In this document: positions 1 to 37,563 of the stretch, one piece after another
Layout of the letters: every line of letters starts with the position of its first letter
Numbering within the stretch: position 1 is the first letter of the stretch
Assembly: GCA_001775395.1 (NCBI GenBank)
Contig: MEWP01000121.1
Span: 1 to 37,563, forward strand
DNA: 37,563 nucleotides
Source of the DNA: a candidate division Zixibacteria bacterium RBG_16_53_22
GTDB lineage: Bacteria > Zixibacteria > MSB-5A5 > UBA10806
Direction: 5' to 3'
Notes under the pieces: model-generated
The model's input: the letters and a program-made list of their open reading frames with translations, nothing else
Told to the model about the DNA's origin: nothing
Database searches by the model: none
Translations under genes and position numbers: made by a program

Positions 1-30
1 GCTTACCCCGCATATGGCAGGAGTTTGTTT

Positions 31-49
31 GCGGGGCTGGAAGCCCCGC
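31..49. repeat. GC-rich palindrome (8-bp arms)
   Basis: Perfect inverted repeat GCGGGGCT / AGCCCCGC with a 3-nt loop. The first ten bases of the window (GCTTACCCCG) recur at 4508-4517 inside the large cruciform, so the left edge probably cuts a similar intergenic element. Confidence 0.7.
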
Positions 50-55
50 CTATTA

Positions 56-67
56 GCACATATGTGC
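56..67. promoter_or_regulatory. Candidate LexA-type operator upstream of dinB
   Basis: Perfect 12-bp palindrome GCACATATGTGC, 49 nt upstream of the dinB ATG. It differs from the Gram-positive LexA core GAACATATGTTC only at one symmetric pair of positions. dinB and dnaE2-type genes are classic SOS genes, so a repressor site here is plausible. Assignment to LexA is inference, since LexA sites vary between phyla and no lexA gene is in the window. Confidence 0.35.
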
Positions 68-78
68 ATTATCTATGG

Positions 79-100
79 GGGCGGACCCGCGTGTCCGCCC
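79..100. repeat. GC-rich palindrome (8-bp arms)
   Basis: Perfect inverted repeat GGGCGGAC / GTCCGCCC with a 6-nt loop. It overlaps the spurious upstream ATG at 75, which supports starting dinB at 117 instead. Confidence 0.7.
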
Positions 101-116
101 GGAATCAGGTATTGAT

Positions 117-1361
117 ATGCCAACCAATCATCGCATCATTGCCCTTGTCGACATGAACGCCTTCCTGGCCTCGGTCGAGCAGGCTCTTAACCCGTCGTTG
201 CGCGGTAAGCCGGTCGTGGTCGGCGGCGAACCGGGCACAAGAGGCATCGTCATCTGCGCCTCATACGAGGCCCGTAAGCTCGGCGTGCGGTTCGGCACCC
301 CGCTGGCCGAGGCCTACCGCCGCCTTCCGACCGCCGCGTTTCTGAGAGGCGATATCAAGATCTATATCGACTACTGGCGCGCCGTGCAGGAGATATTCGG
401 CGCCTACACCCCGCAAATCGAGCCGGTTTCCATGGACGAGGGGTACCTGGACCTGACGGGCTCGCCCGCCATTAGTAAGGCGGGTTGCCGCAGCCGCTTC
501 AAATCGGTGCGCGAACTCGGCCAGGCCCTAAAAGACGATATCCGCAACCGCCTCGATATCGGTTGCTCGGTCGGTATCTCCACCACCAAAATGTTTGCCA
601 AGATCGCCTGCAATATTCGTAAGCCCGACGGCCTCACCGTCATCGGGCACGAGCGGGCGCTGGCAATGTTGCCCGGCCTGCCGGTCCGCAAACTCCCCAA
701 TGTCGGCCGCAAGATCGAAAAGACGCTGGCCGAACTCGGTGTCCATACGGTTGGCGACCTGTTGAAAGTCCCGAGGCCGGTGTTGGTCGAGCTGTTCGGT
801 GTCCGCGGAAACGAATGGCACGACTACGCCCGCGGTATCGACAAGCGCGAGGTCCGACCTGGCCTTCATCAGAAGACGATCAGCCGCGAGACCACGTTCA
901 ACGCCGACTCGGTCGACCGCGAGTTCCTCGGCGGCACACTCTACTACCTCCTCGAACGCGTCTGCCAGAAGCTCCGCGAGCTGAACCTTGTCGCCGGGCG
1001 GGTGGCCGTCAAGCTGCGCTATGTCGATTACTCCTCAGTCGACGATGTCCGGACACTCGATTTCCCCTCCAACTCCGAGGGCGACATCCATCCCTATGTC
1101 ACCGCCCTGTTCGATAAGATCTACACGCGTAAAACCGGTGTCCGCCACTTGGGAATCACTGCCGCGAACCTCACGCCGGCCTTCCGGCAGATACAGCTTT
1201 TCACAAGTGAGAAATCGTTCGACCTGGCACGCGGCCTCGATAAGGTCCGCGCCCATTTGGGCTACCACGCCATATACACCGGCCGCACCGTGCGCCTGGG
1301 GGACAAATTCCGGGAGGTTGTCGATGGCTACGAGCTTCGTACCCCTTCGCTGTCGCAGTAA
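117..1361 (+). CDS. dinB: DNA polymerase IV (Y-family translesion polymerase)
   Basis: This 414-aa protein is a Y-family DNA polymerase that copies damaged template. The catalytic acids are intact: Asp12 in LVDMNAFLASVE, and Asp107/Glu108 in SMDEGYLDLTG. It is therefore an active polymerase and not an ImuB-like protein, which has lost these residues. The palm and fingers are followed by helix-hairpin-helix motifs (LPNVGRKIEKTLAELG) and the little finger. A QIQLF motif near the C-terminus looks like a beta-clamp binding site. The ATG at 117 is preferred because the earlier ATG at 75 lies beside a palindromic repeat and would add residues outside the family. The 3' end overlaps the next polymerase gene by 38 bp, implying co-transcription and coupled translation. 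Confidence 0.93.
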   Translation: MPTNHRIIALVDMNAFLASVEQALNPSLRGKPVVVGGEPGTRGIVICASYEARKLGVRFGTPLAEAYRRLPTAAFLRGDIKIYIDYWRAVQEIFGAYTPQIEPVSMDEGYLDLTGSPAISKAGCRSRFKSVRELGQALKDDIRNRLDIGCSVGISTTKMFAKIACNIRKPDGLTVIGHERALAMLPGLPVRKLPNVGRKIEKTLAELGVHTVGDLLKVPRPVLVELFGVRGNEWHDYARGIDKREVRPGLHQKTISRETTFNADSVDREFLGGTLYYLLERVCQKLRELNLVAGRVAVKLRYVDYSSVDDVRTLDFPSNSEGDIHPYVTALFDKIYTRKTGVRHLGITAANLTPAFRQIQLFTSEKSFDLARGLDKVRAHLGYHAIYTGRTVRLGDKFREVVDGYELRTPSLSQ

Positions 1362-4300
1362 CTACTCGTTCCTCCACGGGGCCGCGAAAATCGAGGAGCT
1401 TCTGGAACACGCCGCCCGCTTGGGCCTTGGTGCGCTCGGCCTGGCCGATCTCGGGGGCCTCTACGGCGCGGTGCAGTTTGTAATGAAAGCCCGCGAGTTC
1501 GCCCTCAAGCCGATACTGGGTGTCGAGCTCGATACCGCGGCCGGCACGGTGCTATTTTTCGCCAAGGACTTCGCTGGCTACGGCAACCTCTGCCGCCTCT
1601 CGACCATCGTCAAGCTCCACGAGCGCACGCCCTGCGTCGATGATATCGCCGCGCATTGCAATGGCCTTGTTGCGGTAGCATTTGCTTCTGCCCATATCAA
1701 TCGAAATGCCGAACTCGGAATTCCGCAATCCGCAATCCGCAATCCGCAATCGGAAATCCTCACGTCGTTGTCTGAGATGTTTGGAGATGACCTATATTTC
1801 GGACTTGTTACGTTCGGGGATGTTACAAGCCGGATACGATTGCGAAAAGCGCTCCGGGCAATCGACAAGCTGGATATCAAAACTGTCGCCGGCAACCCGA
1901 TCGCCTTCATGACTCCCGAGGATTACCCCACGCACCGGGTCCTGCGCGCCATAGGGGAGATCGTGCCGGTCGACCAGTTGCCGGCCAAAAAATGTGAGGA
2001 CCCGCAAGCGTATTTCAGGAGCAAGAGCGATTACACGAAGCTATTCCGAGAATTCCCCGAGGCCCTGGGCCATACCGCCGAGATTGCCGAGAAATGCAAT
2101 CTCGAATTACCTCTGGGAAAACTCAATTTTCCGCAATACGAGAACAAATCCGGCAAGACTAATTCGCGCCTGCTCTACGAGCTGGCTTTCGCCGGCCTGC
2201 AGAGGCGCTATTCAAAGCTTAAGGGTGACGCCATATCCCGGCTGGAATACGAGCTCAACGTCATCGAGCGCGCCGGCTTTGTCGACTACTTCCTTATCGT
2301 GCATGACATCATCGATTTCTGCCGCCGCGAGCGCATCCCCTGTGTGGGACGAGGCTCGGCGGCATCGTCGATCGTTTCGTACTGCCTCGGCATCACCGAA
2401 GTTTGCCCGATCGAGCAGGACCTCTATTTCCCGCGCTTCCTCAACGAGGCCCGGCGGGATCCTCCCGACATCGATATCGACCTCTGCTGGAAACGCCGCG
2501 ACGATGTCCTCGAATTCGTCTACGAGAAATACGGCCGTGATCGGGTCGCCATGATCGCCACCACCAATACCTTCGCCGTGCGGGGCGCCATCCGCGAGGT
2601 CGCCAAGGCGTTCGGTCTCTCCGGCGACGAGATCTCCGATTTCACCAGGCGCATTTCGTCGAATGGAAAGATGAGCAGCATTGAAAATCGCATCAAGACG
2701 ATCCCCGAGGCCCGTCACCTGCCGATTCACGCCGAGCCGTATAAGACCATCATCGAGATCGCCGCCCGTATCGAGGGCTACCCGCGCCACCTCGGTATCC
2801 ACTGCGGTGGAATCGTGATTTCGCCAGGTTCATTATTGGACTATGTGCCGCTCCAGCTTGCGGCCAAGGGGATCGCCATCACACAGTACGACATGTATTC
2901 AATCGACGATCTCGGCCTGGTCAAGATCGATCTCCTCGGCCAGCGCGGCCTCTCGACAATCGAAGAGGCCCGCGATATCATCGCGGTCAGGACCGGCCGG
3001 CGTCCTGACGACATCCCCGAGGGCGATTCCAAGACATATGACTTGATCCGCCGCGGCAAAACAATCGGCATCTTTCAAATCGAATCACCCGGCCTGCGCG
3101 CGCTTTTTGTCGCCATGCAGCCGACAGTCCTTAACGATATCACGCTGGCCCTATCGCTGATTCGTCCCGGCGCCTCGGAATCGGGCATGAAGAAAATTTT
3201 CCTCGAAAGATTATTCGGCCGATTGCCGGTCGAATACCCGCATCCCAGCCTGGAGCCTGTCCTCAAAGAGACGCTCGGCAATATAATCTATCAGGAGCAG
3301 GTGCTAAAGGTGGCCGTGGCCCTGGCAGGATTCACACCCGAGCAGGGCGATTTGCTGCGCCGCTCCATGACCAAGGACCGTTCCAGTCGCGACTTTGCAG
3401 AGTTGCGCGCCGCCTTCTTTCGCCAGGCCGCCCGGCGCGGCGTTGGAAGCGCTGTTGCATCCCATGTTTTCGATATGATCGTGCAGTTTGCCAATTACGG
3501 CTTCTGCAAGGCCCACGCCGCCACATATGCCATGCTGGCGTATCGCGGGGCATACCTCAAAGCCCACCACCCGGTGGAATATATGGCCTCGATGTTGAAC
3601 AATTTTGCCGGTTATTACCAACATCGCGTCTACGTGGAGGAGGCCCGGCGTTTCGGCGCCCGCCTCAAGCCGCCCTCTATCGATCGCCCCTCCGATGTCT
3701 GTTTCGTCCAGACGGACCCGTTCCGGGTTGATGGTCCCGACCTGCATATCGGCCTGCTTTTCGTGCGCAACCTCTCGCGAAACACGATTGATAATATCCT
3801 CGCCGAAAGGAAAAAAGCGCGATTCGCCAGCCTCTTCGATTTCCTGGCCCGCGTCCGGCCCTCGGTCGACGAGGCCGAGAGCCTTATCAAGTGCGGCGCG
3901 CTGGATTGCATCGGCCAGACCCGCCCGCAACTCCTCTGGCTCATGCGCGTCTTCGGCGAAAAGCGGCTTAAGATATTATATGACACCCCCACGCTCGAGG
4001 GCCTCACAGTCCCGGAGCCGGACCTGGCCTTCTTATCCTCGGGATCCGGGGGACCGTCGCTGCCCGATTACACTATCGACCAGCGCCTGCAGGCCGAGGC
4101 CGAAATCCTGGAGATGTCGGTCACGTGCCACCCGATGGAGCGGATTCCGGTGAACAACGGGCGTGTGCGAAGCCTCGACTTGCCGCGCCTCGAGAACAAG
4201 CGCGTCCGGATCATCGGGCTGGTGGCCGACCGCAAGCGGATCAAGACCGCCAATGGCAAGCAGATGGTTTTCCTCTCGATGGAGGACCAGTTCGACATGT

Positions 4301-4443
4301 TCGAGGTCACGCTTTTCCCCGAAATCTACCGGCACGTGGGGGAGAGGATATTCCGCAAGCCGATCCTCGACGTCGAGGGGGTTGTCCAGACCGACATGGG
4401 GGGCCTTACCGTGGTGGCGGAGAAAATTGGGGTGGTGGAATGA
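1324..4443 (+). CDS. dnaE2: Error-prone DNA polymerase III alpha subunit, DnaE2/ImuC-like
   Basis: This 1039-aa C-family polymerase matches the shorter DnaE2-type length rather than replicative DnaE. The order is a degenerate PHP domain (RCRSNYSFLHG, histidines replaced), palm with PPDIDIDLCWKRRD near residues 380-392 and a third Asp at about 536 (VKIDLLGQRGL), fingers, a helix-hairpin-helix (SLIKCGALDCIG), and a C-terminal OB fold (RVRIIGLVADRKRI). It probably extends from lesions together with the overlapping DinB. The ATG at 1324 is chosen because the PHP domain begins directly after it; the open frame continues upstream only as dinB shadow. A run of four CCGCAAT heptads at 1723-1750 encodes a repetitive insert near residues 130-143. 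The symbol is by family resemblance; a DnaE3-like assignment remains possible. Confidence 0.88.
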   Translation: MATSFVPLRCRSNYSFLHGAAKIEELLEHAARLGLGALGLADLGGLYGAVQFVMKAREFALKPILGVELDTAAGTVLFFAKDFAGYGNLCRLSTIVKLHERTPCVDDIAAHCNGLVAVAFASAHINRNAELGIPQSAIRNPQSEILTSLSEMFGDDLYFGLVTFGDVTSRIRLRKALRAIDKLDIKTVAGNPIAFMTPEDYPTHRVLRAIGEIVPVDQLPAKKCEDPQAYFRSKSDYTKLFREFPEALGHTAEIAEKCNLELPLGKLNFPQYENKSGKTNSRLLYELAFAGLQRRYSKLKGDAISRLEYELNVIERAGFVDYFLIVHDIIDFCRRERIPCVGRGSAASSIVSYCLGITEVCPIEQDLYFPRFLNEARRDPPDIDIDLCWKRRDDVLEFVYEKYGRDRVAMIATTNTFAVRGAIREVAKAFGLSGDEISDFTRRISSNGKMSSIENRIKTIPEARHLPIHAEPYKTIIEIAARIEGYPRHLGIHCGGIVISPGSLLDYVPLQLAAKGIAITQYDMYSIDDLGLVKIDLLGQRGLSTIEEARDIIAVRTGRRPDDIPEGDSKTYDLIRRGKTIGIFQIESPGLRALFVAMQPTVLNDITLALSLIRPGASESGMKKIFLERLFGRLPVEYPHPSLEPVLKETLGNIIYQEQVLKVAVALAGFTPEQGDLLRRSMTKDRSSRDFAELRAAFFRQAARRGVGSAVASHVFDMIVQFANYGFCKAHAATYAMLAYRGAYLKAHHPVEYMASMLNNFAGYYQHRVYVEEARRFGARLKPPSIDRPSDVCFVQTDPFRVDGPDLHIGLLFVRNLSRNTIDNILAERKKARFASLFDFLARVRPSVDEAESLIKCGALDCIGQTRPQLLWLMRVFGEKRLKILYDTPTLEGLTVPEPDLAFLSSGSGGPSLPDYTIDQRLQAEAEILEMSVTCHPMERIPVNNGRVRSLDLPRLENKRVRIIGLVADRKRIKTANGKQMVFLSMEDQFDMFEVTLFPEIYRHVGERIFRKPILDVEGVVQTDMGGLTVVAEKIGVVE
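1723..1757. repeat. CCGCAAT heptanucleotide tandem repeat inside dnaE2
   Basis: Four perfect head-to-tail copies of CCGCAAT (1723-1750) plus a degenerate fifth (CGGAAAT). Because 7 is not a multiple of 3, three units encode a seven-residue period, read here as IPQSAIRNPQSE. It lies in the PHP-domain region between blocks of normal DnaE sequence and keeps the frame open. Confidence 0.85.
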
Positions 4444-4452
4444 AATGGGGCA

Positions 4453-4543
4453 CGGGGTGGCATGCTCTGTCCGGCATCTGCCGGACTGAGCATGTTGCAC
4501 ACAACATGCTTACCCCGTCTTCGACGGGGAAAGCACGCCACCC
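4453..4543. repeat. Nested cruciform palindromic element
   Basis: Three nested or adjacent stems. The outer arms GGGTGGCATGCT (4455-4466) and AGCACGCCACCC (4532-4543) pair with one mismatch. CATGCTC-T-GTCCGGC (4461-4475) pairs with GCCGGAC-T-GAGCATG (4480-4494). CCCCGTC (4513-4519) pairs with GACGGGG (4523-4529). It starts just downstream of the dnaE2 stop. It lacks a T-run, so it resembles a mobile palindromic repeat more than a simple terminator. Confidence 0.75.
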
Positions 4544-4576
4544 TCGCCTTATGCAAACGCTTTCAAAAGGCTCAAA

Positions 4577-4603
4577 CGCGCCGCCACAAGGTGCAGCGGC
4601 GCG
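4577..4603. repeat. Hairpin CGCGCCGC / GCGGCGCG
   Basis: Perfect 8-bp stem with an 11-nt loop, in the space between dnaE2 (plus) and a small gene (minus). Read on the minus strand it is followed by GTTTG, so it might act as a weak terminator for the minus-strand pair; otherwise it is one more intergenic palindrome. Confidence 0.5.
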
Positions 4604-4647
4604 CCCAGAATAGCTATATGAATAAGAACCAGTTCCCGATGGTTATA

Positions 4648-4872
4648 TCAACTCGGGCCTTTTAGCTTCTCCCGGATCTGCCGTAACAGCAATACCATTA
4701 CGAAAATCATCAGCATCGCCGAAAATTCGAATAGCCGGCCGGCGCTATAATGAGTCCATGTCAGGTACCATCCAAAGACATTCAGAACCCTGTCGATAAT
4801 AGCTATTATGAGAAGAATGAAGGCCACAGCAAAGAATAGCCTTGACAGAACACTTGTCAGTTTATCGATCAT
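4648..4872 (-). CDS. Small two-helix membrane protein, unknown function
   Basis: The 74-aa product has two hydrophobic stretches (FFAVAFILLIIAIIDRVL and FEFSAMLMIFVMVLLL) separated by a short aromatic loop, and ends in a basic tail (RQIREKLKG). The ATG at 4872 is chosen over an upstream TTG because GGAGGA lies seven bases before it. It follows the small lipoprotein gene by 22 nt, with the ribosome-binding site in that gap, so the two are probably one transcript. I do not recognise the family. It is an inner-membrane protein by composition. Confidence 0.65.
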   Translation of the reverse strand: MIDKLTSVLSRLFFAVAFILLIIAIIDRVLNVFGWYLTWTHYSAGRLFEFSAMLMIFVMVLLLRQIREKLKGPS

Positions 4873-4894
4873 TTGTCTATCCTCCAATAATTGG

Positions 4895-5173
4895 CTAGTT
4901 TCTTGTGATCGTTCTAACGTTTTGCATCATCCGAAAGTCAGTGAAATCGACCCTAACGACCCTTATTGTTCCCACACTGTCCTGGAACCACAACTGAACC
5001 CATTCCGGGTAGGCGGGTATGGTCGATACAGACACTAGGCTGCCGTAAGATGCTGGAATGCTCGCCAGGTCGATAAACTCCTCGCTTGAAATCGGCGGCG
5101 CCATGCGTTCGCATGCCAGAATGACCAGGCATAGGACAAGAACAAGGCCAATGATCACATACCTCTTGGGCAT
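4895..5173 (-). CDS. Small lipoprotein, unknown function
   Basis: The 92-aa product begins MPKRYVIIGLVLVLCLVILAC, a lipoprotein signal with the lipobox ILAC, followed by about 70 residues rich in Val, Ser and aromatic residues (PEWVQLWFQDSVGTIRVV). The ATG at 5173 is selected because AAGGAG is six bases upstream and the signal peptide starts there; the open frame runs further upstream without signal features. A near-consensus minus-strand promoter lies at 5363-5392. It is co-directional with the small membrane protein gene downstream, suggesting a two-gene envelope unit. No known family is recognised. Confidence 0.7.
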   Translation of the reverse strand: MPKRYVIIGLVLVLCLVILACERMAPPISSEEFIDLASIPASYGSLVSVSTIPAYPEWVQLWFQDSVGTIRVVRVDFTDFRMMQNVRTITRN

Positions 5174-5362
5174 AGCAAGCTCCTTTGTAGCTGATTGTTG
5201 AAGGTTTTCTTTATGTAACACCGGAACATTGATATTCAAGCAACAATGGCACAAAATGATTACCTGCCGTAAATTGTCGCATAATTTTAACACCCCCTGA
5301 TTTAACTCAGGCCGCTAATTCAAGCCACTGATGTCGAAAGGATAAAATTTCTCAGACTTGAT

Positions 5363-5392
5363 ATTATATAAATGCCTGTCCGGCCATGTCAA
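5363..5392 (-). promoter_or_regulatory. Sigma70-like promoter for the small lipoprotein pair
   Basis: On the minus strand, TTGACA (5392-5387) and TATAAT (5368-5363) are separated by 18 bp. Both hexamers are perfect consensus. It would leave a leader of about 180 nt before the ATG at 5173; I see no known riboswitch in that leader. Confidence 0.65.
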
Positions 5393-5425
5393 GCGAAAAA
5401 GCGGCCGCCCGAGTCAATCTCTTTG

Positions 5426-5506
5426 GACGACGGAGGTTATAGCCTCCGCGCCGTCAGGAACCCTTTCCTGATGGCCCTTACCGCGTCGGGAATGGGTTCC
5501 CGACGC
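5426..5506. repeat. Array of three GC-rich palindromes
   Basis: Three consecutive hairpins fill the gap: CGGAGG / CCTCCG (5431-5448, flanked by GACG / CGTC), CCGTCAGGAA / TTCCTGATGG (5451-5474, one mismatch), and GCGTCGGGAA / TTCCCGACGC (5483-5506, perfect 10-bp arms). No coding signal is seen in 5174-5724 apart from promoters and these repeats. Confidence 0.7.
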
Positions 5507-5583
5507 CCCGCCCCCGCCCCACCACTGTCCATGTGCCATCTTCTGAAGGCTGAAAATAAATTATTTCACAATTCAATAAATGC

Positions 5584-5603
5584 GGACACGGCATGCCGTG
5601 TCC
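5584..5603. repeat. Perfect 20-bp palindrome
   Basis: GGACACGGCA followed directly by its own complement TGCCGTGTCC. Same intergenic island as the array at 5426-5506. Confidence 0.7.
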
Positions 5604-5636
5604 CTACGGGGATGAGATGAGCGTTCTGCATTATTC

Positions 5637-5665
5637 TTGACTCTTCATATCCCGCAGGGTATATT
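5637..5665 (+). promoter_or_regulatory. Promoter for tRNA-Gly
   Basis: TTGACT (5637-5642) and TATATT (5660-5665) with a 17-bp spacer, about 60 bp upstream of the tRNA. Predicted start near 5672. Confidence 0.55.
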
Positions 5666-5675
5666 GCCGTTGGAT

Positions 5676-5704
5676 ATGCGTGTCACAATTTATTGTGACC
5701 GCAT
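5676..5704 (+). promoter_or_regulatory. Long palindrome in the tRNA-Gly leader
   Basis: GTCACAAT-TT-ATTGTGAC (5682-5699) with outer arms ATGCG / CGCAT and one unpaired T at 5681, giving 13 bp of pairing. It sits between the predicted transcription start and the tRNA, so it could be a repressor site or a processing hairpin. I cannot assign a regulator. Confidence 0.5.
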
Positions 5705-5724
5705 GAATGCAGATTTTAATTCAG

Positions 5725-5796
<72 letters not shown>

Positions 5797-5830
5797 TTTT
5801 TATTTGGGTCCACGTCCGCCACAGGCATTC

Positions 5831-5859
5831 TTGACAGAATTTCCATCCTGAGTTATGAT
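5831..5859 (+). promoter_or_regulatory. Promoter for small membrane protein gene
   Basis: TTGACA (5831-5836) and TATGAT (5854-5859) with a 17-bp spacer, giving a leader of about 40 nt to the GTG at 5907. Confidence 0.65.
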
Positions 5860-5906
5860 TCTCATCAAAACTTATAAGCTTGATAGTCTGGAGAAAGGAT
5901 AGGCAA

Positions 5907-6068
5907 GTGGAAAGTAAATCAGTGGCGGCAAGTAGCGGCATCAGCCTCGGAACGGCTATAGCAGTCGCCATTTCATGGTCTGTTAATCACTCGATTCTGT
6001 GGGCGATTTTGCACGGCTTTCTGAATTGGTTTTATGTGATTTATTATGCGCTTGGATTTGGACATTGA
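5907..6068 (+). CDS. Small single-helix membrane protein
   Basis: The 53-aa product begins MESKSVAASSGISLGTAIAV and continues into a hydrophobic, Trp- and Tyr-rich helix ending near WFYVIYYALG. The GTG at 5907 is preferred over the earlier in-frame start at 5880 because AAGGATAGG lies just upstream and a strong promoter sits at 5831-5859. Short proteins with a glycine-serine N-terminus, a SILWAILHG core and a YVIYY end are common, but I know no function for them. It is monocistronic here. Confidence 0.6.
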   Translation: MESKSVAASSGISLGTAIAVAISWSVNHSILWAILHGFLNWFYVIYYALGFGH

Positions 6069-6117
6069 AAATGAGCGTTAGCGGAAAGACGCTATAGTAT
6101 AACACAATAGTTTTCCG

Positions 6118-6213
6118 TGCCGTCGGGTCGCCCGACCCGGCGCAAGGCGCCAGGGCCGGAGCTGTCGGGTGAGGCCCCGCATGCTTCGCAGCAGGGGTAA
6201 ACCACCCGACAGC
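6118..6213. repeat. Palindromic element pair
   Basis: GTCGGG / CCCGAC (6122-6136) is followed by a longer structure with perfect 11-bp arms GCTGTCGGGTG (6161-6171) and CACCCGACAGC (6203-6213), whose loop holds CCCCGC...GCAGGGG. The rest of the 6069-6430 gap shows no gene; a 12-bp palindrome ATAGCCGGCTAT lies at 6348-6359. Confidence 0.7.
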
Positions 6214-6430
6214 ACATAACCGCGGTTACAAAGAAATTGAATTTGAAGCTTATTGGAGAGGCTGAATTAGGGGCATGAAAATCAGGCTGCCAACAGACAG
6301 CCCCATTTATAACACTATACGGTTTGTCTAAATCCTATACCCCGGCGATAGCCGGCTATGGCTGATCCTGAAACTATCAAGCGCGTTATTAAACAAGGTG
6401 TCTTTGCAAAGAGGTGGCGCTTTTGGTCTT

Positions 6431-6703
6431 TCAGACAACCATTCTTTTGTCCGGCTTTTCATTTTCTACAGAAATCTTTAAGTCCCTCATCGCCAGCATG
6501 CGGGCCCGCAGCTCATCGTTGTTTTCAATAAGCTGCTCCCTGAATCCCCATTTCGCCAGCCTCCTCGTTCTGATCAGAATGCCAAGGGAAACAAGCATAA
6601 ACACTACAGAATTGGCAGTCCGAAACAGATACCCGTAATTAAACTGGGAATCCAGAAAGGCCAGGATTCCGAGTGCGAAAAGCACCAGGCTCCAAATGAG
6701 CAT
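6431..6703 (-). CDS. Small two-helix membrane protein with cytoplasmic tail
   Basis: The 90-aa product has two hydrophobic segments (MLIWSLVLFALGILAFL and NSVVFMLVSLGILI), a basic RTRRLAK stretch, and a charged helical tail of about 40 residues. The basic stretch puts the tail in the cytoplasm by the positive-inside rule. The ATG at 6703 has an ideal AAGGAGG four bases upstream. The gene stands alone on the minus strand between a repeat island and der. No family is recognised. Confidence 0.65.
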   Translation of the reverse strand: MLIWSLVLFALGILAFLDSQFNYGYLFRTANSVVFMLVSLGILIRTRRLAKWGFREQLIENNDELRARMLAMRDLKISVENEKPDKRMVV

Positions 6704-6895
6704 ATGACCTCCTTGCGAATAATATATTTCGACTCTAATAATATCGTCAAAATTAAATGGTCTTTGACCCCTTCAAATTTATTCTTTTGACGTTTTCCAT
6801 GGAGACAGCCTTCTGCGTCTGATTTGTAGTCGCTCTTTGTTTGCCATCTGGATGATATGGCTGGCAGCACTCGAGAATCCGGGCCCCCGGCATCC

Positions 6896-6924
6896 TTGAC
6901 ATTCCTACCGCCATCATCTATGAT
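6896..6924 (+). promoter_or_regulatory. Promoter of der, predicted leaderless
   Basis: TTGACA (6896-6901), 17 bp, TATGAT (6919-6924). The ATG of der is only six bases past the -10, at the expected transcription start, and no Shine-Dalgarno precedes it. Confidence 0.6.
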
Positions 6925-6930
6925 TGCTTT

Positions 6931-8238
6931 ATGTCACTACCCATCGTCGCCATAGTTGGCCGGCCCAACGTCGGCAAATCGACCCTGTTCAACCGCCTGG
7001 TAAGAACACACCAAGCCATTGTCGATAACATGCCCGGCGTCACTCGCGACCGCCTCTACCGCCCCACTAATTGGAACGGCGTCGATTTCATGCTGGTCGA
7101 TACCGGTGGGCTACTGGTCAACGCCGGTGATCCCCTGGCCGCCAGCGTCACCGAGCAGGCTCGCATCGCCATCGAGCAGGCCGATGTCGTCGTCTTTCTT
7201 CTTGACACCAAGGTCGGGGTCCAGGATGAGGACCAGCAGATCGCCCGCGAGCTTTTGCGCGCCCGCAAGAAAGTCATTATCGTCCCCAACAAATCCGATA
7301 CGTCCAATGACGAGATCGACGCCAACGAGTTCTACTCGCTTGGAATTGGTGAAGTCTACCCCGTCTCTGCCGCCAACGGGCGGAATATTGGCGAGCTATT
7401 GGATGCAATCGCGAATATGTTGCCTAAAGGCGTTACCGACGAATTCGCGGAGGATACCAAGGTGGCCATCGTGGGACGGCCCAATGTCGGCAAGTCATCG
7501 CTGATCAACGCCATGACCGGCAAGAATGTCACCATCGTGGCGCCGATCCCCGGCACCACCCGCGATGCCATCGACACCAGATTCGAAATCGAAGGCGACA
7601 AGTACCTCTTGATCGATACCGCAGGCCTCAAGAAAAAGAATATCTACAAGGACAACCTGGAATTCTATACAACCCTGCGTACTTTGCGCGCCATCTCGCG
7701 CTGCGATATCGCCGTCGTTGTGCTCGATAGCATCGATGGCCTGGTAGTGGGCGATCTGCGTATCGCGACCGAGGCGGCCGACCTCTTTAAGGGGCTGATC
7801 TTCGTTGTCAACAAGTGGGATATCTACGAGAAGGACGAGAACTCGGCCGATGAAATCAGAAAAGCAATCGCCGAGAAGGCCCCGCTTTTCTCCTATGTGC
7901 CGGTCCTTTTTGTTTCGGCCAAAACCGGCCTGCGCGTGCACAAGGTCTGGGAGGCGATCCGACAAGTGGCCGAAGAGCGCAAGAAGCGTATCCCCACTGC
8001 CGAGCTCAACAAGTTCGTGACCGAGCTTGTCGAAAGTACCCCGCCGCCGGCCAGGGGGGGACGATTCATCCGCATATTCTACGTGACACAGCCTGAGGGC
8101 GACCCGCCGACCCTCGTTTTTTTCTCGAACCACCCAAAATATATCGAAATCCCCTATATGCGGTTTCTGGAAAACCGGATCAGGGAACGATACGGCTTTG
8201 TGGGGACGCCGCTGAAATTCATTTTCAAGGCGAAATAA
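6931..8238 (+). CDS. der: Ribosome biogenesis GTPase Der (EngA)
   Basis: This 435-aa tandem GTPase acts in 50S subunit assembly. Two G domains are visible: GRPNVGKS at residues 10-17 with DTGG and NKSD, and a second GRPNVGKS near 180 with DTAGLKKK and NKWD. A C-terminal KH-like domain follows (PEGDPPTLVFFSNHPKYI), ending in a basic tail. Length and domain order match the family. The ATG at 6931 gives the conserved start MSLPIVAIVGRPNVGKS. No Shine-Dalgarno is present and a strong promoter ends six bases before the ATG, so the mRNA is probably leaderless. Confidence 0.96.
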   Translation: MSLPIVAIVGRPNVGKSTLFNRLVRTHQAIVDNMPGVTRDRLYRPTNWNGVDFMLVDTGGLLVNAGDPLAASVTEQARIAIEQADVVVFLLDTKVGVQDEDQQIARELLRARKKVIIVPNKSDTSNDEIDANEFYSLGIGEVYPVSAANGRNIGELLDAIANMLPKGVTDEFAEDTKVAIVGRPNVGKSSLINAMTGKNVTIVAPIPGTTRDAIDTRFEIEGDKYLLIDTAGLKKKNIYKDNLEFYTTLRTLRAISRCDIAVVVLDSIDGLVVGDLRIATEAADLFKGLIFVVNKWDIYEKDENSADEIRKAIAEKAPLFSYVPVLFVSAKTGLRVHKVWEAIRQVAEERKKRIPTAELNKFVTELVESTPPPARGGRFIRIFYVTQPEGDPPTLVFFSNHPKYIEIPYMRFLENRIRERYGFVGTPLKFIFKAK

Positions 8239-8291
8239 CGAATGAGGATAGATTGCGACGCCGACATTGAATTATATACAACAATTCCATA

Positions 8292-8333
8292 TCCCTCAGG
8301 ATGGAAGCGTCTTTTCAGCGACATCCTGAGGGA
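8292..8333. repeat. Palindrome with 12-bp arms and 18-nt loop
   Basis: TCCCTCAGGATG (8292-8303) and CATCCTGAGGGA (8322-8333) are perfectly complementary, between der and plsY. No T-run follows. A structure with a loop of the same length and a shared CAGG / CCTG core lies at 30603-30640. Confidence 0.75.
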
Positions 8334-8346
8334 CCTGTTCTAAAGT

Positions 8347-8976
8347 ATGATTACGATTCTTGCAGTTGCAGTCATCGGCTTTCTGCTCGGCTCGATCCCG
8401 ACAGGGGTCTGGGCCGGCCTGGCATTCAAGAAGATAGATATCCGTCAGCATGGCTCGAAATCGACAGGCGCCACCAATGTTTTCCGGGTGCTGGGGGCCA
8501 AACTGGCCGTCGGCGTTTTGGTCGTTGACGTTGCCAAGGGGTTCCTGGCCGCCTATGTTGGCTCGCGCCTTGATTTCGGCGATACGCTTCTGACATCGAA
8601 CCAACTGGCGATGGTCGCAGGCGTAGCTGCCATTATCGGGCACCTCTTCCCGATTTTCGCGCGATTCAAAGGCGGCAAGGGAGTAGCCACCGGGGCCGGC
8701 ATGCTCCTGTTTCTGGCGCCGCCGGAGATCGGATTCGCCGTTCTGATATTCGTCATCACGGTCTGGTTGACACGGCTAGTTTCGCTGGGCTCAATACTGG
8801 CGACCTTTTTCATCTCGATTTCCTTAATCCTCGAAAAGTATTATTTTGGCTTTCCCCTCGGTAATGAGATGATAGGCCTGGCCGTCGGCCTCCTGGCGAT
8901 TATCATCTTCACGCACCGGGCCAATATTAACCGGCTCTTGCATGGGCAGGAAAACCGATTCGGGGCAAAATCATGA
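8347..8976 (+). CDS. plsY: Glycerol-3-phosphate acyltransferase PlsY
   Basis: This 209-aa multi-spanning protein transfers acyl from acyl-phosphate to glycerol-3-phosphate, the first step of phospholipid synthesis. The family motifs are visible: GSIPTG near residues 15-20, a GSKSTGATNVFR block in place of the usual GSGNPGATN, and FKGGKGVATGAG. About five hydrophobic segments span the sequence. The stop overlaps the start of gpsA (ATGA), which pairs acyl acceptor synthesis with its use. The Shine-Dalgarno is weak. Confidence 0.93.
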   Translation: MITILAVAVIGFLLGSIPTGVWAGLAFKKIDIRQHGSKSTGATNVFRVLGAKLAVGVLVVDVAKGFLAAYVGSRLDFGDTLLTSNQLAMVAGVAAIIGHLFPIFARFKGGKGVATGAGMLLFLAPPEIGFAVLIFVITVWLTRLVSLGSILATFFISISLILEKYYFGFPLGNEMIGLAVGLLAIIIFTHRANINRLLHGQENRFGAKS

Positions 8977-9989
8977 ATCAAAAAACCGCAGGCGTACTGG
9001 GGGCCGGTGGATGGGGAGTCGCATTAGCCAATCTCCTTTGCGCCAAGGGGCATGCCGTCAGGCTCTGGGAGTTTGACAGCCGGGCAGCGGACAACTTGCG
9101 AGTTAGGAGAGCTCTTCCCAAGAAACTCCCCGGTATCACGCTTTCTTCGGATATCCTCGTCACCAATGATATCACCGAAGCCACTGACGATGCCGACTTC
9201 ATCTGCCTGGTGGTGCCGTCCCAAACTATGCGCTCGGTCGGGCAGTTGCTCAACAAGTCGAATCTGTCCAAGCGGCCGATACTTGTCAATCTTTCCAAGG
9301 GGATCGAGGTCGGAACGCTGAAGCGCATGTCGGAGGTGCTGCGCGAGACGGTCGACCCGGGAAACTATGGCGGGATCGGCACTCTATCCGGCCCGTCGCA
9401 CGCCGAGGAGGTCGCCCGTAACATCCCCACCGCGGTGGTGGCCGCCTCGGAAAGCGAACAGGCGGCGGCGGCGGTACAGGAGCTATTCATCACGCCGCGA
9501 TTCCGTGTCTACACCACTACCGACATACTCGGGGTGGAACTCGCCGGTTCGCTCAAGAACATCGTTGCCCTGGCCGCCGGCATGCTTGATGGCCTCGGCA
9601 TGGGCGATAACACCCGCGGCGCCCTTTTAACACGCGGCCTGGCTGAGATCGCCCGCATGGGCAAGAAACTTGGCGCCGACCCCTTGACTTTCTCCGGCCT
9701 GTCCGGAGTCGGCGATCTGGTGACCACCTGTCTCTCGCGCCACTCGCGCAACCGCTTCGTCGGCGAGCAAATAGGCCTGGGACGCAAACTGGATGCAGTC
9801 TTGTCGCATATGACCATGGTGGCCGAGGGGGTCGAGACGACCAGGTCGGGATACGCTCTTTCCGCGAAACATGATATCGAGATGCCGATAACGGCGCAGG
9901 TCTATAAGGTGCTTTTCGAGGGCAAGTCGCCATTGGAGGCCATAAACGACCTGATGGTCCGCGATCCCAAGGCCGAGAGCATGCGGTGA
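8973..9989 (+). CDS. gpsA: NAD(P)H-dependent glycerol-3-phosphate dehydrogenase
   Basis: The 338-aa enzyme reduces dihydroxyacetone phosphate to sn-glycerol-3-phosphate. A Rossmann fold opens the protein (GAGGWG at residues 10-15). The catalytic lysine lies in GSLKNIVALAAG, and the C-terminal helical domain holds TRGLAEIARMG and FSGLSGVGDLVTTC. Length is typical. It overlaps plsY by 4 bp and supplies that enzyme's substrate. The next gene starts 122 nt downstream after a separate promoter. Confidence 0.96.
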   Translation: MNQKTAGVLGAGGWGVALANLLCAKGHAVRLWEFDSRAADNLRVRRALPKKLPGITLSSDILVTNDITEATDDADFICLVVPSQTMRSVGQLLNKSNLSKRPILVNLSKGIEVGTLKRMSEVLRETVDPGNYGGIGTLSGPSHAEEVARNIPTAVVAASESEQAAAAVQELFITPRFRVYTTTDILGVELAGSLKNIVALAAGMLDGLGMGDNTRGALLTRGLAEIARMGKKLGADPLTFSGLSGVGDLVTTCLSRHSRNRFVGEQIGLGRKLDAVLSHMTMVAEGVETTRSGYALSAKHDIEMPITAQVYKVLFEGKSPLEAINDLMVRDPKAESMR

Positions 9990-10036
9990 TGGCGGTCTTT
10001 CGGCAGAAAATTCCTTGCAAGCCCGGCTAATTTCTA

Positions 10037-10065
10037 TGATATTTACCGTTTAATAAGTGTATAAT
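10037..10065 (+). promoter_or_regulatory. Putative promoter of the xseB-dxs-nadK-recN-pgsA operon
   Basis: A perfect TATAAT -10 (10060-10065) lies in the AT-rich gap after gpsA. The best -35 at 17 bp is a weak TGATAT (10037-10042). Confidence 0.4.
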
Positions 10066-10111
10066 ATATTCTGTTCGCGCGGATTAGCGCAGACGGGGGT
10101 CGCGATATTAC

Positions 10112-10372
10112 ATGACCGCAAAAAAGGGAAAGCAGACAAGCGTCGATTTCGAAAAATCGATGCAGGAGCTCGAGAAGATCGTTAACGATCTCGAATCGGG
10201 CCAATTCACACTGGAAGAATCGATCAACGCCTTCGAAAGGGGCATCGAGCTCTCCAAGGTATGCCAGAAAAGGCTCGAGGCCGCCGAGGAAAGGGTAAAG
10301 AAAGTCCTCGAAAAAGCCGGCGGCGAAATCGGCCTGGAGCTTTTCGAGGAAGAGGAAAATTCTAATGGATAA
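10112..10372 (+). CDS. xseB: Exodeoxyribonuclease VII small subunit
   Basis: The 86-aa helical protein matches XseB, the small subunit of exonuclease VII, which degrades single-stranded DNA. The typical core DFEKSMQELEKIVNDLESG and the FERGIELSKVCQKRLE helix are present. The large subunit gene xseA is not in the window. The 3' end overlaps dxs by 8 bp, an arrangement also seen in other bacteria where xseB leads a dxs-recN cluster. Confidence 0.92.
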   Translation: MTAKKGKQTSVDFEKSMQELEKIVNDLESGQFTLEESINAFERGIELSKVCQKRLEAAEERVKKVLEKAGGEIGLELFEEEENSNG

Positions 10373-12272
10373 GTTTCTGCCTCTCGTCGATTCACCGGCA
10401 GATTTGAAAAAATTGAAAATGGACGATTTGCCATTCCTCGCCGAGGAGATCAGGGAACTGATCCTCGATGTCGTTTCGACCAACGGCGGGCATTTAGGGG
10501 CCAACCTCGGCTCGGTGGAGCTGATAACGGCGCTCCACTATATTTACGACACCCCCAAAGATACAATCGTCTACGACGTCAGCCATCAAACCTACCCCCA
10601 TAAGATTCTAACCGGACGCAAGGACCGTTTTCACACAATCAGGCAGGCCGGCGGCCTCTCGGGCTTTTGCGTCCGAAAGGAATCGGAGTATGATGCTTTC
10701 GGCGCCGGGCACGCCTGCACCGCCCTCTCGGCGGCTCTGGGATTTGCCACCGCGCGCGATTTGGCGGGCAAGGACCATAGGGTCATCGCCGTTGTCGGCG
10801 ATGGCTCCCTGACCGGCGGCATGGCCTGGGAGGGCTTAAACCAAATCGGCGCCTCCGGAAGAAATCTGCTGGTTGTTCTGAACGATAATAACATGTCGAT
10901 TTCCAAGAACGTTGGCGCCATCTCCAAGTACCTGACCGAGATACTGGCCGACGAACCGTATAATAAGCTCAAGAACGAAGTCTGGCGCCTTTCAGGCTTG
11001 CTGCCCAAGCATGAAAAGGTGCGCCACGCCATTGCCGCCCTCGATGAATCGATCAAAGGCATTGTCGTCCCCGGCATCGTTTTCGAAAAATTCGGCTTTC
11101 GCTATTTCGGCCCTATCGACGGCCATGACGTAAAGCTGTTGGTCAAGACGCTGGGGCATATCAAGAACCTTCCCGGCCCGAAAATCCTGCACGTCATCAC
11201 GGTCAAGGGCAAGGGGTATAGTTTTGCCGAGAACGACTCGCTTCGCTTGCACGGCGTCCCCAAATTCGACAAGGTCACCGGCAAAACGCTATCCATGAGC
11301 AAATCACTGCCTTATACCAAGGTCTTCGGCGAAACAATGGCTCATCTGGCGGGGGTCAATCAATCAATTTGCGCCATTACTGCCGCCATGTGCAGCGGTA
11401 CGGGCCTGGAGAAATTCTCCCGAGAATATCCGGCCCGCTTCTTCGATGTCGGCATCGCCGAACAGCACGGCGCCACTTTCTCGGCCGGGCTGGCCGCGGG
11501 TGGCCTCAAACCATTCTATGCGGTCTATTCGACATTCCTGCAGCGCGGTTTCGACCAGGTTATTCATGATATCGCCCTGCAGAATCTCCCCGTGGTCTTC
11601 TGCATGGACCGCGCCGGCCTGGTTGGTGACGACGGCCCCACGCATCATGGCTGTTTCGATATCTCCTATCTGCGTGCTGTCCCCAACATCGTCATCTTCG
11701 CGCCCAAGGATGGCCGCGAATTGCGCGACTCCCTGATGCTGGCCTCTGTTTATAAGGACGGCCCTTTCGCCATACGATACCCGCGCGGCAACGTTCCCGA
11801 GGATTCGGTCGAGATGGCGTTCCGGCCGCTCGAACTCGGCAGCTGGGAGGTCATGCGCGAGGGCGCCGACATCGCTATTCTGGCGGTCGGCACCATGGTC
11901 TACGAGGCCTGGAAAGCCGCCGACATGCTGACCAAAGATGGCCTCAGCGCCCGCGTGATCAACGCCCGCTTCATCCGTCCGATGGATCAGGAAATATTGG
12001 CGGATACATGCGCCAAATTCGATAAAATCGTGACTGTATGTGAAAACGCCGTTCATGGAGGTTTTGGAGACGGTGTCCTGGAGTGGATGGTTGAGAACGG
12101 TATCGAGGGCAAATCGATCAAGATCATGGGCATTCCTGATACCTTTATCGAGCACGGTTCGCGCGAGGCTCTGCTTCACGGCATCGGCCTTGACGCCGAA
12201 GGCATTGCCATGGCCGCGCTGGAACTTCATCAGCGTACCAGGATCAGGACCGGAACCAAGAAGATTAATTGA
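10365..12272 (+). CDS. dxs: 1-deoxy-D-xylulose-5-phosphate synthase
   Basis: The 635-aa thiamine-diphosphate enzyme condenses pyruvate with glyceraldehyde 3-phosphate, entering the MEP isoprenoid pathway. It has the full DXS layout: GAGHACTALSAALGFA, the TPP motif GDGSLTGGMAWEGLN, a transketolase pyrimidine domain (FDVGIAEQHGATFSAGLA), then the C-terminal domain. The start lies within xseB, where GAGGAA serves as ribosome-binding site. The stop overlaps the TTG start of nadK (TTGA). Nothing is missing. Confidence 0.96.
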   Translation: MDKFLPLVDSPADLKKLKMDDLPFLAEEIRELILDVVSTNGGHLGANLGSVELITALHYIYDTPKDTIVYDVSHQTYPHKILTGRKDRFHTIRQAGGLSGFCVRKESEYDAFGAGHACTALSAALGFATARDLAGKDHRVIAVVGDGSLTGGMAWEGLNQIGASGRNLLVVLNDNNMSISKNVGAISKYLTEILADEPYNKLKNEVWRLSGLLPKHEKVRHAIAALDESIKGIVVPGIVFEKFGFRYFGPIDGHDVKLLVKTLGHIKNLPGPKILHVITVKGKGYSFAENDSLRLHGVPKFDKVTGKTLSMSKSLPYTKVFGETMAHLAGVNQSICAITAAMCSGTGLEKFSREYPARFFDVGIAEQHGATFSAGLAAGGLKPFYAVYSTFLQRGFDQVIHDIALQNLPVVFCMDRAGLVGDDGPTHHGCFDISYLRAVPNIVIFAPKDGRELRDSLMLASVYKDGPFAIRYPRGNVPEDSVEMAFRPLELGSWEVMREGADIAILAVGTMVYEAWKAADMLTKDGLSARVINARFIRPMDQEILADTCAKFDKIVTVCENAVHGGFGDGVLEWMVENGIEGKSIKIMGIPDTFIEHGSREALLHGIGLDAEGIAMAALELHQRTRIRTGTKKIN

Positions 12273-13129
12273 AAACAATCGGCATCACGGTCCATATCGA
12301 TCGTCCCCTGATTAAGGAAACGACCGAACGTATCGTTCGCTGGAGCGAAAAGAATGGCCTGAAATGCCTGATCTGTGTCGACCTGGTCGACTCCACAGCT
12401 AAGAATGATTCTCCCATGGTCAGGGAGGATATCTGCAGGGAGTGCGAGGCTATCGTTACGCTGGGTGGCGACGGCTCCATGTTGGCCTCCGCCAGGGCTT
12501 TCGGCAAGTACGGTATCCCCATTCTCGGAATAAATCTTGGCAAACTCGGGTTCCTGACCGAGGTCGCCCAGAATCAGGTCGAGGAAGCGCTGACCAGGCT
12601 AAAGGAAGATCGGTACGAGATCGATGAACGCATGGCGCTGGAGGCCTTGATCCCCGGCCGTCCAGGATTAATGGCGCTTAACGACGTCGTGGTCGACCAT
12701 GGCGGCGCCTTCAAGCTGACCAAGATTGACTTGCTTTCGAATAATGTGTTTGTTTGCCCTTATGATGCCGACGGCCTCGTGGTCTCCACTCCTACCGGTT
12801 CGACCGCATACTCTTTGTCGGTCGGCGGCCCTGTGGTTCACCCTGCTATCGAGGCCATCGCGGTCAGCCCTATCTCGCCGCACACTTTGACTCTTCGAAC
12901 CATAATATTCCCGCCCGATGTTGTCCTGACTGTGCGCTCAGGTACCGAGGAAATGAAGCTCCGCGTGGCCGTCGACGGCCAGTTGGCTGGAGAGCTCGAA
13001 CTCGGCCAGGAGATTTCCATTCGTAAGGCGGATTACAAATTGAAATTGATAAAATTGGAAATCAAATCATATTACGAGGTCCTGCGAACCAAGCTCAATT
13101 GGGGAGCCAGGCCGATGTATAACTCCTGA
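12269..13129 (+). CDS. nadK: NAD kinase
   Basis: The 286-aa enzyme phosphorylates NAD to NADP. The family motifs are in order: TLGGDGSMLASARAF, NLGKLGFLTEV, and DGLVVSTPTGSTAYSLSVGG. The start is a TTG at 12269, since no in-frame ATG precedes the N-terminal ITVHIDRP block; it overlaps the dxs stop as TTGA, implying translational coupling. The gene is joined to recN by a TGATG junction. Confidence 0.94.
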   Translation: MKTIGITVHIDRPLIKETTERIVRWSEKNGLKCLICVDLVDSTAKNDSPMVREDICRECEAIVTLGGDGSMLASARAFGKYGIPILGINLGKLGFLTEVAQNQVEEALTRLKEDRYEIDERMALEALIPGRPGLMALNDVVVDHGGAFKLTKIDLLSNNVFVCPYDADGLVVSTPTGSTAYSLSVGGPVVHPAIEAIAVSPISPHTLTLRTIIFPPDVVLTVRSGTEEMKLRVAVDGQLAGELELGQEISIRKADYKLKLIKLEIKSYYEVLRTKLNWGARPMYNS

Positions 13130-14841
13130 TGCTCGCTCGTCTTCATATAGAAAATTTCGCGCTCATAGATAACTTGGACATCGAATTTGGCGAGGACCTC
13201 AATGTCCTTACCGGGGCTACCGGCGCCGGCAAATCGATCATCGTCGGGGCCCTCGACATCATACTCGGCGGCCGCGGCTCGGAGGAAATCATTCGCACCG
13301 GCGCTGATTCTTGTATTGTCGAGGCCGAGTTCCGCGTGCTCGACAGGCATTTCATGGCCGGCCTTAATGATTCATATGGCATAAACCTTGACGGTGACTC
13401 ATTGATTATCAGGCGCGAATACAAGCGTCGGGGCGGTGGCCGGGCTTTCATCGAAAGCTCCCAGGTGCCGGTTTCCACACTTAAGGACATCGCCGGTCAA
13501 TTGGCGGATATACTCGGCCAGCACTCGCATCAAACCCTGCTCGATCCCGCCACCCATTGCAGCTACCTCGACCAATTTGCCGGCCTTGAAAACAAAGTCG
13601 ACGATCTGCGTGCGCTGTATAATCGGGCCGCGCAACTGCGTGACGAGCTCCTGGCCTCCGACAAGATTGCCAGAGAAATAGGCGACAGGATCGATTTACT
13701 TACATTCCAGATCAACGAAATCGAGCGTTCTAAATTGAAATCCGGCGAGGAAGAAAGGCTCAGGGAGGAAAGGAAGCTGCTCGAAAACAGCCGGCGCATC
13801 CGAGAGGCCGCCGATTGGGCGGTGCGATCCATTCAAGATGAGGAAGGCTCGGCAGTCGATAAAATCGGCCAGGCCGAGAAGAGCCTGGGCGCCATTGCCG
13901 AAACCAGCGAGGCCGTCAAGAAAATAATCGACGCCCTTAAAATTGCAGCCGATACGCTTGGTGATTCGGTCATGGAATTAAAGAACCTGGTGGAGCGTCT
14001 GGATGTCGATCCTGCCCGGCTGGAGGAAATCAACGACAGGCTGGCCGAGCTATTCCGCCTTAAAAAAAAGTACGGCCCAACCATCGATGATATCTTGGCA
14101 TATATGAACAAATCGGCGGCCGAGATGGACGATCTCAAAGCCCGCCAGGCCGACTCCAAGACAATTCAGGAGCGCTACGATAAGTCGATTATTGAATTAA
14201 ATCGGTTGGCCGCAGAAATTTCGGCCGCCCGAAATAAAGCTGTTCCTCAACTGGAAAAGCTGGTCATCGAAAAGCTCATTCAGATGGGCGTGCCCAAGGC
14301 TCAGTTCGTCATCCGGATCGGTTATGCCGATAACGAAAAAGGTCTATATGAAATTAATGGCAGGCGTCTGGCCGGCGATGCCATTGGGTTCGATATTATC
14401 GAATTCCAGTTCTGCGCCAATCCCGGCGAAGGTCTCAAGCCCCTGGCCAGGATAGCCTCGGGTGGGGAAATCTCGCGTGTCATGCTGGCCTTGAAAAACG
14501 CCTTTCTCAAGAAGAAGGAGACCGCCTGCGAGGTGTTCGACGAGATTGACGTTGGCATTTCCGGCGAGGTTGCCACCAAAGTGGGGCGTCAACTGAAGGA
14601 GTTGTCGCGAAAGCATCAAGTTATCTGCATTACGCATCTGGCTCAGATAGCCTCGATGGCGGATCATCATTTCAGAGTTTTCAAATCAACCTCCAGGGGA
14701 CGGGCCGTCACCCGCGTTCAACCTCTCGATCGCAAGGAGCGGGTCAGGGAGATCGCCAGCCTGATTTCGGGGGAGAAGATCACCCAAAAATCCATCGCCG
14801 GTGCCGAGGAGCTCCTGGCAAGCGCCGGCGACGCCGTGTAG
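13129..14841 (+). CDS. recN: DNA repair protein RecN
   Basis: The 570-aa SMC-like ATPase acts in double-strand break repair. The N-terminal head holds the Walker A GATGAGKS (residues 29-36), where the family usually has GETGAGKS. A charged coiled-coil region spans roughly 170-380. The C-terminal head has the signature ASGGEISRVMLALK and Walker B EVFDEIDVGISG. Length is normal. It shares its first base with the nadK stop. Linkage to nadK is common. The Glu-to-Ala change beside the P-loop is the only oddity. Confidence 0.95.
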   Translation: MLARLHIENFALIDNLDIEFGEDLNVLTGATGAGKSIIVGALDIILGGRGSEEIIRTGADSCIVEAEFRVLDRHFMAGLNDSYGINLDGDSLIIRREYKRRGGGRAFIESSQVPVSTLKDIAGQLADILGQHSHQTLLDPATHCSYLDQFAGLENKVDDLRALYNRAAQLRDELLASDKIAREIGDRIDLLTFQINEIERSKLKSGEEERLREERKLLENSRRIREAADWAVRSIQDEEGSAVDKIGQAEKSLGAIAETSEAVKKIIDALKIAADTLGDSVMELKNLVERLDVDPARLEEINDRLAELFRLKKKYGPTIDDILAYMNKSAAEMDDLKARQADSKTIQERYDKSIIELNRLAAEISAARNKAVPQLEKLVIEKLIQMGVPKAQFVIRIGYADNEKGLYEINGRRLAGDAIGFDIIEFQFCANPGEGLKPLARIASGGEISRVMLALKNAFLKKKETACEVFDEIDVGISGEVATKVGRQLKELSRKHQVICITHLAQIASMADHHFRVFKSTSRGRAVTRVQPLDRKERVREIASLISGEKITQKSIAGAEELLASAGDAV

Positions 14842-14844
14842 CCG

Positions 14845-15378
14845 ATGAATTGGCTCAAGTCCAACATGCCGAATATACTTTCAGCCAGCCGCCTGGTATT
14901 GATAATACCGTTTGTATTTGCGCTGGCCCATGACAACTACCTCTGGCTTGCCATAGTCACTGCCATCATCGTTGTCTCGGATTATCTCGATGGTTACCTG
15001 GCGCGCCGCCTCGGAGCCGTATCCGATACCGGCAAGGTCCTCGACCCCCTGGCCGACAAGATTTGCACCGCCGTGGCTGCCCTCGCTATGGTTCAATTTC
15101 GCGATTTCCCAGTATGGCTGTTAGGGGCCCTGGTGGCCAGGGACATTATTATTCTTCTGGTTGGATTGGTAATACTAAAATCCAAACGCGTCGTGCCTGT
15201 CTCGAACTTGATCGGCCGTGTAACCATGGGGATAATGACGGCCTGTTTCGTGATATACCTGTTCGATTTCCGGCCCTTGAAATCGCCGTCGGCTTATCTT
15301 ACGTTAATAATGATGATAGTATCGTTGCTGTCGTATGGCCGCAACGGTATCAGGACTTTCGCGCGCCATCCGGTCTGA
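14845..15378 (+). CDS. pgsA: CDP-diacylglycerol-glycerol-3-phosphate 3-phosphatidyltransferase
   Basis: The 177-aa membrane enzyme makes phosphatidylglycerol phosphate from CDP-diacylglycerol and glycerol-3-phosphate. The CDP-alcohol phosphotransferase signature D-G-x2-A-R-x8-G-x3-D-x3-D is complete from DGYLARRLG to GKVLDPLADK. Several hydrophobic helices follow. The N-terminus MNWLKSNMPNILSASRL is typical. It starts three bases after the recN stop and closes the operon. PgsA is preferred over other CDP-alcohol transferases on length and N-terminus. Confidence 0.9.
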   Translation: MNWLKSNMPNILSASRLVLIIPFVFALAHDNYLWLAIVTAIIVVSDYLDGYLARRLGAVSDTGKVLDPLADKICTAVAALAMVQFRDFPVWLLGALVARDIIILLVGLVILKSKRVVPVSNLIGRVTMGIMTACFVIYLFDFRPLKSPSAYLTLIMMIVSLLSYGRNGIRTFARHPV

Positions 15379-15462
15379 CACGGCGGCAATCTCGCGGCGG
15401 CGCGAAAAAATGCAACAATGGCCCGGCGAATCGAGTAAACTATCTTGAGGATAGGAGGCTTA

Positions 15463-16128
15463 ATGAAAAAAGTGGTAATGTTTGTGGGCTTGGTTTTTCT
15501 TGTTCTTGCATCATCGGCGCTCGCCAAAAAGGAAAAGACCGTCACGCGCCAGGATACCGTGGTAACCGATAGCAAATATGGTTATTCATTCGTGGTCGAC
15601 AATAACTGGAAGGTCAAGGATTTCAAGGAACCCAGCGTCGAGAGAGCCTTTCTCGAGAAGAAAAACTACTCGGTGAACCGCGAGGCCCAGGCTTTCGGCG
15701 GCGACTACACCATCCCGACCGTCGTCATCTTCGCCCAGGAATTCAATGGCGCCGTCGGCGATTTCGAGGCCCTGCTTAGAAAGAGTCTCGATGAGCACAG
15801 TTCCGACAACGAAATTATCCAGAAATTAAACCTCCTGCGCGACAGCGAGTATGTCATATCGAACGATCTGGTTATCGATTCCAAACCTGCTCGACAGGTG
15901 TTCCTCAAGCGCAATTACAAGCGGCTGCTGTCTCCCAACGCCTACTCCAGCGAATCCCGAGTCGAGCGCCAGGCCGAGCGTTTCATAAACGACCACGAGG
16001 TGCATGAGCTGTTTCTTATCAAAATTGATAATATGCTCTATGTCTTTCAAGCCTTCTGCGAGCGCGAATTCTTCGCCAAGGAAAACAGGGATGAATTCGA
16101 GTCGATAGCCAACTCCCTGAAATTTTAG
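15463..16128 (+). CDS. Exported protein, unknown function
   Basis: The 221-aa product has a clear Sec signal (MKKVVMFVGLVFLVLASSALA), then a compact domain that starts DSKYGYSFVVDNNWKV and ends with FESIANSLKF. That opening and ending recall small PsbP/Mog1-like domains, but this is only a resemblance in pattern. No cysteine pair or lipobox is present. The ATG at 15463 is preferred to one at 15445 because AGGAGG is directly upstream. The gene lies alone between pgsA and the lapA promoter. Confidence 0.7.
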   Translation: MKKVVMFVGLVFLVLASSALAKKEKTVTRQDTVVTDSKYGYSFVVDNNWKVKDFKEPSVERAFLEKKNYSVNREAQAFGGDYTIPTVVIFAQEFNGAVGDFEALLRKSLDEHSSDNEIIQKLNLLRDSEYVISNDLVIDSKPARQVFLKRNYKRLLSPNAYSSESRVERQAERFINDHEVHELFLIKIDNMLYVFQAFCEREFFAKENRDEFESIANSLKF

Positions 16129-16223
16129 AATTCGCGCATGGCCCGGATTGTCTGGTTGAGAGGGGAGCAACGAATATCCCTCAAAACTTATGTTTTTGGG
16201 GAAACTCCCGGCCAGCTTTCCTG

Positions 16224-16252
16224 TTGACTGATCCAGAGTTATTATTTATGAT
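16224..16252 (+). promoter_or_regulatory. Promoter of the lapA-lapB operon
   Basis: TTGACT (16224-16229) and TATGAT (16247-16252) with a 17-bp spacer; a strong AGGAGG precedes the ATG at 16279. Confidence 0.6.
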
Positions 16253-16278
16253 TCCCCGGATGCGAATCAGGAGGATTT

Positions 16279-16614
16279 ATGTGGATAATTAAATCTGCCC
16301 TGGGTGTGATTATATTCCTGGCCTTTCTCGGTTTTTCATTCCAGAACTCATACCAGGTGACTACAGTCAATCTTGCCGGCAAACAATACAACTCCATTCC
16401 GCTCATAATTGTCTTGTATATTGCCTTCTCGGCGGGGGTGATCTTCTGGTTCATCATCTCGATATTTCAGTATTTCAAGTATACCGGCAAGATCGCCGAA
16501 TTAAAGAGAAAGAATAAACAGCTCTCGAATGAGATAAAGGCTCTGCGCAACTTGCCGCTGGAGGAGGTCGCCCCCGGCGATCTCGCCTCCGAGCCGCAGG
16601 GCAAGGGACGATAA
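16279..16614 (+). CDS. lapA: LapA domain (DUF1049) membrane protein
   Basis: The 111-aa protein has two transmembrane helices (SALGVIIFLAFLGFSFQNS and LIIVLYIAFSAGVIFWFII) followed by a short coiled coil (KIAELKRKNKQLSNEIKALR). This is the layout of LapA, which in enterobacteria works with LapB on lipopolysaccharide assembly. The partner gene follows with a one-base overlap, which strengthens the call. The C-terminal tail is Pro/Gly/Glu rich. Confidence 0.82.
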   Translation: MWIIKSALGVIIFLAFLGFSFQNSYQVTTVNLAGKQYNSIPLIIVLYIAFSAGVIFWFIISIFQYFKYTGKIAELKRKNKQLSNEIKALRNLPLEEVAPGDLASEPQGKGR

Positions 16615-17756
16615 TGGCAAATTATTGGATCGTCGCTATTCCCATCGCGCTGGTCGTCATCCTGACTTTCATCGCGCTTTACAGACGTCGCTCCGGCCCC
16701 AGCAGGCAGACTGCCATGGAATCTTATGTCGAGGGCCTGCGCCTTCTCACCGCCGGAGATGAGCAAACAGCCTTCGTCAAATTTCGCCAGGCTGTTGACC
16801 AGGACACGGATAATATCGACGCCTATCTCAAAATGGGCGACATATTCAGGAGTCGCGGCATGCCCGAAAAGGCTCTCCAGGTCCACCGCGAGCTCAGGTT
16901 GAGACAGAATCTCTCTCCCGAGGTCCAGGCCGAGATCGAAAAGAGCCTGGCCCTGGATTATATCAAGTCGGGCATGTTCGACAAGGCCTACGAATCGCTG
17001 GAGAAGCTTGTCAGGGATGGGTCCACGAAAAGCTGGGCTGCCGATAAGCTTCTCGGCCTCTATACCAGGGATCGCAAATGGAAGGCCGCCAGCGAGCTTT
17101 TCGAAAGCGTGGTCAAGAAGGGGGCGAGGTCCGATGGCGCCTCCATTCTGGTCGGGCTCAAGCTGATGGTCGGGCGCGATCTGCATGACGACTGCGAATA
17201 TCATAAGGCCAGGCTGATTTATAAAGAGGCCCTCAACCTCGAAAAAACCAACCCCCTGCCGTATCTATATATCGCCGAAAGCTATCTCGAGGAGAAGCGC
17301 TCGGAGGACGGCCTGGAGTTTCTCATAAAGCTCTGTCAGGAAGCCCCCAAGTACGCCTATCTCGGATTCCCACTTTTGGAGGAGACCCTCTTCCAGTTGG
17401 GGCGATTCGGCGAGATCGAAGATATCTATCGCGGCATTTTGGCCAGGGATGCCGCCAATATCCATACTCGAGTCGCCCTGGCCGGCATTCATGAGAAGAA
17501 GGGGGAACTATCGTCGGCAGAGAGCCTTCTGAGAACCGTCCTCGACCTCGACCCGACCAATTCCGTCGCCGCCATAAGATTGGCCAAGATCATGGCAGCC
17601 AAGAGGCGATTTGACGACGGCCTTAGCGTGCTCTCCGGCCTGGCCGACAAAATCAGCGTCCGTTCGCAGGAATTCGTGTGCTCAAAATGCGGCAAGAGCC
17701 ATGCCAAACCTCTTCCGGCCTGCCCGCATTGTGGCTCAATAGGAATTTTTAATTGA
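16614..17756 (+). CDS. lapB: LapB-like TPR protein with C-terminal zinc ribbon
   Basis: The 380-aa protein has an N-terminal membrane anchor (IVAIPIALVVILTFIALY), about nine tetratricopeptide-type helix pairs, and a C-terminal rubredoxin-like zinc ribbon (CSKCGKS...CPHCGS). This is the exact plan of LapB (YciM), which in E. coli controls LpxC turnover by FtsH and so sets LPS synthesis. Co-transcription with lapA (one-base overlap) supports it. Presence of the pair argues that the organism makes an LPS-type outer membrane. The stop overlaps the next TTG start as TTGA. Confidence 0.88.
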   Translation: MANYWIVAIPIALVVILTFIALYRRRSGPSRQTAMESYVEGLRLLTAGDEQTAFVKFRQAVDQDTDNIDAYLKMGDIFRSRGMPEKALQVHRELRLRQNLSPEVQAEIEKSLALDYIKSGMFDKAYESLEKLVRDGSTKSWAADKLLGLYTRDRKWKAASELFESVVKKGARSDGASILVGLKLMVGRDLHDDCEYHKARLIYKEALNLEKTNPLPYLYIAESYLEEKRSEDGLEFLIKLCQEAPKYAYLGFPLLEETLFQLGRFGEIEDIYRGILARDAANIHTRVALAGIHEKKGELSSAESLLRTVLDLDPTNSVAAIRLAKIMAAKRRFDDGLSVLSGLADKISVRSQEFVCSKCGKSHAKPLPACPHCGSIGIFN

Positions 17757-18733
17757 TACTAATCCTGATCATGATCATGGCCCTGTCGACTCCGTGCCTG
17801 GCCGCCGAGATCGACATCAGGCCGCTGTTGGAAAGCGGCGACTACGAGGCCGCCTTTGACCGGCTGTTGAATGCTTCGGATTCGGTTGAGGTCGACGAGA
17901 ATATTCTATATTACCTCTGTATCACGGCCCCCGCCGGAAAATATGCTTCCGTTTACCTCAAGGATTATACCCAGAAATATCCGAATGGCAAACATATTGC
18001 CGAGATCAGGCGAAGGCTCTGCGATTATTATTCGTCACAGGGCATGGACATCACCGCCGGCAAATTGTATCCCGAAACGCCTGAAATAAATTCCCGTAAC
18101 GCATCGGAAATCTATAAGCTCGCCCTGGCCAGGCAGCGCGCCGGCGAATACGATTCCGCCCATGATATCTATCGGCAGCTGCTCCTTGCGAACGTGGTCG
18201 AGATTGAACCATGGGCCATGCTGGGCCTGGCAGACTGCGACCTGCTTGCCGGAAAACACGAAAAGGCCGCCAGAGCTTACGAGGAGATCATTAATCTCGG
18301 GACCCAATCAGCAGTTTACCCGCTGGCCCTGCTGGGCCTTTCCGAGTCGTGCCGGCGCGGCGGTGATTCGCAAAAGGCCGGTTTGCATTACAACGCCTAT
18401 CGTAACGCGTTTCCTCAGGCGCCGCCCGTGGTCGAATTCGAGGCCATCGAGCCGGAGCCCGCGAAAATTGCAGCTCCGCCCAAAATTCCCAGCTCGATCA
18501 ATGTCGGCTATTATATTCAGGTCGGGGTGTTTGGCAAAAAGGAAAACGCGAAAATCTGCCTGCGGAAATTCCGCAACCTCGGCTACCAGGCGAAAACGGA
18601 GGAGTTTAGCGAGGGCGGCCAGCGATTCCAACGTGTCATGGTCGGACCTTACAGGGATGAAAATTCGGCCAGGGATATCAAGGACGATCTCGAAAAAACT
18701 CAAGGCGAAAAGTATTTTATCCTTGTGCAATAA
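17753..18733 (+). CDS. Exported TPR protein with C-terminal SPOR domain
   Basis: The 326-aa product starts with a hydrophobic signal ending at TPCLAA, then carries tetratricopeptide-like helices (AGEYDSAHDIYRQLLLA, AGKHEKAARAYEEIINLG), a Pro-rich linker, and a SPOR domain in the last 75 residues (YYIQVGVFGKKENA to YFILVQ). SPOR domains bind denuded glycan strands of peptidoglycan, often at division sites. The start is a TTG overlapping the lapB stop; no ATG gives the complete signal. It is probably translated by coupling and acts in the periplasm. The exact role is unknown. Confidence 0.82.
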   Translation: MILILIMIMALSTPCLAAEIDIRPLLESGDYEAAFDRLLNASDSVEVDENILYYLCITAPAGKYASVYLKDYTQKYPNGKHIAEIRRRLCDYYSSQGMDITAGKLYPETPEINSRNASEIYKLALARQRAGEYDSAHDIYRQLLLANVVEIEPWAMLGLADCDLLAGKHEKAARAYEEIINLGTQSAVYPLALLGLSESCRRGGDSQKAGLHYNAYRNAFPQAPPVVEFEAIEPEPAKIAAPPKIPSSINVGYYIQVGVFGKKENAKICLRKFRNLGYQAKTEEFSEGGQRFQRVMVGPYRDENSARDIKDDLEKTQGEKYFILVQ

Positions 18734-18748
18734 CGATCTAAGGTCGCC

Positions 18749-21355
18749 ATGAATGCCCCCGAACGGCTGACGCCCTTGCTGAAACAATACTACTCCATCA
18801 AGAAGCAGCACCCCGGCCGCATCCTCTTCTTCCGCATGGGTGATTTCTATGAGCTGTTCGGCGATGACGCCGTGACCGCCTCATCCGTTCTGGGAATCGC
18901 CTTGACATCGCGCGAACACGGCGATTCCGGCAAGATTCCCCTGGCCGGAGTTCCCCATCATACTCTCAATCGTTACCTGGCCAAAATGCTTCAGGCCGGA
19001 TTCAAAATCGCGGTGTGTGATCAGGTCGAGGACCCCAGACAGGCCAGGGGGATTGTCAAGCGCGAGGTTGTCGAGGTCCTCACGCCGGGAAGCATCACGC
19101 TGGATGGCCTCATCGATGATGACAAGCCCAATTTTCTTGCCTCCTTGAATCCGGTCCGCGATACTATCGGCATGGCCCTGCTCGATATAACCACCGGGCA
19201 TTTCCTGGTCGACCAATTCGAGCGGACTGCCCTGAGCGAAAACCTCTCGTTTTATAATCCTTCCGAGGTAATCATTCCCGATAGTTTCAAGACCGAACTG
19301 GCGAAAGGCATTCCCTCGGCAGCGTGGACTGTGACGCCGATAGATGACTACAGGTTTGACCCGTCGCTTGCATATAACGACCTCCTGACTCATTTCCAGG
19401 TTCCCACGCTCGATGGTTTCGGCCTTGGCCAAGTTAATGCCGTTATTGGCGCCGCCGGCGCGGCCTTATCGTATGTTCGCGACCTCAAGGCCGGCAAAGT
19501 GGGACAGATCACGAAGATCGTCCGTATTCGCCGCGGCGATTTCATGGAGCTAGATTCCGCCACCATAAGGAACCTCGAATTGGTCGAGACACCATACGAG
19601 GGCCGGAAGAATTCGCTCCTTGCCATAATCGACAGAACCTGCAGTCCGGGGGGCGGCCGGCTCCTTCGCAGTTGGATTCTGGCTCCGCTGATCAAGCTCG
19701 GCCCCATCGAGGCTCGTCAGGCCGCCGTGCGTGAATTGAAGTCAAGTCCCCAGGTCAGGAAAGGGATTTCCGAGGCGCTTCAGGGATTGCCCGATCTGGA
19801 GCGCCTGACATCGAAAATAGCAATGAGAAAAGCCGGGCCGAGAGACCTGCTTTATCTTAAAATGGGTTTGGACAAGGCAACACGGATTAAGGCCCTGTCA
19901 GTGACTCTTGAATCGGGGGTACTATCGACCGCGGCGTCGCAAATATCCGATTTCAGCAGCCTGGCCGATCTCATCGCCAGGGCCTTAGTCGATAACCCCC
20001 CGGTCACTCTGCAGGACGGCGGCCTCTTTCGCAGAGGATTTTCCCCGGAGCTGGATACGGTCATAGCCTCTATCGATGGTGCCCGCAAATATATTCATGA
20101 CCTCCAGAATGTCGAGCGCGAACGGACAGGGATACCATCGCTGAAAGTCGGCTACAACAAGATTTTCGGATATTATATTGAGATTACCAATCCTCATTTG
20201 TCAAAAGTGCCATCCAGATTTATCAGGAAACAGACCCTCGTCTCGGCCGAGCGTTTCATAACAGAGGAGCTCAAGGTCAAGGAGGAATTAATCCTCAGCG
20301 CCGAGGAGAAAATAAAATCGCTCGAATACGAGCTTTTCGACCGGCTCCTGGATTCCGTCTGCGGCTTTGTCCTCCAGGTGCAGGAGGCCGCCGATGCCGT
20401 TTCCATATTCGACGTCATGCACTCATTTGCGATCCTGGCCGACCAGGCCGGCTATATAATCCCCGAGCTCGATGATACGCTGGCCATCCATATCGCCGAA
20501 AATCGCCATCCTGTTCTCGAAACCATCCTGCCTCCCGGCAAATTCATACCCAACGACGTGGAGCTGAACGGCGATGACAAGAGGATCGGCATCATCACGG
20601 GACCCAACATGGCGGGCAAATCGACATTCTTAAGGCAGGTCGGCCTGTCCATCCTGATGGCCCAGATTGGAGCTCCGATTCCGGCCACATCGGCGCGAAT
20701 TGGCCTTTGCGACCGAATTTTCACCCGCGTCGGCGCCTCCGATGATATTATCAGGGGGCGCTCCACCTTCATGGTGGAGATGACAGAGGCCGCCTCGATC
20801 CTCAACAACGCCACCGATCGAAGCCTGATCCTTCTCGACGAGCTTGGCCGAGGCACCTCCACTTACGATGGATTGGCCATTGCATGGTCGTTGGTCGAAT
20901 ATCTCGATAAAGTGAAAGGCAAGCGCGCCCGCACTCTATTTGCCACCCATTATCATGAGCTGATAGACCTGGGCCGGGAATCCCGGGGCATCTTTAATCT
21001 CCAGGTCGCTGTCAAACAGTGGCAGGATACAATAATATTCCTATACAAGATCATGCCCGGGGGATGCGACGATTCGTATGGTATCCAGGTCGCCAGGCTG
21101 GCGGGGCTGCCGCCCCGGCTCCTGGAACGAGCCCGCGAAATCCTGGCGCAACTCGAATCCGGCTCAACCCCCGGCGGCGGCAGGCGAGACGGCCAACCGG
21201 CGACATCCTACCAAATCTCGCTTTTCGCACCCGGGGAAAACAGGCTTCGCGAATTTCTGAACGGAATCGAACCGGATAAATTGACGCCGCTGGAATCCTT
21301 GAGTATATTAGAACAGCTCAAGAAGATCGCAACGGAAGGAGAAAGCGGCTCATGA
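18749..21355 (+). CDS. mutS: DNA mismatch repair protein MutS
   Basis: The 868-aa ATPase recognises mismatches. The N-terminal mismatch-binding domain has the F-x-E motif in RMGDFYELFGDD. The connector, lever and clamp regions follow. The ATPase has Walker A GPNMAGKSTFLRQVG near residue 620, the signature region GRSTFMVEMTE, and Walker B LLDELGRGTSTYDG. A short Pro/Gly linker leads to a C-terminal helical tail. Length matches the family. The stop overlaps the next gene (ATGA), so mutS and the M28 peptidase share a transcript despite unrelated roles. Confidence 0.97.
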   Translation: MNAPERLTPLLKQYYSIKKQHPGRILFFRMGDFYELFGDDAVTASSVLGIALTSREHGDSGKIPLAGVPHHTLNRYLAKMLQAGFKIAVCDQVEDPRQARGIVKREVVEVLTPGSITLDGLIDDDKPNFLASLNPVRDTIGMALLDITTGHFLVDQFERTALSENLSFYNPSEVIIPDSFKTELAKGIPSAAWTVTPIDDYRFDPSLAYNDLLTHFQVPTLDGFGLGQVNAVIGAAGAALSYVRDLKAGKVGQITKIVRIRRGDFMELDSATIRNLELVETPYEGRKNSLLAIIDRTCSPGGGRLLRSWILAPLIKLGPIEARQAAVRELKSSPQVRKGISEALQGLPDLERLTSKIAMRKAGPRDLLYLKMGLDKATRIKALSVTLESGVLSTAASQISDFSSLADLIARALVDNPPVTLQDGGLFRRGFSPELDTVIASIDGARKYIHDLQNVERERTGIPSLKVGYNKIFGYYIEITNPHLSKVPSRFIRKQTLVSAERFITEELKVKEELILSAEEKIKSLEYELFDRLLDSVCGFVLQVQEAADAVSIFDVMHSFAILADQAGYIIPELDDTLAIHIAENRHPVLETILPPGKFIPNDVELNGDDKRIGIITGPNMAGKSTFLRQVGLSILMAQIGAPIPATSARIGLCDRIFTRVGASDDIIRGRSTFMVEMTEAASILNNATDRSLILLDELGRGTSTYDGLAIAWSLVEYLDKVKGKRARTLFATHYHELIDLGRESRGIFNLQVAVKQWQDTIIFLYKIMPGGCDDSYGIQVARLAGLPPRLLERAREILAQLESGSTPGGGRRDGQPATSYQISLFAPGENRLREFLNGIEPDKLTPLESLSILEQLKKIATEGESGS

Positions 21356-22848
21356 AAATTCCACTGCTTTTAATATCATCAGTCGCTATTGCATCCTCAG
21401 TTCAGGTGGCAGAGCGCGCGGCCATAGAATATCCCGTTATTGCCCTTTACGAGAATCAGGACATGCCATCGGGCTTGCAGCCTGCCTACGCCGGCCTTCA
21501 TTATTCGCTGGCCTTTGTGCCTTCTGAGCTGCTCGAGGATTTCCGGGGCGAGCTCCTCATGCCCCTATCACCGGGTGACTATTATATCATGCGCGTCGCG
21601 GCCCCCGAATCCCTGATGGCCGTGTCAGGCAAAATTCCCTTTGTCCTTCTGGGGGAGGATGCCATATTCAAAACCGATCCCGCCGGCGCCGCTACCCTTT
21701 CCCGATTTGGATGGGGCCTCACCAGGCTGAGCGAACCGGCCACCGCTCCGAGAACGCCCGCTCCGGGTGGGCCGCCCATGACTGCGCAGGTCGATTCCAA
21801 CATCCTGGAAATGATTTCGGTGATTACGCCTCAATCATCGCGTCTGATTCTTTCCGACCTCTCCGCCATCTGGAGCCGCAACTCCTATACTCAAGGATGC
21901 CGCCAGGCCGAGCAATATGTGTTCGACTATCTGGTCCAGCAGGACTACAGCACCTCCTTTTTTAATTTCCAGTTTGGGGGCGTCAACATGAGAAACGTCA
22001 TCGGCGAGAAGCTTGGCGAGGTTCATCCGGAATCGATTATTATCGTCTGCGCCCACCTCGATTGCATCAGCGAAACCCCTGACTCGCCGGCTCCCGGCGC
22101 CGAGGATAACGCCAGCGGTTGCGCCGTTGTGCTTGAAACAGCGCGGGCATTCAGCCAATTCCCGTGCGATATGACAGTCAGGTTCATCACCTTCTCCGGC
22201 GAGGAACAGGGCTTGATCGGCTCCGATCAATATGCCGCCTATGTCCAGAGCCAGGGGGCGCTTGTCGCGGCAGTCCTGAATGTCGATATGGTCGGCTATA
22301 GCGGCCCCTATGCCCAGGATATGTATATTTTCAGCGACCACAATTCCTATTCGCTGGGGGCGCTGGGAGCCTCGATAATTTCCGATTATACTAACCTCGA
22401 TACCAACACCGTCTATAACTATTTCCCTCAATACGGTTCCGATCATTATTCCTTCGCCATCAGGGGGTATCCGGCGATATTCTTCATTGATGCCTGGCTT
22501 GATTACGATTGGTATCCATTTTACCATACCTCGGCGGATACGGTTGGAAATCTGAACCTTGCCCAGCAGGCATCGATAGGCCGGGCTGTCGCCGCCATGA
22601 CAGCGTTTCTATCCAGGCCCGACTTCGGACCACAATATGTCGCCGGCGATGCGAACGGCGATGGCGCCGTTAACGGCATCGACGTTATCTATCTGGTAGG
22701 CTACCTCAAGGGATTCGTGCCTGCCCCGGAACCGATCCTCAGAGCTGACGCCAACGGTTCTTGCAGTGTCAATGGCCTCGATGTTGTCTACCTGGTTTCA
22801 TATCTCAAGGGGACCGGAGCCCCTCCGTTCTATGGCGAGTGCCGATAG
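21352..22848 (+). CDS. Secreted M28 family metallopeptidase with dockerin repeats
   Basis: The 498-aa protein starts with a signal peptide (MKIPLLLISSVAIASSVQ). The M28 zinc-aminopeptidase domain shows all ligand motifs: His235 in CAHLD, Asp252 in AEDNASG, Glu284/285 in SGEEQG, Asp312 in LNVDMVGY and His392 in YHTSADT. The C-terminus carries two calcium-binding dockerin type I repeats (GDANGDGAVNGIDVIYLVGY near 433 and RADANGSCSVNGLDVVYL near 465). Such tails occur in many FCB-group secreted proteins, usually without cellulosomes. It overlaps mutS by 4 bp. Substrate unknown. Confidence 0.9.
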   Translation: MKIPLLLISSVAIASSVQVAERAAIEYPVIALYENQDMPSGLQPAYAGLHYSLAFVPSELLEDFRGELLMPLSPGDYYIMRVAAPESLMAVSGKIPFVLLGEDAIFKTDPAGAATLSRFGWGLTRLSEPATAPRTPAPGGPPMTAQVDSNILEMISVITPQSSRLILSDLSAIWSRNSYTQGCRQAEQYVFDYLVQQDYSTSFFNFQFGGVNMRNVIGEKLGEVHPESIIIVCAHLDCISETPDSPAPGAEDNASGCAVVLETARAFSQFPCDMTVRFITFSGEEQGLIGSDQYAAYVQSQGALVAAVLNVDMVGYSGPYAQDMYIFSDHNSYSLGALGASIISDYTNLDTNTVYNYFPQYGSDHYSFAIRGYPAIFFIDAWLDYDWYPFYHTSADTVGNLNLAQQASIGRAVAAMTAFLSRPDFGPQYVAGDANGDGAVNGIDVIYLVGYLKGFVPAPEPILRADANGSCSVNGLDVVYLVSYLKGTGAPPFYGECR

Positions 22849-22989
22849 AGTTTACATTTGAAACGCCCATATTAATATCACCCGGCCCTCATGTCGATTA
22901 CCCATCTAAAAGGGGGGTTTAAAATTCCCGACTCATTCTGGCTCGCATGACCGCTTTTCGCCGAACACTACCCTTGTCCCGCAATTTCA

Positions 22990-23018
22990 TTGACTGTACT
23001 TAGCGAATATTTTAGACT
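22990..23018 (+). promoter_or_regulatory. Putative promoter of the selenoprotein gene
   Basis: TTGACT (22990-22995) and TAGACT (23013-23018) with a 17-bp spacer, giving a leader of about 100 nt. Confidence 0.4.
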
Positions 23019-23060
23019 AATGGCGCACAGCGCCTGATATAAACAGATCGGGGCAATGTG

Positions 23061-23089
23061 GGAGCTTTGCCAGTCTCGCAAAAGGCTCC
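23061..23089 (+). promoter_or_regulatory. Leader hairpin upstream of the selenoprotein gene
   Basis: GGAGC-TTTGC (23061-23070) pairs with GCAAA-(AG)-GCTCC (23078-23089): 10 bp with a 2-nt bulge and a 7-nt loop, ending 38 nt before the ATG at 23128. No T-run follows, so it is not a simple terminator. Confidence 0.5.
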
Positions 23090-23127
23090 ATCCAAGCTCG
23101 ATTTTGGAACGATAGAATGGAGGCAAT

Positions 23128-23769
23128 ATGAGTATTATCAGGGACTCCGACAAAGAGGCGATAAAGAAGGAAATTGCCGGTTTGACCGGACCTGTCAAGC
23201 TGATAAATTTCACTCAGGAACTGGAATGCCAATATTGCAAGGAGACCAACCAGATCGTCAAAGAGGTCGCCGAACTATCCGACAAGGCAACCGCCGAAAC
23301 CTACAATTTTGTCACCGATAAGGAGAAAGTCGACAGCTTCAAGATCGATAAAATACCGGCCACCGTTATCATGGGAACCGATGATAGAGGGATAAGATTC
23401 TACGGCGTGCCATCAGGGTATGAATTTATCAGCCTTCTCGAGGCCATCAGAATAGTATCATCAGGTAATTCCGGGCTCCAGCAGCGATCGAAGGAAGTTC
23501 TCGGCAAGCTCAAGAAACCGCTTCACTTGCAGGTTTTCGTAACTCCCACCTGACCTCATTGCCCCCGGGCGGTCAGCCTGGCGCACAAGATGGCATATGA
23601 ATCGCCATTAGTCACAGCCGATATGGTCGAGGCCACCGAATTCCCGCATCTGGCGATCAAATACCAGGTGATGGGAGTCCCCAAAACAATTATAAACGAG
23701 GAATTACATATCGAGGGCGCCATGCCCGAACAAATGCTAATTCAAAGAATTGAGGAAAAATTCACCTAA
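23128..23769 (+). CDS. Selenocysteine-containing protein disulfide oxidoreductase (two thioredoxin folds)
   Basis: Read through an in-frame TGA at 23551-23553, this gives 213 residues matching the two-domain glutaredoxin-like PDO family. Domain 1 has CQYC at residues 34-37 and its cis-proline in DKIPATVIM. Domain 2 should have CPHC after VFVTPT; the codon for its first cysteine (residue 142) is TGA, giving UPHC with Cys145, and its cis-proline lies in MGVPKTIIN. The frame then stays open for 71 codons to a TAA. A SECIS-like hairpin follows the TGA. Sec at the nucleophile of a thioredoxin motif is a recurrent selenoprotein pattern. GGAGG precedes the ATG by five bases. The alternative is a Cys-to-stop mutation; selA/B/C/D are not in the window. 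Confidence 0.85.
23554..23588 (+). promoter_or_regulatory. SECIS-like hairpin downstream of the in-frame TGA
   Basis: Upper stem of six pairs, 23565-23570 (CCGGGC) with 23576-23581 (GCCTGG, one G-U), closed by the pentaloop GGTCA (23571-23575). An internal loop separates it from lower pairs TTG (23559-23561) / CAA (23586-23588). The apical loop begins 18 nt after the TGA. The E. coli fdhF SECIS has a GGUCU loop at nearly the same distance. No obvious bulged U is seen. Confidence 0.75.
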
Positions 23770-23865
23770 AGCGAACTGCGGACCGGCGTATCAAATCCGG
23801 GAAAGGAGTCTCCCCGCCATTTATTGTAGTGTATATCGGTCTATATTATTTTCTGTAATTTTTTC

Positions 23866-23894
23866 TGGACAAAGATATACTGCAATCATATAAT
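23866..23894 (+). promoter_or_regulatory. Promoter of the multihaem cytochrome gene
   Basis: TGGACA (23866-23871) and perfect TATAAT (23889-23894) with a 17-bp spacer in an AT-rich stretch. Confidence 0.6.
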
Positions 23895-23925
23895 CCCCGA
23901 GTGTGCCGATATATGATAAAAATCA

Positions 23926-23944
23926 TAATTGCTAATAGCAATTA
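23926..23944. promoter_or_regulatory. Operator-like palindrome before the cytochrome gene
   Basis: Perfect palindrome TAATTGCTA-A-TAGCAATTA, about 25 bp past the predicted transcription start. It fits a dimeric repressor site. It does not match the FNR consensus (TTGAT-N4-ATCAA). Confidence 0.5.
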
Positions 23945-24019
23945 GCGTGAGAATCGCAATTAAATAACTTGAAAGGCAATTGATCAGTCGTAAACAGGGT
24001 AAGCTAAGAGGGAGGTTTC

Positions 24020-25051
24020 ATGCAAAAAAAATTATTTGTCATTCTTGGAATGGCGGCAGTGGCCATGTTCCTGATTATGGGGTGCGAGGGCGAGAGGGGC
24101 CTTCAGGGTGAGCCCGGCACTACCACTTGCTTCGGCTGTCACGATAACGATAACCTCGAGATGATCGCCATCGAGCGGCAGTGGCAGCATTCGAATCATG
24201 GCATCGGGGCCACTGTCTTCGAAAGCGGCCAATCATGTTCGCGCTGCCACACCGGCCAGGGATTCATATCTGTTCACACCGGCGATGGAGACACTATCGC
24301 AGTCGATGAGCCATCGGTCATCCACTGCTTCGTCTGCCACGCGCCCCATGACAACGGCAACTTCAACCTGCGCGTCACCGGCGCTGTCGCCTTTCCGATG
24401 GGCGGCACGTTTGATGGTTTCGGCCCGGCCAGCACCTGCGCCGCTTGCCACCAGGCGCGCCAACCCAATCCCCCATATTCCGATGCCGATTCGCTCACGA
24501 TCCGTTCCAGGCGTTGGGGCCCGCACCATAGCATGCAGGCCGACGTTTTCCTCGGGACGCACGCCTACGTGTTCCCCGGCGTAACACTCGACAGCACTTC
24601 GGCCCATAACCAATTGGCCGGGGAAGCCTGCGTAACCTGCCACATGGCGACCCCTGTAGGCGACATAGGCGGCGGCCATTCTATGAATGTAGCGTTCCTC
24701 GAAGAGGGCGAGGAGACTGAACTCACCTCCGCTTGCACTGTAACTGGCTGCCATGACGGCGAGGTGGATTTCACATTCGGCTATAACGGCGTGCAGGATA
24801 GCGTTGAGGCCCTGCTCGAAACCTTGCGCGGTTTGCTTCTTGAGGATAGCCTGATCACTGAGGATAACCTGGTGAAGGCCAGCTCGTCCAGCCCGCTGGT
24901 CGTACCTATGGACGTGGCAGGAGCCATCTTCAATTTCCTGTTCTTCGAGGATGACCGGTCGTTAGGCGTGCATAATCCCGATTATTACTTCAGCGCGCTG
25001 AACGCCTCTATCGATTTCATGAACTCCCGACGAATGTTGGCTGCCCATTAG
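24020..25051 (+). CDS. Multihaem c-type cytochrome lipoprotein
   Basis: The 343-aa product has a lipoprotein signal with the lipobox LIMGC (Cys22), then a short collagen-like Gly-x-y run (GERGLQGEPG). Five CXXCH haem sites follow at residues 37-41, 73-77, 103-107, 140-144 and 204-208. A sixth possible site at 239-245 is C-x4-C-H. Many extra histidines could be distal ligands. The last 100 residues have no haem motif. It is likely anchored in the outer membrane or periplasm for electron transfer. GGGAGG precedes the ATG. No partner redox gene is adjacent; the gene is monocistronic with its own promoter and terminator. Confidence 0.88.
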   Translation: MQKKLFVILGMAAVAMFLIMGCEGERGLQGEPGTTTCFGCHDNDNLEMIAIERQWQHSNHGIGATVFESGQSCSRCHTGQGFISVHTGDGDTIAVDEPSVIHCFVCHAPHDNGNFNLRVTGAVAFPMGGTFDGFGPASTCAACHQARQPNPPYSDADSLTIRSRRWGPHHSMQADVFLGTHAYVFPGVTLDSTSAHNQLAGEACVTCHMATPVGDIGGGHSMNVAFLEEGEETELTSACTVTGCHDGEVDFTFGYNGVQDSVEALLETLRGLLLEDSLITEDNLVKASSSSPLVVPMDVAGAIFNFLFFEDDRSLGVHNPDYYFSALNASIDFMNSRRMLAAH

Positions 25052-25076
25052 GCCATTCCTCCGAAGATTGACTTAG

Positions 25077-25106
25077 ACCCGCCTCCCACAAGGGGCGGGT
25101 TTTTTT
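25077..25106 (+). terminator. Rho-independent terminator after the cytochrome gene
   Basis: Stem ACCCGCC / GGCGGGT with a 10-nt loop, followed by seven T residues; 26 nt after the stop codon. Confidence 0.9.
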
Positions 25107-25216
25107 ATGCTTGGGCCCCCAAAAAAATCAAAACCAAACGAGTAACTTGAAACCCGCAAGCGTAAAAGTAGGGAGATGGCGCTGCTAAGGCGCGGAAAAT
25201 AATGGGCCAAATTGGC

Positions 25217-25245
25217 TTGACGGGGACGGCGCCTTCGAGTAACTT
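25217..25245 (+). promoter_or_regulatory. Promoter of the tol operon
   Basis: TTGACG (25217-25222) and TAACTT (25240-25245) with a 17-bp spacer. The -10 sits in CGAGTAACTT, which also occurs at 25139-25148. Confidence 0.45.
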
Positions 25246-25278
25246 ATATGTTCCAATAACTAAAGGAGGAGGAACCAG

Positions 25279-26031
25279 TTGCAGCCGATAGCCATATTTT
25301 CATCCCTTTTTCTCAATCCCGATCCCCCGGCCGCCAGAAGCCTCTGGACCGACATTTCCTCGATGACCCTCTTTTCAAAGGTCATCATGACTGTGCTCTT
25401 GTTCATGTCGGTGGTTTCCTGGGCGATCATGATCTTCAAATACCTGAGAACCCGAAAAATCCACGCCGAAACCGACCGGTATTTGCGTGAATTCCGTCGC
25501 CGCCGCAATCTCGATGACGCCTATGGTTCGGCAGGGCGATTCTCCCTGACCCCGTTTGCCGGCATGCTTCATTCGGCTTATGATGAGATCAGAACCATCA
25601 CCGATAGGCCGCGATTTTCAGGCAACCCGGTCCCGGCTGTCGGGATCACAAGTTCACAGCTTGAGCTTGTGGCCGATGCCATAGACCGCGCCGGCGCCGA
25701 GGAGATCGCCAGGCTCGATCCCGGCGTAATATTCCTGGCCACCACTGCCAACGCCTCGCCGTTCCTGGGGCTGCTGGGAACGGTTGTCGGGATCTACGTG
25801 GCGTTTAAGGATATCGGCGCTAAGGGCACCGCCACCCTCGGTGTCGTGGCTCCAGCTATCGCCGAGGCCTTAATCGCCACCGCCGCCGGCCTGGCCGCGG
25901 CCATTCCGGCTCTTATCGGGTATAATTACTTTGTCAGCCGCAACCGCATCATGGCCGACCGCATCGACAACTTCAAATCGGAGTTGTTCGCGGCGTTCAA
26001 GAAGGAGATGACTCAAGTTGAGGAGATTTAA
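25279..26031 (+). CDS. tolQ: TolQ (MotA/TolQ/ExbB proton channel family)
   Basis: The 250-aa inner-membrane protein forms the TolQ-TolR proton channel that energises outer-membrane constriction. Three hydrophobic segments are seen: one near residues 30-55 (SKVIMTVLLFMSVVSWAIMI) and two in the conserved core (PFLGLLGTVVGIYVAF and ATAAGLAAAIPALIGYNYF). The start is TTG at 25279 with a strong GGAGGAGG upstream. It overlaps tolR by 14 bp and leads the tolQRAB operon. ExbB is excluded by the tolR-tolA-tolB-pal context. Confidence 0.92.
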   Translation: MQPIAIFSSLFLNPDPPAARSLWTDISSMTLFSKVIMTVLLFMSVVSWAIMIFKYLRTRKIHAETDRYLREFRRRRNLDDAYGSAGRFSLTPFAGMLHSAYDEIRTITDRPRFSGNPVPAVGITSSQLELVADAIDRAGAEEIARLDPGVIFLATTANASPFLGLLGTVVGIYVAFKDIGAKGTATLGVVAPAIAEALIATAAGLAAAIPALIGYNYFVSRNRIMADRIDNFKSELFAAFKKEMTQVEEI

Positions 26032-26425
26032 GCGCGAATACCGTGCCATGGCCGATATCAACATCACCAATCTCGTTGATGTCATGCTGGTGCTTCTCAT
26101 AGTCTTCATGATCTCGGCGCCCATGATGCAGGCCGGCGTCGAAATCGACCTGCCCAAGGCCACCGAGTCGCCCAAGGATGTCTCCAGCGGCATCGTCATC
26201 TCGATCGACAAGAGCCAGACTATTTACATCGATGAATACAAGGTGCCGGCCAATCAATTCGAGGCCCGTCTCAAGACTGTGCGCGATGTCAGACGGAACC
26301 GTCCTATCTATATCCGCGCCGACCGCACCGTGCCCTATGGATTCGTAATCGAGCTCATGGCCAAAATTAAAAAGATGGGCATCGACAATGTCGGGCTTGT
26401 GACAGAGATGGAAACCAGGTTATGA
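26018..26425 (+). CDS. tolR: TolR (ExbD/TolR family)
   Basis: The 135-aa single-span protein is the TolQ partner. The basic N-terminus RRFKREYRAMADINITN is followed by the transmembrane segment LVDVMLVLLIVFM, which carries the conserved proton-path Asp21, and a small periplasmic domain. The TTG at 26018 is chosen because the basic segment before the membrane helix is family-typical; an ATG at 26048 would remove it. The stop overlaps tolA as ATGA. Confidence 0.91.
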   Translation: MRRFKREYRAMADINITNLVDVMLVLLIVFMISAPMMQAGVEIDLPKATESPKDVSSGIVISIDKSQTIYIDEYKVPANQFEARLKTVRDVRRNRPIYIRADRTVPYGFVIELMAKIKKMGIDNVGLVTEMETRL

Positions 26426-27105
26426 GATGGGCCATCGCGATATCATTCGTCTTGCATATGGCGGTGCTATCGCTTGTATTTAAGGCTCCACGGGCCGATG
26501 TTCGAGCATATCCGAGAAGCATCAATGTCAACCTGATCTCGAGCCCGCCGCCTCTGAAGGGCGTGCAAAATCCGGCTCCAAGCCAGGCAACCGTGCCCCC
26601 GCAGAAAAAGGTGCAGAAGAAAGTCGAGAAGCCGCCGGAGGAAACGCGGATGGCGGAAATCAATCAGAAGAAGAAGCCTCGCCGAGAACAGCCCAAGCCC
26701 CAGCCCGAACCGCCGAAAGAGGAGCCGCGCCGTGATGAGAAGGCCGAGTCTCGGAGCGAGGGCCTGCCCGAAGGTGTCGAGCTTGGCTCCGAATTCGGCT
26801 CTGCGCGCCTCGATGCCTCCGGGTTCGACTCGCCCACCTATTTGAATATCCTATTCGGAAAGATCAGGCGTGAGTGGAACAACCCTTTCGAGGGCGATGA
26901 GAGTATTAAATGTGTCATCTTCTTCGTAGTCGGTCGCGACGGCCATTTGCTTGATTCGGCCATCGAGTCGCCCTCCGGCATCGAGGCTTATGACCAGGCG
27001 GCGCTACGGGCCGTTCTGGCTACCCGCCCGCCGCCGTTGCCAAACCAGTTTGAATTGGATGAGCTCGGGATTCACCTCGAGTTCAGGTATATTCCTTATG
27101 AATAA
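26422..27105 (+). CDS. tolA: TolA/TonB-type energy-transducing protein
   Basis: The 227-aa protein has an N-terminal membrane helix with the S-x3-H motif (SFVLHMAVLSLVF), a long Pro-, Lys- and Glu-rich periplasmic linker (residues 45-120), and a C-terminal TonB/TolA domain (REWNNPFEGDESIKCVIFFV to LEFRYIPYE). It should span the periplasm from TolQR to Pal/TolB. It is shorter than E. coli TolA and the end looks TonB-like, so it is named from context between tolR and tolB. Confidence 0.87.
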   Translation: MRWAIAISFVLHMAVLSLVFKAPRADVRAYPRSINVNLISSPPPLKGVQNPAPSQATVPPQKKVQKKVEKPPEETRMAEINQKKKPRREQPKPQPEPPKEEPRRDEKAESRSEGLPEGVELGSEFGSARLDASGFDSPTYLNILFGKIRREWNNPFEGDESIKCVIFFVVGRDGHLLDSAIESPSGIEAYDQAALRAVLATRPPPLPNQFELDELGIHLEFRYIPYE

Positions 27106-28471
27106 GAATCAGTCAATGGTAGGAAGGAAAGACGGATACGTGTCTCAGGCATTGTCAATCATGATTAGTAGAATTTTAATATTGGCGCTTATCTTATTGA
27201 TGTCGGCGGGCGAAAATGGCGTGGCGCAGAAACGCTCTGATGTCGAGGGTCAAATCGTTATCGGCCCTACGGTCGAGCTGATCACGATCGCCGTTGAGGA
27301 TTTCCGCATGCCGGGCGGATTTCCCATCCCCGATGACAGCAGCCTGGCCGTCAATATGCATCAGGTGCTCATAGACGACCTGCAATTCTCCCTTTATTTC
27401 AACGTGGTTCAGCCCGACTCCGCCTTCCTGGTCGATTTTGCCCGGGGCAACATGAAGCTCGATGACTGGATTTATCTCGGCGCCCGCATGCTTCTCGCGG
27501 GGCGGATGGAACGTGAGGGCGCCGGCATCCTATTCACCGCCGAGATCATCGATACCTATCGAAACAAAATTATCTATTCCCGCGATTTTGTCGGCGAACC
27601 CTCGGCCTATCGATATCTCATGCACCGGGTCGCTTACGATATCCTGCATAACATCGTGGGCGAGGAAGGCCCCTTCTTCTCGAAAATCGTATTCTCATCT
27701 ACGGCCACCGGCAATTCGGAAATTTATTTTTGTGATTTCGACGGCTACGGCTTGAACCAGGCCACCCATGACAAGTCGATCAATGTCATTCCCAACTGGT
27801 CTGTCGATGGCAAACAGATTTATTTTACAAGCTACAAAAGAGGCAACCCCGATCTGTACATTTACGATCTGGCCGCGGGCAAGAACCACTCCTTTTCATC
27901 GCGGGCGGGCCTGAACACCTCCGCCGTTCCCAGCCCCGACGGCAATTACGTCGTTGGAACTCTCTCGCTCGGGGGAGACGCCGAAATCTATTTGTTTGAT
28001 CCCTCGGGACGCATAGTCAAGCGCCTGACCTTTTCGCGGATGATAGACACGTCGCCGACCTGGTCGCCGACATCGAGGGAAATTGCCTTCACCTCCGACA
28101 GAACCGGTCAGCCACAGATCTATATCACCAACGTCGACGGTCTCAACACGCGCCGCCTGACATTCTATGGCGATTATAACGACCAGGCCTCCTGGTCGCC
28201 GCGAGGCGATATATTGGCTTATGCGAGTCGGGAGCGCGACGGTTTCCAGATTTACACCATCGTTATCACCGGACAGTCGCCTCGCCGTCTCACTGATGTC
28301 GGCTCGAATGAATCGCCGTCGTGGTCACCCGATGGCTTGCATATCGTCTATACATCCAATGTCTCGGGCGAGCATAAGCTTATGGTCATGGATTACAATG
28401 GGGCGAATAAGCGCGGATTGGGTATCCCGGGGGCTTGCAAGACCCCGGATTGGTCCCGGAATATTCGTTAA
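27098..28471 (+). CDS. tolB: Tol-Pal system protein TolB (beta-propeller)
   Basis: This periplasmic protein binds Pal and TolA. After a signal peptide (ISRILILALILLMSAGENG), it has the TolB N-terminal domain and repeated propeller blades of the form SPTWSPTSREIAFTSDR and ASWSPRGDILAYASRE. The ATG at 27098 gives 457 aa and overlaps tolA by 8 bp. A GTG at 27140 after AGGAAGG, or the ATG at 27161, would shorten the n-region; the sequence does not settle it. The longer frame upstream is tolA shadow. Confidence 0.9.
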   Translation: MNKNQSMVGRKDGYVSQALSIMISRILILALILLMSAGENGVAQKRSDVEGQIVIGPTVELITIAVEDFRMPGGFPIPDDSSLAVNMHQVLIDDLQFSLYFNVVQPDSAFLVDFARGNMKLDDWIYLGARMLLAGRMEREGAGILFTAEIIDTYRNKIIYSRDFVGEPSAYRYLMHRVAYDILHNIVGEEGPFFSKIVFSSTATGNSEIYFCDFDGYGLNQATHDKSINVIPNWSVDGKQIYFTSYKRGNPDLYIYDLAAGKNHSFSSRAGLNTSAVPSPDGNYVVGTLSLGGDAEIYLFDPSGRIVKRLTFSRMIDTSPTWSPTSREIAFTSDRTGQPQIYITNVDGLNTRRLTFYGDYNDQASWSPRGDILAYASRERDGFQIYTIVITGQSPRRLTDVGSNESPSWSPDGLHIVYTSNVSGEHKLMVMDYNGANKRGLGIPGACKTPDWSRNIR

Positions 28472-28538
28472 CTGTAAGGGTGATTTAGCTTGAAATAAGG
28501 CTTAAGATAAAAAATGTCGCTTTTTCGGGTAATTACTG

Positions 28539-28567
28539 TTGATTTATCAAAGGCCGGATGGTATTAT
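28539..28567 (+). promoter_or_regulatory. Separate promoter for pal
   Basis: TTGATT (28539-28544) and TATTAT (28562-28567) with a 17-bp spacer in the tolB-pal gap, leaving a leader of about 125 nt. Confidence 0.5.
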
Positions 28568-28698
28568 TTTCAGTGCTCGAATCATGGATTAGTTTTATCG
28601 GAGGGAGGGATACCATAGCGAGTGATAATTGTTTGTCGTTCTGTACAAGTTTTGGAGTGTTACCAGCTCTATGTAACTGATTTCCCAAGGAGGTGCAC

Positions 28699-29190
28699 GT
28701 GAAATTCAAACACATCGTATTACTTATAATCGTGGTCGCCCTGGTCGCTGCCATGGGTTGCGGCAAGAAACCGGCGCCGCCCCCACCGGCCCCGCCGCCA
28801 GTTGTTGAAGAACCGCCACCGCCGCCACCCCCGCCGGAACCGGAGATCGCTCCCCTGCAGGTCACCACGATCTATTTCGACTATGACAAGTCCGATATCA
28901 GATCCGATGCCCGCGATATTCTGGCCCAGAATGCCAAGTCGCTCACGGATCATTCCGAGGCTGTCATCCGGATCGAGGGCCATTGTGATGAGAGGGGCAC
29001 CGACGAGTACAATATGGCGCTTGGTGAAAGACGCGCCAACGCCGCCAGAGATTACCTGGTCAACTACGGCATCGATGCCCAGAGGATGAGCACCATCTCA
29101 TATGGTGAGTCCCGACCTGCGGCGCCGGGTCATGATGAAGGCGCCTGGTCCCAAAACAGGCGCGCCGAGTTCACCGTGGTCTCCGAATAA
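28699..29190 (+). CDS. pal: Peptidoglycan-associated lipoprotein Pal
   Basis: The 163-aa lipoprotein (signal ends VAAMGC) has a Pro-rich linker of about 30 residues, then an OmpA-like peptidoglycan-binding domain (TIYFDYDKSDIRSDARDIL, GHCDERGTDEYNMALGERRA, SQNRRAEFTV). It ties the outer membrane to the wall and is the target of TolB. The GTG at 28699 is preferred over one at 28693 because the latter lies inside the AAGGAGG ribosome-binding site. The linker is unusually proline-dense. Confidence 0.94.
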   Translation: MKFKHIVLLIIVVALVAAMGCGKKPAPPPPAPPPVVEEPPPPPPPPEPEIAPLQVTTIYFDYDKSDIRSDARDILAQNAKSLTDHSEAVIRIEGHCDERGTDEYNMALGERRANAARDYLVNYGIDAQRMSTISYGESRPAAPGHDEGAWSQNRRAEFTVVSE

Positions 29191-29212
29191 TTCCGCGATT
29201 TTCATTTTTTTG

Positions 29213-29239
29213 ACCGGGCTCGCATTCGGGCCCGGTTTT
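29213..29239 (+). terminator. Terminator after pal
   Basis: Stem ACCGGGC / GCCCGGT with a 10-nt loop and a short T-run (29236-29239), 22 nt after the stop. Confidence 0.75.
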
Positions 29240-29742
29240 CATTTAGGGGCTAAATCACCGTATGCCCGCATTTGGGAATTCTCATGACGAAGGGCATCTA
29301 AGCGAATTCCTGGGGCTATTACTAGTTCAAGATTCGCCTCAACTGGCAATCGTTTATGGCGTTAAGGCCTAAAATCCTACAGCAAAAAGAATGTACAAGA
29401 TGCATTTTCTTTGGCAGCCCCCCGATTAGTAGAGGGACATGCATAAAGCCGAGCCCGGCTGATGTTCTCTCACCACCTGAAGGTAATAAAAGGTTCCGCT
29501 CCGCATGAGGCAGAAACTACCCCTTCCGTATGCGGGGCCCACTCCCTATAACTCAACACCAAATCCATGTGAGGGGCAGTTGTCGTCTCTCATTCATACA
29601 GCGGGCCGGGGCCAATGCACGCCGATATGTCTGTGGCATCTTCTGAAGGCGGATTAGTTATTATACCAGAACCATATGTATTAAGACTGTGCCATGCCAA
29701 TTATCTTGACAAGCGGCTTTCTTTCCTATATTTGATTGAAAC
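29240..29742. other. Non-coding gap between pal and cpoB
   Basis: No supported gene on either strand. Weak stems are present (GCCG / CGGC; CCGCAT / ATGCGG). CATCTTCTGAAGG recurs in the 5.5-kb repeat island, in the stretch just after the palindrome array. A TTGACA at 29706-29711 with TATATT at 29727-29732 (15-bp spacer) may be the cpoB promoter. Confidence 0.5.
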
Positions 29743-29760
29743 AATTTGATGAATCAAATT
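29743..29760. promoter_or_regulatory. Operator-like palindrome before cpoB
   Basis: AATTTGAT-GA-ATCAAATT, perfect 8-bp arms, ending 16 bp before the ATG and just downstream of the putative promoter. The 2-bp spacer rules out a standard FNR box. Confidence 0.4.
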
Positions 29761-29776
29761 AATAAATGGTGATGAT

Positions 29777-30520
29777 ATGAGAAAATTTACGCTGTTGACC
29801 GTCCTCGCTTTGATACTGCTTGTAGTCGCCGGATGCGCCACTCGACGGCAGGTGCTGGAACTTCAATTAGAGGTTGAGGCCGTACGCGCCGATCAGGCGC
29901 AGATCAAGGCCCAGAACGCCCACCTCGATTCTCTCTTTCGAGCCAATATCGAGCAGTCGCGGCGGGTTAATGCCGATTTCGCCAATTATATCAACCAGCT
30001 CGATGAGCGCATGGGGCAGATCGCGGCTCGCCTCGAGGATGCCGTGACTCTCATCAACCGTGCCGCCGGGGCCATGGAATCTCGGGGCGGGCGCCGGCAG
30101 CCGGGCGATACGACACAAGTCGACACAACCCGGCAGGCCGGTGGGGTCGATTGCCAGAAGATCTACAACGCCGCCTATTCCGATTTCGTCAAGGAACGAT
30201 TCGATATGGCGATCAACGGCTTTCGAAATTATATCGAAAGCTGCCCCAATACCGCCCTTTCCGACAACGCCCAGTATTGGATAGGGGAGGGCTACTTCTC
30301 GCAGAAACAATACGACAAAGCTCAGCGCGCATTCGAGAAGATGATCGGCGATTACCCGTCATCCGAAAGGCTGGCTGCCGGCAAGCTCAAATTGGGACGA
30401 GCTCTCTATGAGCAACGTCAGCGGACCAACGCCAGGAAATATTTTGAGGACGTAGTCAAGAATTACCCCGGCACCGACGAGGCCCAGGAGGCCGCCGCCA
30501 TGCTGGAACGGTACAGGTAG
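29777..30520 (+). CDS. cpoB: Cell division coordinator CpoB (YbgF)
   Basis: The 247-aa product is a lipoprotein by its signal (VVAGC), then an N-terminal coiled coil (RQVLELQLEVEAVRADQAQI), a flexible Gly/Thr linker, and three tetratricopeptide repeats (DFVKERFDMAINGFRNYIE; GYFSQKQYDKAQRAFEKM; RALYEQRQRTNARKYFEDV). This is the plan of CpoB, which links Tol-Pal to peptidoglycan synthesis in enterobacteria. The E. coli protein is periplasmic and not lipidated; a lipobox here is a variation seen in other phyla. It lies beyond a 586-nt gap from pal. Confidence 0.87.
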   Translation: MRKFTLLTVLALILLVVAGCATRRQVLELQLEVEAVRADQAQIKAQNAHLDSLFRANIEQSRRVNADFANYINQLDERMGQIAARLEDAVTLINRAAGAMESRGGRRQPGDTTQVDTTRQAGGVDCQKIYNAAYSDFVKERFDMAINGFRNYIESCPNTALSDNAQYWIGEGYFSQKQYDKAQRAFEKMIGDYPSSERLAAGKLKLGRALYEQRQRTNARKYFEDVVKNYPGTDEAQEAAAMLERYR

Positions 30521-30536
30521 CCACGTAGCCGGTCAG

Positions 30537-30550
30537 TAGCCAGATAGCCA
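30537..30550. repeat. TAGCCAGATAGCCA repeat, left copy
   Basis: Part of a low-complexity run of TAGCC and CAGATAG units (about 30518-30563). Its exact inverted copy lies at 31833-31846. Confidence 0.65.
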
Positions 30551-30602
30551 ATAGTCAGATAGGGGTAACCCATTTCGCTGTTCCGTCAGGTCGTCCATAC
30601 GG

Positions 30603-30640
30603 ACCCGTCAGGGTAGCTCGAAGGGCGTGACCTGACGGGT
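30603..30640. repeat. Palindrome with 10-bp arms and 18-nt loop
   Basis: ACCCGTCAGG / CCTGACGGGT, perfect, between convergent cpoB and the transketolase gene. TGTTTC follows, so it may also terminate transcription. Loop length equals that of the palindrome at 8292-8333. Confidence 0.7.
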
Positions 30641-30648
30641 TGTTTCAT

Positions 30649-31605
30649 CTAATCCCGTCCACTCTTCATATTGATTACTCCACCAACTTTCCTGATGATA
30701 TCCCCGCTGCGCAGGCCAAACGCTGTCAAAAGCTCGTCCGGCTTGCCCGATTCCCCGAACCGGTCCATCACTGCCACGTAGTCCATCGGCACGGGATATT
30801 CCCGGGCCACCACTTGCGCCACCGCCGAGCCCAGGCCGCCATATATCTGATGTTCCTCCGCGGTCACGATTGCGCCGCATTCGCGCGCGGCCTTGATAAT
30901 GCAATCCTCGTCAAGCGGCTTGAGCGTGTGCATGTTAATCACTCGGGCTTCGATTCCTGATCGAGCCAGATCCTCAGCTGCCGCCAGGGCCTCGTGCACC
31001 ATGACTCCGCAGGCGATAATGGCGACATCGCCTCCGTCGCGCATGATATTTGCTTTGCCGAAAATAAAAGGTGTGTTTTCATCGGTGACGACAGGCACCT
31101 TTTCCCGTCCGAACCTGATATATACTGGGCCGCTAATCTCCGCCGCCGCTCCGGTGGCCTTGAATGTCTCATAATAATCGGCCGGGATAATCATTTTCAT
31201 GTTGGGAAGCGAGCGCATGATGGCAATCTCTTCCATTGCCTGATGCGTGGCGCCATCCGGCCCAACCGATATGCCACCGTGCGCGCCACCTATCTTGACA
31301 TTGAGATTCGAATAGCAGATAGCCACTCGCAATTGATCCGCGGCCCGGCATGACGCGAACGCTCCATATGTCGCAAAAAAGGGAATCTTTCCAACCAGCG
31401 ACAATCCAGCCGCGATCGTCGCCATATTCTGCTCGGCGATACCGCATTCGATGAATCTTTCGGGGAATTCCCTTGCAAATAGGTCTACCATCGTCGAGGA
31501 TGCCAGATCGCCCACCAGAACCACAACATTGGGGTTTTCGTGCCCCAATTTAACCAACGCCCTGCCCCACCCTTCGCGGGTGAGTCTGTATTCCCTCCCA
31601 GACAT
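30649..31605 (-). CDS. Transketolase, C-terminal subunit
   Basis: The 318-aa protein is the pyrimidine and C-terminal half of a split transketolase (pentose phosphate pathway). It shows the pyrimidine-domain motif FIECGIAEQNMATIAAGLS and the regions FATYGAFASCRAADQ and GGAHGGISVGPDGATHQ. The second ATG (31605) is chosen because AAGGA is six bases upstream of it, while the first ATG touches the ribosome-binding site. The TPP-binding half lies 247 nt upstream, an unusually long gap for partners. That gap holds an inverted repeat and no ORF. Confidence 0.9.
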   Translation of the reverse strand: MSGREYRLTREGWGRALVKLGHENPNVVVLVGDLASSTMVDLFAREFPERFIECGIAEQNMATIAAGLSLVGKIPFFATYGAFASCRAADQLRVAICYSNLNVKIGGAHGGISVGPDGATHQAMEEIAIMRSLPNMKMIIPADYYETFKATGAAAEISGPVYIRFGREKVPVVTDENTPFIFGKANIMRDGGDVAIIACGVMVHEALAAAEDLARSGIEARVINMHTLKPLDEDCIIKAARECGAIVTAEEHQIYGGLGSAVAQVVAREYPVPMDYVAVMDRFGESGKPDELLTAFGLRSGDIIRKVGGVINMKSGRD

Positions 31606-31832
31606 ATTCATTCCTTGACCGGCATCAATCCTTCGATACTGCTTTCCTCGACCGGCTATCGGTTAACGCCCATCGACCATTTGACATATTTCTTTTCTGT
31701 CTGTCGCGGTCGGAGCAAGTCGTCACGACTCGACTCTTACGAGCTCCAACTCGCGAGGGCGGCGTTGCCGGTCCTTCTTAATAATCAGGCCCCGGCGGCC
31801 CCGAAAGGTATTCCCTATTGCCTATTGGCTAA

Positions 31833-31846
31833 TGGCTATCTGGCTA
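31833..31846. repeat. TGGCTATCTGGCTA repeat, right copy
   Basis: Exact reverse complement of 30537-30550, within the low-complexity stretch between the two transketolase genes. Confidence 0.65.
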
Positions 31847-31852
31847 TTCAGA

Positions 31853-32716
31853 TTAGCCGTTATCAAGCCTCGCGGACCACTCCTCCCATGTTGTTCCCAG
31901 CTCTTGAAGCGCCTGCCGCCCTTGCTCCGGCGATGGTGGCTTGCCATGCCACTCGGGCTTGTCCTCCATGAAACTCACACCTTTGCCCATGATTGTATGC
32001 GCCAGTATCACAGTTGGCCGTCCTTTCAACGCCCTGGCTCGCTCGAAAGCCTCTACTATCGAATCCATATCATGCCCGTCGATCTCGACCACATACCAGT
32101 TGAAAGCCCGATATTTGTCGGCCAGCGGTTCAATTCCCATCACATTTTCGACAAATCCATCGATCTGGGCCTTATTGAAATCGACAATTGCGCACAAATT
32201 GTCGAGCTTGTAGTGCGCCGCCGCCATGGCGGCCTCCCAGATGCTGCCCTCCTGTTGCTCGCCGTCACCCATGATGCAGTAGATGCGGCGCTGGTGGCGG
32301 TCCATCCTGCTTCCCAGGGCGGCCCCGACCGCGACAGACAGCCCCTGGCCCAGCGATCCCGATGACACCTCCACGCCGGGCGTATCGAGCTTGCTGGGAT
32401 GACCCTGGCAGTGCCCACCGAACTGCCGGAAATTCATCAGATCGCGGAGTGGGAAGAAGCCGGCCTCGGCCAGCATCGAATAATGCACCGGAGTCACATG
32501 CCCGATCGAGAAGAACCAGATGTCGCGCTCAGGCCAGGCAGGATTCATGGGGTCATAATTGGCCTCGTAGAAGGCCAGCGCGGCGCAGAAATCGGCACAC
32601 GAAAGCGGCCCGCCCGAGTGGCCGCTCTGCGCTTGAATTAACATGGTGATAATATCGCGCCTGATAAAGAGCGCTTTTTCTTTCAGCTTATCGACAGGGT
32701 AGAAGAGTCTCGGCAA
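31853..32716 (-). CDS. Transketolase, N-terminal (TPP-binding) subunit
   Basis: The 287-aa protein carries the thiamine-diphosphate domain: SGHSGGPLSCADF, GSLGQGLSVAVGAALG, and the TPP/Mg motif GDGEQQEGSIWEAAMAAAHY ending in a VDFN. Together with the 30649-31605 product it makes one transketolase. The start is TTG at 32716, with GGAGG six bases upstream. A promoter with an overlapping inverted repeat lies at 32775-32803. Split transketolases occur in archaea and many bacterial lineages. Confidence 0.9.
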   Translation of the reverse strand: MPRLFYPVDKLKEKALFIRRDIITMLIQAQSGHSGGPLSCADFCAALAFYEANYDPMNPAWPERDIWFFSIGHVTPVHYSMLAEAGFFPLRDLMNFRQFGGHCQGHPSKLDTPGVEVSSGSLGQGLSVAVGAALGSRMDRHQRRIYCIMGDGEQQEGSIWEAAMAAAHYKLDNLCAIVDFNKAQIDGFVENVMGIEPLADKYRAFNWYVVEIDGHDMDSIVEAFERARALKGRPTVILAHTIMGKGVSFMEDKPEWHGKPPSPEQGRQALQELGTTWEEWSARLDNG

Positions 32717-32774
32717 TCGTTACCTCCCACAAATCACGGTATTTGCAGCGAACTCCAAATTAATCGTCGCGGCA

Positions 32775-32803
32775 AAATAACATGACATATGAATGTATGT
32801 CAA
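32775..32803 (-). promoter_or_regulatory. Promoter of the split transketolase
   Basis: On the minus strand, TTGACA (32803-32798), 17 bp, TTATTT (32780-32775). Confidence 0.5.
32783..32802. promoter_or_regulatory. Inverted repeat over the transketolase promoter
   Basis: TGACATA-N6-TATGTCA, perfect 7-bp arms, spanning the spacer and -35 of the promoter, as expected of a repressor operator. Regulator unknown. Confidence 0.5.
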
Positions 32804-32849
32804 CCACTTGTAGCCCAGGGGCCGATGAGGCCTCGGGTAAATGGCTAAA

Positions 32850-32876
32850 TAAAAAAGGCCGGCTATTCACCAGCCT
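32850..32876 (-). terminator. Terminator of lepB
   Basis: On the minus strand, stem AGGCTGG / CCGGCCT (one G-U) with a 7-nt loop and a T-run, about 60 nt after the lepB stop. Confidence 0.8.
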
Positions 32877-32935
32877 CTATTGCTTAGGCATCTGGATGGA
32901 CGATACTTGTCTGACATCCTGACGCCAAGTGCGAT

Positions 32936-33769
32936 TCATTTAATTATCGTCCCAATGCGGCCCCATCTGACGCGTTCCGGAAGATGGTAAATATTAAATG
33001 CCAGGTTCTGCACTATCGAAAACGGATTGGAGGCGACTATTTCCGGCGGTTCGGGGAAACTGGCCTCCGGATCTTTAATTCTCAGTCCGCTTTCTTCCCG
33101 ATAATATGACTGCCATGACCAGTGAATAATCATAGCCTTGCCGAGCACCAGGTCGCGGTCCAGGAATCCCCAGAACCTCGAATCGGAGGAATTATCGCGA
33201 TTATCGCCCATGACAAACAGCATTCCCTTGGGCACTACCGTTTCCGGCATGTTATCGCGCTGGCCCTCCGTATACCAAACCTCTCCGGCCCTGGTTCGCA
33301 CCCATTGCCCCCCGGGAAAATATTTTCTGGCTTGATTCTTATCTGCGTATTGGCCGTGAGGAGGCAGCGACACAAGCCTGCCATCGACATAGACCTGCTT
33401 ATCGACTACTTTGATCTTCTGACCCTCGACCGCTATGAGGCGCTTGATGAAATTCTGCCTGCGGTCACCGGGGTACTTGAATATGATAATATCGTTCGGC
33501 TTCGGTTCGGCCAGAGCTGGAAGCTTGATGTCCGTGAATGGAATCGGAAGTCTCATACCGTAAACAAACTTGTTGGCCAACAAGAAATCTCCGATCAGCA
33601 GAGTCCTCTCCATCGATCCCGATGGTATCTTATAGGCCTCGACCACCGAATGCTTTATCATCAACGCCAGAATAAGGGCCACACCCAAAGACTGTACGTA
33701 ATCCCAGAGCACCTCGAGGAACGTGCGATGCTGCTTGATCTTTTTCGGTTTTTTGGAAAACAAGGCCAT
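32936..33769 (-). CDS. lepB: Signal peptidase I
   Basis: The 277-aa membrane protease removes signal peptides from exported proteins. A transmembrane anchor (SLGVALILALMIKHSVV) precedes the catalytic Ser in PSGSMERTL. The general-base Lys is in NFIKRLIAVEG, and the GDNRDNSSDSR box is intact. Of two adjacent ATGs, the second (33769) has better spacing from AAGGAG; starting at 33772 would add one Met. It is monocistronic with its own promoter and terminator. Confidence 0.94.
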   Translation of the reverse strand: MALFSKKPKKIKQHRTFLEVLWDYVQSLGVALILALMIKHSVVEAYKIPSGSMERTLLIGDFLLANKFVYGMRLPIPFTDIKLPALAEPKPNDIIIFKYPGDRRQNFIKRLIAVEGQKIKVVDKQVYVDGRLVSLPPHGQYADKNQARKYFPGGQWVRTRAGEVWYTEGQRDNMPETVVPKGMLFVMGDNRDNSSDSRFWGFLDRDLVLGKAMIIHWSWQSYYREESGLRIKDPEASFPEPPEIVASNPFSIVQNLAFNIYHLPERVRWGRIGTIIK

Positions 33770-33823
33770 CATTTCTCCTTTTCTTAGCTACTTCTACCTC
33801 TTGAAAATTCAAAAGGTTGCATA

Positions 33824-33852
33824 AATCTATGATTTTCGGCCTTCAGGGTCAA
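33824..33852 (-). promoter_or_regulatory. Promoter of lepB
   Basis: Minus strand TTGACC (33852-33847), 17 bp, TAGATT (33829-33824). Divergent from the smpB promoter 27 bp away. Confidence 0.5.
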
Positions 33853-33879
33853 GCTCGCATTAAGCCAGAATAAATTCCC

Positions 33880-33908
33880 TTGAACGCGGGCCGGAGAAGT
33901 TGTATTAA
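33880..33908 (+). promoter_or_regulatory. Promoter of smpB, predicted leaderless
   Basis: TTGAAC (33880-33885), 17 bp, TATTAA (33903-33908). The smpB ATG is seven bases beyond the -10, where transcription should begin. Confidence 0.5.
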
Positions 33909-33915
33909 GACTTTG

Positions 33916-34416
33916 ATGGCATCGAAACCGGAGAAAAAAGGCCCGCCGGGCCAGCCCAGGAAAGACCTGATTAAAGTAGTCGCCAGCAATCGTAAGGCCC
34001 GGCACGATTACGAGATTCTCGAATCGCACGAAGCCGGCATCGCCCTTCTGGGAAGCGAGGTCAAGTCGCTGCGCGACGGCAAGGCCAACCTGAAAGACTC
34101 CTATGCGGTCGCCTCAGCCGAGGGCGTTGTGTTATACAACACTCACATCGCCCCTTATGATAAGACCGGCTACGCCGGGCACGAGCCCGAGAGACCTCGC
34201 CGACTTCTGCTCCATGAGAAGGAAATTCGCCGGCTAATCTCCCAGACCGCGGAAAAAGGATTGACTTTGATACCTCTGAGGCTCTATTTCAAGGGTAAAT
34301 ATGCCAAGGTTGAGCTCGCTGTCTGCCGCGGAAAACGCCAGTACGATAAGCGCGCCGCCATAGTCAAGCGTGAAACAGAGAGGGCGATTGAAAGAGAAAT
34401 CAAGCGTCGCCATTGA
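33916..34416 (+). CDS. smpB: SsrA-binding protein SmpB
   Basis: The 166-aa RNA-binding protein acts with tmRNA in rescue of stalled ribosomes. The core VASNRKARHDYEILESHEAG, the GSEVKSLRDGKANLKDSYA block and the basic C-terminal helix (KRAAIVKRETERAIEREIKR) match the family. The ATG at 33916 is chosen because SmpB begins close to this point; the TTG at 33880 is better read as the promoter -35. No Shine-Dalgarno is near. tmRNA itself is not in the window. Confidence 0.94.
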   Translation: MASKPEKKGPPGQPRKDLIKVVASNRKARHDYEILESHEAGIALLGSEVKSLRDGKANLKDSYAVASAEGVVLYNTHIAPYDKTGYAGHEPERPRRLLLHEKEIRRLISQTAEKGLTLIPLRLYFKGKYAKVELAVCRGKRQYDKRAAIVKRETERAIEREIKRRH

Positions 34417-34431
34417 ACCGAGGGGTGGGAA

Positions 34432-35916
34432 TTGCTGTATAATATTGTAGTGCGTGCACTGGTTTTATCAATAATAGTAATTTTACCCACAAGCCTCTTT
34501 GCCGGGATACCCGCCGATGGCAAAGAGATGGAGATGCAGACTTACCAAATCGAGGGCGAATCGTATGTCAAATCGTGCGCTCTGGCCGAATTCCTCGGCG
34601 GGGATGAGACCATAGATTTTGTCAACAAGAAGGGCCGCACCGATTGCGACGGTTTCAGCCTCGAATACAGCCTCTTTTCCACCTTCATCAAGTCGGGCAA
34701 TGAGGTTTATAATATTTACAGGCCGGTGGTATTCCGGGATGGCGCCTTCATGGTGCCCCTTCGCTATATGCCCTCGGTCTTAAACCAGGTCTCGAATTTC
34801 GAATTTACTCTGTCGGGCAGGAAACTCGAGGTCAAGAAATCGCAGTTCAATGTCACCGGCATCAACGCCTCACAGAAAATGAACGGCCTCCTAATCGAGA
34901 TTTTGGCCGGCGACAGGCTCAAATACGATGCGCTCAAGACCGATGATAACTGGTTGGTGGTGACTATAATCGATGGCAAGATTGATTCCGCGGCCTTCGC
35001 GGGCAGGATACCGGTGAAGTCTATTTATGAGATCAGGACATATCAATTCGTTAATTCCTGCCAGGTCTCCATCAGGCTGCGCCCAAAGGATTTCACTTTC
35101 ACCTCGAAAGTGAAAGAGGATCCATACAGAATTCAGATTCTTATCAGGGGAGATGGCTTCTCCGATCCCGCCGCGATCATCGAAGATAACAGTTATAACG
35201 AACAATCCGACAACCCGATAGATGTCATCATAATCGACCCCGGCCACGGGGGACAGGACAACGGCGCCGTGGGGCCGTCCTCAGCCAGGGAAAAAGATAT
35301 TGTTCTCAAGATCGCAAAACACCTTTTCAAACTGCTGAGGGATGACGGGCGATTCAAACCGGTGCTTACCAGACAGGACGATGTCTTTGTGCCCCTCTCG
35401 GAGCGCGCCGAGCTGGCTAATTCCCTGGGCGGAGACTTGTTGATCTCGATCCATGCCAACGCCGCGTCAAATAAAAAAGCATCGGGAATTATCGCTTTTT
35501 TCCTGGCGGAGGCCAAAACCGATCAAGCTCGGGCTACGGCCTCACTTGAAAATAGCTCGATACGATTCGAGAATCTCGAGGACCAGAAGAAATACAATTC
35601 GGATATCGATTTCACTTTGCGAGATATGATGCAGTCCGAGTTTCTAAGGGAATCGGCCGACCTGGCCGATATCATTCAATCGAACATGTCTGCTTTGACC
35701 GGGCTGGGTTCACGCGGTGTCGACCAGGCCGGATTTTTCGTGCTTGATAAGGCCTATATGCCGGCTATTCTGCTCGAAACTGGTTTCATATCGAACAAAA
35801 CCGATGAGAAGCGTTTGAAAGATGATTCCTTTCAGAAGAAAACGGCCAAGGCTATTTACGATTCGATAATCGGCTTTAGAGAGAAATATGAGAGACAACA
35901 GCGGACATCGCAATAA
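34432..35916 (+). CDS. N-acetylmuramoyl-L-alanine amidase (Amidase_3)
   Basis: The 494-aa exported enzyme cleaves the bond between MurNAc and the peptide stem. A signal peptide (LVLSIIVILPTSLFAG) precedes an N-terminal region of about 220 residues with a beta-rich, AMIN or copper-amine-oxidase-like character. The catalytic domain from about residue 265 has the zinc ligands in DPGHGG, the Glu in AREKDIV, the His in SIHANA and the catalytic Glu in LLETGF. The start is TTG at 34432 behind GGTGG. It overlaps murI by 29 bp and follows smpB by 15 nt. Confidence 0.9.
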   Translation: MLYNIVVRALVLSIIVILPTSLFAGIPADGKEMEMQTYQIEGESYVKSCALAEFLGGDETIDFVNKKGRTDCDGFSLEYSLFSTFIKSGNEVYNIYRPVVFRDGAFMVPLRYMPSVLNQVSNFEFTLSGRKLEVKKSQFNVTGINASQKMNGLLIEILAGDRLKYDALKTDDNWLVVTIIDGKIDSAAFAGRIPVKSIYEIRTYQFVNSCQVSIRLRPKDFTFTSKVKEDPYRIQILIRGDGFSDPAAIIEDNSYNEQSDNPIDVIIIDPGHGGQDNGAVGPSSAREKDIVLKIAKHLFKLLRDDGRFKPVLTRQDDVFVPLSERAELANSLGGDLLISIHANAASNKKASGIIAFFLAEAKTDQARATASLENSSIRFENLEDQKKYNSDIDFTLRDMMQSEFLRESADLADIIQSNMSALTGLGSRGVDQAGFFVLDKAYMPAILLETGFISNKTDEKRLKDDSFQKKTAKAIYDSIIGFREKYERQQRTSQ

Positions 35917-36712
35917 AGCCATAGGGATTTTCGATTCTGGTATCGGCGGCCTGACGGTCGCCAGGGAGATTTTCAGGCTCCTTCCAAACGAGAATGTCGT
36001 TTATTTCGGTGATACCGGGCGATATCCGTATGGTCCGCGCTCGCCCGAAATCGTGCGCAAATTCGCCAGGCAGGATGTTAACTTCCTTATCGAGCAAGGG
36101 GTCAAATTCATCGTGGTGGCCTGCAATACCGCCTCGAGCCTGGCCCTCGAATATATCAAACGAATCTACAACGTTCCCATGCTTGGAGTGATTGAACCCG
36201 GCGCCAGAGGTGCCATCGAAAAGACAGCGTCCAACAGGATCGGCGTCATAGGAACCCATGGGACCATTAGCTCGAAAGCCTACGATAAATGCCTTCGGGC
36301 CCTCGATGGTTCGCTCAAGATATATTCCCGGGCCTGTCCTCTCTTTGTGGCGCTGGCGGAGGAGGGTTATATCGATCGACCCGCCACGCGGCTAATCGCC
36401 GAGGACTACCTCAGAGATATCAAGCGAAAAAGCATCGATACTCTTATTCTCGGATGCACCCATTACCCGCTTCTAAAGAAACCGATTGCCGATATTATGG
36501 GTCGCGGGGTGCGACTGATTGACTCGGCCGAGGAGACGGCCAGGGCGACCCGCCAGGCGTTGTTGGAATCGGCCTTGACCAGTCCATCGGCGGGGCCCGG
36601 CAAGCGGCAGTTTTTTGTTTCCGATTCGCCCGACAAGTTCAAAAAGGTGGGCCAACTATTTCTGGGCAAGAAAATAGGAAAAGTTGGACTGGTGGATATC
36701 AATTCCTATTGA
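35888..36712 (+). CDS. murI: Glutamate racemase
   Basis: The 274-aa enzyme makes D-glutamate for peptidoglycan. Both catalytic cysteines are present, in VACNTASS and LGCTHYPLL. The substrate motif DSGIGGLTV is near the N-terminus. It is in the same transcript as the amidase, a wall-metabolism pairing. The stop overlaps a TTG as TTGA, next to rdgB. Confidence 0.95.
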   Translation: MRDNSGHRNKAIGIFDSGIGGLTVAREIFRLLPNENVVYFGDTGRYPYGPRSPEIVRKFARQDVNFLIEQGVKFIVVACNTASSLALEYIKRIYNVPMLGVIEPGARGAIEKTASNRIGVIGTHGTISSKAYDKCLRALDGSLKIYSRACPLFVALAEEGYIDRPATRLIAEDYLRDIKRKSIDTLILGCTHYPLLKKPIADIMGRGVRLIDSAEETARATRQALLESALTSPSAGPGKRQFFVSDSPDKFKKVGQLFLGKKIGKVGLVDINSY

Positions 36713-36738
36713 GCACCAGCGCTGATAATATAAAATTC

Positions 36739-37359
36739 ATGCCCAAACTGATTCTGGCGACAAACAATTCCCATAAGATTTCCGAGATCTGCGCGATCCT
36801 ATCCTGCAGTGGCATCGAGATTCTATCGGCAAGGGACTTCCCCGATTTCCCTCAGGTGGAGGAGACTGGCAAGACCTTGGCGGAGAATGCCCTGCTCAAG
36901 ACCAGGGCCGCCTGGAATAGATATCACCTGCCGTCAGTTGCCGATGATACCGGGTTGGAGGTCGATTATCTGGGTGGTGCCCCGGGAGTCTACTCCGCCA
37001 GATTCGCCGGACCGGGCGGCAGCTTCGCCGACAATAACAGAAAGCTCCTTGATCTCCTGAGAGGTGTGCCAGAACACTTGCGGACGGCCCGCTTTAGGAC
37101 AGTTATCGCGTTTGTCGACCAGGTCGGGGGAGAGCATTTGGTGGAGGGTGTCTTGAGAGGTCGAATTGCCGCAACACCTATCGGGGAATACGGATTCGGT
37201 TATGATCCGATATTCCTGGTCGAGGAGACGCGCAGAACCCTGGCGCAGTTTCCCTCGCATGAGAAAAATACGATATCGCATCGCAGTCGGGCGCTGACCA
37301 AGATTCGGGCAGTCATCCTTCGGGACCTTACGGGACTTGATTCGATAAACGAGCCTTGA
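36739..37359 (+). CDS. rdgB: XTP/dITP diphosphatase (RdgB/HAM1)
   Basis: The 206-aa enzyme hydrolyses non-canonical purine nucleotides such as XTP and ITP. The family motifs are [12 protein letters not shown] at the start, the catalytic [20 protein letters not shown], and SHRSRAL near the end. The ATG at 36739 gives the usual HAM1 N-terminus. A TTG at 36709, overlapping the murI stop, would add ten residues and cannot be excluded because this genome uses TTGA junctions elsewhere. murI-rdgB linkage is common. Confidence 0.93.
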
Positions 37360-37384
37360 CCGGTCGGTCGCGGTATTTTATATT
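37356..37384 (+). promoter_or_regulatory. Promoter of the tRNA cluster
   Basis: TTGACC (37356-37361), 17 bp, TATATT (37379-37384). The -35 contains the rdgB stop codon. Predicted start is close to the tRNA-Pro 5' end. Confidence 0.6.
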
Positions 37385-37394
37385 ATGCTTTCGA

Positions 37395-37468
37395 CGGGGC
37401 GTGGCGCAGCCTGGTAGCGCACTTGCTTTGGGAGCAAGGTGTCGGAGGTTCAAATCCTCTCGCCCCGA
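37395..37468 (+). tRNA. tRNA-Pro (anticodon TGG)
   Basis: Acceptor CGGGGCG / CGCCCCG, anticodon stem CTTGC / GCAAG around TTTGGGA (anticodon TGG, reads CCA), T-loop GGTTCAAATCC, discriminator A. CCA is not encoded. Confidence 0.94.
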
Positions 37469-37497
37469 CATTATTCAAAGGATGATTGATATTAGAC

Positions 37498-37563
<66 letters not shown>

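Follow-up and report, generated by a model that had tools for sequence, protein, structure and literature searches.

Gene and reading frame

The window analyzed here is the whole 37,563-nucleotide stretch of contig MEWP01000121.1 from the candidate division Zixibacteria bacterium RBG_16_53_22, whose genome is a draft of 169 contigs (96% complete). On the forward strand, positions 23128 to 23769 hold a coding sequence of 213 amino acids that, when read through one in-frame TGA, is assigned by its frame, profile match, structure model and Foldseek search to the selenocysteine (Sec)-type protein disulfide oxidoreductases (PDO; TIGR02187). A GGAGG sequence (positions 23119 to 23123, forward strand) lies 4 nt 5′ of the ATG at 23128 and resembles a ribosome-binding site. 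The TGA at 23551 to 23553 is codon 142, and 71 sense codons follow before a TAA at 23767 to 23769, with no frameshift and no second stop in frame between the two. A standard gene caller terminates the gene at the TGA, giving a product of 141 residues. Two active sites are encoded on the same strand. The N-terminal site is C34-Q-Y-C37 (codons TGC CAA TAT TGC, 23227 to 23238), and the C-terminal site is U142-P-H-C145, in which codon 142 supplies the predicted Sec and the TGC codon at 23560 to 23562 the predicted resolving cysteine. Further downstream, MGVPKTIIN (residues 182 to 190; 23671 to 23697, forward strand) contains P185, predicted to be the cis-proline that faces the active site, a role assigned from established knowledge of the thioredoxin fold.

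TGA is also the ordinary stop of 13 other main genes in the window, so it is not globally reassigned. In 12 of these 13 genes the next in-frame stop comes within 73 codons of the TGA, and in the remaining one (SmpB-like, 33880 to 34416) the frame continues into the following gene. A preliminary description of this DNA had given the same start, TGA, terminal stop, frame and motifs, which proved exact, and had likewise argued against global reassignment. Directly upstream of the PDO gene lies an M28-family peptidase with a C-terminal dockerin domain (21352 to 22848), and a lipoprotein-like multiheme c-type cytochrome lies 3′ of it (24020 to 25051); neither of these neighbors was recognizable as a partner for the PDO.

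Family assignment and predicted structure

With the TGA read as Cys, TIGR02187 (NCBIfam) covers the full frame (284 bits against a cut-off of 185; E = 4e-85), aligning protein residues 6 to 210 with positions 2 to 208 of a 209-position model, and residues 1 to 208 match solved archaeal (Pyrococcus) protein disulfide oxidoreductases (E = 7e-50). Because both matches run end to end across the TGA, the open frame is not a chance occurrence. An AlphaFold2 model built with 34 homologues (mean pLDDT of 95) predicts a tightly packed two-domain unit in which both thioredoxin folds carry a CxxC or UxxC redox motif and a conserved proline loop, and superimposes on the PDO structures 1j08, 1a8l and 2ayt with TM-scores of 0.92 to 0.93 (Foldseek). 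In the 34-homologue alignment C34, V184 and P185 are invariant and C37 nearly so. The genome has a single TIGR02187 copy and this copy carries the TGA, so there is no Cys-containing spare.

Archaeal and Aquifex PDOs (1a8l, 1j08, 2ayt, 2hls; TM-scores of 0.91 to 0.93) share the two thioredoxin folds, a CQYC-type N-terminal site and a CPYC-type C-terminal site, but have Cys where the window protein has its predicted Sec. The N-terminal domain of AhpF (5h29, 1zyn) has the double thioredoxin fold in common (TM-scores of 0.82 to 0.88) but is more distant (24 to 30% identity) and is fused to a thioredoxin-reductase-like part, whereas the window PDO stands alone; at 213 amino acids, the latter scores 81 bits against the AhpF model TIGR03140, whose cut-off is 503. 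Selenoprotein thioredoxins and glutaredoxins use the same UxxC chemistry within a thioredoxin fold (PMC13188914), but they are single-domain proteins of other families. The closest counterparts are seleno-PDOs already catalogued (PMC9312934, PMC13188914), which share the NCBIfam model and the UxxC motif type and differ from the window gene in phylum. The preliminary description knew of no such family as a standard selenoprotein, and on this point it needs correction. A 2006 listing already placed the PDO family among selenoproteins, with two sequences (PMC1794560), and it appeared again, as a predicted selenoprotein, in 2022 and 2026 (PMC9312934, PMC13188914); four seleno-PDO sequences have been described from Asgard archaea (PMC11227280), and the NCBI name of TIGR02187 is PDO_seleno_TRX. 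The window gene is an additional example within an already listed selenoprotein family, not a new type.

Cysteine and UGA forms among homologues

Scanning genome contigs for homologues yielded 80 loci, and 132 genomes from the phylum, when searched, contributed 20 full-length genes above the cut-off plus one partial gene. Among the full-length genes of the phylum, 13 of 20 (window gene counted) have TGA at codon 142 and 7 have Cys. In the merged non-redundant set (n = 99, window gene counted), residue 142 is Cys in 79 members and TGA in 20, and no other residue occurs there. The TGA thus sits at the first Cys of the second CxxC motif, as the preliminary description proposed, and none of the relatives has an unrelated or frameshifted tail past this codon. 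The members newly added to the family come mostly from Zixibacteria and Chloroflexota; the closest relative (L022/L108, the same locus; 70% identity), from the same bacterial family, has TGA too. The predicted Sec is found only at the C-terminal site. In two TGA forms (L116 and L119) the N-terminal site is down to a single Cys (CxxY and GxxC at codons 34 to 37), which suggests that these proteins may work through the Sec site alone.

Within the genus of the source organism, genome G118 contains a Cys form (FVTPACPYC; L121, positions 3 to 446, cut by the contig end) despite a clear tRNA-Sec, so a single genus harbors both the Cys and the Sec form. More broadly, the presence of tRNA-Sec does not separate the two forms: it is clear in 18 of 20 distinct TGA-form genomes (the exceptions being the drafts with L046 and L089) and is found in most Cys-form genomes as well. 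Two other in-frame stops were considered and rejected. A Chloroflexota locus (L033, 647 to 1282) has Cys142 and a TGA at codon 145 (1080 to 1082; CPY-TGA), a potential CxxU variant; its genome has no tRNA-Sec above the cut-off, and this TGA is probably an error. L107, the Cys-form sister of the TGA-form L109, has an in-frame TAG that was evaluated as UAG-encoded Sec, but this TAG is codon 87, which belongs to neither motif, and its genome gave no tRNA-Sec match.

A 98-protein tree built after masking residue 142 (a quick search with SH-aLRT support only) implied 11 Cys/Sec changes, without direction, at least 8 of them on well-supported branches. We regard it as an evenly balanced proposition that PDO genes of this family are a hot spot at which Cys and Sec have been swapped repeatedly, in every case in the C-terminal motif, with the hairpin described below gained or decaying along with the UGA. 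If so, the sister pairs L109/L107, L119/L112 and L089/L054 would constitute a natural experiment on what leads a lineage to adopt or abandon selenium.

Selenocysteine machinery and a SECIS-like hairpin

The source genome encodes a tRNA-Sec (73 bits, anticodon UCA) together with selB (337 bits), selA (452 bits) and selD (353 bits), so that all four genes for which the preliminary description had recommended a search (selA, selB, selC and selD) are present. The genes selD, selA and selB form one cluster on contig C147, and selD, too, contains a single in-frame TGA, located at its usual CAGU position (CAGUASK). Adjoining this cluster (L169, 6051 to 10334) are a TIGR01977 (EF2568-type) cysteine desulfurase, which is related to the selenocysteine lyase SclA yet scores under the SclA cut-off, and a NapH-like ferredoxin membrane protein. 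A dockerin-like repeat protein is also found beside the cluster, in addition to the dockerin peptidase upstream of the PDO gene.

A short way 3′ of the UGA, a bSECIS-like hairpin occupies positions 23565 to 23581 of the forward strand (stem of CCGGGC at 23565 to 23570 with GCCUGG at 23576 to 23581; apical loop GGUCA at 23571 to 23575). The bacterial SECIS consensus calls for a small apical loop with G in loop position 1 or 2, located 16 to 37 nt from the UGA (PMC13188914); the window hairpin, which starts 11 nt and has its loop 17 nt past the UGA, fits this consensus. Scored against synonymous-codon variants, with a loop window picked after viewing the window gene and the published 16- to 37-nt rule, the hairpin had a mean z of 2.07 in TGA copies (n = 20) and 0.28 in Cys copies (n = 79), and control segments taken from these genes showed no such rise. 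Hairpins of at least 6 pairs with the loop at 17 to 18 nt were present in 18/20 TGA copies vs 5/78 Cys copies, a contrast inflated by related sequences. Among independent tree pairs (n = 8), about 6 favored the link between hairpin and TGA, 1 opposed it and 1 was a tie (sign test, P = 0.125). Statistical support for the element is strong across sequences and modest once kinship is corrected for. For the window gene alone, 101 of 5,000 synonymous variants (2%) reached the observed score, which is suggestive only. The signal was seen only by position-specific scoring against synonymous codons; the free minimum-energy fold of a 56-nt segment spanning the UGA shows no exceptional stability (z = −0.20). 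Stems vary by lineage (CCGGGC/GCCUGG, GGCCGC/GCGGCU, CCAGGC/GCCUGG) and the loop position is constant.

Interpretation of the in-frame UGA codon

Judged from sequence, the apparent stop almost certainly inserts Sec into a disulfide-handling enzyme. The Sec genes, the pairing of 79 Cys with 20 TGA homologues and the SECIS-like hairpin together support what the preliminary description had put forward at its core, namely a Sec-encoded UxxC in the C-terminal PDO domain. Of the other ways to read the codon, a regulated dual product, with Sec and the two-domain enzyme made when selenium is ample and termination leaving a functional single N-terminal domain when it is not, fares best, and we consider it unlikely. 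Sec insertion competes with termination, and the N-terminal domain has its own CQYC and ends cleanly ahead of the second motif; the break nevertheless falls inside domain 2 of the modeled two-domain unit, which may leave the short form unstable.

An error in sequencing or assembly, replacing a TGC or TGT in an ordinary Cys-type PDO gene, might be suspected from a fragmented draft when most homologues have Cys at this position. It is very improbable, given that 19 further non-redundant loci, drawn from independent assemblies, have TGA at the identical codon and that the hairpin tracks the TGA copies, which is unexpected from random error. Equally improbable is that the 141-residue single-domain protein predicted by the gene caller is the real product and the remainder a decaying pseudogene remnant. 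The codons 3′ of the TGA are conserved as well as those 5′ of it: in close TGA-bearing pairs, dN/dS is 0.00 to 0.11 downstream and 0.03 to 0.18 upstream, so the downstream codons are under purifying selection. The frame past the TGA is also intact, and truncation would remove the more important of the two active sites. Decoding of the UGA by Trp or some other standard residue, or its reassignment in this organism, has nothing in its favor beyond the open frame and can hardly be entertained when TGA terminates 13 other window genes, the genome has a dedicated UCA tRNA-Sec and the residue replaced is a catalytic Cys.

Under the preferred reading, Sec at codon 142, SelB held by the hairpin just 3′ of the UGA would deliver Sec-tRNA-Sec to this codon, yielding a cytosolic-type PDO of two thioredoxin folds with UPHC in its C-terminal active site and CQYC kept in its N-terminal site. 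Mutagenesis of the Sulfolobus PDO places the main thiol-transferase role at the C-terminal site, and that enzyme takes electrons from thioredoxin reductase and hands them to peroxiredoxins (PMC7465337, PMC7278568). A standard thioredoxin reductase is encoded in the source genome (contig C131, 93773 to 94666; 373 bits). By analogy, the window PDO most likely receives its electrons from thioredoxin reductase and passes them on to proteins with disulfides, peroxiredoxins among the candidates. Sec142 would then be the nucleophile that attacks, and Cys145 would serve as its resolving partner. Taken as a whole, a PDO with SelB- and hairpin-directed Sec142 acting in such a relay is, in our judgment, a highly probable explanation.

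For this bacterium, standard annotation would truncate the only PDO of the genome and lose the dominant active site, which lies past the UGA. For the family, known since 2006 from computational prediction alone, the present set adds further members, apparent repeated Cys/Sec exchange and the confinement of Sec to the C-terminal site. The 20 UGA and 79 Cys forms, with their close sister pairs, offer a practical test of what Sec contributes at one of two otherwise similar sites in one protein, and the same set makes it practical to ask how bacterial SECIS elements originate within a coding region.
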